Source of the DNA: a bacterium
GTDB taxonomy: Archaea; Thermoplasmatota; Thermoplasmata; Lutacidiplasmatales; UBA184
Direction of reading: 5' to 3'
Assembly (NCBI GenBank): GCA_027309555.1
Contig: DAIDCO010000002.1
Location: 39,179 to 81,723 of the forward strand
Length of the DNA stretch: 42,545 nt
Shown here: one piece after another, positions 1 through 42,545 of the stretch
Layout: every line of letters begins with the position of its first letter
Numbering within the stretch: position 1 is the first letter of the stretch
Position numbers and translations under genes: made by a program
The notes under the pieces: model-generated
Databases searched by the model: none
The model's input: only the letters and a program-made list of their open reading frames with translations
Told to the model about the DNA's origin: nothing

Positions 1-893
1 AGTTCCAGCAGTGGCAGACTCGTCTCGAAGATGTGGCTGGCGCGGGACACATGGAGGAAGGAGTCGCCCAGGGTCCTGGGCAAGGTCTTCAAGCGGCTGG
101 CCAGTTCCGCGAGCGCGGGGGGGGGGCCCCCGCGGTCACGCTCGTGATCAGCGACCACGGACACGGACCGATCCGATCGGAGCTGTTCACGAACCGCTGG
201 CTGGTCGAACAGAAGTACCTCGTGTTCCGGGAGAGCCCCGAGATCGCGCGTCGGCGGCTCCTCTCCCAGCTGCTCCTCGTAGCGCAGAAGGTCGGAGTCG
301 GTCGGCGGCTCACCCGCCGGCTCGCCGATTTCGTCCGGGACGGTCGCCGGGCCGAGCTCGCGGAGTTCCTGAAAGGCCGTACGTCGTTCGAGCAGGTCGC
401 CGACAAGATCGACTGGCGGCGGACCCTGGCGTTCTCCTACCCCGTGCCCGAGGGGATCTATCTCAACCCGCACAATCCCGACCTCACGCCGGAGCGCAGG
501 GCCGAGACCCTCCGCGAGATCCGCCGCCGACTCGAGTCGTTCCCTCAGGCGCACATCGAGGTGTTCGGCCCGGCGGACCTCTACCGCGGCGGCGACCCGA
601 CACGAAGCCCGTCACTGTTCATTCGAATCGACGACATGTGCACCGAGCCGCGCATGGACTTCAGCTATCCGTCGCCGTTCATCCGGGAGCGCCCGGGCTT
701 CTTTTATGGCTCGGGCACCCACCGGATGGAGGGGATCCTCATCGGGGCCGGAGACGGGGTGACCCCCCAGGGCCGGGCCGCCCCCGCGAACCTCCTCGAC
801 CTCGCGCCAACGATCCTCGAAGGGATGGGTCTGCCTCCCCCGACAGACCTGGCCGGGCGGTCGCTCCTGCCGGACCTCGGGCTCTCAGCCTAA
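1..893 (+). CDS. Alkaline-phosphatase-superfamily phosphodiesterase, 3' part, probable frameshift
   Basis: C-terminal part of a type I phosphodiesterase/nucleotide pyrophosphatase-like protein whose 5' end lies outside the window. After base 132 the frame is clear: a metal-binding SDHGHGP motif follows a hydrophobic strand (VTLVI), and near the end GTHRMEGILIGAG supplies the second metal-site histidine. A closing region LLDLAPTILEGMGLP is typical of this superfamily. Before base 116 that frame looks non-coding (about 60% GC at third positions), whereas the frame starting at base 1 has about 88% and encodes VLGKVFKRLA, which fits the helix usually preceding SDHG. The switch falls in the ten-G run at 117-126, so one G is probably missing, by sequencing error or real mutation. 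The substrate is unknown. The downstream glycosyltransferase suggests a role in surface glycan or lipid chemistry, which is inference. Confidence 0.72.
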   Translation, partial: FQQWQTRLEDVAGAGHMEEGVAQGPGQGLQAAGQFRERGGGAPAVTLVISDHGHGPIRSELFTNRWLVEQKYLVFRESPEIARRRLLSQLLLVAQKVGVGRRLTRRLADFVRDGRRAELAEFLKGRTSFEQVADKIDWRRTLAFSYPVPEGIYLNPHNPDLTPERRAETLREIRRRLESFPQAHIEVFGPADLYRGGDPTRSPSLFIRIDDMCTEPRMDFSYPSPFIRERPGFFYGSGTHRMEGILIGAGDGVTPQGRAAPANLLDLAPTILEGMGLPPPTDLAGRSLLPDLGLSA

Positions 894-944
894 CCTCCCG
901 CCGAACGGAACGCTTTTCGGGTGCAGCCCACTCCGAACGACCCA

Positions 945-2093
945 ATGGGGGCCCGGTCCGTCGAACTGATCGCTCTGGGTCCCCCGCCCGTCGACCCGTA
1001 CGCCCCTGCCGCCGGGGCGTGGGCGCTCGCCCGCGCCTCGGCCGAACGGGGGAATTCGGTCCGGGTACTCTACCCCGAGGGCCTCCCCGGGGGCCCCGCG
1101 CCCGCGGGCGTAGTCGCGACGGCGGTCCCGGTCCCGCTTCGTCGGCCGGGGGCCCCGAGCGAGGACGCCGAGTTCGCTGCCCTTGCCGGTCGCGGGATCC
1201 GGTCGGGCGCCGACCTGGTGCTGCGCGATCCGGTCGGGCTCGGACCGCTGGGCGTGCGCGGACGATCCTCGCCGAGGCTCGTGGGCTTTGCGCGGTCGAT
1301 CGAGCTCGCCGCGTTCGACCGCGAGCGGGGCGGCTATCCCAGCGCGAGCTTCGTCGATCGCCTGGACGGATGGCGCGATCGCCGGACCCTGCGCCGACTC
1401 GAGCGGCTCGCCCTAGAAGAGCCGGACGCGGTCTTCTGCGACGATCCGGGCGTCGCGGTCGCCCTCGCGAGCGAGTACCACCTTCCGCCCGAGCGGCTGC
1501 GGCCGACCGCCCCTCCCGTCCCGTACCTCGCCAACCCACCGTCCCGCGATCGGGCGCGCGCCGCGTTCGGGATCCCGACTGACGTTCCGGTCGTGGTCGT
1601 ACCGGCGGCCGTCCCCTCGCCCGAGGTTTCTGGGGTCGAAAAGGCGCGAGAGGCGTTCCGTCGCGTCCGGCCGTTCTTCCCCGGGCTTCGCATGATCGTG
1701 GTCGGGGCACCGGGCCCGACCGACCCGGGGGTCGTGACGCTCCCGGGCCGCGACGCGGAGGCGTTTGCCGCGGCATTCGCGGCGGCCGATGTCGCGATGA
1801 TCGTCCCGCAGACGTCGGGGTTCGACCCCGGGGCGGTGTTCGCCTCCCGCGCCGGGTGCGCCACGATCGTCGGCGCCACCCTCACGTGGCCCGCCGCGCC
1901 GGCCGGGGCGGTCCGCACCGTACCCGGCGACGACCCCGGGGACCTCGCTTCGGCGCTCGCGGAATTGATCGCGGACCCCGGCGCGGCCCGGGAGCTCGCG
2001 ACGAAGGGAAAGGAGCTCGCGGAGGCCTACCGGCCCGAGCGGATCCTCGACCAGGTCGACGCCGTCTGGGGCGGGAGCGCTGCGTCCCGCTAG
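945..2093 (+). CDS. GT-B fold glycosyltransferase (family 4-like)
   Basis: A 382-residue protein with two Rossmann-like halves typical of GT-B glycosyltransferases. The N-terminal half has an acceptor-side fold (VELIALGPPPVDPYAPAAGAWALARA). The C-terminal half has MIVVGAPGPTDPGVVTLPGRDAEAFAAAFAAADVAMIVPQ, the usual layout in which a short strand precedes the sugar-nucleotide site, and ends with the family-typical LAELIADPGAARELATKGKELAEAY helix. The conserved EX7E motif of family 4 is poorly kept (GFDPGAVFASRAGC), so the sugar donor cannot be assigned. I chose ATG 945 because a weak box A (911-919) lies just upstream; a GTG at 921 would add eight residues. Its TAG stop is part of a CTAG where an insertion sequence has landed, but the C-terminus looks natural. 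It probably acts at the membrane in surface-glycan assembly (inference). Confidence 0.75.
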   Translation: MGARSVELIALGPPPVDPYAPAAGAWALARASAERGNSVRVLYPEGLPGGPAPAGVVATAVPVPLRRPGAPSEDAEFAALAGRGIRSGADLVLRDPVGLGPLGVRGRSSPRLVGFARSIELAAFDRERGGYPSASFVDRLDGWRDRRTLRRLERLALEEPDAVFCDDPGVAVALASEYHLPPERLRPTAPPVPYLANPPSRDRARAAFGIPTDVPVVVVPAAVPSPEVSGVEKAREAFRRVRPFFPGLRMIVVGAPGPTDPGVVTLPGRDAEAFAAAFAAADVAMIVPQTSGFDPGAVFASRAGCATIVGATLTWPAAPAGAVRTVPGDDPGDLASALAELIADPGAARELATKGKELAEAYRPERILDQVDAVWGGSAASR

Positions 2094-2111
2094 GAGCGCG
2101 TAGCACTATTC
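2094..2111 (+). repeat. Left terminal inverted repeat of the insertion sequence
   Basis: The 18 bases match the reverse complement of the right end at 14 positions. With the CTAG and the preceding G included, the match is 19 of 23. A weaker match continues to about 2119 with a 4-base gap. Confidence 0.75.
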
Positions 2112-2164
2112 GCTGACGGAGAGTGGACCGGAGGTACTATAGCCGGGCTCGCTTATCGGCGAGC

Positions 2165-3454
2165 ATGGCCGCCGAGAGAGGTCCCGTCTTCCGCAAGTAC
2201 GACCCGAAACAAACTCTCCTCCTTCCTCCCGACCTTAACGAGTGGCTTCCCGAGAATCACCTCGCCCGCATCGTCGCCCAAGTCGTCGACGAACACCTCG
2301 ACCTCCAGCCTCTCCTCGACAGCTACCACAACGAGGCGGGAGGGTTCCCGGCCTTCGACCCCCGCCTCCAGCTCAAGGTCCTCCTCTACGGATACTGCAT
2401 CGGAGTGGCCAGCTCCCGACGCATGGAGAAGGCCACCTACGAGGACGTGGCCACTCGGTGGCTCGCCACCGACCAGCATCCCCACTTCACCACCCTCGCG
2501 CGCTTCCGCCGAAAGAATCTCCCGCTCATGGACGACCTGTTCCACCAGGTCCTCGAGTTGTGCCGAGAGGCGGGGCTCGTCAAGCTCGGTCGGGTGGCGC
2601 TCGATGGAACCAAGATCAAGGCCAGCGCTTCGAAGCACAAGTCGAAAACCTACCAGAAGATCCGGAAGGAGGAGACCGACCTCCGTCGGATCGCCCACGA
2701 CCTTCTCCGCGAGGCCGAACGGGTCGACGAGGAGGAAGACCGACTCTACGGACCCGACAAGAACCCGCTCCTCCACCCCCTCCCTCCCGATTGGAAGGAG
2801 CGGCTGAAGAAGCTCAAGGAGGCCCGCCAGGCCATCGAGGAGCGGGAGCGGAAGAAGGGCAAGAGCGAGCCCGAGGCAAAGACCCAGCACAACTTCACGG
2901 ACCCCGACTCGAGGATCCTGCAGGAGAGCGGGAATAAGGGGGGCTACATTCAAGGATACAACGCCCAGGCGGCGGTGGACGCGAAGAGCCAGGTGATCGT
3001 GATGGCCGCGATCACGCAAGAGAATCCAGACCAAGGGCACCTCCTCCCGATGATCGAGGAGATCGAACGGGAACTCGGGGAGGTTCCCTCGAAGGTCCTC
3101 GTGGACGCGGGATACTTCAGCGAGGTCCAGATCCGTGCAGTGGAAGCGAAGGGGGTCGAGGTGTACTGCCCACCCGAGCCGTGGAGAGTGGCGGAGACGG
3201 CCCCGTGTCCGAGAGGTCGCCCACCTCTCGATGAACGGTTCACCGGGTTCATGCGACGGAAGCTTCGGAGTGTTCGAGGTCGAGCGGAGTATCGGTGGCG
3301 GAAGGTCAGCGTGGAACCGGTGTTCGGTCAGATCAAACAGGGCCGAGGGCTACGCCAGTTCCTCTTGCGGGGGCGTCAGAAGGTCGGGGCGGAGTGGAAG
3401 TTGTGGTGTCTCACCCACAACTTACGGAAACTCCACACCGCTGGGTGGGGCTGA
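2165..3454 (+). CDS. IS1182-family DDE transposase
   Basis: Transposase of 429 residues that cuts and moves the surrounding element. The N-terminal DUF772-type region (FRKYDPKQTLLLPPDLNEWLPENHLARI, then FDPRLQLKVLLYGYCIGVASSRRME) is followed by a DDE catalytic domain. The likely triad is D147 in VALDGTKIKA, D314 in VLVDAGYFSE and E384 in VSVEPVFGQIKQGRGLRQF. Between the first two lies a charged, helix-rich insertion (about residues 160-245, rich in Glu, Lys and Arg), usual for this family. The start at ATG 2165 opens with MAAERGPVFRKYDPKQ as in relatives; GTG 2123 would extend it toward the inverted repeat. The frame is uninterrupted and all three acidic residues are present, so the protein should be functional. 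Confidence 0.92.
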   Translation: MAAERGPVFRKYDPKQTLLLPPDLNEWLPENHLARIVAQVVDEHLDLQPLLDSYHNEAGGFPAFDPRLQLKVLLYGYCIGVASSRRMEKATYEDVATRWLATDQHPHFTTLARFRRKNLPLMDDLFHQVLELCREAGLVKLGRVALDGTKIKASASKHKSKTYQKIRKEETDLRRIAHDLLREAERVDEEEDRLYGPDKNPLLHPLPPDWKERLKKLKEARQAIEERERKKGKSEPEAKTQHNFTDPDSRILQESGNKGGYIQGYNAQAAVDAKSQVIVMAAITQENPDQGHLLPMIEEIERELGEVPSKVLVDAGYFSEVQIRAVEAKGVEVYCPPEPWRVAETAPCPRGRPPLDERFTGFMRRKLRSVRGRAEYRWRKVSVEPVFGQIKQGRGLRQFLLRGRQKVGAEWKLWCLTHNLRKLHTAGWG

Positions 3455-3531
3455 GGACCGAGAGAGTGGGCGGACCTCGGGGGTAGGACAACCCCACAGA
3501 ACCGATTCGTGGCGTGCCACCGTTCAGATTG

Positions 3532-3549
3532 GAGTAGGACTACGGGCTC
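3532..3549 (-). repeat. Right terminal inverted repeat of the insertion sequence
   Basis: Read on the minus strand this begins GAGCCCGTAG, differing from the left end at only one of the first ten bases. About 75 bases of non-coding sequence separate it from the transposase stop codon. Confidence 0.75.
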
Positions 3550-4110
3550 CTAGCCGTCGCCCGGACCCGGCTCATCGAGGCGCCACTCGGAAAAGCTCCG
3601 CCCCCCCGACGCGCGGCGCACCTCGCGCATCACTCCCTCCCAAGGGACCCCGCTCGGAAGCGCCCCGGAGTCGAGCGCGTCGAGGAGGCGACGGAAGCGC
3701 GCGCGCAGCTCGGCGTACGGATCCGGACCCCCGGCGACGGCCCAGGTCCTCGCCGGCCGGAGGATCCGGACGATCCCGCCGGAGATGCACCAGACGCCGA
3801 CCGGGCCCGCCCGCGTCCCCTCGGTGCGGTCCACGAGCCGTTCCGCCGCACGGGGGGAAGCGAGCACAACCGCCGTCCAGTCCCCCCAGCCGCGGCGTTT
3901 GAGCGCCTGGACCAGGACGGCCCGCGCGTCCGCCCGTTTCGCTTCCACCAGTCCGACCTCCTGTCCCCGACGGGCGACCAGATCGAAGTAGTCATGGCCG
4001 TCCGGGTCGACCCGCACGCGATACCCTTGCCGCTCGAGGTGTACCGCCGCGATCCGCACGACTTCGGTCTCCGGCAGGGTAGCGCGACGAGCCCGGCCCG
4101 GCCCGCTCAC
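3550..4110 (-). CDS. PD-(D/E)XK nuclease-like protein coupled to mutL
   Basis: A 186-residue protein with the sequence pattern of the restriction-endonuclease fold: a helix with E16 (PETEVVRIAAVHLERQGY), a strand with D43 (DYFDLVAR), then E56 and K58 in GLVEAKRA, matching D-x12-E-x-K. A following helix (RAVLVQALKRRG) and strand (WTAVVLASP) complete the core. The C-terminal third is not recognisable. It begins with GTG overlapping the mutL TGA (GTGA), so it is translationally coupled to mutL and is the third gene of a mutS-mutL-nuclease operon. That placement suggests a mismatch-repair or recombination nuclease, which is inference. Its TAG stop lies in the CTAG flanking the insertion sequence, and the natural C-terminus seems preserved. 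It could instead be an inactive structural relative. Confidence 0.6.
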   Translation of the reverse strand: MSGPGRARRATLPETEVVRIAAVHLERQGYRVRVDPDGHDYFDLVARRGQEVGLVEAKRADARAVLVQALKRRGWGDWTAVVLASPRAAERLVDRTEGTRAGPVGVWCISGGIVRILRPARTWAVAGGPDPYAELRARFRRLLDALDSGALPSGVPWEGVMREVRRASGGRSFSEWRLDEPGPGDG

Positions 4111-5894
4111 GGACCGCTCCGGAGGAACCAGCGGTCGAGGCGCGAGCGAGGGATCCGGAGCAGGATCGGACGGCCGTGGGGACAGGTCGGCGGAGCGCCC
4201 GGCAGCACCGCGAGCGCGTCGAGGACGCGGGCGAACTCCTCCACCCCGACCGTGTCGCCCGCACGGATCGCGGCATGGCAGGCGAGAGTGGCCGCCGTTC
4301 GCTCCTCGAGGCCGTTCGGGACCGTGGGACGTCCGCCCGCGGCGAGCTCGTCGAGCAGCTCGGTCAGCGCTTCGACCCGCGCACGACGTCCCCGGTAGGA
4401 CGGGACCGAGCGCACACGAAATGTCTCGGGTCCGAACGGCTCGACCTCGAAGCCGGCCCGAGCTACCTCCCCCGAGCGGGCCCGGAGCGTCGCGCGCTGG
4501 GCGCCCGTGAGGCGAACGGCCACGGGGTCGACGAGCGCCTGGCGGGCGAGGGTCCCGTCGCGGCGGAGCGCGTCATAGAGGACCCGCTCGCTCGCGGCGT
4601 GCTGGTCGATCAGCACGAGCCCCTCCTCCGTCGCGGCGACCCAGTACAGCTCCTGCACGCAACCGAGGAGGCTCAAGCGGGGGCGAGCCGGACCGGCACG
4701 GACCTCGGTCGCGCCCCGGGACGGATTCCCGAGCCGACGCTGACCGTGCGCGGTCTCGCGCGCGGTCGCCGCGAGGGGGGGAACGAGTGCCGGGAGCCCC
4801 GCCCGCGGCTCGGGCCCGATCTCGCCGGAAGGAAGCGTCGTCGCGTTCGTGGTCGGTCGCCGTGGGCCGACCTCGGCCACCGAAGGGGCGGAGATCAGTC
4901 CCTCGCGGACCCGGATTCGGATCGACTCGGCGACCTCCCTCTCCTTCACGATCCGGACCTCGCGCTTCGTCGGGTGGACGTTGACGTCGAGCCGGTCCCG
5001 CGGAATCTCGAGGTGGAGCGCGCCGACCGGGAACCGGGTGCGGGGTAGATAGTCCCCGAACGCCGCGCGCACCGCCTGTTGGATCGGGCGCGAGGTCACG
5101 GCGCGGCCGTTCACCGCGAGGTAGAGGCTCCGAGCCGTAGACGCCGAGAGCATAGGGCGGCCGAGCACCCCGAAAAGGCGGCCCCCCGAGATCTCTCCGA
5201 GGACCGCGAAGGAGTGATGCCGGAACTCCGGCCCGAGCACCCGGGCCGCTGCGTCAGCGAGCTCGGTCGCGACCGGATAGTTCGCGATCTCCCGTCCCTC
5301 GGACTCGACTCGAAGCGTCACGCGGGGGTGCGCGAGATAGGTCCGCTCCACCGCCCGCACGACCTCGAGCTGCTCGGCCGCCGCGCCCTTGAGGAACTTG
5401 CGGCGCGCCGGAGTGTTGAAGAAGAGCTCCTCGACCTCGACGGTCGTGCCGGCCGCTCGGGGCGAGAGGAACCGGCCCGCGACCGTCCCACCGACCACCG
5501 AGAGCCCTTCCGCAACCTCCCGATCCGGGGTCCGCGAGAGCAGGCGGAACCGCGAGACCGTCGCGATCGCCGCCAGCGCTTCGCCCCGGAAGCCGAGGGT
5601 GTCGATCCCTTCGACCGGCCCGTCGGGAGCGAGCTTGCTCGTCGCGTGCCGTTCGATCGCGAGTTCGAGCTCGGTGGGGGGAATCCCCTCGCCGTCGTCG
5701 GCGATCTCGATCCGGTCGAGCCCGCCGTTCGTCAGACGGACGACCACCGAGGTCGCGCCGGCATCGATCGCGTTCTCGAGCAGTTCCTTGACGACCGACG
5801 CCGGCCGCTCCACCACCTCTCCCGCAGCGATCCGCTCGACGATCTCGGGCGAGAGCCGACGGATCGGCCGGCGGGGTGGGGGTTCCTCCGTCAC
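4107..5894 (-). CDS. mutL: DNA mismatch repair protein MutL
   Basis: Links mismatch recognition by MutS to strand incision. The N-terminal GHKL ATPase is complete: IAAGEVVERPASVVKELLENAIDAGA (residues about 22-47), IADDGEGI, and GFRGEALAAIATVSR. After a proline- and alanine-rich linker (about 340-405) comes the C-terminal dimerisation and endonuclease domain, with DQHA at 430-433 and E436, the ACHAAIRAGD block, and CPHGRP near the C-terminus. These mark the endonuclease-type MutL found where MutH is absent. The last acidic residue of DQHA-x2-E-x4-E is Asp (D441), a conservative change. The length (595) is normal. The GTG start overlaps the mutS TGA as GTGA, and the downstream nuclease gene overlaps its own stop in the same way, so all three are probably translated from one mRNA. 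Confidence 0.95.
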   Translation of the reverse strand: MTEEPPPRRPIRRLSPEIVERIAAGEVVERPASVVKELLENAIDAGATSVVVRLTNGGLDRIEIADDGEGIPPTELELAIERHATSKLAPDGPVEGIDTLGFRGEALAAIATVSRFRLLSRTPDREVAEGLSVVGGTVAGRFLSPRAAGTTVEVEELFFNTPARRKFLKGAAAEQLEVVRAVERTYLAHPRVTLRVESEGREIANYPVATELADAAARVLGPEFRHHSFAVLGEISGGRLFGVLGRPMLSASTARSLYLAVNGRAVTSRPIQQAVRAAFGDYLPRTRFPVGALHLEIPRDRLDVNVHPTKREVRIVKEREVAESIRIRVREGLISAPSVAEVGPRRPTTNATTLPSGEIGPEPRAGLPALVPPLAATARETAHGQRRLGNPSRGATEVRAGPARPRLSLLGCVQELYWVAATEEGLVLIDQHAASERVLYDALRRDGTLARQALVDPVAVRLTGAQRATLRARSGEVARAGFEVEPFGPETFRVRSVPSYRGRRARVEALTELLDELAAGGRPTVPNGLEERTAATLACHAAIRAGDTVGVEEFARVLDALAVLPGAPPTCPHGRPILLRIPRSRLDRWFLRSGP

Positions 5895-8524
5895 GGGTCC
5901 GGCCCCGCATCGGCCGGCCCCCGTGCCGGGGATCTCGGCTCCGCGCGTCGCCTCAGCCCGCGCAGGGTCTCGAGCGCCTCGTCGGCGGAGAGCCGGTCGA
6001 TGTCGAGCGAGCGAAGCTCCTCGCGAACGGGGTCGGGGCCCTCCGACCCGGGGAGCAACACCGCCTGGGTGTACCGGGGAGTTCGCGAGCGGGAGGCCCG
6101 CGCGGGACCGAGCCGGACCCCTTCGGACTCGAGGCGATGGAGGAGCCGCTCCGCCTCGCGGAGCACCTCCTCGGGGAGCCCGGCGAGGCGCGCGACGTGG
6201 ACCCCGTAGCTACGGTCGGTCGCGCCCGGCACGAGCCGGTGGAGGAAGACGATACCGTCGGCCCGCTCAGCGACCGCGAGGTGCGCGTTCTCTGCCGCCG
6301 CGAGACCCCGGACGAGGTCGGTCAACTGATGGTAGTGGGTCGCGACCATGCATCGGGCGCGGAGCGCATCGTGGAGGTGACGGAGCGTCGCCCAGGCGAT
6401 CGCGAGGCCGTCGAAGGTGCTGGTGCCCCGGCCCACCTCATCGAGCAGGACGAGCGAGCGGTCGTCGGCCGAGGCGAGGATCTCGGCGACCTCGGTCATC
6501 TCGACCATGAAGCTCGACTTCCCTCGACCGATCTCGTCGGTGAATCCCATTCGGGTGAATAGCTGAGTGACGAGGCCGACGCGGGCGAAGCGAGCGGGAA
6601 CGAACGCCCCGGCTTGCGCGAGCACGACCAGAAGACCGACCTGACGCATGTACGTTGACTTGCCGGACATGTTCGGTCCCGTCAGGACGAGCAGCCGTCG
6701 ATGATCGCGGTCGAGCTCGGTGTCGTTCGGGACGAACGCCTCACCGAGGAGGCGGTCGAGCACCGGATGACGCGCATCGCGAAGGACGAGCGCGAACGAC
6801 TCGTCGACGGTCGGTCGGAGGTAGCCCCGGGTCTGGGCGAGATGGGCGAACGTGGCGAGGGCGTCGAGCTCGCCGACCGCGCGAGCGACCCGTTGGATCG
6901 CCGGAACGTGGCGCTCGACGGTCGCCAGGAACTCCTCCCAACGCTCCGCCTCCGATTCCCGCGCTCCTTCCCGCGCCTCCAGGATGCGCCGCTCGATCTC
7001 CTCGAGCCGGTCGGAGGTGTACCGTTCGGCCTGGGCAACGGTCTGGCGGCGACGGAACCGTTCGGGCACGCGGGAGAGGTTCGGGCGCGTGACCTCGAGG
7101 TAGTAGCCGAAGACCTGGTTGTAGCCGATCTTGAGCGTCCGGATTCCGGTCGCCTCCTGCTCCGAGCGCTCGAGCTCGGAGAGGTCGCGAAGCGCGCCCT
7201 GCTCGGCCGCTCGCCACCGATCGACGTCGGGGGCGTGCCCGGGACGGAACCGTTCGCTCCCCTCCTCCGAGGACGGTGGTGCATCGGGGAGGGCCGAGTC
7301 AAGGAGCGCGAGCAGCGCCTCGGGGGGACGCAGCTCTTCCGCGAGCCGGCGGAGTCGGGAAGAGGTGGGGCCATCGCCGAGCACGGCCCGCGCCCGCTCT
7401 GTCGCGTGAAGCCCGGAGCGCAGCATTCCGAGCTCGTTCGGCCGAACGCGCCGTCCGGCGACCCGCGAAGCGATGCGGGCGACGTCGGAGAAGCCGCGCA
7501 GGCCGGCCCGCAGCTCGTCGAGGCCGGATCCGCGCGCACTCAGGGCGGCAACGGCGTCCTGACGTTCGACCACCGGAGCGACCTCGGCGAGCGGATTCGA
7601 CAGCCAGAAGGCCAGCGTGCGGCGTCCCGAGGCGGTGACGGTCTCGTCCCAGGTCCCGAGCAGCGTCGGTCCGTTCGGGTCGTCCGGGTTCATCGAGCGC
7701 GCGATCTCGAGATGGCGGAGGGTCTTCGGGTCGAGCACCAGCCGACGACCTCCGTCCGCGCGTTCGACGAGCGTGACGTGCGGAAGGACCCGCGGCTGCG
7801 TCGCCCGCAGGTAGGCGGCCAGGCGACCGTCGGCCTCGCGCACGCCGTCGGCAACCTCCCCCACGCCCGCGACCGACTCGGGGAGTTCGGCCGGCCCGAC
7901 CGGCTCGGGAGCGGCCTCGATCCGGGCCGCGGGGAACTCGCGGCGGAGGGCCGTCGCGAGCGCGCTCGGGCCCCCCGAGGGACAGAGGATCTCGCGCGGC
8001 TGGAACGGCGCGAGAGCCGAAACGAGGCCCTCCGGCCCGCGCCCGTCCGCTCGTCCATGGAACCACTCGCCGGTCGTGATATCGACCGCGGCATAGGCCC
8101 CGAGCCCCTCCGGGGGCGCGACCGCGCTCGCCAGAAAGTTGTGGTCGGGACCGCCCAGGATGCGGTCCTCCATGATCGTGCCCGGAGTGACGACCCGCGT
8201 CACCTCGCGACGGACGAGCCCTTTGGCGAACCGGGCTTCTTCGACCTGGTCGCAGAGGGCGACCTTGTAGCCCTTGCGCACGAGACGGCCGAGGTAGCTC
8301 TCGACCGCGTGGTGCGGCACACCGGCCATGGGAGTCCTCTCCCCCCGGCTGTCCGGGGCTCGGGCGGTGAGGACCACATCGAGCTCCCGGGCGAGCAGAC
8401 GTGCGTCGTCCCCGAATGTCTCGTAGAAGTCTCCGACCCGGAATAGCACGAGGTGGCCCGGGTAGCGGGACTTCACTCCCTCGTACTGTTCGAGGAGTGG
8501 GGTCGTCGGCACGGTCTCCGTCAT
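5891..8524 (-). CDS. mutS: DNA mismatch repair protein MutS
   Basis: Mismatch-recognition ATPase of 877 residues, MutS1 type. The N-terminal domain has the Phe-x-Glu wedge in VGDFYETFGDDA, followed by TPMAGVPHHAVESYLGRLV and the connector, lever and clamp regions. The C-terminal ABC ATPase has Walker A GPNMSGKSTYMRQ and Walker B LVLLDEVGRGTSTFDG. ATG 8524 (MTETVPTTPLLEQY) is chosen because homologues start close to the LLEQY helix and a box A lies 25-30 bases upstream; a longer frame to 8629 would run through tRNA-Ser. The first gene of the mutS-mutL-nuclease operon, probably translated from a leaderless mRNA. MutS1/MutL pairs are patchy in archaea and generally considered acquired from bacteria (family knowledge). 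Confidence 0.96.
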   Translation of the reverse strand: MTETVPTTPLLEQYEGVKSRYPGHLVLFRVGDFYETFGDDARLLARELDVVLTARAPDSRGERTPMAGVPHHAVESYLGRLVRKGYKVALCDQVEEARFAKGLVRREVTRVVTPGTIMEDRILGGPDHNFLASAVAPPEGLGAYAAVDITTGEWFHGRADGRGPEGLVSALAPFQPREILCPSGGPSALATALRREFPAARIEAAPEPVGPAELPESVAGVGEVADGVREADGRLAAYLRATQPRVLPHVTLVERADGGRRLVLDPKTLRHLEIARSMNPDDPNGPTLLGTWDETVTASGRRTLAFWLSNPLAEVAPVVERQDAVAALSARGSGLDELRAGLRGFSDVARIASRVAGRRVRPNELGMLRSGLHATERARAVLGDGPTSSRLRRLAEELRPPEALLALLDSALPDAPPSSEEGSERFRPGHAPDVDRWRAAEQGALRDLSELERSEQEATGIRTLKIGYNQVFGYYLEVTRPNLSRVPERFRRRQTVAQAERYTSDRLEEIERRILEAREGARESEAERWEEFLATVERHVPAIQRVARAVGELDALATFAHLAQTRGYLRPTVDESFALVLRDARHPVLDRLLGEAFVPNDTELDRDHRRLLVLTGPNMSGKSTYMRQVGLLVVLAQAGAFVPARFARVGLVTQLFTRMGFTDEIGRGKSSFMVEMTEVAEILASADDRSLVLLDEVGRGTSTFDGLAIAWATLRHLHDALRARCMVATHYHQLTDLVRGLAAAENAHLAVAERADGIVFLHRLVPGATDRSYGVHVARLAGLPEEVLREAERLLHRLESEGVRLGPARASRSRTPRYTQAVLLPGSEGPDPVREELRSLDIDRLSADEALETLRGLRRRAEPRSPARGPADAGPDP

Positions 8525-8548
8525 GGGCCGCTCGGTTGACCGGGGCCG

Positions 8549-8558
8549 ACCTATAAGG
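8549..8558 (-). promoter_or_regulatory. Box A of the mutS operon
   Basis: Reading on the minus strand, CCTTATAGG lies about 29 bases before ATG 8524, the right distance for a leaderless transcript. Confidence 0.55.
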
Positions 8559-8589
8559 CTCCTCGGGCGGTCGGTGCCCCGGCGAGAGC

Positions 8590-8672
8590 GCTGAGGGGGA
8601 GATTCGAACTCCCGTGGCGAGATCGCCACCAGCTTTCAAGGCTGGCGCCTTGCCGGGCTAGGCTACCTCAGC
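8590..8672 (-). tRNA. tRNA-Ser(TGA)
   Basis: The acceptor GCTGAGG pairs with CCTCAGC. The anticodon stem CCAGC/GCTGG encloses loop CTTGAAA with anticodon TGA. The long variable arm TGGCGATCTCGCCA marks a class II tRNA, and the T-arm is GGGAG-TTCGAAT-CTCCC. The discriminator base is G at 8589, as usual for archaeal Ser tRNAs. CCA is not encoded. No intron is seen. Confidence 0.97.
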
Positions 8673-8697
8673 ACGGCGCCGGAAGCGGGTTCGCGCC

Positions 8698-8706
8698 GAA
8701 TAAACC
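8698..8706 (-). promoter_or_regulatory. Box A of tRNA-Ser
   Basis: GGTTTATTC on the minus strand lies about 30 bases before the tRNA 5' end, so tRNA-Ser seems to have its own promoter between the two tRNA genes. Confidence 0.5.
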
Positions 8707-8737
8707 CTCGCCCCCGGCGGCCCGCGGGTCGGGGCAT

Positions 8738-8839
8738 GCAGGTGCCGGGAGATTCGCGGGGGACCCCGAAGGGTCCCGCCGATTCGAACCCGGGTGGTCA
8801 GCTTGGAGGGCTGACATCCTACCACTAGATTACACCTGC
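8738..8839 (-). tRNA. tRNA-Gly(TCC) with a T-loop intron
   Basis: Acceptor GCAGGTG pairs perfectly with CACCTGC. The D-arm TAGTGGTAGGA is typical of glycine tRNAs. Anticodon stem TCAGC/GCTGA encloses the loop CCTCCAA, giving anticodon TCC; base 33 is C, not the nearly universal U. The T-stem is CCGGG/CCCGG, but 32 extra bases split the T-loop. With them removed the arm reads CCGGG-TTCGAAT-CCCGG, a perfect T-arm. The discriminator is A (8737), and CCA is not encoded. It lies just downstream of, and may share a promoter region with, the 3' end of the Cgi121 gene. Ordinary tRNA gene finders set for anticodon-loop introns could miss or misfold it. Confidence 0.93.
8751..8782 (-). other. Non-canonical archaeal tRNA intron (position 59/60)
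   Basis: A 32-nt intron. In the precursor, exon bases T54-G57 (TTCG) pair with CGAA near the intron 3' end, forming a 4-bp helix. This helix is flanked by 3-nt bulges, AAT on the 5' side and TCT on the 3' side. That is the canonical bulge-helix-bulge recognised by the archaeal splicing endonuclease. Cleavage after the second base of each bulge gives a join of TTCGAA to TCCCGG, the exact mature T-arm. The intron interior folds as a ten-pair stem with one bulged C and a TTCG tetraloop. Shifting the borders by one or two bases gives the same mature RNA, but only this placement fits the bulge rule. Confidence 0.9.
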
Positions 8840-8876
8840 ACGGCGCCCGCGGGCGTGCTCGGCGACCGGGCCCTGC

Positions 8877-8885
8877 GGTTAATGC
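8877..8885 (-). promoter_or_regulatory. Box A of tRNA-Gly
   Basis: GCATTAACC on the minus strand lies about 40 bases before the tRNA 5' end and overlaps the stop codon of the Cgi121 gene. Confidence 0.45.
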
Positions 8886-9442
8886 TTTTCGACCGGCGGG
8901 TGGCCGGCGGGAGACGACAGGTCGACCAGCGCCACGCGCTCGAGCACCAGGCCCTCCCATTGAGCCGGGCTGACCGCGGCCCGTTCGGCCGCGGAAATGC
9001 CGAGACGTTCCAGGGTCGCGAGCTCCACCGCGCGCGGGTAGGCGGAGGGGTCCTCGACCAGCGAGAACCGGGCCAGGAGCGCCGACGGCTCGAGCGGCCG
9101 CTCTGCGACCAGCACGAACTGCTCGGTCGCGTCCGACACGCCGGCTTTCTCGAGTGCTCGGGGCAATTGGTCGTCCCCGGCGACGTAGAGCGCTAGCTCG
9201 GCGCCCCGTTCCCGCAGGCGGGATTCGCCCCGGTGCCGCGCGCGGCCGAGGTGCGCCCACGCGGAGAACAGATGGCGCTCGCCGGCGATCGCACGGGCAT
9301 CGAATACCGCGACCAGCGCGGGGGACTCCTTGGCGAGCTCCCGCAAGGTCCGTACAATGGTCGCCGTAGTCGGGTGGCCCGGCGCCGACCGTCGTGCCCC
9401 GAGCGCCCGGAGGCCGCGCTCTTCGGGAGGTGGGAGAGGCAC
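8879..9442 (-). CDS. cgi121: KEOPS complex subunit Cgi121
   Basis: A 187-residue homologue of Cgi121/TPRKB, the KEOPS subunit that binds the tRNA 3' end and helps make N6-threonylcarbamoyladenosine at A37 of ANN-decoding tRNAs. Support: the central block ALVAVFDARAIAGERHLFSAWAHLGRA, matching the family's opening strand and helix, and GDDQLPRALEKAGVSDATEQFVLVA, matching its conserved helix-Gly-strand region. The length fits the family. I chose GTG 9442 because a perfect GGAGGT lies six bases upstream; the open frame continues into the preceding gene as non-coding sequence. It follows the MBL-hydrolase gene by 11 bases and is probably co-transcribed. Other KEOPS genes are not in the window. The call depends on motif memory, so a profile search would settle it. 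Confidence 0.72.
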   Translation of the reverse strand: MPLPPPEERGLRALGARRSAPGHPTTATIVRTLRELAKESPALVAVFDARAIAGERHLFSAWAHLGRARHRGESRLRERGAELALYVAGDDQLPRALEKAGVSDATEQFVLVAERPLEPSALLARFSLVEDPSAYPRAVELATLERLGISAAERAAVSPAQWEGLVLERVALVDLSSPAGHPPVEKH

Positions 9443-9453
9443 GGGCGACCTCC

Positions 9454-10065
9454 TCACTCGGCGAGGAAGCGGAGGAACTCCTCGCGCGTCCGGGGCTTTA
9501 GCGTATAGTTCTCCCGACGCTCCCGACCGATGGTGGAGGTGGGAGTCGACCCGTAGTCGTGGCCCGGGAGGACGACGAGCGCGTCCTCCAGAGCGAGGAG
9601 ACGGCGGTGGAGGCTCTCGTACATCTCGGACGGGTCTCCCCCGGGGAGGTCCGTTCGGCCGCATTCTCCGACGAACAGGGTGTCCCCCGTCGCGAGATGA
9701 CCTTCGAAGAGGTAGAGGACGCTGTCCTTCGTGTGCCCGGGCGTGTGCAGCACGCGGAACCGGAGCCGGCCCGAGTCGAACCCGTCCCCATCCTCGACCG
9801 AAAGATCCTGGTGGAGCGGGGCCGAGCGGTGCGCGACGACCTTGGCCCCCGTGCGGTCGCGGACGTCTTGATTGCCGGCCACGTGATCCGGGTGGCTGTG
9901 GGTGTTCAGGATGTACCGCACCTTCACCCGTCGGCGATCGATCCCCTCGAGGACGGGCTCGATGCCGAAGGACGGGTCGATGACGACACCCTCGCCGCCC
10001 TCCTCGTCCGCCACGAGGTAGGTGAAGTTGAGGTACGGGCCGACACGAAACTGGTCGAGCAGCAC
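9454..10065 (-). CDS. MBL-fold hydrolase, glyoxalase II / persulfide dioxygenase-like
   Basis: A 203-residue metallo-beta-lactamase-fold protein. The metal ligands are clear: THSHPDH (residues about 55-61), the His in LHTPGHT, Asp in ATGDTLFVGECGRTD, and the closing His in LPGHDYGS. The short length and the GRTDLPGGDPSEMYESLHRRL stretch resemble the persulfide dioxygenase (ETHE1-like) and stand-alone rhodanese-linked branch more than true glyoxalase II, which has a C-terminal glutathione-binding domain not seen here. The reaction is therefore either thioester hydrolysis or persulfide oxidation, undecided. The start is GTG 10065, with box A (GTCAAATAC) about 24 bases upstream, so the mRNA is probably leaderless and continues into the Cgi121 gene. 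Confidence 0.85.
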   Translation of the reverse strand: MLLDQFRVGPYLNFTYLVADEEGGEGVVIDPSFGIEPVLEGIDRRRVKVRYILNTHSHPDHVAGNQDVRDRTGAKVVAHRSAPLHQDLSVEDGDGFDSGRLRFRVLHTPGHTKDSVLYLFEGHLATGDTLFVGECGRTDLPGGDPSEMYESLHRRLLALEDALVVLPGHDYGSTPTSTIGRERRENYTLKPRTREEFLRFLAE

Positions 10066-10084
10066 GTCCCCACGAGCGGCGGTC

Positions 10085-10093
10085 CGTATTTGA
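10085..10093 (-). promoter_or_regulatory. Box A of the MBL hydrolase-Cgi121 operon
   Basis: GTCAAATAC on the minus strand lies about 24 bases before GTG 10065. Confidence 0.45.
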
Positions 10094-10106
10094 CCCCGGG
10101 GGGCCC

Positions 10107-11021
10107 CTAGAGCGCTCCCGCCTCGCTATCGGTCGCCCGCCGACCGCTCACGGCATCGAGCACTACACGACCATCGATCCCTTCGGCGTACCAGTACGGG
10201 ACGTAGAGCAAGACGAACGGGCCGAGTCGCAGCTCCTCCGGTGAGGGCGAGATCCGTCGAGCCTCGATGACGAGCGCCCCGCCGTGCTGCTCGGTGTGGT
10301 CGACGTGCACGGTGTGGTGTCGCCGGATCGCTTCGCGGGCGATCGGCGATGCCTCCGCTTCCCCGAACTGGGGGACGAGACGCTGGTGCGGCTCGTCGAC
10401 CTCCCCGACGAGCTCTCGGTCGAGCTCGTCCCAAACCTCCGCCCGTCGGGAGAGGGCGTTCACCGCGACGATCTGGCGCATCACCGTGCCCGGGCCCCCG
10501 TGGGGCGAAGGGGGCCGAACGCGGTACGCGGCCACGTAGAACGGCACGAGTCGCAGGATGTAGCGGGAGGCATCGATTCCCGCGATCTGTTCGGCCTCGT
10601 CGCGCCCGATCCGCGGGCGTACGGTGCGCTCGGTCTCGGAAGTGATCGTGAATGGGGGCTCGAGTGACGCTTCGGACTCAGTCGAGGCGAGCGCCTCCTC
10701 CGGACCGAGGGGCGACGGGAGGAGGAGCTCGCCCAGCGCCGGTCCGAGCGCGGACGGGTCGAGCACTTCGATCCCCCGATCGGCCGCCAGCGCCCGCGCG
10801 ACCGAGCCGGGCTCGTCGTCGTACACGATCGTCCGGTGAACGGTATCGGGCGGAAACCAGGGCTCGACCTCGGTCGGGGAGCGGACCGTGGTGACGATCA
10901 CGACCCCGCGATGGTCCCGCGCGCGGTGCGCGACGATCGCCTCGCTGCGGCGTTCGACTCGATAGCCGGCCGCCTCGAGGAGCCGGTGGAGGACCGAGGA
11001 GGGAGGAGCGGATCGAGGCAT
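10107..11021 (-). CDS. Hypothetical protein with a nuclease-like N-terminus and two similar C-terminal segments
   Basis: A 304-residue protein I do not recognise. Residues 1-100 (LLEAAGYRVERRSEAIVAHRA, GVVIVTTVRSP, TIVYDDEP, GIEVLDPSAL) have the alternating pattern of restriction-endonuclease-like or Mrr-like folds, but no convincing D/E-x-K is visible. The C-terminal part has two similar segments: YILRLVPFYVAAYRV followed by AVNALSRRAEVW, and FVLLYVPYWYAEGID followed by VVLDAVSGRRA. This suggests an internal duplication of an aromatic strand, a proline and a small hydrophobic strand. No signal peptide or membrane segment is seen. ATG 11021 is preceded by a box A-like GACATATCC (11045-11053) at leaderless distance, which favours it over upstream extensions. 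It diverges from the DUF72 gene. Confidence 0.65.
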   Translation of the reverse strand: MPRSAPPSSVLHRLLEAAGYRVERRSEAIVAHRARDHRGVVIVTTVRSPTEVEPWFPPDTVHRTIVYDDEPGSVARALAADRGIEVLDPSALGPALGELLLPSPLGPEEALASTESEASLEPPFTITSETERTVRPRIGRDEAEQIAGIDASRYILRLVPFYVAAYRVRPPSPHGGPGTVMRQIVAVNALSRRAEVWDELDRELVGEVDEPHQRLVPQFGEAEASPIAREAIRRHHTVHVDHTEQHGGALVIEARRISPSPEELRLGPFVLLYVPYWYAEGIDGRVVLDAVSGRRATDSEAGAL

Positions 11022-11129
11022 CGACGTCTCCCAGCGAGGGAGTGGGATATGTCGATTCCGTTCGTCCGGCGGTGGACGGCCCGCCGCACCGTCGAAAAGA
11101 CCGTAAGGCGAGGACGTTTCGACCCTCCT

Positions 11130-11996
11130 GTGTCCCGGTTCTGGCTCGGCTGCTCCGGGTGGTCCTACAACGACTGGGTGGGCCCGTTCTATCCGCCCGG
11201 CACCCCCCCGGGGGAGTTCCTCGAGCGATACGCCCGCGTCTTCCGGTCCGTGGAGGTCGACTCGAGCTTCTACCGCATCCCCGCTCCCACGCTCGTGCGC
11301 CGATGGTCGGAGGTCACCCCCGAGGGCTTCCGATTCGCCCTCAAGGTGCCCCGAGACGTCACCCACCCCTCGCCGGGGGAGGACGCCCAGGCCGTTCTCG
11401 ATCGGTTCCTCGAGAGCCTACGGCCCCTCCGGGAGGCCCGCAAGCTCGGTCCCGTGGTGCTCCAGTTCCCGGCGTCGTTCCAGGCTCGGGAGGCCTCCCG
11501 GCTCGAGGGGTTGCTCACCGCCGTGCCGGAGGACATCGCGCTTGCGGTCGAGCTTCGTCACGGCTCCTGGTGGACCGACCAAACCCGTCGGCTGCTCGAG
11601 ACCCGGCGGGCGGCGCTCGTCTGGTCGGTCATACCTGCTACCGAGCCGCCACCCTGGGTGACCTCCGAGTTCGTCTACGCGAGGTTCGTCGGCGACCGGG
11701 CGCTCACGCGATTCGATCGGATCCAGCGCGACCGGCGGGCCGAGCTCGCGGCGATGCGGGAGCGATTCGACCACGAGGGCCGCTCGGCGACAGCCGTCTT
11801 CGCCTATTCGAACAATCACTTCATGGGGTTCGGGCCCGGAACGACCGCCCTCCTTGCCGAGGTCCTCGGGGAGCCCCGACCCGACCTCGCCGCCGCCCAG
11901 CGAGTCCGGGGCCAGACTCGGCTCGCCGGCGGGGAGGCTCCGTTCGCGGGCAGCAATTCACCGAGGGAAGGGGATTCCCGGACGGGGTCCGATTGA
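11130..11996 (+). CDS. DUF72 (YecE-like) TIM-barrel protein
   Basis: A 288-residue member of DUF72, a TIM-barrel family of unproven biochemical function. Family hallmarks are the start FWLGCSGWSYNDWVGPFYPPG, then VEVDSSFYRIPAPTLVRRW, FALKVPRDVTH, LGPVVLQFPASF, AVELRHGSWW, the strand FVYARFVG, and the closing AVFAYSNNHFMGFGPGTTALLAEVLG, which is the conserved Asn-rich segment. I place the start at GTG 11130, as homologues begin just before the G(C/T)SGWSY strand. ATG 11049 would add 27 Arg-rich residues of poor quality, and it lies within the presumed promoter of the divergent gene. The next small gene overlaps its stop codon. Confidence 0.85.
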   Translation: MSRFWLGCSGWSYNDWVGPFYPPGTPPGEFLERYARVFRSVEVDSSFYRIPAPTLVRRWSEVTPEGFRFALKVPRDVTHPSPGEDAQAVLDRFLESLRPLREARKLGPVVLQFPASFQAREASRLEGLLTAVPEDIALAVELRHGSWWTDQTRRLLETRRAALVWSVIPATEPPPWVTSEFVYARFVGDRALTRFDRIQRDRRAELAAMRERFDHEGRSATAVFAYSNNHFMGFGPGTTALLAEVLGEPRPDLAAAQRVRGQTRLAGGEAPFAGSNSPREGDSRTGSD

Positions 11997-12292
11997 GCTC
12001 GAACATCGGGGGGAACGTTGGGCCCGGTGCCCTGCACGGGGAAACCCTGCGGGCGGAGGTCGACCGGATCCGGTCCGAGGTCTCGTACCGGTTCGGACCG
12101 GCGGGGGTCGAACGCTTCCTCGGACGCAGGTTCTTCTTGCGGTCGAACGGCCCCCTCCGGCTCGTGGTGCTCTGCGCCCCCGACGGTCGCCCGGAGCGAA
12201 TCGACCTCTCGGGCATCGTCGGTGACGCAGGCTCCTCGGGATCCCGTGCGGCTCAGGGGCCGACTTCGAGTGATCGGTCTCTGAGGTCCTGA
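11993..12292 (+). CDS. Small hypothetical protein overlapping DUF72
   Basis: A 99-residue frame starting with TTG inside ATTGAGC, overlapping the DUF72 stop TGA by three bases. The middle part (ETLRAEVDRIRSEVSYRFGPAGVERFLGRRFFLRSN, then LRLVVLCAPDGRPERIDLSGIVG) reads like a genuine protein: an amphipathic helix, then an Arg/Phe-rich turn and two strands. The C-terminal 20 residues are low in information. No family recognised. The main risk is that it is a chance open frame in GC-rich DNA. No promoter is visible, so it would depend on coupling to DUF72. Confidence 0.4.
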   Translation: MSSNIGGNVGPGALHGETLRAEVDRIRSEVSYRFGPAGVERFLGRRFFLRSNGPLRLVVLCAPDGRPERIDLSGIVGDAGSSGSRAAQGPTSSDRSLRS

Positions 12293-12450
12293 CGCGCGCC
12301 CCCACCGCTGGCGGTCATGCGTTCCGGGAGATCTCGGACGTCCCGAAGGGGCTGGTCGCCCGCACCGGTTCCGCGCGCCTTCCTTGGCCCGCGCCGTTCC
12401 CGCGTCCGACTCCCGCGCGGAGCAGTGCACGCCGCCGAAGGACGGCAATC

Positions 12451-12458
12451 CTTTTAGT
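12451..12458 (+). promoter_or_regulatory. Box A of cdc48
   Basis: CTTTTAGT lies about 30 bases before ATG 12485 in a 192-base gene-free stretch (12293-12484). A small inverted repeat, GGGGTCTAAATCCCC-like (12466-12480), lies between it and the start codon and could touch the transcription start. Nothing else is recognisable in the stretch. Confidence 0.5.
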
Positions 12459-12484
12459 CGACTCCGGGGTCTAAATCCCCGCCG

Positions 12485-14710
12485 ATGAGCGAGGCGTTCA
12501 CGCTGCGCGTGGCCGAAGCGTTCCAACAGGACATCGGACTCGGCACGGCCCGACTGGACGTGCAGACGCGTCAGCGGCTCAAGGTCGGCCTCGGGGACAT
12601 CGTGGAGATCCGGGGGCGGAAGCAGACCCCCGCGATCGTCAGCCGAGCACAACCCGACGACGAGGGGAAGGGGGTCGTCCGGATCGAGGCGGTGGTCCGC
12701 CGGAACGCGGGCGTCAGCATCGGTGACCGCGTGCAGGTGCAGCGTGTCGACTGCCCCACGGCGGACGCGATCACGATCGCACCGATCTATGCCGGGTCGG
12801 CCCGCATGGACCTCGGTCCCGGCCTCGAGAGCTTCGTCGCGAAAGCCCTCGCCCGCCGACCGTTCGTCCGCGGCGACGTTTTCGTCATTCCCGGCGTGTT
12901 TCTCATGGGTGGCTCGTTGCCGTTCATGGTCGTCTCGACGCAGCCGAAGGGCCTCGTCCAGGTGGCCCCCTCGACGCTCATCACGATCAAGGAGGAGACC
13001 GTCAGCGAGACCGAAGTCGCTGCGCCCCGGATCTCCTACGAGGACATCGGGGGGCTCAAGGAGAAGCTCGGACGAGTCCGGGAGATGATCGAGCTCCCGC
13101 TCAAGCATCCCGAACTGTTCGACCGGCTCGCGATCACTCCACCGAAAGGCGTTCTGCTGTACGGCCCGCCCGGGACCGGCAAGACGCTGATCGCGAAGGC
13201 CGTCGCGAACGAGGCCGGGGCCCACTTCATCGGGATTCAGGGACCCGAGATCATCTCGAAGTACTACGGCGAGAGCGAGAAGGAGCTGCGCGAGAAGTTC
13301 GAGGAGGCCGAGAAGAACGCGCCGAGCGTGATCTTCATCGACGAGCTCGATTCGATCGCTCCCCGCCGGGACGAGGTCGTCGGCGAAGTCGAACGACGGG
13401 TCGTGGCGCAGCTGCTCACGCTGATGGACGGGCTCTCGGGCCGGGGGAACGTCATTGTCATCGCGGCGACGAACCGCGAAGAGGCGATCGACCCGGCGCT
13501 GCGTCGACCCGGGCGCTTCGACCGCGAGATTGAGATCGGCGTGCCGACCCAGGAGGGCCGCCTCGAGATCCTCCAGATCCACACGCGGGGGATGCCGATC
13601 GAAGGGAGCGACCGAGACCGGGACCGGGTCCTGAAGGAGCTCGCCCAGCAGAGCCACGGGTTCGTCGGGGCCGACCTCTCCTCGCTCGCGCGTGAGGCGG
13701 CGATGCGGGCGCTCCGGCGGTACCTGCCCGAGATTGACTTCGACCAGCCGATCCCGTTGTCGCTGCTCGAGCGGATGAAGGTCACCGAGAACGACTTCCG
13801 AGAGGCCCTCAAGCAGATCGAACCGTCGAGCTTGCGCGACGTCGCGGTCGAGGTTCCGACGACCCACTGGGAGGAGGTCGGGGGCCTCGAGCGTGTCCGT
13901 CGTATCCTCGAGGAGTCGGTGGAGCTCCCGTTCAAGAACCCCCAGGTCTATCGCCACATTGGAATCGAGCCGCCCCGCGGAATCCTCCTGTACGGGCCCC
14001 CCGGCGTCGGGAAGACCCTGCTCGCGAAGGCCGCCGCGACGGAGAGCCAAGCGAATTTCATCTCGGTCAAGGGACCCGAGGTGATGAGCAAGTGGGTCGG
14101 CGAGAGCGAAAAGGCCGTCCGCATGATCTTCAAGAAGGCCCGCCAGGCCTCTCCCGCGATCGTCTTCATCGACGAGATCGACTCTATCGCACCCCGCCGC
14201 GGACTCCAGACCTCGAGCGGAGTGACCGAGCGGATCGTGAACCAGCTCCTCACGTCGATCGACGGGCTCGAGAGCCTCGAGCGGGTACTCGTCATCGCTG
14301 CCACGAACCGACCGGACATCGTCGATGAGGCGCTCCTCCGCACGGGCCGCTTCGACCGGCTCCTCTACGTAGAACCCCCGAGCGTGCTCGGACGCGTGGA
14401 GATCCTCAAGGTCCATACCCACAAGATGCCGCTGGCGGACGATGTCGACCTCGCGGCGCTCGCGGCCCGGACCGAGGGATTCGTCGGCAGTGACCTCGCC
14501 GCGCTCTGCCGCGAGGCGGGCCTCACCGCAATCCGGGAGAATCTGAAGGCCTCGAAGGTGACGCGGGCGCACTTCGAGGCGGCCCTGAAGCAGGTCCGGG
14601 CCTCGTGCGACGCGGAGAGCCTCAAGTTCTACGAGGAGTTCGAAAAACACCTCTCCCGGGACCGCACCGCCCGCCGGCGCGAAGCGCCGGTGGATGCGAT
14701 TTACCGATGA
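12485..14710 (+). CDS. cdc48: Cdc48/VAT-type AAA ATPase
   Basis: Hexameric unfoldase of 741 residues with the p97/VAT layout. The N-terminal double-psi barrel ([22 protein letters not shown] to about residue 90) is followed by the N-C subdomain, and then D1 and D2. D1 has Walker A GPPGTGKT at about 227-234, Walker [17 protein letters not shown] and [14 protein letters not shown]2 has Walker A GPPGVGKT at about 504-511, Walker [16 protein letters not shown] and [12 protein letters not shown]. The last three residues, Ile-Tyr-Arg, form a hydrophobic-Tyr-X tail, the motif that docks unfoldases onto the 20S proteasome. Archaeal Cdc48 is known to cooperate with 20S. A box A about 30 bases before the ATG suggests a nearly leaderless mRNA. 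A separate PAN gene occurs at 38881-40086. Confidence 0.97.
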
Positions 14711-14752
14711 CGAGTCGCGTTGCTGACGAGACCTTCGGTCGCGGTGAAGCAA

Positions 14753-14761
14753 GCTATAAGT
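14753..14761 (+). promoter_or_regulatory. Box A of the surface-protein gene
   Basis: GCTATAAGT lies 43 bases after the cdc48 stop and about 60 bases before GTG 14816. Transcription from about 14783 would give a leader of roughly 30 bases, so starts upstream of 14783 are unlikely. Confidence 0.55.
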
Positions 14762-14815
14762 AGTGAGGCAAGGTTCGGCGCGCCGCCCCCGATAGGGGGA
14801 TACCGTACGGGAGAT

Positions 14816-17800
14816 GTGAAACAGTTGGCCCGCCTCGTGTACCGCGCAGCCCTTTGGGCGCTCGTGGTGGTCGTGCTCGCCAGTGCGCTGACCGCTCTAC
14901 CGGGGGCGCTCGGGGCTTCCCCGAACTATACGCTGACCGGCTATGTCCACCAGCCCAGTGGGGCTCCTGTCCCCAACGGCGTCCAGGTCGACCTAGTCTC
15001 CCGGTCGACGGGCACGGTCTACACCACCACGACGTTCGGAGGCGGCGGCCAGTTCCAATTCACGAACTCGGGCACCTCGGGAGCGCTCGTGCCGGGCTAC
15101 TGGGGCGTCTACGTCCCGCCGCAGGGCAACGCGTCCTTTGTTCTCTGCAAGCCGTGCGCCGCCCTTCCGCAGCAGCAGAACCCGGCCTACGCATTCCAGA
15201 CCGCGACGAACCTGACGTCCACGCTCTACCCCGTGATCGTACGCAACGTGGCGATCGTCGCGTACAACGCGACCCTCAGCGGAACCGTCAAGGATGCGCA
15301 GGGGAGCGCGGTGGCGGGCGCGAGCGTCCGACTGCTCGACCCGGCCTACAACGGCTTCACGTTCTCGAACAACACGACGAGCCCGAGCGGAACCTATAGC
15401 CTGAAGGTCCCGCGGGGTTCCTGGGTACTCGAGTCGACCCAGCCGGGGCCGCTCCCCAACTACTCGAACCTAACGGCGGTGACCGTCCAGTCCGCTACCG
15501 TGACCGTGAACCCGGTCATCCGGACCTACCTGGTCTGGGGATCGATCCAGACCACGGGGGGCGCGCCCGTCCCGAGCTCGGGGAACGCGACCCTGTACGA
15601 CGGCTACAATGGGTACATCTACTCCGCCGCGACCGCCCCCGGTGGCTACTACGCCCTCGGGACCTACCCGGGGAACTTCACGAGCGGGTCCCAATCGTTC
15701 CAGGTGATCCTCTCGGCGGTCGGATATGCGACCGGACACTTCCCGCTCGTCGTTTCGAGCGGATCGCCGATGCAGCGCAATTTTGCCCTCCCGACAGTGC
15801 AGCCCAGCCAGCTCGGGGTCTACCAGACCACGCTCGACTTCTCGACGATCAATGTCTCGAGCGGCTCGGGTCACCTCGGCGTCCAGACGGTCGCCTCCCT
15901 CGGCAACGACACCGTGCTTCCGAACCTGCCGAACGCGACCGTGGGCCAGCTCTGGGCCCAGCTCGGACTTGATTTTGGCCAGTCCCTTGCGTTCTCGAGC
16001 GCCCTCCTCCCGACCGTCTATAACTGGGCCAACTCCACCGGACCGTTCTTCCCGGCCGTCCAGGCTGGAGCCAGCGTGAACGGCACGGGCTTCGTCGGTC
16101 CCACGGCCCCCGAACGGCTCGCCAGCGAGTCGTCCACGTGCGCGGGCAGTTGCGACCTGTCGAGTCCCGCGACGATGGCGCTGAGCTGGTCCGAGTCGTA
16201 TGCCCTCAATGGGAGTCTGTTCCACAACAGCTCGACCTACTCGATCGCGTTCAACTTCCGCCACCCGGTGAGCGCGGACGTCTACAACTACACGGTCGTA
16301 CTGCCCGCCGGCTACGTGCTGAAGGCCGACACCCCCGCCCCGGCCGCGACGCGGCTCGTGGCCGCCGGGGCTTCGGGGACCTGGACGAAGTTCACGCTCG
16401 TCTCGTTGCCGAGCGCGTCGGCCGGTGGCACGGCCCAGTTCACGATCGTGAAGTACTCGGCCCTGAAGGCGATCGTCAACGCGAGCGTCACGAACTTCGC
16501 CTTCTCGAGCCACAACGTGCTCAACCAGACGAACGGGGGCTACACCGTAGTGGTCGGCCTGGGACAGAACGTCAGTTTCAGCGCGCTCAACTCGATCTAC
16601 CCCTCGGGCACGAACGGCACTCGGTTCGTCTGGTACTTCGGGGACGGGAGTTCCGCGACCACGACCGTCGGAACGACCAACCACACCTACCGGATCGTCA
16701 GCGGGTCCACGCCGGATACCGGGAACCTGACCGTCACGAGCTCGGGCGGCCTCACGAACACCACGACGTTCCACGTCTGGATCGGGTCGGGACCCGTAAC
16801 CGCCGGGCTCGCGAACAACGCGACGGCCGGTGAGTCGAAGTCGGTGGGCGGGACGGCATACCTGTTCGTCAACTGGTCGACCACCCTCCGGTTCAACGCC
16901 ACGCCGAGCTCGGCCCAGATCTCGCCGAGCGCGCCGATCCCGGGCAACGTCTCGGTCGCGTCGTACAGTTTGGCCGCCTGGGGCGGGTTCCAGTCGACCA
17001 TCGCGAACTACTCGGTTTCCCAAGGGAGCTCCTACCTCGCGTTCTCGAACCTCAGCTACCAGTTCCTCGGCGCGGGCAGCTATCTCTCCCACGGGCTCGT
17101 CGGAGGGAATGCGGTCGCGTTCCACGGATGGCAGTACAATCTGACCCTGACCGTTTGGTCGGCTACGGGTCAGCGCGCGAGCACGAGCTTGGTCGTCCTG
17201 GTCAACGACACCGAGAAACCGGTGTCGGCGCTCCAGCTCTTGAACGCGGCCAGCCAGCCGGTGTCCACCAGCGGCGGCCTCGTGGCCGGCGCGAACGCCT
17301 CGGCGCTCGTCCGGCTGAACGGCGGTAACGCGAGCGACCCCCACAACGGCTCGCTCGTACGGTACTACTGGCTGGTCACGAACTCGGCGAACGCTTCCGT
17401 CCACGTCGGGATCAACGCGACGTCGGTGCGCCCCTACCCGACCCTGTGGCTGAGCGCTCAATCGAAGCCGTACACGGTCAACCTCACCGTATGGGACCTC
17501 AATGGCAACTCCGGCTGGGCGACGCAATCGCTCACCATCACGGTCAACTCGACGACCACGCCGATCATGGCCGCGAACAACCTCACGGCTCCGTCGACGC
17601 TCACGGACGGCACCACCTACACGATCTGGGTGAACGTTACGACCGGCGGCGGAACGAAGGCGGTCGCCGAGAACGTCCAGGTCACGTTCTACGTGACGAG
17701 TCCGGGCGGAACGAGCCGAACCTACCTCACCGGTTCCGTGGCGTTCTACAACTACACCTCGCCCGGCGTCGTGAACGCGCAGCCGATGGGGACGGGGACC

Positions 17801-18154
17801 TTGGCGAAGCTCGGTTACAACGTGACCGTGCGGGCGGTGATCAGCTGGAACCCCGGGATCTCCGGGAACTACGTGCTCTACGCGAACGTGACGGCCTCGA
17901 ACCAGTTCGCCGGCAATACGAACACGCCCAACGTCACGTCGATGTCGATCACCATCAACCCGAATCCGACCACGCAGCTCCTCGAGTACGTGGCGATCGG
18001 GGTAGCCGTGGTCATCGTGCTCGGGTTGATCATCGTGTACTACCGCCGCCGCTCTCGGCGGGGAAGTGCACCCCGGTCGTCCTCGGGACGCTCCGGCCTC
18101 GAGCGGGGCTCGAAGCGCAGCAGCCAGGACGACGAGGACGAGGACGACTCGTAG
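14816..18154 (+). CDS. Large membrane-anchored cell-surface protein with Ig-like and PKD domains
   Basis: A 1112-residue exported protein. The N-terminus has a basic start and a hydrophobic signal segment (about residues 8-33, ALWALVVVVLASALTALP) ending in an Ala/Gly-rich cleavage region. Three carboxypeptidase-regulatory-like beta-sandwiches follow (YTLTGYVHQPSGAPVPNGVQ; ATLSGTVKDAQGSAVAGASV; LVWGSIQTTGGAPVPSSGN). A PKD domain lies near residue 606 (RFVWYFGDGSS with a later NHTYR), followed by more Ig-like segments. The protein is Ser/Thr/Asn-rich with many N-x-S/T sequons. One membrane helix near 1058-1077 (YVAIGVAVVIVLGLIIVYY) and a cytoplasmic tail, first Arg-rich and then acidic (DDEDEDD), end it. 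Likely an S-layer-associated, adhesive or scaffold protein; the function is not deducible. GTG 14816 is chosen from the promoter position and the signal peptide. Confidence 0.85.
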   Translation: MKQLARLVYRAALWALVVVVLASALTALPGALGASPNYTLTGYVHQPSGAPVPNGVQVDLVSRSTGTVYTTTTFGGGGQFQFTNSGTSGALVPGYWGVYVPPQGNASFVLCKPCAALPQQQNPAYAFQTATNLTSTLYPVIVRNVAIVAYNATLSGTVKDAQGSAVAGASVRLLDPAYNGFTFSNNTTSPSGTYSLKVPRGSWVLESTQPGPLPNYSNLTAVTVQSATVTVNPVIRTYLVWGSIQTTGGAPVPSSGNATLYDGYNGYIYSAATAPGGYYALGTYPGNFTSGSQSFQVILSAVGYATGHFPLVVSSGSPMQRNFALPTVQPSQLGVYQTTLDFSTINVSSGSGHLGVQTVASLGNDTVLPNLPNATVGQLWAQLGLDFGQSLAFSSALLPTVYNWANSTGPFFPAVQAGASVNGTGFVGPTAPERLASESSTCAGSCDLSSPATMALSWSESYALNGSLFHNSSTYSIAFNFRHPVSADVYNYTVVLPAGYVLKADTPAPAATRLVAAGASGTWTKFTLVSLPSASAGGTAQFTIVKYSALKAIVNASVTNFAFSSHNVLNQTNGGYTVVVGLGQNVSFSALNSIYPSGTNGTRFVWYFGDGSSATTTVGTTNHTYRIVSGSTPDTGNLTVTSSGGLTNTTTFHVWIGSGPVTAGLANNATAGESKSVGGTAYLFVNWSTTLRFNATPSSAQISPSAPIPGNVSVASYSLAAWGGFQSTIANYSVSQGSSYLAFSNLSYQFLGAGSYLSHGLVGGNAVAFHGWQYNLTLTVWSATGQRASTSLVVLVNDTEKPVSALQLLNAASQPVSTSGGLVAGANASALVRLNGGNASDPHNGSLVRYYWLVTNSANASVHVGINATSVRPYPTLWLSAQSKPYTVNLTVWDLNGNSGWATQSLTITVNSTTTPIMAANNLTAPSTLTDGTTYTIWVNVTTGGGTKAVAENVQVTFYVTSPGGTSRTYLTGSVAFYNYTSPGVVNAQPMGTGTLAKLGYNVTVRAVISWNPGISGNYVLYANVTASNQFAGNTNTPNVTSMSITINPNPTTQLLEYVAIGVAVVIVLGLIIVYYRRRSRRGSAPRSSSGRSGLERGSKRSSQDDEDEDDS

Positions 18155-18206
18155 GGATCCCAGGACCCCCGGCGTCGAACCCTTTCTCCCATTCCTTTCT
18201 TGCGGA

Positions 18207-18222
18207 CCGACCTCTCGGTCGG
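18207..18222. terminator. Possible terminator hairpin between convergent genes
   Basis: CCGACC-TCTC-GGTCGG can form a six-pair hairpin. It follows a T/C-rich tract (about 18179-18200) in the 149-base gap between the surface-protein gene and rpoN, which converge here. Archaeal termination mainly uses T-tracts, so the pyrimidine tract may be the working part. Confidence 0.3.
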
Positions 18223-18303
18223 GCCCTACCGGACGGTGCCGAACCGACTTCGAGCGATGGGGGCGCCGAACCTACGTCCGGCGTCGTCGTCGGGGGCCCG
18301 GGC

Positions 18304-18501
18304 CTACCCGTAGGGCCCGACCTCGTCGAGCAGGTCCACGTGGGTCAGTAGCATGCGGCGGCAGCAGTAGCGGTGGAGTCCCAAGGCATCGAGTACCGTG
18401 CCGGCCGATTCGCCGCGGGCCGTCCGCTCGCGGTACTCGTCCCAGAACTGGCCGATCACCGCGCCGCAGGTGAAGCAGCGCACGGGCACCATCATCGTCA
18501 T
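18304..18501 (-). CDS. rpoN: DNA-directed RNA polymerase subunit N (Rpb10)
   Basis: A small zinc-binding RNA polymerase subunit that sits in the Rpb3/Rpb11-type assembly platform. The zinc motif is complete: CFTCG near the start (V-R-CFTCGAVIG) and HRYCCRRMLLTH in the C-terminal half. Length 65 is normal. ATG 18501 has GGAGG about ten bases upstream; ATG 18492, giving a start closer to the usual M(I/V)PVRCFTCG, is possible. It is the last gene of the L18e-L13-S9-RpoN operon, 22 bases after rpsI, a gene order widely conserved in archaea. Confidence 0.97.
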   Translation of the reverse strand: MTMMVPVRCFTCGAVIGQFWDEYRERTARGESAGTVLDALGLHRYCCRRMLLTHVDLLDEVGPYG

Positions 18502-18523
18502 GGATAGAGCTCCTCCGTTCGCC

Positions 18524-18931
18524 TCAGCGGTAGGACTTCTGGCGCCGCTTGCGCGCCCCGCGGCCCCCAGGGCGCTTCGGCAGCTTGCGCCGCGGGTCGT
18601 TGACGATGAGGGAACGATCGTACCGCTTGAACTGCTCTCGGAGGGCGGCGTCCTTCAACCACTCGAGGAGACCACGGGCCACGGCGGTACGGGCGGCGGA
18701 GGCTTGGCCGATCACGCCCCCGCCCGACGCCCGTACCGTGATGTCGAGGAGCTTCGCGCGGTCGCCGGCCATGAGGAGCGGTTCTTGGATCTTCTGGCGA
18801 ACGATCTCGGGTTCGACCAGCTCGAGCGGGCGGTCGTTGAAGCGTACCAGGCCCATCCCCTTGCGGACCGTCGCCCGTGCGATGGCGGCCTTGCGCTTCC
18901 CCGTGGTCAGGATGACGACGGGCGCCTTCAT
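18524..18931 (-). CDS. rpsI: 30S ribosomal protein S9
   Basis: Small-subunit protein of 135 residues whose C-terminal tail reaches the P-site tRNA. Recognised by VVILTTGKRKAAIARATVRKG at the start, the conserved VRASGGGVIGQASAARTAVARGL, and the basic C-terminus LPKRPGGRGARKRRQKSYR ending in the invariant Arg. ATG 18931 overlaps the L13 stop as ATGA, giving translational coupling. Confidence 0.98.
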   Translation of the reverse strand: MKAPVVILTTGKRKAAIARATVRKGMGLVRFNDRPLELVEPEIVRQKIQEPLLMAGDRAKLLDITVRASGGGVIGQASAARTAVARGLLEWLKDAALREQFKRYDRSLIVNDPRRKLPKRPGGRGARKRRQKSYR

Positions 18932-19371
18932 ATTCGGGCCCCCAACAGCCGGGTGATCGCCTCGAGCGTCATCGGCGGACGCACCGACGGGCGCGCTTTC
19001 GCTGCGGGCAGTGTTTCGGTAGAGTTCCCGGTGTACGCCGGAGGAACTCCGATGTGAACTTCGAGGCGGTCGAACGCGAGCTTGCCCCGAGCCTTGAGGT
19101 GGGGGAGCATGCCGCGCACCGATCGGCGGAAGATGCGGTCGGGGTAGCGCGGGTAGTGAGGACCCGTGCGCTTCGAGCCGCGCGCTCGTTCCGCCGTATA
19201 GTGGGCAATGACCTGCGAGCGGTTCCCGGTCACCACGGCCTTCTCGGCGTTCACGACCACGATCGACTCGCCGTGAAGAAGGCGCTGCGCGATCAGGCTC
19301 GCCGCGCGACCGACCACGAGGCCGCTCGCGTCGATGACCGTCGGGCTCGGCACCGGGTTCGCGTCAGGCAA
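18928..19371 (-). CDS. rplM: 50S ribosomal protein L13
   Basis: Early-assembly large-subunit protein of 147 residues. Recognised by TVIDASGLVVGRAASLIAQRLLHGESIVVVNAEKAVVTG and by GPHYPRYPDRIFRRSVRGMLPHLKARG, the conserved L13 block, then LEVHIGVPPAY. The start is uncertain: TTG 19371 overlaps the L18e stop region, while GTG 19353 would start six residues later and closer to the usual beginning. Neither has a strong Shine-Dalgarno, so reinitiation after L18e is likely. Confidence 0.97.
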   Translation of the reverse strand: MPDANPVPSPTVIDASGLVVGRAASLIAQRLLHGESIVVVNAEKAVVTGNRSQVIAHYTAERARGSKRTGPHYPRYPDRIFRRSVRGMLPHLKARGKLAFDRLEVHIGVPPAYTGNSTETLPAAKARPSVRPPMTLEAITRLLGARI

Positions 19372-19729
19372 GGAGGCGCACCCCCGCCCCGTCCGGCCGG
19401 GACTTGAGAAGGTCGTGAAGGGAGAGCGCGGCGCCGCCGGCGGCGTGGATCTTCGACCTCGCCTCGGCCGAGAAGGAAAACGCGGCGACCGTGAGGCGCT
19501 TCGTGAGGGGCCCGTCGGCGAGGAGCTTCCCCGGCACCACCACGGTCTCCTCGGCCTCCGTCAGTCGGTCGAGGTGGCCGACGTTCACGGGCGATCCCTG
19601 GTGGCGGGCCCGCTCGAGCCGGTCGGCGACGGACGCCCAGATCGGGGCGTGCTGCGCGCGGGCCGTGCGACGCAGCTCTCCGAGAAGGCGGACGAGCTCG
19701 GTGTTCTGCTTTCGAACAGTACGGGCCAT
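19364..19729 (-). CDS. rpl18e: 50S ribosomal protein L18e
   Basis: Archaeal/eukaryotic-type large-subunit protein of 121 residues. Typical features are the basic start ARTVRKQNTELVRLLGELRRTAR, the middle VNVGHLDRLTEAEETVVVPGKLLADGPLTKRLTVAAFSFSAEARSKI, and the ending GGAALSLHDLLKSRPDGAGVRLL. ATG 19729 is the first gene of the operon and lies only about six bases from the expected transcription start, so the mRNA is probably leaderless. Confidence 0.96.
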   Translation of the reverse strand: MARTVRKQNTELVRLLGELRRTARAQHAPIWASVADRLERARHQGSPVNVGHLDRLTEAEETVVVPGKLLADGPLTKRLTVAAFSFSAEARSKIHAAGGAALSLHDLLKSRPDGAGVRLLA

Positions 19730-19757
19730 GGGCGGGACGCCTCCGACCCGGGTACCC

Positions 19758-19766
19758 GATATAAGC
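19758..19766 (-). promoter_or_regulatory. Box A of the L18e-L13-S9-RpoN operon
   Basis: GCTTATATC on the minus strand lies about 33 bases before ATG 19729. It is one of the best TATA matches in the window, as expected for a highly expressed ribosomal operon. Confidence 0.65.
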
Positions 19767-19851
19767 GTTGCCGCCCCGAGAAGCTCCGCGCCCGGGCGCG
19801 TGTCCACCGGCGGTCGTCGGCGGGACCGGACCGGTGCCGGTACTCACCAAC

Positions 19852-19860
19852 GGTTAAATA
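19852..19860 (+). promoter_or_regulatory. Box A of the PRC-barrel gene
   Basis: GGTTAAATA followed by a C-rich stretch. Transcription would begin about 10 bases before ATG 19896. Confidence 0.55.
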
Positions 19861-19895
19861 CGCCCCCCCGCCATTCGCGCCCCGAGGCCCTCCCC

Positions 19896-20138
19896 ATGCG
19901 CAAGTTCCTCACTGAGCTCCGAGGCAAGACCGTGATGACGAATGACGGACAGATCCTCGGAATGATCGACAACTTCGTCGTCGACACGCTCACCGGCGGG
20001 ATCGCCCACGTCCTCGTCACCCCGAGCGAGGATGTGGAACAACGCCTCTTCCAGAGCGACGCGACGGGCCGGCTCGTGCTGCCCTTCAAGAGCATGCGCG
20101 CGGTGAAGGACGTCGTCGTGATGGACATTGGGAAGTGA
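19896..20138 (+). CDS. PRC-barrel domain protein
   Basis: An 80-residue single-domain PRC-barrel. This small beta-barrel is found in RimM, photosynthetic reaction centre H and many short archaeal proteins of unknown role, including some tied to cell division and RNA metabolism. It shows RKFLTELRGKTVMTNDGQILGMIDNFVVDTLTGGIAHVLVTP, with the family's strand-turn pattern and the G-x-v-x-d-h-like GMIDNFVVD. The end is RLVLPFKSMRAVKDVVVMDI, a final strand pair. The promoter places the start at ATG 19896. The next gene starts within its last four codons. Confidence 0.85.
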   Translation: MRKFLTELRGKTVMTNDGQILGMIDNFVVDTLTGGIAHVLVTPSEDVEQRLFQSDATGRLVLPFKSMRAVKDVVVMDIGK

Positions 20139-20979
20139 GCCGGCCGGCCGCGCGCTGATCTCGGTCGTTATCACCGTTCGCAACGAGGAGACCCACCTCG
20201 GCCAGCTGCTCGACAGCCTCCGGGCCCAGGAGGCTCCCTTCGAGGTCGTGGTCGTCGACGCCGAGAGCCGCGACCACACGTTCGAGATCGCACGGGCGTA
20301 CGCTGCGCGCTATCCGGGAATCTTCCGTGTCCTTCGTCGGCCGGGGTCGCGTGGTGTCGGCCGCAACACCGGCGTGCGCGCCGCGAGGGGGGAGTTCGTC
20401 GCGTTCACGGACGGCGACTGCTACGCCGATCCGAGCTGGCTGGCCGGTCTCCGCGACGCTCTGGCGACCGCGCCCGTCGTTGCCGGGCGCACGGTGATCG
20501 TCGGGAAGCCGCGCTACGGACGGCTCGAGCGAGTGGAGCTGTTCCAGAGCGGATACGACGTGACGTACCCCTCGTGCAACCTCGCCTACCGCCGTTCCCT
20601 CTTCGAGCAGCTCGGAGGGTTCGACCCCCGGTTCATCACGGCCGAGGACATCGACCTCAACCTACGAGCGGTCCGTGCGGGGGCGTCGATCCGGTTCCGT
20701 TCCGACGCGGTCATTTACCACCACGGTCGGACCACGTTCCTTCGGTTCCTCTACCAGGCCTTCTGGAACGGCTACGGCCGCAAGCAGCTCACCGAGAAGC
20801 ACGGGAGCCTCTGGGGACGGTACCGGGTGCGCCGGCTCATCTCCGGCCAGCGCGGTCCGATCGCCTGGGCTCGGCTCGCCGCGGCATTCGCCGGCTACGG
20901 CGCCCGAGTGGCGGCGGCCGCGGGCCATCGCCTCACGAACGGACCGGACCCGGGCCCACCGGGAACGACCGCTCGGTAG
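20128..20979 (+). CDS. Family 2 glycosyltransferase (GT-A fold)
   Basis: A 283-residue inverting glycosyltransferase-like enzyme. The GT-A core is clear: ISVVITVRNEETHLGQLLDSLRAQ (nucleotide-binding strand), VVVDAESRDHT, GVGRNTGVRAARGEFVAFTDGDCYADPSWL with DGD as the metal-binding DXD, and later LGGFDPRFITAEDIDLNLRAVRAG, in which ED is the presumed catalytic region. The C-terminal part (FLRFLYQAFWNGYGRKQL) resembles the membrane-peripheral helices of dolichol- or polyprenyl-using members. The start appears to be TTG 20128, overlapping the PRC gene by 11 bases; no ATG or GTG in frame precedes the first strand. Donor and acceptor are unknown, with surface glycan or lipid glycosylation likely. 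Confidence 0.88.
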   Translation: MGSEPAGRALISVVITVRNEETHLGQLLDSLRAQEAPFEVVVVDAESRDHTFEIARAYAARYPGIFRVLRRPGSRGVGRNTGVRAARGEFVAFTDGDCYADPSWLAGLRDALATAPVVAGRTVIVGKPRYGRLERVELFQSGYDVTYPSCNLAYRRSLFEQLGGFDPRFITAEDIDLNLRAVRAGASIRFRSDAVIYHHGRTTFLRFLYQAFWNGYGRKQLTEKHGSLWGRYRVRRLISGQRGPIAWARLAAAFAGYGARVAAAAGHRLTNGPDPGPPGTTAR

Positions 20980-21023
20980 CGCACCGGTCGACGGACCGGG
21001 ACACGCGAGGGTCGCCGATACGA

Positions 21024-21383
21024 CTAGTTCGCCTTCAGCAGCTCGGCGACCTTCACGACCTCAGTGAGGACCTTCGTCAGGTCCGCCGCCTGGTCGACCA
21101 CGGCCACGAGGAGCGCCTTCTTCCCGCTCCCGACGATGAGCGTCTTCGAGTCGTTGCCTTCGATGACGATCCGCTCGGGCGGGGACCGGTTGAGCTCGGT
21201 GTTCGCGGTCGCGGCGGCACCGAGGATCGTGGCGCACATGATCGCGAACGTCTCCGTGTAGACGCCGGCCGGCACGTCCGCGTACAGGACGAGCCCGTCG
21301 CGCGAGACGAGGGCGGTGGCGATGCCCCCGATCCGTGTCTTGAGGTCCTTGACGACTGCCCCCACGTTCCCGGTTGCCATCAT
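21024..21383 (-). CDS. Roadblock/LC7-domain protein
   Basis: A 119-residue single-domain roadblock/LC7 protein, a family that forms dimers and in MglB acts on small Ras-like GTPases. It reads VKDLKTRIGGIATALVSRDGLVLYADVPAG, the typical first helix, strand and glycine turn, then TFAIMCATILGAAATANTEL, the central helix, then RIVIEGNDSKTLIVGSGKKALLVAVVDQ, the strand pair. It ends with a helix. It follows the V4R gene by 16 bases on the same strand, so the two are probably co-expressed. No partner GTPase is in the window. The ATG repeats (ATGATG), so the start may be one codon later. Confidence 0.88.
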   Translation of the reverse strand: MMATGNVGAVVKDLKTRIGGIATALVSRDGLVLYADVPAGVYTETFAIMCATILGAAATANTELNRSPPERIVIEGNDSKTLIVGSGKKALLVAVVDQAADLTKVLTEVVKVAELLKAN

Positions 21384-21399
21384 CGTGCCGCGGACCTAC

Positions 21400-21801
21400 C
21401 TACAGCTCTTCGATGCGGAAGCGACATTCGGGGTGGCCCGTGCTGGCACACATCTCTTCGGTACACTTAACGCGTCCCCCCTTAAAACGTTCGTAGAACT
21501 CGCGGAGCATTCCCCGCAATCGGTGGCACGTCGGGATGTCGCTCGGAGCGACCTCGATCGACCCCTTGGCGACAACCTCGTGGTCCCCGAAGGTGACCGC
21601 CTCGACCCAGCCCCGTTCGTGGAGGAGGTGGCCGACCTTCTCGAAGAAGTGCGCCCGGTCCGCGAGGGCCTCCTCGGCCATGCCGGAGCCGATCACGGAG
21701 CCCTCCTTGAAGAAGAGACCGTGACAGGCGTGGGACATCACCCCTTCGTAGAGCTCCTTGATCTGCCGGAGCTCCGCCTGGTCGATCTTGACCGACCGCA
21801 T
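21400..21801 (-). CDS. V4R-domain putative small-molecule sensor
   Basis: A 133-residue protein related to V4R (4-vinyl reductase) domains, which bind small hydrophobic ligands in bacterial and archaeal regulators. The diagnostic C-terminal part is KCTEEMCASTGHPECRF, the Cys-x4-Cys and G-x-x-x-C-x-F pattern, preceded by LRGMLREFYERFKGGRVK. The N-terminal half (ELRQIKELYEGVMSHACHGLFFKEGSVIGSGMAEEAL) includes the glycine-rich segment typical of the family. The His-Cys and Cys-His pairs (ACHG, TCHR) plus the three C-terminal cysteines could bind a metal, which is inference. No DNA-binding domain is fused. Box A is about 33 bases upstream. It heads a two-gene unit with the roadblock protein. Confidence 0.8.
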   Translation of the reverse strand: MRSVKIDQAELRQIKELYEGVMSHACHGLFFKEGSVIGSGMAEEALADRAHFFEKVGHLLHERGWVEAVTFGDHEVVAKGSIEVAPSDIPTCHRLRGMLREFYERFKGGRVKCTEEMCASTGHPECRFRIEEL

Positions 21802-21828
21802 GACGCGGCGGGCACCGCCGGACAGGGT

Positions 21829-21838
21829 ATATATGTAT
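21829..21838 (-). promoter_or_regulatory. Box A of the V4R-roadblock operon
   Basis: TACATATATA on the minus strand lies about 33 bases before ATG 21801 and directly after the stop of the HAD gene. Confidence 0.6.
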
Positions 21839-21855
21839 TCAGTCGAACGGTCGCG

Positions 21856-22611
21856 TCAGCTACCGTCGGCTTCTTCCTCTCCGGACGCCGCGCGCCCCTC
21901 GGCGAGCGTCGTCTCGAGGGCATCGAGCGTGATCATCCGCCCTGCCTGGACCTTGGGCCAGCCCTCATGCCGGTCGAGGAGGACGGCCGCGAGCCCCGCG
22001 CGCGCGGCCGCGCGCACATCGCTCCAGAAGAGGTCGCCGACGAACGCGACGCGCTCCGGGGGCGCGCCGAGCCGCTCGGCCGCGCTTCGGAACGCCGCAC
22101 GGTCGGGCACGGTCGGGCCGTCCGGGTCGCCCGTCCCGAGGAGAATGTCTCCGTCGAGTCCCGTGCGGTGGAGCAGCCAGCGGGCCGATTCCGCCGGTAA
22201 GGGAGTGACGATCCCCACGCGGACCCCTTGGCCGGCGAGGCGGGCGAGCGCGGGAGCGACATCCGGGTATCGCTCGACCTCACCGGCGGGCCGCAGGATC
22301 CGCCGGACCACGGCGTCCGTCTCGGGAACCGGAAGGGGGTGGCCCGAGATCGCCCAGAGCGTGTGGGCGAGATGCTCGCGGAAGGCGGGAAGGTCGGCGG
22401 GAGGGGCCCGGCCCGTCAGACCCTGCCAGCGGCGGCGGTCCCAGAGCTTGAGCGAGCGTCGTACCGCGGCCCGCACCCGCCGCTCGCCGAGGAGTGGACC
22501 CTGGGGGTGCCACGCCCACTGCCATAGGCTGGGAGTGTGGAACGGGACCAGCACGTCGTCGAGGTCGAAGAGGACCGCGTCGACCTCGCCTGCGCCGTAT
22601 CGCAACGTCAC
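21856..22611 (-). CDS. HAD-superfamily hydrolase
   Basis: A 251-residue haloacid-dehalogenase-type hydrolase, probably a phosphatase. Motif I is VLFDLDDVLVPF (nucleophile Asp and the D+2 acid), motif II is the strand VRVGIVTPLP (Thr), and motif IV is VAFVGDLFWSDVRAAARAG with the two acids that hold magnesium. The helical cap lies between residues about 25 and 115. Substrate unknown. GTG 22611 is 15 bases after the coiled-coil gene and gives a start a few residues before motif I, so the two are probably one operon. Confidence 0.88.
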   Translation of the reverse strand: MTLRYGAGEVDAVLFDLDDVLVPFHTPSLWQWAWHPQGPLLGERRVRAAVRRSLKLWDRRRWQGLTGRAPPADLPAFREHLAHTLWAISGHPLPVPETDAVVRRILRPAGEVERYPDVAPALARLAGQGVRVGIVTPLPAESARWLLHRTGLDGDILLGTGDPDGPTVPDRAAFRSAAERLGAPPERVAFVGDLFWSDVRAAARAGLAAVLLDRHEGWPKVQAGRMITLDALETTLAEGRAASGEEEADGS

Positions 22612-22626
22612 GGACCCTCGGACGGA

Positions 22627-23505
22627 CTAACCGCGCCCGCTCTTCTGGAGCTCCAGGAGATCCTCGGTCGAGACCTTCTCGCCCTTCTTCAGGCGGGCGA
22701 GGAAGTCCTCCTCGCGGGGGGGCTCGACCTCGCCCCAGGAGGGCGGGGCTCGACCGCCTCGCGCAGCGTAGAGGAGCTTCTCGATGTCCCGGACCTCCTC
22801 GATCGAAGCGATGTGTTGCCGGTGGGCCTCGTCGGCCTGCGCCTTGACCTCGAGGAGCTTCGCCTGCACTTCGTCGGCCTGACGGCGTAGCTCGTCGACC
22901 GATTCGTAGAGAGCGACCATCGCCTCGTGTTCGCGCTGGGCCTCCTCGGCGGAGTGACCGACCGCGGCGTGATGCTTCTCCGCCTCGTCTCGGGCCGTGG
23001 CGAACGCGGTCATCGTCTGCTCGACCTCGGGGTCCTGGCGCAGTTGCTCGTCCTGCTCCCGAATCGCCGCCTCGAGCCGCTTCATCTCTTCGATGAGGCG
23101 CTTCTCCTGATCGCCCGTAAGGGCGGTCGTCATATGGCGGAACTCGAGCTCCTTGAGCTCCTTGCGGAGCCGCCAGGTCGGGACCGCTCCCGGCCGAGGC
23201 GTGCGGGCACGCTTGAGCTCTTGGACCTTGTCGCCCAGCTCCTGAAGCTTGCCGTTCCACTCCTCGCGCAGCCGCTTCTCCTCGCGGACCTGGCTGTTCA
23301 GCGCGTCGCGCTGTCGGCGGTGCTCCTGGGCCTCGGCGCTCTTGTCGTGGAGCTCGTCGAGGATGCGGGAGCGCTGTTCGGCCGTGGCCCGGGCCTCGGC
23401 GTTCAGCCGGTCGCGGCGAGCTCGCGCCTCGTCGGCGCGCCCGTTCGACTCCGCGCGTCGCTTTTCAAGTTCCTCGGTCGCGTCGCTCAAGCGGTCCCCG
23501 CCCAA
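22627..23505 (-). CDS. Archaeal long coiled-coil protein
   Basis: A 292-residue protein that is almost entirely charged heptad-like helix (residues about 5-245; for example ELEKRRAESNGRADEARARRD, QREHEAMVALYESVDELRRQADEVQAKL), broken by a Pro-rich hinge at about 100-110 (ARTPRPGAVPTW). After the hinge, RLRKELKELEFRHMTTALTGDQEKRLIEEMKRLEAAIREQ is typical of a conserved archaeal coiled-coil family of unknown function. The C-terminus FLARLKKGEKVSTEDLLELQKSG looks like a short conserved module. SMC- or Rad50-like heads are absent. The start is TTG 23505 or TTG 23490, undecided. It diverges from herA, sharing the intergenic region; a structural or partner role for DNA proteins is speculative. Confidence 0.75.
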   Translation of the reverse strand: MGGDRLSDATEELEKRRAESNGRADEARARRDRLNAEARATAEQRSRILDELHDKSAEAQEHRRQRDALNSQVREEKRLREEWNGKLQELGDKVQELKRARTPRPGAVPTWRLRKELKELEFRHMTTALTGDQEKRLIEEMKRLEAAIREQDEQLRQDPEVEQTMTAFATARDEAEKHHAAVGHSAEEAQREHEAMVALYESVDELRRQADEVQAKLLEVKAQADEAHRQHIASIEEVRDIEKLLYAARGGRAPPSWGEVEPPREEDFLARLKKGEKVSTEDLLELQKSGRG

Positions 23506-23550
23506 CGCCGGGAAAGCTCCCGGTCGGGGAGCGGTTTGACAAATGCGCTC

Positions 23551-23559
23551 GATATAAAG
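23551..23559. promoter_or_regulatory. TATA box between the divergent coiled-coil and herA genes
   Basis: CTTTATATC on the minus strand, GATATAAAG on the plus strand. The minus reading fits box A better and lies about 50 bases before TTG 23505. For herA it would imply a leader of about 40 bases. Confidence 0.45.
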
Positions 23560-23622
23560 GCTTCCGACGGACCGCGCCGGAGGCTTTCGCCTGCCACGTC
23601 ACGCTAATATGCCGCGTCCCCG

Positions 23623-25083
23623 ATGAATCGCGCCGTGGAAGAGGTCGGCCGGATCTTCGGCGACGTCGGGCTGGGACAGTTCCAGCTCAACTTGGCCCGA
23701 CCGGTCGAGCGGGGCGACTACCTCGCTGTCGAGGACGAGGCGCACGGGAGGGTCCTCTGCCAACTGGACGACCTCAAGCGGAAGAGCGACTTCGACCTCG
23801 AGCGCGCCGGAGCCACCGGGGGGGCGGCGGAGACCCCGATCCACGAGAACCTGCTCGGGATCGCGCGGATCATCGGTTACCGGGACGGCCAAGGCCTCGT
23901 GAAGCTCCCGACGATCCCGTTCCGCCCCGGCGCCCACGTCTTTCGCGCCGAGGAGCCGCTCATCGCGGAGGTGCTCGGGCTCAAGCACCACGCGAACAGC
24001 GGCGCGTACGTAGGACTGCTGCGTAACCACGCGCTCCGGGTCGAGCTCGACATTAACCAGCTCGTGCAGCGGCACGTGAGCGTCCTCGCGAAGACGGGGG
24101 GAGGGAAGAGCTACCTCCTCGGGGTCCTCATCGAGGAGCTCCTGCGCCACCGGGTGACCTGCGTCATCATCGACCCGCACGGGGAGTACGGCTCGCTGAG
24201 GTTCGCGGCGGAGAAGAACGGCGTGCACGCTCGCTTCGGGGTCGAGTCGCAGGGCTTCGGCCGTCAGGTGCAGGAGTACTCGCCCGACGCCACCCTGAAC
24301 CCGAGCGCGAAACCCCTGACGTTTTCGTTGCGCCACATCGATCCCCGCGACCTGCTCGTCTTCATGGGCCTGACGAACGTGAAGACGTTCCTGGCGCCGC
24401 TGAAGCAGCTTATCGAGCGGGTTGCGACCTCGAACGCGGACTACTCGGTCCACGACCTCGTCCGCGCGGCGGAGGCCGGCGAAGGTATCGTCGCCGAAAC
24501 ACTGCACGAGCGGCTGGAGTACGTGGAGCAGACCAAGCTCCTCGGCCCGGTCGGCACGAGCCTCAACGACCTCGTGAAGAGGGGCGAGGCGACCCTCATC
24601 AACCTGCGGGGCGTCGCGCCCGATGTCCAGGAACTCGTGGTCGCACGAATCGCCCTCACGCTCTTCGAGAATCGCAAGAAGGACAAGATCCCGCCGCTCT
24701 TCCTCGTGATCGAGGAGGCCCACAACTTCGCGCCGCAGCAGGGAACCGCGACGTGCTCCCGGGTGCTCAAGAACATCGCGAGCGAGGGGCGCAAGTTCGG
24801 CCTCGGGCTCTGCGTCGTGACCCAGCGGGCCGCCCGGATCGACAAGAGCGTCCTGTCCCAATGCAACACGCAGCTGATCCTCCAAGTAACGAATCCGCTC
24901 GACCTGAAGGCGATCGCCCAGTCGATCGAGGGGCTGACGGCGGGAATGACCGAAATGATCCAGTCACTTCCCGTCGGGGTCGCTCTGATCACGGGGGGCG
25001 GCTACCACACGCCCCTGTTCTGTGAAGTCCGGCCGCGGGCGACCCGCCACGGCGGAGAGAGCGTGCAGATCGTCGCGGCGTGA
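23623..25083 (+). CDS. herA: HerA-type hexameric ATPase / DNA translocase
   Basis: A 486-residue archaeal HerA helicase-translocase that with NurA and Mre11-Rad50 processes DNA ends for recombination. The N-terminal HAS barrel (about residues 8-110) is followed by the P-loop domain. Walker A is AKTGGGKSY at 156-164, then VIIDPHGEYGSL, a mid-domain helical bundle, and Walker B PLFLVIEEAHNFAP. Then come the HerA/FtsK-type GRKFGLGLCVVTQRAARIDKSVLSQCNTQLILQVTNPLDLKAI and the ending MTEMIQSLPVGVALITGG. NurA, Mre11 and Rad50 are not adjacent, unlike many archaeal loci. It stands alone, divergent from the coiled-coil gene. Confidence 0.93.
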   Translation: MNRAVEEVGRIFGDVGLGQFQLNLARPVERGDYLAVEDEAHGRVLCQLDDLKRKSDFDLERAGATGGAAETPIHENLLGIARIIGYRDGQGLVKLPTIPFRPGAHVFRAEEPLIAEVLGLKHHANSGAYVGLLRNHALRVELDINQLVQRHVSVLAKTGGGKSYLLGVLIEELLRHRVTCVIIDPHGEYGSLRFAAEKNGVHARFGVESQGFGRQVQEYSPDATLNPSAKPLTFSLRHIDPRDLLVFMGLTNVKTFLAPLKQLIERVATSNADYSVHDLVRAAEAGEGIVAETLHERLEYVEQTKLLGPVGTSLNDLVKRGEATLINLRGVAPDVQELVVARIALTLFENRKKDKIPPLFLVIEEAHNFAPQQGTATCSRVLKNIASEGRKFGLGLCVVTQRAARIDKSVLSQCNTQLILQVTNPLDLKAIAQSIEGLTAGMTEMIQSLPVGVALITGGGYHTPLFCEVRPRATRHGGESVQIVAA

Positions 25084-25126
25084 CCCCGAGCGAGGGCGGA
25101 CGGAGAGCGACCGACACCGGCCGCGG

Positions 25127-26653
25127 TTACGGGCGCCCGAGGTCCATCAGGTACCGGCTCACGAGCCGGACGCCGAACGCCGTCGCGCCGAGGTTCTGGT
25201 ACGACGGCTGGTACTTGTACGTCGTAAGCGATGTATAGGCCGGGCCCGCGATGTCGAGGTGGGCCCAGGGCGTGTTTCCGACGAACGCCTCGAGGAACGC
25301 CGCCGCGGTGAGCATCCCGGCCGTCGGAATCTCGGTAGAGTTCTTCACGTCACCGAGATCGCTCTTCACCAGCTCGCGGTGATAGTCGGTCAGCGGCATG
25401 CGCCATAACGGCTCTCCCGTGGTGGCCGCCGCGGCCAGCAGTCCCTCGGCCAGCCGGTCGTCCGTCGCGACCATGCCCGCGGTGTCGTCCCCCAGGGCGA
25501 CGACCTCCGCCCCGGTGAGCGTAGCGAGGTCGATGACCTCGTCGGGTCGGTATTGCTGGACCGCGTAGGCGAGGCCGTCGGCGAGTACGACGCGCCCCTC
25601 GGCATCGGTGTTGAGGACCTCGATCGTCTTGCCGCCGAAGGCCTTGACGACGTCCCCCGGGCGGTAGGCCGAGCCTCCGGGGAGGTTCTCCGCGCAGCAA
25701 AGGACCCCGATCACGCGAGGGGGCACCTTGAGCGTTGCCGCCGCGCGGAGGATCCCCAGGACCGCGACCGCGCCGGACTTGTCGAACTTCATGTGGGCCA
25801 TGTTCAGGGCGGGTTTGATCGAAATCCCGCCGGAGTCGAACGTGATCCCCTTCCCGACGACCGCGACCGTCCGTCCGCGCTTCGAGCCGCCCGAGTACTC
25901 GACCACGATCAGGCGGGGAGGATGGACGGACCCTCCCCCGACGGCCAAGAGGCCGCCACAGTGCATTTCGGCGAGCTTCTGCTCGTCGAACACCGTGACC
26001 TTGAGTCCAAGTTCCTTCCCCAGCGCCCGAGCCTCTTCCGCTAGCCGCTCGGGCGTCGCGGTATCTGCCGGCAGGTTCGCGATGTCCCGGGTCCAGACGA
26101 CGGTGTCGGCGATCGAGATCTCCTCGGCGACCGCCTTCTTGAGCCCCGCTTCGTCGCGCGCGAGCTCTTCGCCAAGCTGGATCGAAACCTCCTCTACGGT
26201 GCCTTCGGTCGTGGTCTTGTATTTCACGAACTCGTAGGCTCCGAGCACCGCCCCGTCCGTGAGGGCGCGTGCGGCCGACTCCGCGGGGGTCAGGTCCGCC
26301 ACGAAGGAGGGGAGCCGAAAAGCGAGGGTCCGCACCCCTTTCGCGCGCAACCCCCGCACGACCGACGCCGCGGCACGCCGCACCGTGTCGGGGCCGAACT
26401 TTGCGCGCAACCCGAGACCGATCAGCACGATGCGACTCCGTCGGTCGGGGCGATGGAAGACCGTGAGCTCCTTCGACTTACCCCGGATCTCTCTCTTCTC
26501 CCATGCGGCCCGCACGAGGCCCTTCGTCGCCTCGTCCTCACGGGCCAGCCCCCGGGGGAACGAGTCGTCCTTCTCGGAGCGCTCGAAGACCCCGCACACC
26601 ACCGCGTCCGCGGCGACGGTCAATCCGTCTCGACGGTCGACCTGGACCTTCAT
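25127..26653 (-). CDS. pepA: Leucyl aminopeptidase (M17)
   Basis: Cytosolic two-metal exopeptidase of 508 residues that releases N-terminal residues in peptide recycling. The metal and catalytic signatures are GKGITFDSGGISIKP (Lys and Asp near 267-272), MKFDKSGAVAVLG (Asp near 289), and NTDAEGR at about 348-354, the M17 signature with Asp350, Glu352 and the bicarbonate-binding Arg. The C-terminus TPWAHLDIAGPAY is also typical. The N-terminal macro-like domain covers residues 1-160. ATG 26653 (MKVQVDRRDGLTV) is selected over upstream extensions because it follows sepF by 13 bases and fits family length. It is the second gene after sepF. A CCAE stretch (GVLCCAENLPGG) matches the family. Confidence 0.95.
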   Translation of the reverse strand: MKVQVDRRDGLTVAADAVVCGVFERSEKDDSFPRGLAREDEATKGLVRAAWEKREIRGKSKELTVFHRPDRRSRIVLIGLGLRAKFGPDTVRRAAASVVRGLRAKGVRTLAFRLPSFVADLTPAESAARALTDGAVLGAYEFVKYKTTTEGTVEEVSIQLGEELARDEAGLKKAVAEEISIADTVVWTRDIANLPADTATPERLAEEARALGKELGLKVTVFDEQKLAEMHCGGLLAVGGGSVHPPRLIVVEYSGGSKRGRTVAVVGKGITFDSGGISIKPALNMAHMKFDKSGAVAVLGILRAAATLKVPPRVIGVLCCAENLPGGSAYRPGDVVKAFGGKTIEVLNTDAEGRVVLADGLAYAVQQYRPDEVIDLATLTGAEVVALGDDTAGMVATDDRLAEGLLAAAATTGEPLWRMPLTDYHRELVKSDLGDVKNSTEIPTAGMLTAAAFLEAFVGNTPWAHLDIAGPAYTSLTTYKYQPSYQNLGATAFGVRLVSRYLMDLGRP

Positions 26654-26666
26654 GGGCCCGGCGGCA

Positions 26667-27047
26667 CTAGAACGACGGCCGAATCTTCTGACGATCGATC
26701 CGGATCCCGGCCGGTGTGATCGCCAAGAGATTCTTCGCGATCCCGGCGACGTCACCGCCCGTGTCCTTCGCGACGTTCTTGAGGTCCATGCTCATTCGCT
26801 TCACGGCCATCTGGTCGTTGGCGATCGACGTGTAGTCGAGGAGGACGATGTCGCCTTGGTATGCGAGCTTCGTGACCTGGTGGAGGTCCTCGAAGCGCAG
26901 GATCTCGGCGAGACGGACCGTCCCCTTCGTCCCCGCCAGCGCGCCGGCCTCGTCCTCGAACTGCATCGTGCCCAGGTCGAGGAACGACCCCTCTTCCAAC
27001 GTGTCCGAACCGTGGTGTCGCCGGAGAATTCCGCTTTTCTTCATCAT
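26667..27047 (-). CDS. sepF: SepF-like cell division protein (DUF552)
   Basis: A 126-residue homologue of SepF, which in archaea and many bacteria anchors FtsZ at the division site. The C-terminal core is typical: FEDLHQVTKLAYQGDIVLLDYTSIANDQMAVKRMSMDLKNVAKDTGGDVAGIAKNLLAITPAGIRID. The first 20 residues (MMKKSGILRRHHG) are basic, which could support membrane attachment, although a clear amphipathic membrane-targeting helix is not visible. The adjacent leucyl aminopeptidase appears co-transcribed. No ftsZ is in the window. Either ATG (27047 or 27044) may start. Confidence 0.87.
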   Translation of the reverse strand: MMKKSGILRRHHGSDTLEEGSFLDLGTMQFEDEAGALAGTKGTVRLAEILRFEDLHQVTKLAYQGDIVLLDYTSIANDQMAVKRMSMDLKNVAKDTGGDVAGIAKNLLAITPAGIRIDRQKIRPSF

Positions 27048-27088
27048 GGAGTCGCGCCTCGCGTCCGAGCGCCTCGACCGATGGGTCG

Positions 27089-27098
27089 CTTATTAAGG
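27089..27098 (-). promoter_or_regulatory. Box A of the sepF-pepA operon
   Basis: CCTTAATAAG on the minus strand lies about 45 bases before ATG 27047, implying a leader of about 20 bases. Confidence 0.5.
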
Positions 27099-27115
27099 AT
27101 ATTGTTCCACTGTCG

Positions 27116-27883
27116 CTAGCGGGAGTCCTCGGCTCGGGCCGCGGAACCGTCCCGGTCGCGGGGAAAGCGCAGGCAGAACGTGACCCGGTAGACCTCTTGG
27201 CCGTTCTTTCGCCCGAAGAGGCTCGCCGACTCCTTCATCGGGATCCCGTACCGCTGCTTCGCGAACTTCGCGAACGACCGCGCCGGCAACGTCTCGGTGA
27301 AGTAGCAGTCCCATCCCTCGGGGAGCTCTTCCCGCCAGGAGAGGGCGTTCCGCCAGTCCGCACGGGCCTCGCGCACGAGCTCCGTCCAGATCCGGTCGAG
27401 TCGGGCCCGCAGGGCCGGGGCCTTCTCGCCCCGATCGTCGGCCGGGCCCCGCAGCTGGAGGATCGCGGTGTAGTACCGGCCGCTCTTGCGACTGCAATCG
27501 GGGCAGCTATGCGAAACGATCCGCACCGTGAGCGGGATCTCGACGTCACGCAGGACCCCGCGAAAGGCGACGTGGAACCGACCGACGAGCTCCCGCTGGT
27601 TGGCGGTGGCAGCGACCTCGTCCCATTGGGTGCGCCGGACCCCTACCTCGGGATGGATCTCGAGGAACGGAGCGAGGTCCTCGGCCGTTAGGACGCGGCT
27701 GGCGCCCGCGCGCTCCCAATGACCGCGCACCTCGCGCGCCGCGCAGTGGGGACAGATCGTGACGGATCCCTGGCGACACGCCGAGACGAGGACGGTCCGG
27801 TCGGCCGCGCACGACGCGCAGACCCCCTCGACGAGCGGTCGGTCGGTCGCGCCACAGAGGACACAGAACTCCGCCGCTTCCAT
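27116..27883 (-). CDS. nmd3: NMD3-family ribosome biogenesis protein
   Basis: A 255-residue archaeal homologue of the N-terminal part of Nmd3, which in eukaryotes binds the 60S subunit during export. In archaea it is presumed to act in late large-subunit maturation. Zinc-binding cysteine pairs lie near residues 7-25 (CVLC, CASC), then ICPHCAARE, and SCPDCSRKSGRYYTAILQLRG. The family-typical ending is GWDCYFTETLPARSFAKFAKQRYG, then KESASLFGRKNGQEVYRVTFCLRFP. It lies 16 bases after the DUF424 gene, a pairing consistent with a shared role in translation (inference). The tail after residue 245 is charged and variable. Confidence 0.88.
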   Translation of the reverse strand: MEAAEFCVLCGATDRPLVEGVCASCAADRTVLVSACRQGSVTICPHCAAREVRGHWERAGASRVLTAEDLAPFLEIHPEVGVRRTQWDEVAATANQRELVGRFHVAFRGVLRDVEIPLTVRIVSHSCPDCSRKSGRYYTAILQLRGPADDRGEKAPALRARLDRIWTELVREARADWRNALSWREELPEGWDCYFTETLPARSFAKFAKQRYGIPMKESASLFGRKNGQEVYRVTFCLRFPRDRDGSAARAEDSR

Positions 27884-27899
27884 CTCGAAGCCCCCGTGC

Positions 27900-28217
27900 T
27901 CAGCCGACCAGCGCGAAGATCTCGGCGTGCGGGACTCCGCCGAGCTCCCCCGCGCTTCCCGGGACGATATAGCCCCCCTGCTCGGCCAGCTTCAGCACCC
28001 GCTCTCCGAGCAGGTTCGCGATCGTGGCACGCTCGAGCGCCCAGAGCACCTCTTCGCGGGTGACCCGACGTTCCCCGTAGAACTGCGGGGAGATGCGCAC
28101 CGTCCGCCCGGCCTCCCCGACCGGAAGGTCGCGGCCGATCAATTCTGCGTCGCACACGGCGACCACGAACTCGGTCCGGACCCGGTGGACCCGCATCACG
28201 AACCCATCCTCGGCCAT
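27900..28217 (-). CDS. DUF424 archaeal conserved protein
   Basis: A 105-residue member of DUF424, a conserved archaeal family without established function. The sequence matches the family pattern: FVMRVHRVRTEFVVAVCDAELIGRDL, then ISPQFYGERRVTREEVLWALERATIANLLGERVLKLAEQGGYIV, and VPHAEIFALVG near the end. ATG 28217 is chosen over 28238 because box A (28253-28261) places transcription at about 28230. It forms an operon with nmd3. Confidence 0.85.
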   Translation of the reverse strand: MAEDGFVMRVHRVRTEFVVAVCDAELIGRDLPVGEAGRTVRISPQFYGERRVTREEVLWALERATIANLLGERVLKLAEQGGYIVPGSAGELGGVPHAEIFALVG

Positions 28218-28252
28218 GTCTCCGCGTCCCCCGCGCACGAAGGATGCGCGGA

Positions 28253-28261
28253 GGTTAAATC
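28253..28261 (-). promoter_or_regulatory. Box A of the DUF424-nmd3 operon
   Basis: GATTTAACC on the minus strand lies about 40 bases before ATG 28217, in the gap after mcm. Confidence 0.5.
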
Positions 28262-28280
28262 GCCTGCCGGGGACCGAGCG

Positions 28281-30401
28281 CTAGAACCGGATGAGCTGGA
28301 GTTGGTTCGGCCGGGCCTCGATAATCTCTCCCTGGTTGCGCAGGGACTGAAGGAGCGCCTCCGCCTTAGGGATCGGGATCCCGGCCTTCTCGGCCGCTTC
28401 TCGGAACTGCTCGATCGCAAAGAAGCCGCCGTGCTCCTCCTGGAGCTCGCGCATGATCCGCATCACGATGTCGAGCCGCTCGCGTTGGCTGTGGCTGACG
28501 CCGGATTGGGTCAGGTCGATGTCGAGTTTACCCTCGTCGGTCATCGATACGCGGCGCAGGAACGTCTCGACGATGTGGATGGCCCGGCGCGAGTCCTCGA
28601 CCTGGACCTCGTTCGAGAGGCGAGCGCGCGCGGCCGCTTCGCTCAGCCGGACGAGCGCCTCGAGCTGGCGGGCGGTGATCGGCACGGGGGCATTCGGTTC
28701 CTCGCCTTGCTTACGAACGTGGACGTAGTAGTTCTCGAGCTCGTCGAGCGCCTCCTGGGAGAGGGAGGGCTTGAGGTTCTGCCGGGCGTACGCGATGTAC
28801 TTCTTCAGCAGGTCGGGGGAGAAGGGAGCGGACCCCGCGCCGGACCGGTTCGGCTCGCCGCGATTCTCCGCACCGATGTCCCGGTGAGAGGCGAGGATGC
28901 GGTTCGCGAGACTTCGGTCCCGCTCCTGGTTCGGGAGGTCCTTGATCGAGAAGATCACGTCGAACCGAGAGAGGAGCGTCGGGGGCAGGTCCAGCTGCTC
29001 CGCGATCGTCCGGTCGTTCGTGAAGCGGCCCCACTTCGGGTTCGCGGCGGCGAGCACGGGACACCGCGCATTGAGCGTCGAGGTGATCCCCGCTTTCGCA
29101 ATCGATACGGTCTGCTGCTCGAGTGCCTCATGCATCGCCGAACGATCCTCCGGACTCATCTTGTCGAGCTCGTCGATGATCGCCATCCCTCCGTCGGCCA
29201 GCACGAGCATCCCGGCCTCGAGCACCCACCGGCCCCCGGCGAAGTCGTCTTTCACGGCGGCGGCGGTCAGGCCGGCGGCCGTCGCGCCCTTGCCGCTCGT
29301 GTAAATGCCGCGAGGGGCGACGTCCGCGATATAGCGGAGCAATTGGCTCTTGGCGGTGCCGGGGTCGCCCACGATCAGGACGTGGATGTCGCCGCGGACG
29401 CGCACGCCGTCCGAGTGGCGTTTCTCGACACCGCCGAAGAGCTGGAGGGCGATCGCCTCCTTCTCCTCCTCCATTCCCTTGATGGTCGGCGCCAGGGAGA
29501 GTACGATCTTGTCGACGACCGTCGGGTCCCCGCGGAACTGCTCGATGAGCGCGAGGTCCTCGGGCGAGATCTCGATCTCGTCGTATTCGCGCTCCTTCGT
29601 CTCGAAGGAGTTGCCGAGGACCATCAGGTCAAACGTCGTGTTGCGCACCACGCCGCCCCGCGAGGCGCTCGCGCGCTGGAAGCTCTTCAGGATCCCGTTG
29701 AGGATGATCCGGTTCCCGGGCAACACCCTGCCCGTGAGGTCCTCGGTCAGGAGGACCGAAAGCCCTTGCGGATGGGCTCCGTGGCGGAGCTGCTCCGGGT
29801 GCTCTTGGATCTCGATCCGCTGTGCGTCGACATACGTCGATTCCTCCGCGACCAGTCGGAACCGGGTCCGCCCTTGAGTCTTCCCGCACCCCCCCTGGGA
29901 CTCCGGACACTCGAGGGGCTCGCGAAAGACGAGCGAGGCTTCGTCCTGCGGCTCGTGGAACTTCGTGCGACAGGCGACGCACTCGAAGACCGCGTCGCGA
30001 ATCTGGGGCCGCACATCGCTCACCCGGCGCACGATCCCGTCGAGGGCGATGAAGCGATTGAGGTCGGGTTCCCGGATGGCGCGAATCGATCGGCGGCCGG
30101 TACCCGGTAGGCCCACCACGCGGATGCGCAGCCCTTCCGCCTCGGGCCCGGCGACCGGAAGGAGCTCGCGCATGGCGCGGAGCCCGGCGTCGAGCACGTC
30201 CTCGGGCCGCTCGAGCAGGAGGTCCGCGAGGGCAGTGTCGGCGCCATCGATCGCGGCGAACGGGACCTCGAGCGCGCGCTCTTCGGGAAAGCGGTCGTGT
30301 AGTTCGAGGATCTTGGGCCGCAGCCCGGCCTCTTCGAGAACGGCCGCCCAGCGGCTCTGAAGCTCGGGCGGCGCGGGCAGGGTCCTCTTTACAGCGACCA
30401 T
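28281..30401 (-). CDS. mcm: MCM replicative DNA helicase
   Basis: Hexameric replicative helicase of 706 residues. The N-terminal domain contains the OB fold and a zinc finger (FECVACRTKF with the second pair in CPESQGGC, about residues 138-166). The AAA+ core has Walker A GDPGTAKSQLL from about residue 345, Walker B LADGGMAIIDELDKM, sensor 1 CPVLAAANPKWGRF, and the Arg finger region PTLLSRFDVIFSIKD. A helical segment and a C-terminal winged helix (FAIEQFREAAEKAGIPIPKAEALLQSLRNQGEII) complete it. No intein interrupts the AAA+ core. It begins 13 bases after aspS and is likely part of the same transcript as pyrG-aspS. Confidence 0.97.
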   Translation of the reverse strand: MVAVKRTLPAPPELQSRWAAVLEEAGLRPKILELHDRFPEERALEVPFAAIDGADTALADLLLERPEDVLDAGLRAMRELLPVAGPEAEGLRIRVVGLPGTGRRSIRAIREPDLNRFIALDGIVRRVSDVRPQIRDAVFECVACRTKFHEPQDEASLVFREPLECPESQGGCGKTQGRTRFRLVAEESTYVDAQRIEIQEHPEQLRHGAHPQGLSVLLTEDLTGRVLPGNRIILNGILKSFQRASASRGGVVRNTTFDLMVLGNSFETKEREYDEIEISPEDLALIEQFRGDPTVVDKIVLSLAPTIKGMEEEKEAIALQLFGGVEKRHSDGVRVRGDIHVLIVGDPGTAKSQLLRYIADVAPRGIYTSGKGATAAGLTAAAVKDDFAGGRWVLEAGMLVLADGGMAIIDELDKMSPEDRSAMHEALEQQTVSIAKAGITSTLNARCPVLAAANPKWGRFTNDRTIAEQLDLPPTLLSRFDVIFSIKDLPNQERDRSLANRILASHRDIGAENRGEPNRSGAGSAPFSPDLLKKYIAYARQNLKPSLSQEALDELENYYVHVRKQGEEPNAPVPITARQLEALVRLSEAAARARLSNEVQVEDSRRAIHIVETFLRRVSMTDEGKLDIDLTQSGVSHSQRERLDIVMRIMRELQEEHGGFFAIEQFREAAEKAGIPIPKAEALLQSLRNQGEIIEARPNQLQLIRF

Positions 30402-30414
30402 GTCAAACGGTCCG

Positions 30415-31725
30415 TTACGGGTCGAGCCGGTAGCGGTCGCGGGGGAAGAGGCGGGCCTCCCGTATATTGGAGAGCCCTGCCAGGACCTGGACGAGGCGGT
30501 CGATGCCGATCGCCCATCCTCCGTGGGGCGGGATCCCGAAACGGAAGGCCTCGAGGTAGCTCGGGAAGCCAGCGGGGTCGAGCCCGGCGGTCCGGAGGTT
30601 CTCTACGAGCCGGTCGAAGCGGTGCTCGCGGGGGCCGCCACTCATGATCTCGAGGCCGCGGTAGTCGAGGTCGAAGTACCCGGTCAGGCGGGGGTCGGCC
30701 TCCTGCCGCTGGGCGTAAAACGTGTGCGACTTGACCGCGGTCGGGAAATCGATCAGGAAGTAGAACGACGAACCGAACTCCCGGATCGCGCGCTCGCCGA
30801 TGGCCCTCTCATCCTCCGTCCCGAGGTCCTGCTCGGCCCCGGCGCGTCCGAGCCACTCCTCGCAACGAGCGAATGGGATCCGGGGAAACGGCGGTTTCGG
30901 TTCGGGGATCCCCGGGGCGAGCGGGTTCTCCCGTTCGGCAAGGTCCTGCCGGACAAAGGAGAGCGTGTCGGTGAGGAGCTCCTCGACCAACCGACGAAGG
31001 TCTTCCGCTCCATCGATGTAACCGACCTCGGCGTCGAGGCTGGTAAACTCGGTGAGGTGGCGGACGGTGTCCGACGGCTCGGCGCGGAAAGCCGGCGCGA
31101 TCTCGAAAACCCGCTCGAAGCCCGCGCCGATGAGCATTTGCTTGTAGAGCTGCGGACTCTGGGCCAAATAGGCCCGCGTTTCGAAGTATTCGACCGGGAA
31201 GAGCGTGGCGCCGCCCTCGGCACCCTGGCGCAGGATCTTGGGGGTCTCCACCTCGAGGAAGCCGCGGCGCAGGAAGGCGGCCCGGAATCCGGCGAGGACG
31301 CTCGTCCGCAGCTCGAAGATCGCGCGGACGGCGGGCTTCCGGAGATCGAGGACACGGTGGTTGAGGCGGGTGTCAAGGTCGGCGCTGACCTTGTCGACGA
31401 CGCCGAGCGGCAGCGGAACCTCGGCCCGAGCGACGACCGTGACCCGGGACGGATGGAGCTCGACGCCCCGCTGGGCCTTCTCCGAGCGCCGTACCGTGCC
31501 TTCGACCTCGACGACCGACTCTCGGGGGAGCCCCGCGAAGAGAGCGAAGAGCGCCGGGTCCGCCGCCCCCTTCTTCAGGGTGACCTGCGTCGTGCCGCGC
31601 CCGTCCCGTACGATCGCGAAGGCGACCCCGCCGAGGGCGCGGTAGTCTTCGAGGTGGCCCGCGATCCGGACGACCTGGCCGTCCAGTTCCCGGAGCTCAC
31701 GCGAGAGCCGACGGGGCTCCGACAG
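30415..31725 (-). CDS. aspS: Aspartyl-tRNA synthetase with an apparent CTG start
   Basis: Class IIb synthetase of 436 residues charging tRNA-Asp and possibly tRNA-Asn. The N-terminal anticodon-binding OB fold (LSRELRELDGQVVRIAGHLEDYR; DGRGTTQVTLKK) precedes the catalytic core: motif 1 RTSVLAGFRAAFLRRGFLEVETP, the flipping and motif 2 region FEIAPAFRAEPSDTVRHLTEFTSLDAEV, and motif 3 GIDRLVQVLAGL. No ATG, GTG or TTG lies in frame between the upstream sequence and residue 160. The coding frame continues to a CTG at 31723-31725, preceded by AGGAGGT with eight spacer bases, so CTG is the likely start. A sequencing error is the alternative. His24 stands where discriminating archaeal AspRSs usually have Trp, suggesting the non-discriminating type (inference). 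It overlaps the pyrG 3' end by 29 bases. Confidence 0.9.
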   Translation of the reverse strand: MSEPRRLSRELRELDGQVVRIAGHLEDYRALGGVAFAIVRDGRGTTQVTLKKGAADPALFALFAGLPRESVVEVEGTVRRSEKAQRGVELHPSRVTVVARAEVPLPLGVVDKVSADLDTRLNHRVLDLRKPAVRAIFELRTSVLAGFRAAFLRRGFLEVETPKILRQGAEGGATLFPVEYFETRAYLAQSPQLYKQMLIGAGFERVFEIAPAFRAEPSDTVRHLTEFTSLDAEVGYIDGAEDLRRLVEELLTDTLSFVRQDLAERENPLAPGIPEPKPPFPRIPFARCEEWLGRAGAEQDLGTEDERAIGERAIREFGSSFYFLIDFPTAVKSHTFYAQRQEADPRLTGYFDLDYRGLEIMSGGPREHRFDRLVENLRTAGLDPAGFPSYLEAFRFGIPPHGGWAIGIDRLVQVLAGLSNIREARLFPRDRYRLDP

Positions 31726-33331
31726 GGCTCGCGACCTCCTTTCGGGCGAGCGCCGCCCGCACGAGGGCGAGGTACAGCGGGTGGGGCGACTCGGGCCGGG
31801 AAAGGAATTCGGGGTGGTACTGAACGCCGAGGAAGAACGGGTGGGCGGGGGCCTCGAGGACCTCGACCCGACCGTCCACTGAGGTGCCCGTGTCCACGAG
31901 GCCCGCCGCGCGGAAGCGGCCGAGGTACTTGGGGTTGATTTCGTACCGGTGGCGATGGCGCTCCCATATCTCGGTCGTTCCGTAGATCTCGGCGACCCGC
32001 GAACCCGCGGTCAGGACCACGCGCTGCGCCCCGAGACGCATCGTTCCGCCGAGGTCGCCGACAGTCTTCTGCTCCTCGAGGAGGCAGACCACGGGATCGG
32101 GGGTCTCGGGGTCGATTTCGATCGAGTTCGCCTGCGGAAGCCCGAGCGCATTCCGCGCAAACTCTACGGCCGCAATCTGGAAGCCGTAGCATACTCCGAG
32201 GAACGGGATCCCTTCCGTTCGGGCGATTCCGATCGCCCGGACCTTTCCTTCGACCCCCCGCGCCCCGAAGCCGCCCGGCACGAGGACCGCATCGGAGCGC
32301 TCGAGGCGGGCGAGCAGCGAAGGATTCCGTGGAATGTCCTCCGAGTCGTACCACTGGAGGCGGATGTCGACCCCGAGGTGACCCTGACAGTGGTGGAACG
32401 CTTCCGAGTGCGAGAGATACGCGTCGCGGAGCTCGGTGTATTTTCCGACGATGGCCACCTCGATCGCCCGCGTCCCTCGTCGGTACGTAGCGAGGAATTC
32501 CTTCCAGGCGGTGTAGTCGGGGGGCCGGTCGGGAAGTCCCAGGATGCGAGTGAGCAGGGAGCCCACGCCCTGGGCCTCGAGGACGAGCGGGACCTCGTAG
32601 ATGGTCGACTGGTCGGGGACGGAGATGACCGCCTCCGGCGTCACGTCGCAGAACAACGAGATCTTTGCTTTGATGTCCGGGGAGAGCGGTGCGGGCCCCC
32701 GCGCGATGATCAGGTTCGGTCGAATCCCGATGGCCCGAAGTTCACGGACCGAGTGCTGAGTCGGTTTCGTCTTGGCCTCCCCAACGGGGCCGACCACCGG
32801 GACGAGCGTGGTGTGGACGAACGCCATATGGCCCTCTCCGAGCTCGTAGGAAAGCTCGCGCAGGGCCTCGAGGAACGGCATCGACTCGATGTCGCCGACA
32901 GTTCCGCCCACTTCGACGAGAATCACGTCGGCGCCGGCGGCTTGGCAGACCTCCCGGATCGTCCGCTTGATCTCGCCGGTCACATGCGGGATGATCTGGA
33001 CCGTGTTGCCGAGGTAGTCCCCGCGGCGCTCCTTCTCGATTACCGCGCGGTAGATCTTTCCCGTCGTCAGGTTGTGAACGCCGCCCAGGCTCTGGCCGAG
33101 GAACCGTTCGTAATTCCCGAGGTCGAGGTCTGCCTCGGTGCCGTCGTCCAGCACGAAGACCTCACCGTGCTGGTACGGGTTCATCGTTCCCGCATCGACA
33201 TTGAGGTACGGGTCGATCTTGAGGATCGTGACGGGAATCCCGCGGGCCTTCAACAGGCGACCGAGCGAGGAGGTGGTGATTCCCTTGCCGAGGCCCGAAA
33301 TCACTCCTCCGCTCACCACGATGACCTTCAC
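31697..33331 (-). CDS. pyrG: CTP synthase
   Basis: Makes CTP from UTP and glutamine in a 544-residue two-domain enzyme. The synthetase domain starts VKVIVVSGGVISGLGKGITTSSLGRLLKARG (P-loop), then KIDPYLNVDAGTMNPYQHGEVFVLDDGTEADLDLGNYERF. The glutamine amidotransferase domain has GVCYGFQIAAVEFARN with the nucleophile Cys and, near the end, VQYHPEF with catalytic His and Glu. GTG 33331 is chosen because GAGGT lies upstream and the family starts at this residue. An ATG at 33367 falls inside the probable TATA box. The following aspS starts within its last codons. Confidence 0.96.
   Translation of the reverse strand: MKVIVVSGGVISGLGKGITTSSLGRLLKARGIPVTILKIDPYLNVDAGTMNPYQHGEVFVLDDGTEADLDLGNYERFLGQSLGGVHNLTTGKIYRAVIEKERRGDYLGNTVQIIPHVTGEIKRTIREVCQAAGADVILVEVGGTVGDIESMPFLEALRELSYELGEGHMAFVHTTLVPVVGPVGEAKTKPTQHSVRELRAIGIRPNLIIARGPAPLSPDIKAKISLFCDVTPEAVISVPDQSTIYEVPLVLEAQGVGSLLTRILGLPDRPPDYTAWKEFLATYRRGTRAIEVAIVGKYTELRDAYLSHSEAFHHCQGHLGVDIRLQWYDSEDIPRNPSLLARLERSDAVLVPGGFGARGVEGKVRAIGIARTEGIPFLGVCYGFQIAAVEFARNALGLPQANSIEIDPETPDPVVCLLEEQKTVGDLGGTMRLGAQRVVLTAGSRVAEIYGTTEIWERHRHRYEINPKYLGRFRAAGLVDTGTSVDGRVEVLEAPAHPFFLGVQYHPEFLSRPESPHPLYLALVRAALARKEVASPVGAPSALA
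31734..31740 (-). promoter_or_regulatory. Shine-Dalgarno deciding the aspS start
   Basis: AGGAGGT on the minus strand, eight bases before CTG 31725. It is the only strong ribosome-binding site near the aspS N-terminus and lies inside pyrG. Confidence 0.7.
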
Positions 33332-33363
33332 GGGCGACCTCGCGGCCTCGTAGAGGACGCGGC

Positions 33364-33373
33364 CCATAAAGAT
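33364..33373 (-). promoter_or_regulatory. Possible box A of pyrG
   Basis: CATCTTTATG on the minus strand lies about 38 bases before GTG 33331. An in-frame ATG (33367) within it would make a misleadingly early start. Confidence 0.4.
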
Positions 33374-33434
33374 GGTGGCAGGGCGCGGACTCTCGGCACG
33401 TGACGAACTTCGCTGGCCGTTCCGCCGAGTGCGC

Positions 33435-34211
33435 CTAGAACGGCACGCGGCGTCCCGAAGGGTCCCGGTGGAACCGGCCAAAATCCGCCGTTGCCTTCAG
33501 CCGATCCGCCGGGAACACCGGTCCGTCCGAGCAGACGTGGTAGGAACCAAAGGCGCACGCGTCGCACATCCCGAGGGCACACTTCATGTGCCGTTCCATC
33601 GACCCGAACAGGGGGACGCCGTGCGCTTCGGCCGCGGCGAGCACCTTCCGCATCATCACCTCGGGACCGCAGGTCCACACGGCATCGAACCGGTGGCGGG
33701 CAAGCTCGTCCTCGGCGACGGCGGTGACGTACCCCGCGTGCCCCTCCGACCCGTCGTCGGTGGCGACCCGGACGCGGGCGCCGAGGGAGCGGAACCGCTC
33801 GCGGAAGAGCAGTTCGTCCGCCCGGATCGCACCGAGCGCTACCACGAGCTCGGCCCCGAAGGTTCGGGCCTCCGCGGCAGCCGGAGCGAGCACCGCGGCG
33901 CCCGACCCCCCTCCCACCACGAGAACTCGTCGGGCCCGCACGTCGAAGTGGTTCCCGTACGGTCCCCGGATTCCGAGAGAAGCCCCCGGCTCGATCGCTT
34001 GGACGTGCCGGCTCGTCTCGCCCATCACCTTGACGGTGATCCCCTTCGAAACTCCCTGAGTGTACGAGAGCGACATGGGGATTTCGTCATCCCCCGGGAT
34101 CCAGACCATCACGAACTGGCCCGGTGCCGCCGAAGGGGGGTACGGGAACCGGAGCGTAACAGTGGACGGCGTCTCTTGGACGCGCTCGGTTACCCGGACG
34201 ATCGTGCGCAC
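33435..34211 (-). CDS. pyrK: Dihydroorotate dehydrogenase electron-transfer subunit
   Basis: FAD and [2Fe-2S] subunit of 258 residues that passes electrons from PyrD to NAD. The N-terminal FAD-binding barrel (FVMVWIPGDDEIPMSLSY, a variant of the usual RPxS motif) is followed by the NAD-binding lobe (RRVLVVGGGSGAAVLAPAAAEA, VWTCGPEVMMRKVLAAAEAHGV). The C-terminal cluster motif is KCALGMCDACAFGSYHVC, with spacing C-x4-C-x2-C-x7-C. The GTG start at 34211 is about 25 bases from a good box A, so although pyrD lies just upstream, pyrK seems to have its own leaderless promoter. Confidence 0.95.
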   Translation of the reverse strand: MRTIVRVTERVQETPSTVTLRFPYPPSAAPGQFVMVWIPGDDEIPMSLSYTQGVSKGITVKVMGETSRHVQAIEPGASLGIRGPYGNHFDVRARRVLVVGGGSGAAVLAPAAAEARTFGAELVVALGAIRADELLFRERFRSLGARVRVATDDGSEGHAGYVTAVAEDELARHRFDAVWTCGPEVMMRKVLAAAEAHGVPLFGSMERHMKCALGMCDACAFGSYHVCSDGPVFPADRLKATADFGRFHRDPSGRRVPF

Positions 34212-34231
34212 GCGCGTGTCTAGCAGGACCG

Positions 34232-34240
34232 CGATATAGC
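34232..34240 (-). promoter_or_regulatory. Box A of pyrK
   Basis: GCTATATCG on the minus strand, centred 25 bases before GTG 34211, in the 60-base gap after pyrD. Confidence 0.6.
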
Positions 34241-34271
34241 CCCTCTCGGTCCTCGGTCGGGTTCGCCGCGC

Positions 34272-35189
34272 TCAGAGCTTCGTATGGGCCGCGCCGACGG
34301 CTTCCTCGAGGCGAGCGTATCCGATCTCGTCGAGCAGCGCGGAGAGCTCCCGGTTCAATCGCTCGAAGACCCCGATCCCGTCGAACGCCACGGCGGTACC
34401 TATCTCCACCGCGCGCGCGCCCGCCATCACGTACTCGAGCGCGTCCCGACCGGTGCGGATGCCTCCGATCCCGACGACCGGTATCGAGACTGCTTCGAAG
34501 ATCTGCCAGACACAAGCGAGACCGACCGGCTTGATCGCCGGTCCGCTCAACCCGCCGAGGCCGTGCGAGAGCACCGGCCGACGTAGATGGACATCGATCG
34601 CGAGGGCCCGGAGCGTATTGATCGCGCTCACCGCCGCCGCACCCCCCTGCTCGGCTGCGGCGGCGAGCCCGGCGGGGTCGGACGTGTTGGGCGTGATCTT
34701 CGCGATCACGGGGAGCCGGACCTCGGCGACGACCGCGCGAACGATCCGTTCCACATCCTCGGGCTCGCTGCCGACCTCGGTGCCGAACCCCTCGGCATGC
34801 GGGCAGCTCAGATTGAGCTCGACGGCGACCACGCCCGTCGCGGCGATCCTCCGGGCGAGGCGGGCGAACTCCGCCGCGTCGCCGGCGAATACGGAGCCCA
34901 CGACGGGCGCGCCAGCCCGGCGGGCGACCTCGATCTCTCGGGGGTACTCGTCGATGCCGGGGTTCGGCAGCCCCATCGCGTTGAGGAGCCCCCAACGCTC
35001 GTAGGTCTCGACCGTGGGGTTCGGGTAGCCCGGCCGCGGGGCCGTCCCGATCGACTTCGTGATCACCCCGCCGGCGCCGGCCGACCAGGCTCCGCTCAGT
35101 GAATCGCCGCTCTCCCCCCAGATCCCCGAGGCGAGAAGGAACGGATTGCGCAGGACGAGCCCGGCGAGCCGGACGGAAAGGTCGGCCAC
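34272..35189 (-). CDS. pyrD: Dihydroorotate dehydrogenase, catalytic subunit (class 1B)
   Basis: FMN enzyme of 305 residues oxidising dihydroorotate to orotate in de novo pyrimidine synthesis. It opens with LSVRLAGLVLRNPFLLASGIWGES, then VITKSIGTAPRPGYPNPTVE, the catalytic Cys in VELNLSCPHAEGFG (Cys is the base of class 1B), IAKITPNTSD, and the FMN-phosphate site IPVVGIGGIRTGRDALEYVMAGA. Neighbouring pyrK supports the heterotetrameric 1B type that uses NAD. GTG 35189 is the best start. It diverges from clpB, and the two share a palindromic TATA box. Confidence 0.95.
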   Translation of the reverse strand: MADLSVRLAGLVLRNPFLLASGIWGESGDSLSGAWSAGAGGVITKSIGTAPRPGYPNPTVETYERWGLLNAMGLPNPGIDEYPREIEVARRAGAPVVGSVFAGDAAEFARLARRIAATGVVAVELNLSCPHAEGFGTEVGSEPEDVERIVRAVVAEVRLPVIAKITPNTSDPAGLAAAAEQGGAAAVSAINTLRALAIDVHLRRPVLSHGLGGLSGPAIKPVGLACVWQIFEAVSIPVVGIGGIRTGRDALEYVMAGARAVEIGTAVAFDGIGVFERLNRELSALLDEIGYARLEEAVGAAHTKL

Positions 35190-35211
35190 GAACCCGAGGT
35201 ACGGGTGGTGC

Positions 35212-35220
35212 GCTTAAATC
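35212..35220. promoter_or_regulatory. Shared TATA box of divergent pyrD and clpB
   Basis: GCTTAAATC on the plus strand and GATTTAAGC on the minus strand. Its centre is about 29 bases before clpB ATG 35245 and about 27 before pyrD GTG 35189. One box could thus serve leaderless transcription in either direction. Confidence 0.55.
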
Positions 35221-35244
35221 GCCTCGCCCGGATTACGCGTCCGC

Positions 35245-37853
<2,609 letters not shown>

Positions 37854-37857
<4 letters not shown>

Positions 37858-38798
37858 CCAGCGTCACGGTCGCCGTCGTCGGGGCGCCCGACATCGCGAA
37901 GGAACTCGGGAAGAAGGGTACCGCGTCGGACGTCACCCTGTTCAACCTAGTCCACGACGCGCACGCGGTCACCCTCGTCGAGCCGACCCAGTTCCCGGAG
38001 AAGCTACCGCCGCTCCTCGCCTCCCTCGCGATGGCAGACCACGGACTGCTCGTGGTCACGGAGCTGACCCGACCGATCGCCGAGACCATCGCGGTGCTCG
38101 AGCTCGCCGAGCTCCCGACGACGGTGGTCGTCGGCCCGAACGTGGGCGAGCCCGAGATCGCGCGGGCCCTCAAGGGCGGGCGTCTCGCGGCCGCTCCCCG
38201 GGTACCGCTCGACCTGCCGCGCCTGCGCGAGCTGGTCGATTCCTGGTCCGCGCCGACGCGAGACGGACCGGTTCGCGTGGCCGTCGACCACTCGTTCCCG
38301 GTCAAAGGCGTCGGCGCGGTCGCCTTGGGCCTCGTCCGCCGTGGGACGCTGCACGCGCACGAGCGGCTTCGACTGTATCCGACCGCGAAGCAGGTCGAGG
38401 TCCGGTCGCTCCAGGTGCACGACGTCGACCGCAAGGAGGCGACGAGCGGAGAACGGGTGGGGGTCGCCCTGCGGGGCGTGGAAGCGGACGAACTCTCGCG
38501 CGGACAGGTCCTGGCGCCGGACGGAACCCTCGGTGTCGGGCGGTCCCTTCCCCTCGGACCGATCGAGCGGTGCCGCTACTATCGCGGCGACGCCGGCCCC
38601 GGAGCGCAGCTGCACCTATGCCTTGATCTGCAGGCGGTGCCGGCGGTCCTCGACGAGGTTTCGGCGCGGGGGGCCCGGGTGAGCGCCGACCGCGAGGTCG
38701 TCTACCTCGCCGGCGAACCGGCGTACCTTCTCGACCTCTCCGTCCCCGCGGGACCGAGGATCTTCGGGCGCGCGGCGGTCGCGACGGCGTCGGCGTAA
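37854..38798 (+). CDS. EF-Tu/SelB-like protein without a functional GTPase P-loop
   Basis: A 314-residue relative of translation elongation factors. The N-terminal part keeps the strand-helix pattern of a G domain but lacks GxxxxGK(S/T) and NKxD; where the P-loop would be stands LGKKGTASDVTLFNLV. Such degenerate EF-Tu-like proteins occur in euryarchaea, and their role is not settled. The second part is a clear EF-Tu domain 2 (VAVDHSFPVKGVGAVALGLVRRGTLHAHERLRLYP, then RSLQVHDVDRKEATSGERVGVALRGVEADELSRGQVL), followed by a domain-3-like segment. ATG 37854 overlaps the clpB stop as ATGA. No GTP hydrolysis is expected. It may bind RNA or the ribosome, and its coupling to clpB suggests a link to proteostasis (inference). 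Confidence 0.75.
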
Positions 38799-38826
38799 GC
38801 GTAAGCGTAAGCGCAAGCGTAAGCGA
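38787..38826. repeat. Hexanucleotide repeat GTAAGC at the EF-like gene end
   Basis: About five tandem copies of GTAAGC, one with C in place of T, starting at the stop codon. The repeat is in register with the upstream gene, so three further TAA codons follow the real stop (the C copy reads CAA). It lies in the gap between convergent genes and is not a CRISPR or an IS end. Confidence 0.75.
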
Positions 38827-38880
38827 CGGACCCGAACGCCCGACCCCGCGGGGGAACCCGCACTCTCCTTCGCGCGCGGT

Positions 38881-40086
38881 CTACGCGAACATCGTGACCG
38901 ATTCCTTGCGGAGCTCTTCCTCGCCGACGACCTTCTCGATCGCCCGGTCGAAGTCGGCCGCGGTCACGCTCTCGCGCTCTTCGCGGATCGCCCACATGCC
39001 CGCCTCGGTGCAGATGGCCCGGATGTCCGCGCCGGTCGCGCCCTCGCACCGGCTCGCGAGTGCCTCGAAGTCGACGGTCTCTCGGATCGCCATACCGTGG
39101 GAGTGAATGCGGAAGATCTCCGCCCGTCCCTGGTAGGTCGGCACGGGGATCTCAATGATCCGGTCGAAGCGGCCGGGACGGAGCAGCGCATCATCGAGGA
39201 TGTCGGGACGGTTGGTCGCCGCGATGATCTTGACGTTCGCGAGCGGCTCGAACCCGTCCATCTCGGCGAGGAGCTGCATCAGGGTTCGCTGAACCTCGCG
39301 GTCCCCGCTCGTGGCGACCTCGAGCCGTTTCGCGCCGATCGAGTCCACCTCGTCGATAAAGATGATCGTGGGCGCCTTCTCCCGCGCGAGTTGGAACAGC
39401 TCGCGAACCAGCCGGGCCCCCTCTCCAATGTACTTCTGGACGAGCTCGCTGCCGACCAGTCGCACGAACGTTGCGTTCGTGTGGTGGGCGACCGCCTTGG
39501 CAATCATCGTCTTCCCGGTCCCGGGAGAGCCGATCAGCAGGACGCCCTTGGGAGGGTCGACCCCGACCTTCTTGTAGAGTTCGGAGCGGAGGAGCGGGTA
39601 CTCGACCGCCTCCCGGATCTCGCGGATCTGCTCGCTCAGGCCGCCGATATCCGTGTAGGTCACGTTGGGCTTGTCGACGATCTCGCTCGCGGTCACGAGG
39701 GGGTCGAGCGACGCGGGCAGCACGCCCATGACGGCGAGGGTCTGCTTGTTCAGCGCGACCCGGCTCCCGACCGTGATCTTGCCGTGCTCGACCGTCTCGG
39801 CCGAGTTCACGACGAAGTCGGGGCCCGTCGAGGACTTCACGATGACACGACCGTCCGTCAGCACGTCCCGCACGCTGCCCACGATGAGGGGAGGATATCG
39901 CAGACGGTCGAGCTCGGTCTTGAGTCGCTTGACCTCCCGCTGAAGTCGGAGGATCTCGGCCTCCATGTAGTGCCGCTCGCTCTCGACGCGCTTGATCGCC
40001 TCCGCGAGCTGGGTGTTCCGCAGCTCGAGGAAGTTCACCCGGTCGAATGCGTCGTGGGCGGTGGCGGGAGGTTCCGGATCGCTCAT
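38881..40086 (-). CDS. pan: Proteasome-activating nucleotidase (PAN)
   Basis: Hexameric AAA ATPase of 401 residues that unfolds substrates into the 20S proteasome. The N-terminal coiled coil (residues about 20-65, QLAEAIKRVESERHYMEAEILRLQREVKRLKTEL) and OB domain (IVGSVRDVLTDGRVIVKSSTGPDFVVNSA) precede the AAA module. Walker A is GSPGTGKT at about 186-193; the pore loop is KYIGEGARLVRELF; Walker B is IIFIDEVDSIGAKR; the Arg fingers are in RPGRFDRIIEIP. The last three residues are Met-Phe-Ala, a hydrophobic-Phe-X variant of the docking tail HbYX. The ATG is at 40086. It diverges from pantoate kinase. Confidence 0.97.
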   Translation of the reverse strand: MSDPEPPATAHDAFDRVNFLELRNTQLAEAIKRVESERHYMEAEILRLQREVKRLKTELDRLRYPPLIVGSVRDVLTDGRVIVKSSTGPDFVVNSAETVEHGKITVGSRVALNKQTLAVMGVLPASLDPLVTASEIVDKPNVTYTDIGGLSEQIREIREAVEYPLLRSELYKKVGVDPPKGVLLIGSPGTGKTMIAKAVAHHTNATFVRLVGSELVQKYIGEGARLVRELFQLAREKAPTIIFIDEVDSIGAKRLEVATSGDREVQRTLMQLLAEMDGFEPLANVKIIAATNRPDILDDALLRPGRFDRIIEIPVPTYQGRAEIFRIHSHGMAIRETVDFEALASRCEGATGADIRAICTEAGMWAIREERESVTAADFDRAIEKVVGEEELRKESVTMFA

Positions 40087-40140
40087 GGTTGTCGAACCGA
40101 CCGTTCAAGGCGGAGTGACGAGAATCTTACAACATGGCCG

Positions 40141-40148
40141 CTTATAAG
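40141..40148. promoter_or_regulatory. Palindromic TATA box between divergent PAN and pantoate kinase genes
   Basis: CTTATAAG reads the same on both strands. It lies 37 bases before ATG 40182 and 58 bases before ATG 40086, so leaders of about 10 and 30 bases are predicted. Confidence 0.5.
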
Positions 40149-40181
40149 TAGTCGTTCTTCGAACGCGCATCGGGGGACCAA

Positions 40182-41090
40182 ATGGTCGTTTGGGCAGGTC
40201 GGGAAGCCCGCGCCTTCGCACCCGGCCATGTGACGCTCGCCTTTCTCCCTCGCCCGGAGTCCCGGGATCCGCGGGGTCGAGGCTCCGTGGGAGCCGGGAT
40301 CGTCCTTGAGCTCGGTGTGCAGGCCCGGGCACGCTACCGCCCCGAGGGGCCCCGCCGGATCAGCGTCACGAGCGACCTCTCTTCGCCGCTGCCGATCTCT
40401 ACGGAGGTCGTCCGTCGCCTCCTCGGTTCTCGGACGGGGTCCCTCACCGTGCACCTCCGTCACGAGCTCCCCGAGGGTCAGGGATTCGGGACGAGTGCCG
40501 CGGGGGCGCTCTCGAGCGCGATCGCCGTGGCCGAGGTGCTGGAACTCCCCACCGCCCGGGCGATCGCCACGGCCCATCTCGCCGACCTCTTCGGCGGGGG
40601 CGGCCTCGGAGGCGTGGCGGCGATACTGGGCGGGGGCACGGAACTCCGTCGTCGGCCCGGGATTCCGCCGTGGGGGAGGATCGTACATCGCCCGTTCTCT
40701 CGTGCGATCCTCGTCGGCGTCGTCGGGGGACCGATCCCATCGCCCGGGGTCCTGCGGGATGCGCGAAGCCTCCGGAGGATCGTGGCGGCCGGGGCGGTGT
40801 GGGAGGGACTCGGACCGGGCTCCTCTCCCGAGGAGTTCTTCGCTGCGGGGGAGCGGTTCACCGACCGGGTCGGACTCGCTCCGCCCGCGCTCCGGGCCCT
40901 CCTGCGCGCGTTACGGCATCGAGGAACCTACGCCTTCCAAGCGATGTTCGGTGAGACGTTCGTCGCCCTACCCCGCTCGGCCGACGCCCGCACCGCCGCG
41001 CTCGATTGGCTCGCTCGCGGGGGGGTCCGGACGGTCGAACTGGGGGCCGCGCGCGACGGGGCGCGGACCCTCTCTCCGCCGCTGCGATAA
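40182..41090 (+). CDS. Pantoate kinase (GHMP superfamily)
   Basis: A 302-residue archaeal pantoate kinase, which makes 4-phosphopantoate in the archaeal CoA route. The N-terminal AFAPGHVTLAFLPRPES-like start and SVGAGIVLEL are the family signature. The GHMP phosphate-binding loop is PEGQGFGTSAAGALSSAIAVAEVL (Pro-x3-G-x-G-T-S-A-A). A further HLADLFGGGGLGGVAAILGGG block is typical of PoK and differs from mevalonate and homoserine kinases. The C-terminal lobe ends with AFQAMFGETFVAL. The partner phosphopantothenate synthetase gene is not seen here. The ATG lies about 37 bases after the palindromic TATA box. Confidence 0.87.
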   Translation: MVVWAGREARAFAPGHVTLAFLPRPESRDPRGRGSVGAGIVLELGVQARARYRPEGPRRISVTSDLSSPLPISTEVVRRLLGSRTGSLTVHLRHELPEGQGFGTSAAGALSSAIAVAEVLELPTARAIATAHLADLFGGGGLGGVAAILGGGTELRRRPGIPPWGRIVHRPFSRAILVGVVGGPIPSPGVLRDARSLRRIVAAGAVWEGLGPGSSPEEFFAAGERFTDRVGLAPPALRALLRALRHRGTYAFQAMFGETFVALPRSADARTAALDWLARGGVRTVELGAARDGARTLSPPLR

Positions 41091-41138
41091 GCGAGCGCCC
41101 AGGGCGGGGACGAGATCGTCCCGAACGCCGTGCGCAAC

Positions 41139-41147
41139 GCTTTTAGA
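41139..41147 (+). promoter_or_regulatory. Box A of the L10e gene
   Basis: GCTTTTAGA lies about 29 bases before ATG 41172, consistent with a leaderless transcript. Confidence 0.55.
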
Positions 41148-41171
41148 GGGAGGGCCGTCTCGGCCGCTCCC

Positions 41172-41675
41172 ATGACGCGTAAACCCGCCCGGATGTACCG
41201 CAAGGTCGAGGGGCAGGTCTACACCCGCCGAGAGTACATGGGCGGGGTCCCGAACTGCCGCATCACCCAATTCGACACGGGGAACCTGCGCCAGGAGTTC
41301 CCGCTCTCCTTGACCCTCGACACCGAAGAGGCTGCCCAAGTGCGTGACATCGCCCTGGAGGCGGCCCGCATCAGCGCGGTCCGGGTGATGGAGAAGACGG
41401 CCCCCAACGAGTTCCATCTCAAGGTTCGCCGCTACCCGCACCAGATCCTCCGTGAGCACAAGATGGCGATGGGCGCCGGCGCGGACCGAATCTCGTCCGG
41501 CATGCGCCGGGCCTTTGGTAAGCCCGTGGGCCACGCGGTCCGCGCCGCGATCGGCACGGCGCTCCTCACGATCTACACCACCGATGCCCATCTCGCCGAC
41601 GCCCGCGAGGCGCTGCGCAAGGCCTCGCACAAGCTGCCGGTCCCGACCCGGGTCATTGTGCTGACGGCTTCGTAG
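41172..41675 (+). CDS. rpl10e: 50S ribosomal protein L10e (uL16)
   Basis: Large-subunit protein of 167 residues that contacts the A-site tRNA elbow. It has the archaeal family sequence: KPARMYRKVEGQVYTRREYMGGVPNCRITQFDTGN, then EFHLKVRRYPHQILREHKMAMGAGADRISSGMRRAFGKPVG, and TDAHLADAREALRKASHKLPVPTRVIV. ATG 41172 follows box A at leaderless distance. Its 3' end overlaps the convergent stress-protein gene by 23 bases. Confidence 0.97.
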   Translation: MTRKPARMYRKVEGQVYTRREYMGGVPNCRITQFDTGNLRQEFPLSLTLDTEEAAQVRDIALEAARISAVRVMEKTAPNEFHLKVRRYPHQILREHKMAMGAGADRISSGMRRAFGKPVGHAVRAAIGTALLTIYTTDAHLADAREALRKASHKLPVPTRVIVLTAS

Positions 41676-42123
41676 CGGGCGGCCGCACGACCAGCACCGG
41701 GCACGGTGCATGGTTTACGACCGCACTCGACACGCTCCCGATCAGGAGACGCCGCGCCGCCGAGAGACCTCGGGAGCCGACCACCAACAGGTCGGTGGGG
41801 TGATGCTCGAGGTGGGCAAGGATCTCGTCGACGATGACGCCCTCGTCGCAGAGCCCAGTGACGTTGGCCACGCCGGCGGCTTCGGAGCGACGGACCGCGG
41901 CATCGACGATCTCCCGGTACCGGGCAAGCTCGCTGTCGGGCACGGTGCTCGGGACGTACGGCTCGGCGGAGGTCACGTAGACCGGGACGAGAGGGGCGAT
42001 CGAGAGGACCACGAGGTCGCTACTGTAATGACGCGCGAGATCGATCGCGGTGTCGAGCGCCGCGGCCCCGTTCGGGGAGCCGTCGATGGCGACGGTGATC
42101 CGCTGGAACCGGCTCTCGGTCAT
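41653..42123 (-). CDS. Universal stress protein (UspA family)
   Basis: A 156-residue single-domain UspA-type protein. The opening strand ITVAIDGSPNGAAALDTAIDLA and the closing ATP-binding motif VVGSRGLSAARRLLIGSVSSAVVNHAPCPVLVVRP (G-x2-G-x9-G-S) are clear, with the conserved DLLVVGSRG strand before it. These proteins commonly bind ATP and accumulate under stress. The precise target is unknown. ATG 42123 begins MTESRFQRITVAID, as in homologues. It converges on L10e with a short overlap, and a promoter is not obvious. Confidence 0.92.
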   Translation of the reverse strand: MTESRFQRITVAIDGSPNGAAALDTAIDLARHYSSDLVVLSIAPLVPVYVTSAEPYVPSTVPDSELARYREIVDAAVRRSEAAGVANVTGLCDEGVIVDEILAHLEHHPTDLLVVGSRGLSAARRLLIGSVSSAVVNHAPCPVLVVRPPATKPSAQ

Positions 42124-42207
42124 CGGCCCGGGTAGCGAACGCCGCGTACAAGGGGATTGCGTTCCCACCGCCGGTTCGAAGGGGGGTCGCCTGGGCCTCG
42201 GGGGAAT

Positions 42208-42218
42208 CGTTTTTACGG
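42208..42218 (+). promoter_or_regulatory. Possible box A of the zinc-ribbon gene
   Basis: CGTTTTTACGG lies about 39 bases before GTG 42252. Confidence 0.4.
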
Positions 42219-42251
42219 ATGCGCTGCCTGCTCTTTCGACAAGGTGCCCCC

Positions 42252-42545
42252 GTGCCTCCCCTCTGTTCCAACTGCGGAGCGAACGACTTCGTCTGGGTGA
42301 ACGACCTCAAGACCGGCTCGATCGGAGGGGGATCGCTCTCCTTGCGTTCGCGCGGCGAGCTCTCGCTCGGGACTCGCATCTGCCGCGGCTGCGGTCACGC
42401 GGACCTGTTCCTCAAGGACCCGTCGATCCTCCGGATGCCGCATACCTGGCGTCCGGGTGAGTTCGTCCCGATCCCGGCTCGCCCGACCCCCGCACCGCCT
42501 ACCCCCGCACCTCCGCTCGCGGCTCCCGTTGCGACGCCGATGCCC
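42252..42545 (+). CDS. Zinc-ribbon protein, 5' part
   Basis: The first 98 codons of a gene cut off by the window edge. GTG 42252 opens MPPLCSNCGANDFVWVNDL. A second pair, TRICRGCGHADLFL, completes a Cys4 zinc ribbon (C-x2-C ... C-x2-C, about residues 5-48). After residue 70 the chain becomes a Pro/Ala/Thr-rich linker (PARPTPAPPTPAPP), which often joins the ribbon to a membrane or other domain. No family is recognised, and the C-terminal part is not visible. Confidence 0.7.
   Translation, partial: MPPLCSNCGANDFVWVNDLKTGSIGGGSLSLRSRGELSLGTRICRGCGHADLFLKDPSILRMPHTWRPGEFVPIPARPTPAPPTPAPPLAAPVATPMP

Follow-up and report, generated by a model that had tools for sequence, protein, structure and literature searches.

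Does the 32-nt insertion that splits the T-loop of a tRNA-Gly(TCC) gene in the window (the whole 42,545-nt stretch of DNA analysed here) represent a genuine tRNA intron, and if so, which endonuclease would remove it and why has it been kept? The question arises from the setting. The host is an uncultured, probably acid-soil archaeon of the Thermoplasmatota, most likely from Ca. Lutacidiplasmatales, and euryarchaea are described as having a single tRNA intron at the canonical position in the anticodon loop (PMC4090602; this and all other PMC articles are cited from excerpts). Exceptions to this rule have been recorded (PMC4033280, PMC3218864, PMC8450103). The study that proposed Ca. Lutacidiplasmatales ran tRNAscan-SE, and the word "intron" is absent from its main text (PMC9287336). 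Among the literature titles searched, we found no report of T-loop introns in Thermoplasmatota; Sugahara 2008, Marck and Grosjean 2003, Tocchini-Valentini 2011 and GtRNAdb lay outside this scope, and an earlier mention is possible.

The gene lies where an earlier note on this DNA had placed it, on the minus strand (Table 1). Its 102-nt precursor consists of a 57-nt exon, the 32-nt intron and a 13-nt exon. ARAGORN found no tRNA in the unspliced gene and called a 70-nt tRNA-Gly(tcc) once the 32 nt were removed, restoring a normal tRNA. The MFE structure of the whole precursor (z = -4.06; 0 of 200 shuffles folded equally well) contains four of the five T-stem pairs, the 4-bp TTCG/CGAA core with its AAT and TCT bulges, and an intron hairpin. 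When the T-arm was folded alone, the T-stem and the core were both complete, with five and four pairs respectively, nine in total. The gene thus carries a 3-nt bulge, a 4-bp helix and a 3-nt bulge across its splice sites, the bulge-helix-bulge (BHB) geometry that the note had read from the letters. As far as the sequence itself goes, junctions at 59/60, 60/61 and 61/62 all yield an identical tRNA; we place the junction at 59/60 because the BHB geometry selects it. The cut sites proposed in the note, after the second base of each bulge, hold as well. The unusual C at position 33 is found in 43 of 68 Gly(TCC) rows of the family and in more than one genus; the other 25 rows have T, as does the second genome of the genus (G018, see below).

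Table 1. Coordinates of the tRNA-Gly(TCC) gene, its intron and splicing motif in the window.
Feature	Position	Strand	Basis
tRNA-Gly(TCC) precursor gene	8738..8839	-	sequence; ARAGORN on spliced form; covariance model R1
5' exon, 57 nt, tRNA positions 1-59	8783..8839	-	ARAGORN; BHB geometry
32-nt intron at 59/60	8751..8782	-	ARAGORN; core-pair comparison; precursor fold
3' exon, 13 nt, tRNA positions 60-72	8738..8750	-	ARAGORN
BHB 4-bp core, exon side TTCG (54-57)	8785..8788	-	core-pair comparison; precursor fold
BHB core, intron side CGAA	8753..8756	-	core-pair comparison; precursor fold
5' splice-site bulge AA/T (slash, cut)	8782..8784	-	core-pair comparison; precursor fold
3' splice-site bulge TC/T (slash, cut)	8750..8752	-	core-pair comparison; precursor fold
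Anticodon TCC	8805..8807	-	ARAGORN on spliced form
tRNA position 33, C instead of the usual U	8808..8808	-	sequence
Neighbouring tRNA-Ser(TGA), intron-free (context only)	8588..8672	-	ARAGORN; Rfam

The gene adjoining tRNA-Gly (8879-9664) has a weak, sub-threshold match to CGI-121, which we take to be a KEOPS subunit. Adjacent MutS and MutL genes (4107-8629) lie beyond tRNA-Ser and tRNA-Gly on the same strand as these two, and a DDE transposase gene (PF01609, PF05598) occupies 2123-3454. A search of a phage collection with the window region gave no match.

The intron is widespread among relatives, a check that the earlier note had suggested. Using zero-mismatch patterns for Gly(TCC) in 103 genomes of the family, we found 72 with the intron-bearing form, none with the intron-free form and 31 with neither; the last may be incomplete or diverged. 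These pattern counts argue independently for the window intron. In an alignment of 68 of the 75 listed Gly rows, which are not independent of one another, the intron is 28 to 34 nt long, and its core is well preserved: pair 56 is C-G and pair 55 standard in 68 of 68 rows, pair 54 is standard in 64, while G-C makes up pair 57 in 61 rows and A.G in the other seven. In 45 rows, the intron helix begins with three or more consecutive pairs right beside the core. A BHB, defined as a full T-stem with at least three core pairs, appeared in the T-arm MFE structure of 62% of the 68 sequences compared with 1% of 1360 shuffled-intron copies; the MFE structures of the remaining 38% lacked it.

Within its own genome, the window gene has company. 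The draft (G000) is 90% complete, and the Rfam tRNA model gave 40 listed matches to it, several of the weak ones ending at the T-arm. Reading of the weak-match regions, followed by a stem-pairing script, revealed introns at 59/60 in 14 tRNAs: Gly(TCC), Asn(GTT), Ser(CGA), Ser(GCT), Ser(GGA), Arg(TCT), Arg(TCG), Glu(CTC), Ala(GGC), Gln(CTG), Leu(TAG), Lys(TTT), Asp(GTC) and His(GTG). Coding stretches were also picked up by chance (e.g. in L003, L010, L016 and the window) and were discarded by eye. In G018, a second member of the genus, T-loop introns interrupt the identical 14 tRNAs. Eight class-I genes of G000 share the same architecture; in their alignment, with the structure drawn by hand, 96% of cells are standard pairs versus 67.9% in shuffles. 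The covariance model built from these eight genes (R1) scores the window gene at E 3.9e-18, a value that is not independent, as the gene is one of the training sequences. With the Rfam model, the window gene reaches 24.3 bits, below the cut-off of 29.

Further interruptions occur in G000. Lys(TTT) and Leu(TAG) carry an additional D-loop insertion, and D-loop insertions were also read by eye in Arg(GCG) (L034) and in a CAT tRNA with initiator-like ends (L033), while Met, Tyr, Trp and Leu(TAA) have anticodon-loop introns. A hand count of the 90% complete draft gave 42 tRNA genes, 20 of them interrupted, and 22 introns. Three ARAGORN calls were treated as false: a tRNA-Leu at window positions 23369-23464, which Rfam does not report at the gathering score, another tRNA-Leu in L412, unsupported by further tRNA searches, and a tRNA-Pro in L023, apart from which no tRNA-Pro was recognised in the draft.

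The splicing motifs of the 28 introns in G000 and G018 (14 each) vary in quality. A standard partner is present for U54 in 28, for U55 in 27 and for C56 in 27, and the fourth core pair is non-standard in 16 (A.G in 14, another mismatch in two). In 16 introns, the intron helix starts with three or more consecutive pairs abutting the core, and in 12 it does not; in Asn(GTT) of G000 only two of the four core pairs form. Many of the T-loop introns in the two genomes appear to be relaxed BHB motifs.

The pattern extends across the phylum. A T-loop-intron pattern beside GGG T-stems was found in 87 of 389 Thermoplasmatota genomes, compared with 11 for the reversed pattern (hand count from a table), in a search that misses non-GGG T-stems and also catches coding sequence. 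When 60 regions were picked by eye, 55 parsed as T-loop-introned tRNAs; they come from 15 families, including that of the window and two outside its class (f27 and f50). In L262, L300, L304, L320 and L321 no T-loop-introned tRNA was parsed. For 39 of the 55, ARAGORN assigned an identity to the spliced form, in some cases an odd one; each of the remaining 16 has a long 5' exon of at least 83 nt, a length that a further insertion would produce. The highest-scoring loci set minimum numbers of T-loop introns per genome: at least two in G029, at least three in G019 and in G023 and at least eight in G020, and, among members of the window's family, at least eight in G069 and at least 11 in G319. In G020, which belongs to the same order, eight tRNAs (in L100, L325, L329, L334, L338, L342 and L346) have a T-loop intron, which in seven of them is just 13-14 nt long; the 5' exon is long in all eight, as expected if a second intron were present. 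Lys(TTT) genes with insertions in both D-loop and T-loop were seen by eye in several families (L276, L281, L286, L288, L290, L297, L298, L310, L319). The T-loop-intron state looks old in the phylum; among the genomes examined, the window's family and G020 seem to show its greatest expansion. The euryarchaeal setting is unexpected, as the earlier note held, but the window intron is one of 14 in its genome and the pattern is wide across the phylum.

Which enzyme could process such introns? The note had suggested a heteromeric or epsilon-type endonuclease. The sole PF01974 frame found in the G000 draft encodes two repeats in one chain, and neither a separate beta subunit nor a three-unit chain, which would indicate an (alpha beta)2 or epsilon2 enzyme, was found there; both types were rejected on this basis. 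Across 10 aligned proteins of the class, the second repeat shows no variation at the residues matching the catalytic Tyr, His and Lys; we assume the catalytic roles assigned to these residues in PF01974 proteins. The alpha'2 endonucleases of known structure (1r0v, 2gjw, 2ohc) have the same two repeats per chain, with the catalytic residues in the second, and the G000 endonuclease is predicted from its chain architecture to be of the alpha'2 type. Endonucleases of broad specificity have an additional loop, crenarchaea- or ARMAN-specific, close to the active site. The catalytic half of the G000 enzyme aligns with 1a79 (M. jannaschii), presumed to lack this loop, over 168 residues to 168 with only small gaps, and no crenarchaea-type extra loop is apparent at its presumed place. 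Ferroplasma likewise belongs to the Thermoplasmatota.

The alpha'2 enzyme of Archaeoglobus is reported to be limited to the canonical BHB (PMC12397907), the alpha'2 type in general is described as restricted likewise (PMC4033280), and alpha'2 enzymes have been linked to single introns at 37/38 (PMC4090602). In contrast to the reported Archaeoglobus specificity, the presumed substrates of the window lineage are often relaxed. The homodimeric Ferroplasma enzyme cuts minimal BHB substrates without the tRNA body (PMC8707768), so the position of an intron within the tRNA need not matter. Either the enzyme tolerates a non-standard fourth pair or a missing abutting helix, or such features matter less than the bulges.

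Starting from the observed anatomy and fold of the gene, its conservation, the 14-tRNA set in two genomes and the enzyme type, we conclude with high confidence that the insertion is best explained as a genuine, removable archaeal tRNA intron with a portable T-loop BHB, presumably cleaved by an alpha'2 endonuclease, with ligation of the exons to follow. The intron of the window gene truly belongs to a kind already described. In the proposed mechanism, the T-stem would serve as the outer helix of the BHB, and its core would arise from pairing of the near-universal T-loop bases U54 U55 C56 R57 with a tetramer in the intron (CGAA in the window gene). The genome's alpha'2 endonuclease would cut after the second base of each bulge, and the joining ligase, RtcB, would connect 59 to 60. 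Since nearly all tRNAs have the bases that supply the exon side of the core, an intron with a matching tetramer would be portable, fitting any tRNA with the exons unchanged, and this would explain 14 different tRNAs introned at one site. Spread may have occurred by copying between tRNAs. As a possible benefit, the intron might break the tRNA attachment site used by integrative elements.

Copying was tested by comparing the introns and found unsupported: those of different tRNAs in G000 have an identity of 0.559, versus 0.505 when shuffled. With similarity this low, even between orthologous introns of G000 and G018 (mean identity 0.633; non-orthologous 0.569), any copying would be old. We lean slightly towards the view that the introns are neutral passengers, which spread once and are rarely lost because they are harmless, without conferring a benefit. 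The small difference between orthologous and non-orthologous introns fits free sequence drift, with position and most of the motif kept and the sequence not. Neutrality accounts less well for the scarcity of loss, given that no intron-free Gly(TCC) was detected by pattern in 103 genomes and that the same 14 tRNAs are interrupted in two, and it would not lead one to expect the distribution of integrases.

tRNA genes are frequent landing sites of integrative elements. Randau and Soll proposed that introns block integration into tRNA genes (cited in PMC3218864 and PMC3293823), although PMC3293823 states that there is no direct evidence for a relationship between introns and integration. That the introns discussed here protect tRNA genes in this way, by disrupting the attachment site that lies in the T-arm and 3' end, is a tentative reading. 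Integrases (PF00589) match in 70 of the 78 genomes of the genus, including a high-scoring group taken as the host recombinase XerA. We analysed 64 loci, comprising 60 regions below the XerA-like group and four G000 matches. Model R1, which favours T-loop-introned genes, identified 20 tRNAs near the integrases, and ARAGORN one more (Trp, L413). None of these 21 has a T-loop intron, although 14 of the approximately 42 tRNA genes in G000 do. The integrase lies 3' of the tRNA in 16 of 21 cases, and G000 itself provides an integrase gene on the 3' side of an intron-free tRNA-Thr(CGT) (contig C11; L379 / L009).

The integrase-near tRNAs represent 13 species and one odd gene. The chance of 13 species hit at random missing all 14 of the set, which was checked in two genomes, is 0.001 to 0.003, but rises to about 0.05 (hand arithmetic) when the comparison is restricted to Gln, Ala, Gly, Arg, Lys and Leu, the six isoacceptor families in which the integrase sits at a member lacking a T-loop intron. 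An intron in the anticodon loop leaves the T-arm intact, and integrases do occur beside tRNAs of this kind (Met, L448; Trp, L413). On the other hand, the loci are few and related, the integrases may hold older preferences for certain tRNAs in a comparison made within the genus and without an outgroup, in five of 21 cases the integrase lies 5' of the tRNA, and one of the 21 is 1.9 kb away. The odd gene (L426:1507-1579) is tRNA-like and called Ser(GCT) by ARAGORN; it bears the anticodon of a species among the 14, without the long variable arm. We regard integrase avoidance as a lead, not proof. It is conceivable, if doubtful, that T-loop introns act as heritable shields that confine the elements of this genus to tRNAs with an unbroken T-arm, and that the loop-less homodimeric endonuclease evolved a tolerance of relaxed BHB cores.

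It is improbable that the introns give rise to small functional RNAs or control the supply of tRNA via the order of splicing and end-trimming. A T-loop intron would have to block T-loop folding until its removal, which could allow regulation, but little intron sequence is conserved beyond the splice sites, and Rfam at the gathering score reports tRNA-Ser as the sole match in the window. Largely refuted, and very unlikely, is that a short insertion has turned the gene into a defunct copy, with Gly(TCC) supplied by another gene: such a copy could be missing from a 90% complete draft, but no second Gly(TCC), the alternative considered in the earlier note, is among the tRNAs found in G000, and the 72 intron-bearing against 0 intron-free genomes of the family go with conserved exons. 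A self-splicing intron was rejected, 32 nt being too short.

Parts of this arrangement are known from other archaea. The non-canonical introns of Thermoproteales and other Crenarchaeota likewise use the BHB motif and interrupt many tRNAs per genome, with 59/60 among the listed sites (PMC4090602); those Crenarchaeota, however, have mostly (alpha beta)2 enzymes (PMC4033280) and many intron positions, whereas the window lineage combines an apparent alpha'2 enzyme with one favoured site. Atabeyarchaeia and Freyarchaeia, also uncultured soil archaea, have introns in 92-95% of their tRNA genes, often non-canonical and multiple, so that intron richness is not confined to Crenarchaeota (PMC11291895); unlike the window lineage, they are Asgard archaea. 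Euryarchaeal hosts of non-canonical or multiple introns include Methanopyrus and Methanothermobacter (PMC4033280) and three thermophilic methanogens (PMC3218864), and tRNAscan-SE 2.0 was trained partly on euryarchaeal non-canonical introns (PMC8450103). While the named euryarchaea are thermophilic methanogens, the introns described here occur in many Thermoplasmatota families, with up to 14 T-loop introns per genome. In Caldiarchaeum, introns are found in the D-, V- and T-arms, and a link to integration was proposed there too (PMC3293823), but it belongs to another phylum and a single tRNA-Thr event was followed, compared with a family-wide pattern and an integrase count here.

What is unexpected is the setting: a euryarchaeal phylum, an enzyme of apparent alpha'2 type, one favoured site, many relaxed motifs and a 14-tRNA set common to two species. 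A phylum that combines alpha'2 enzymes with a large number of fixed T-loop introns departs from the rule and provides fresh substrates to probe the limits of the enzyme. T-loop-introned genes can drop below the Rfam cut-off, so the tRNA sets of such genomes may look incomplete. Finally, a genus in which 14 interrupted tRNAs stand beside uninterrupted isoacceptors, with integrases in most genomes, makes the question of integration countable.
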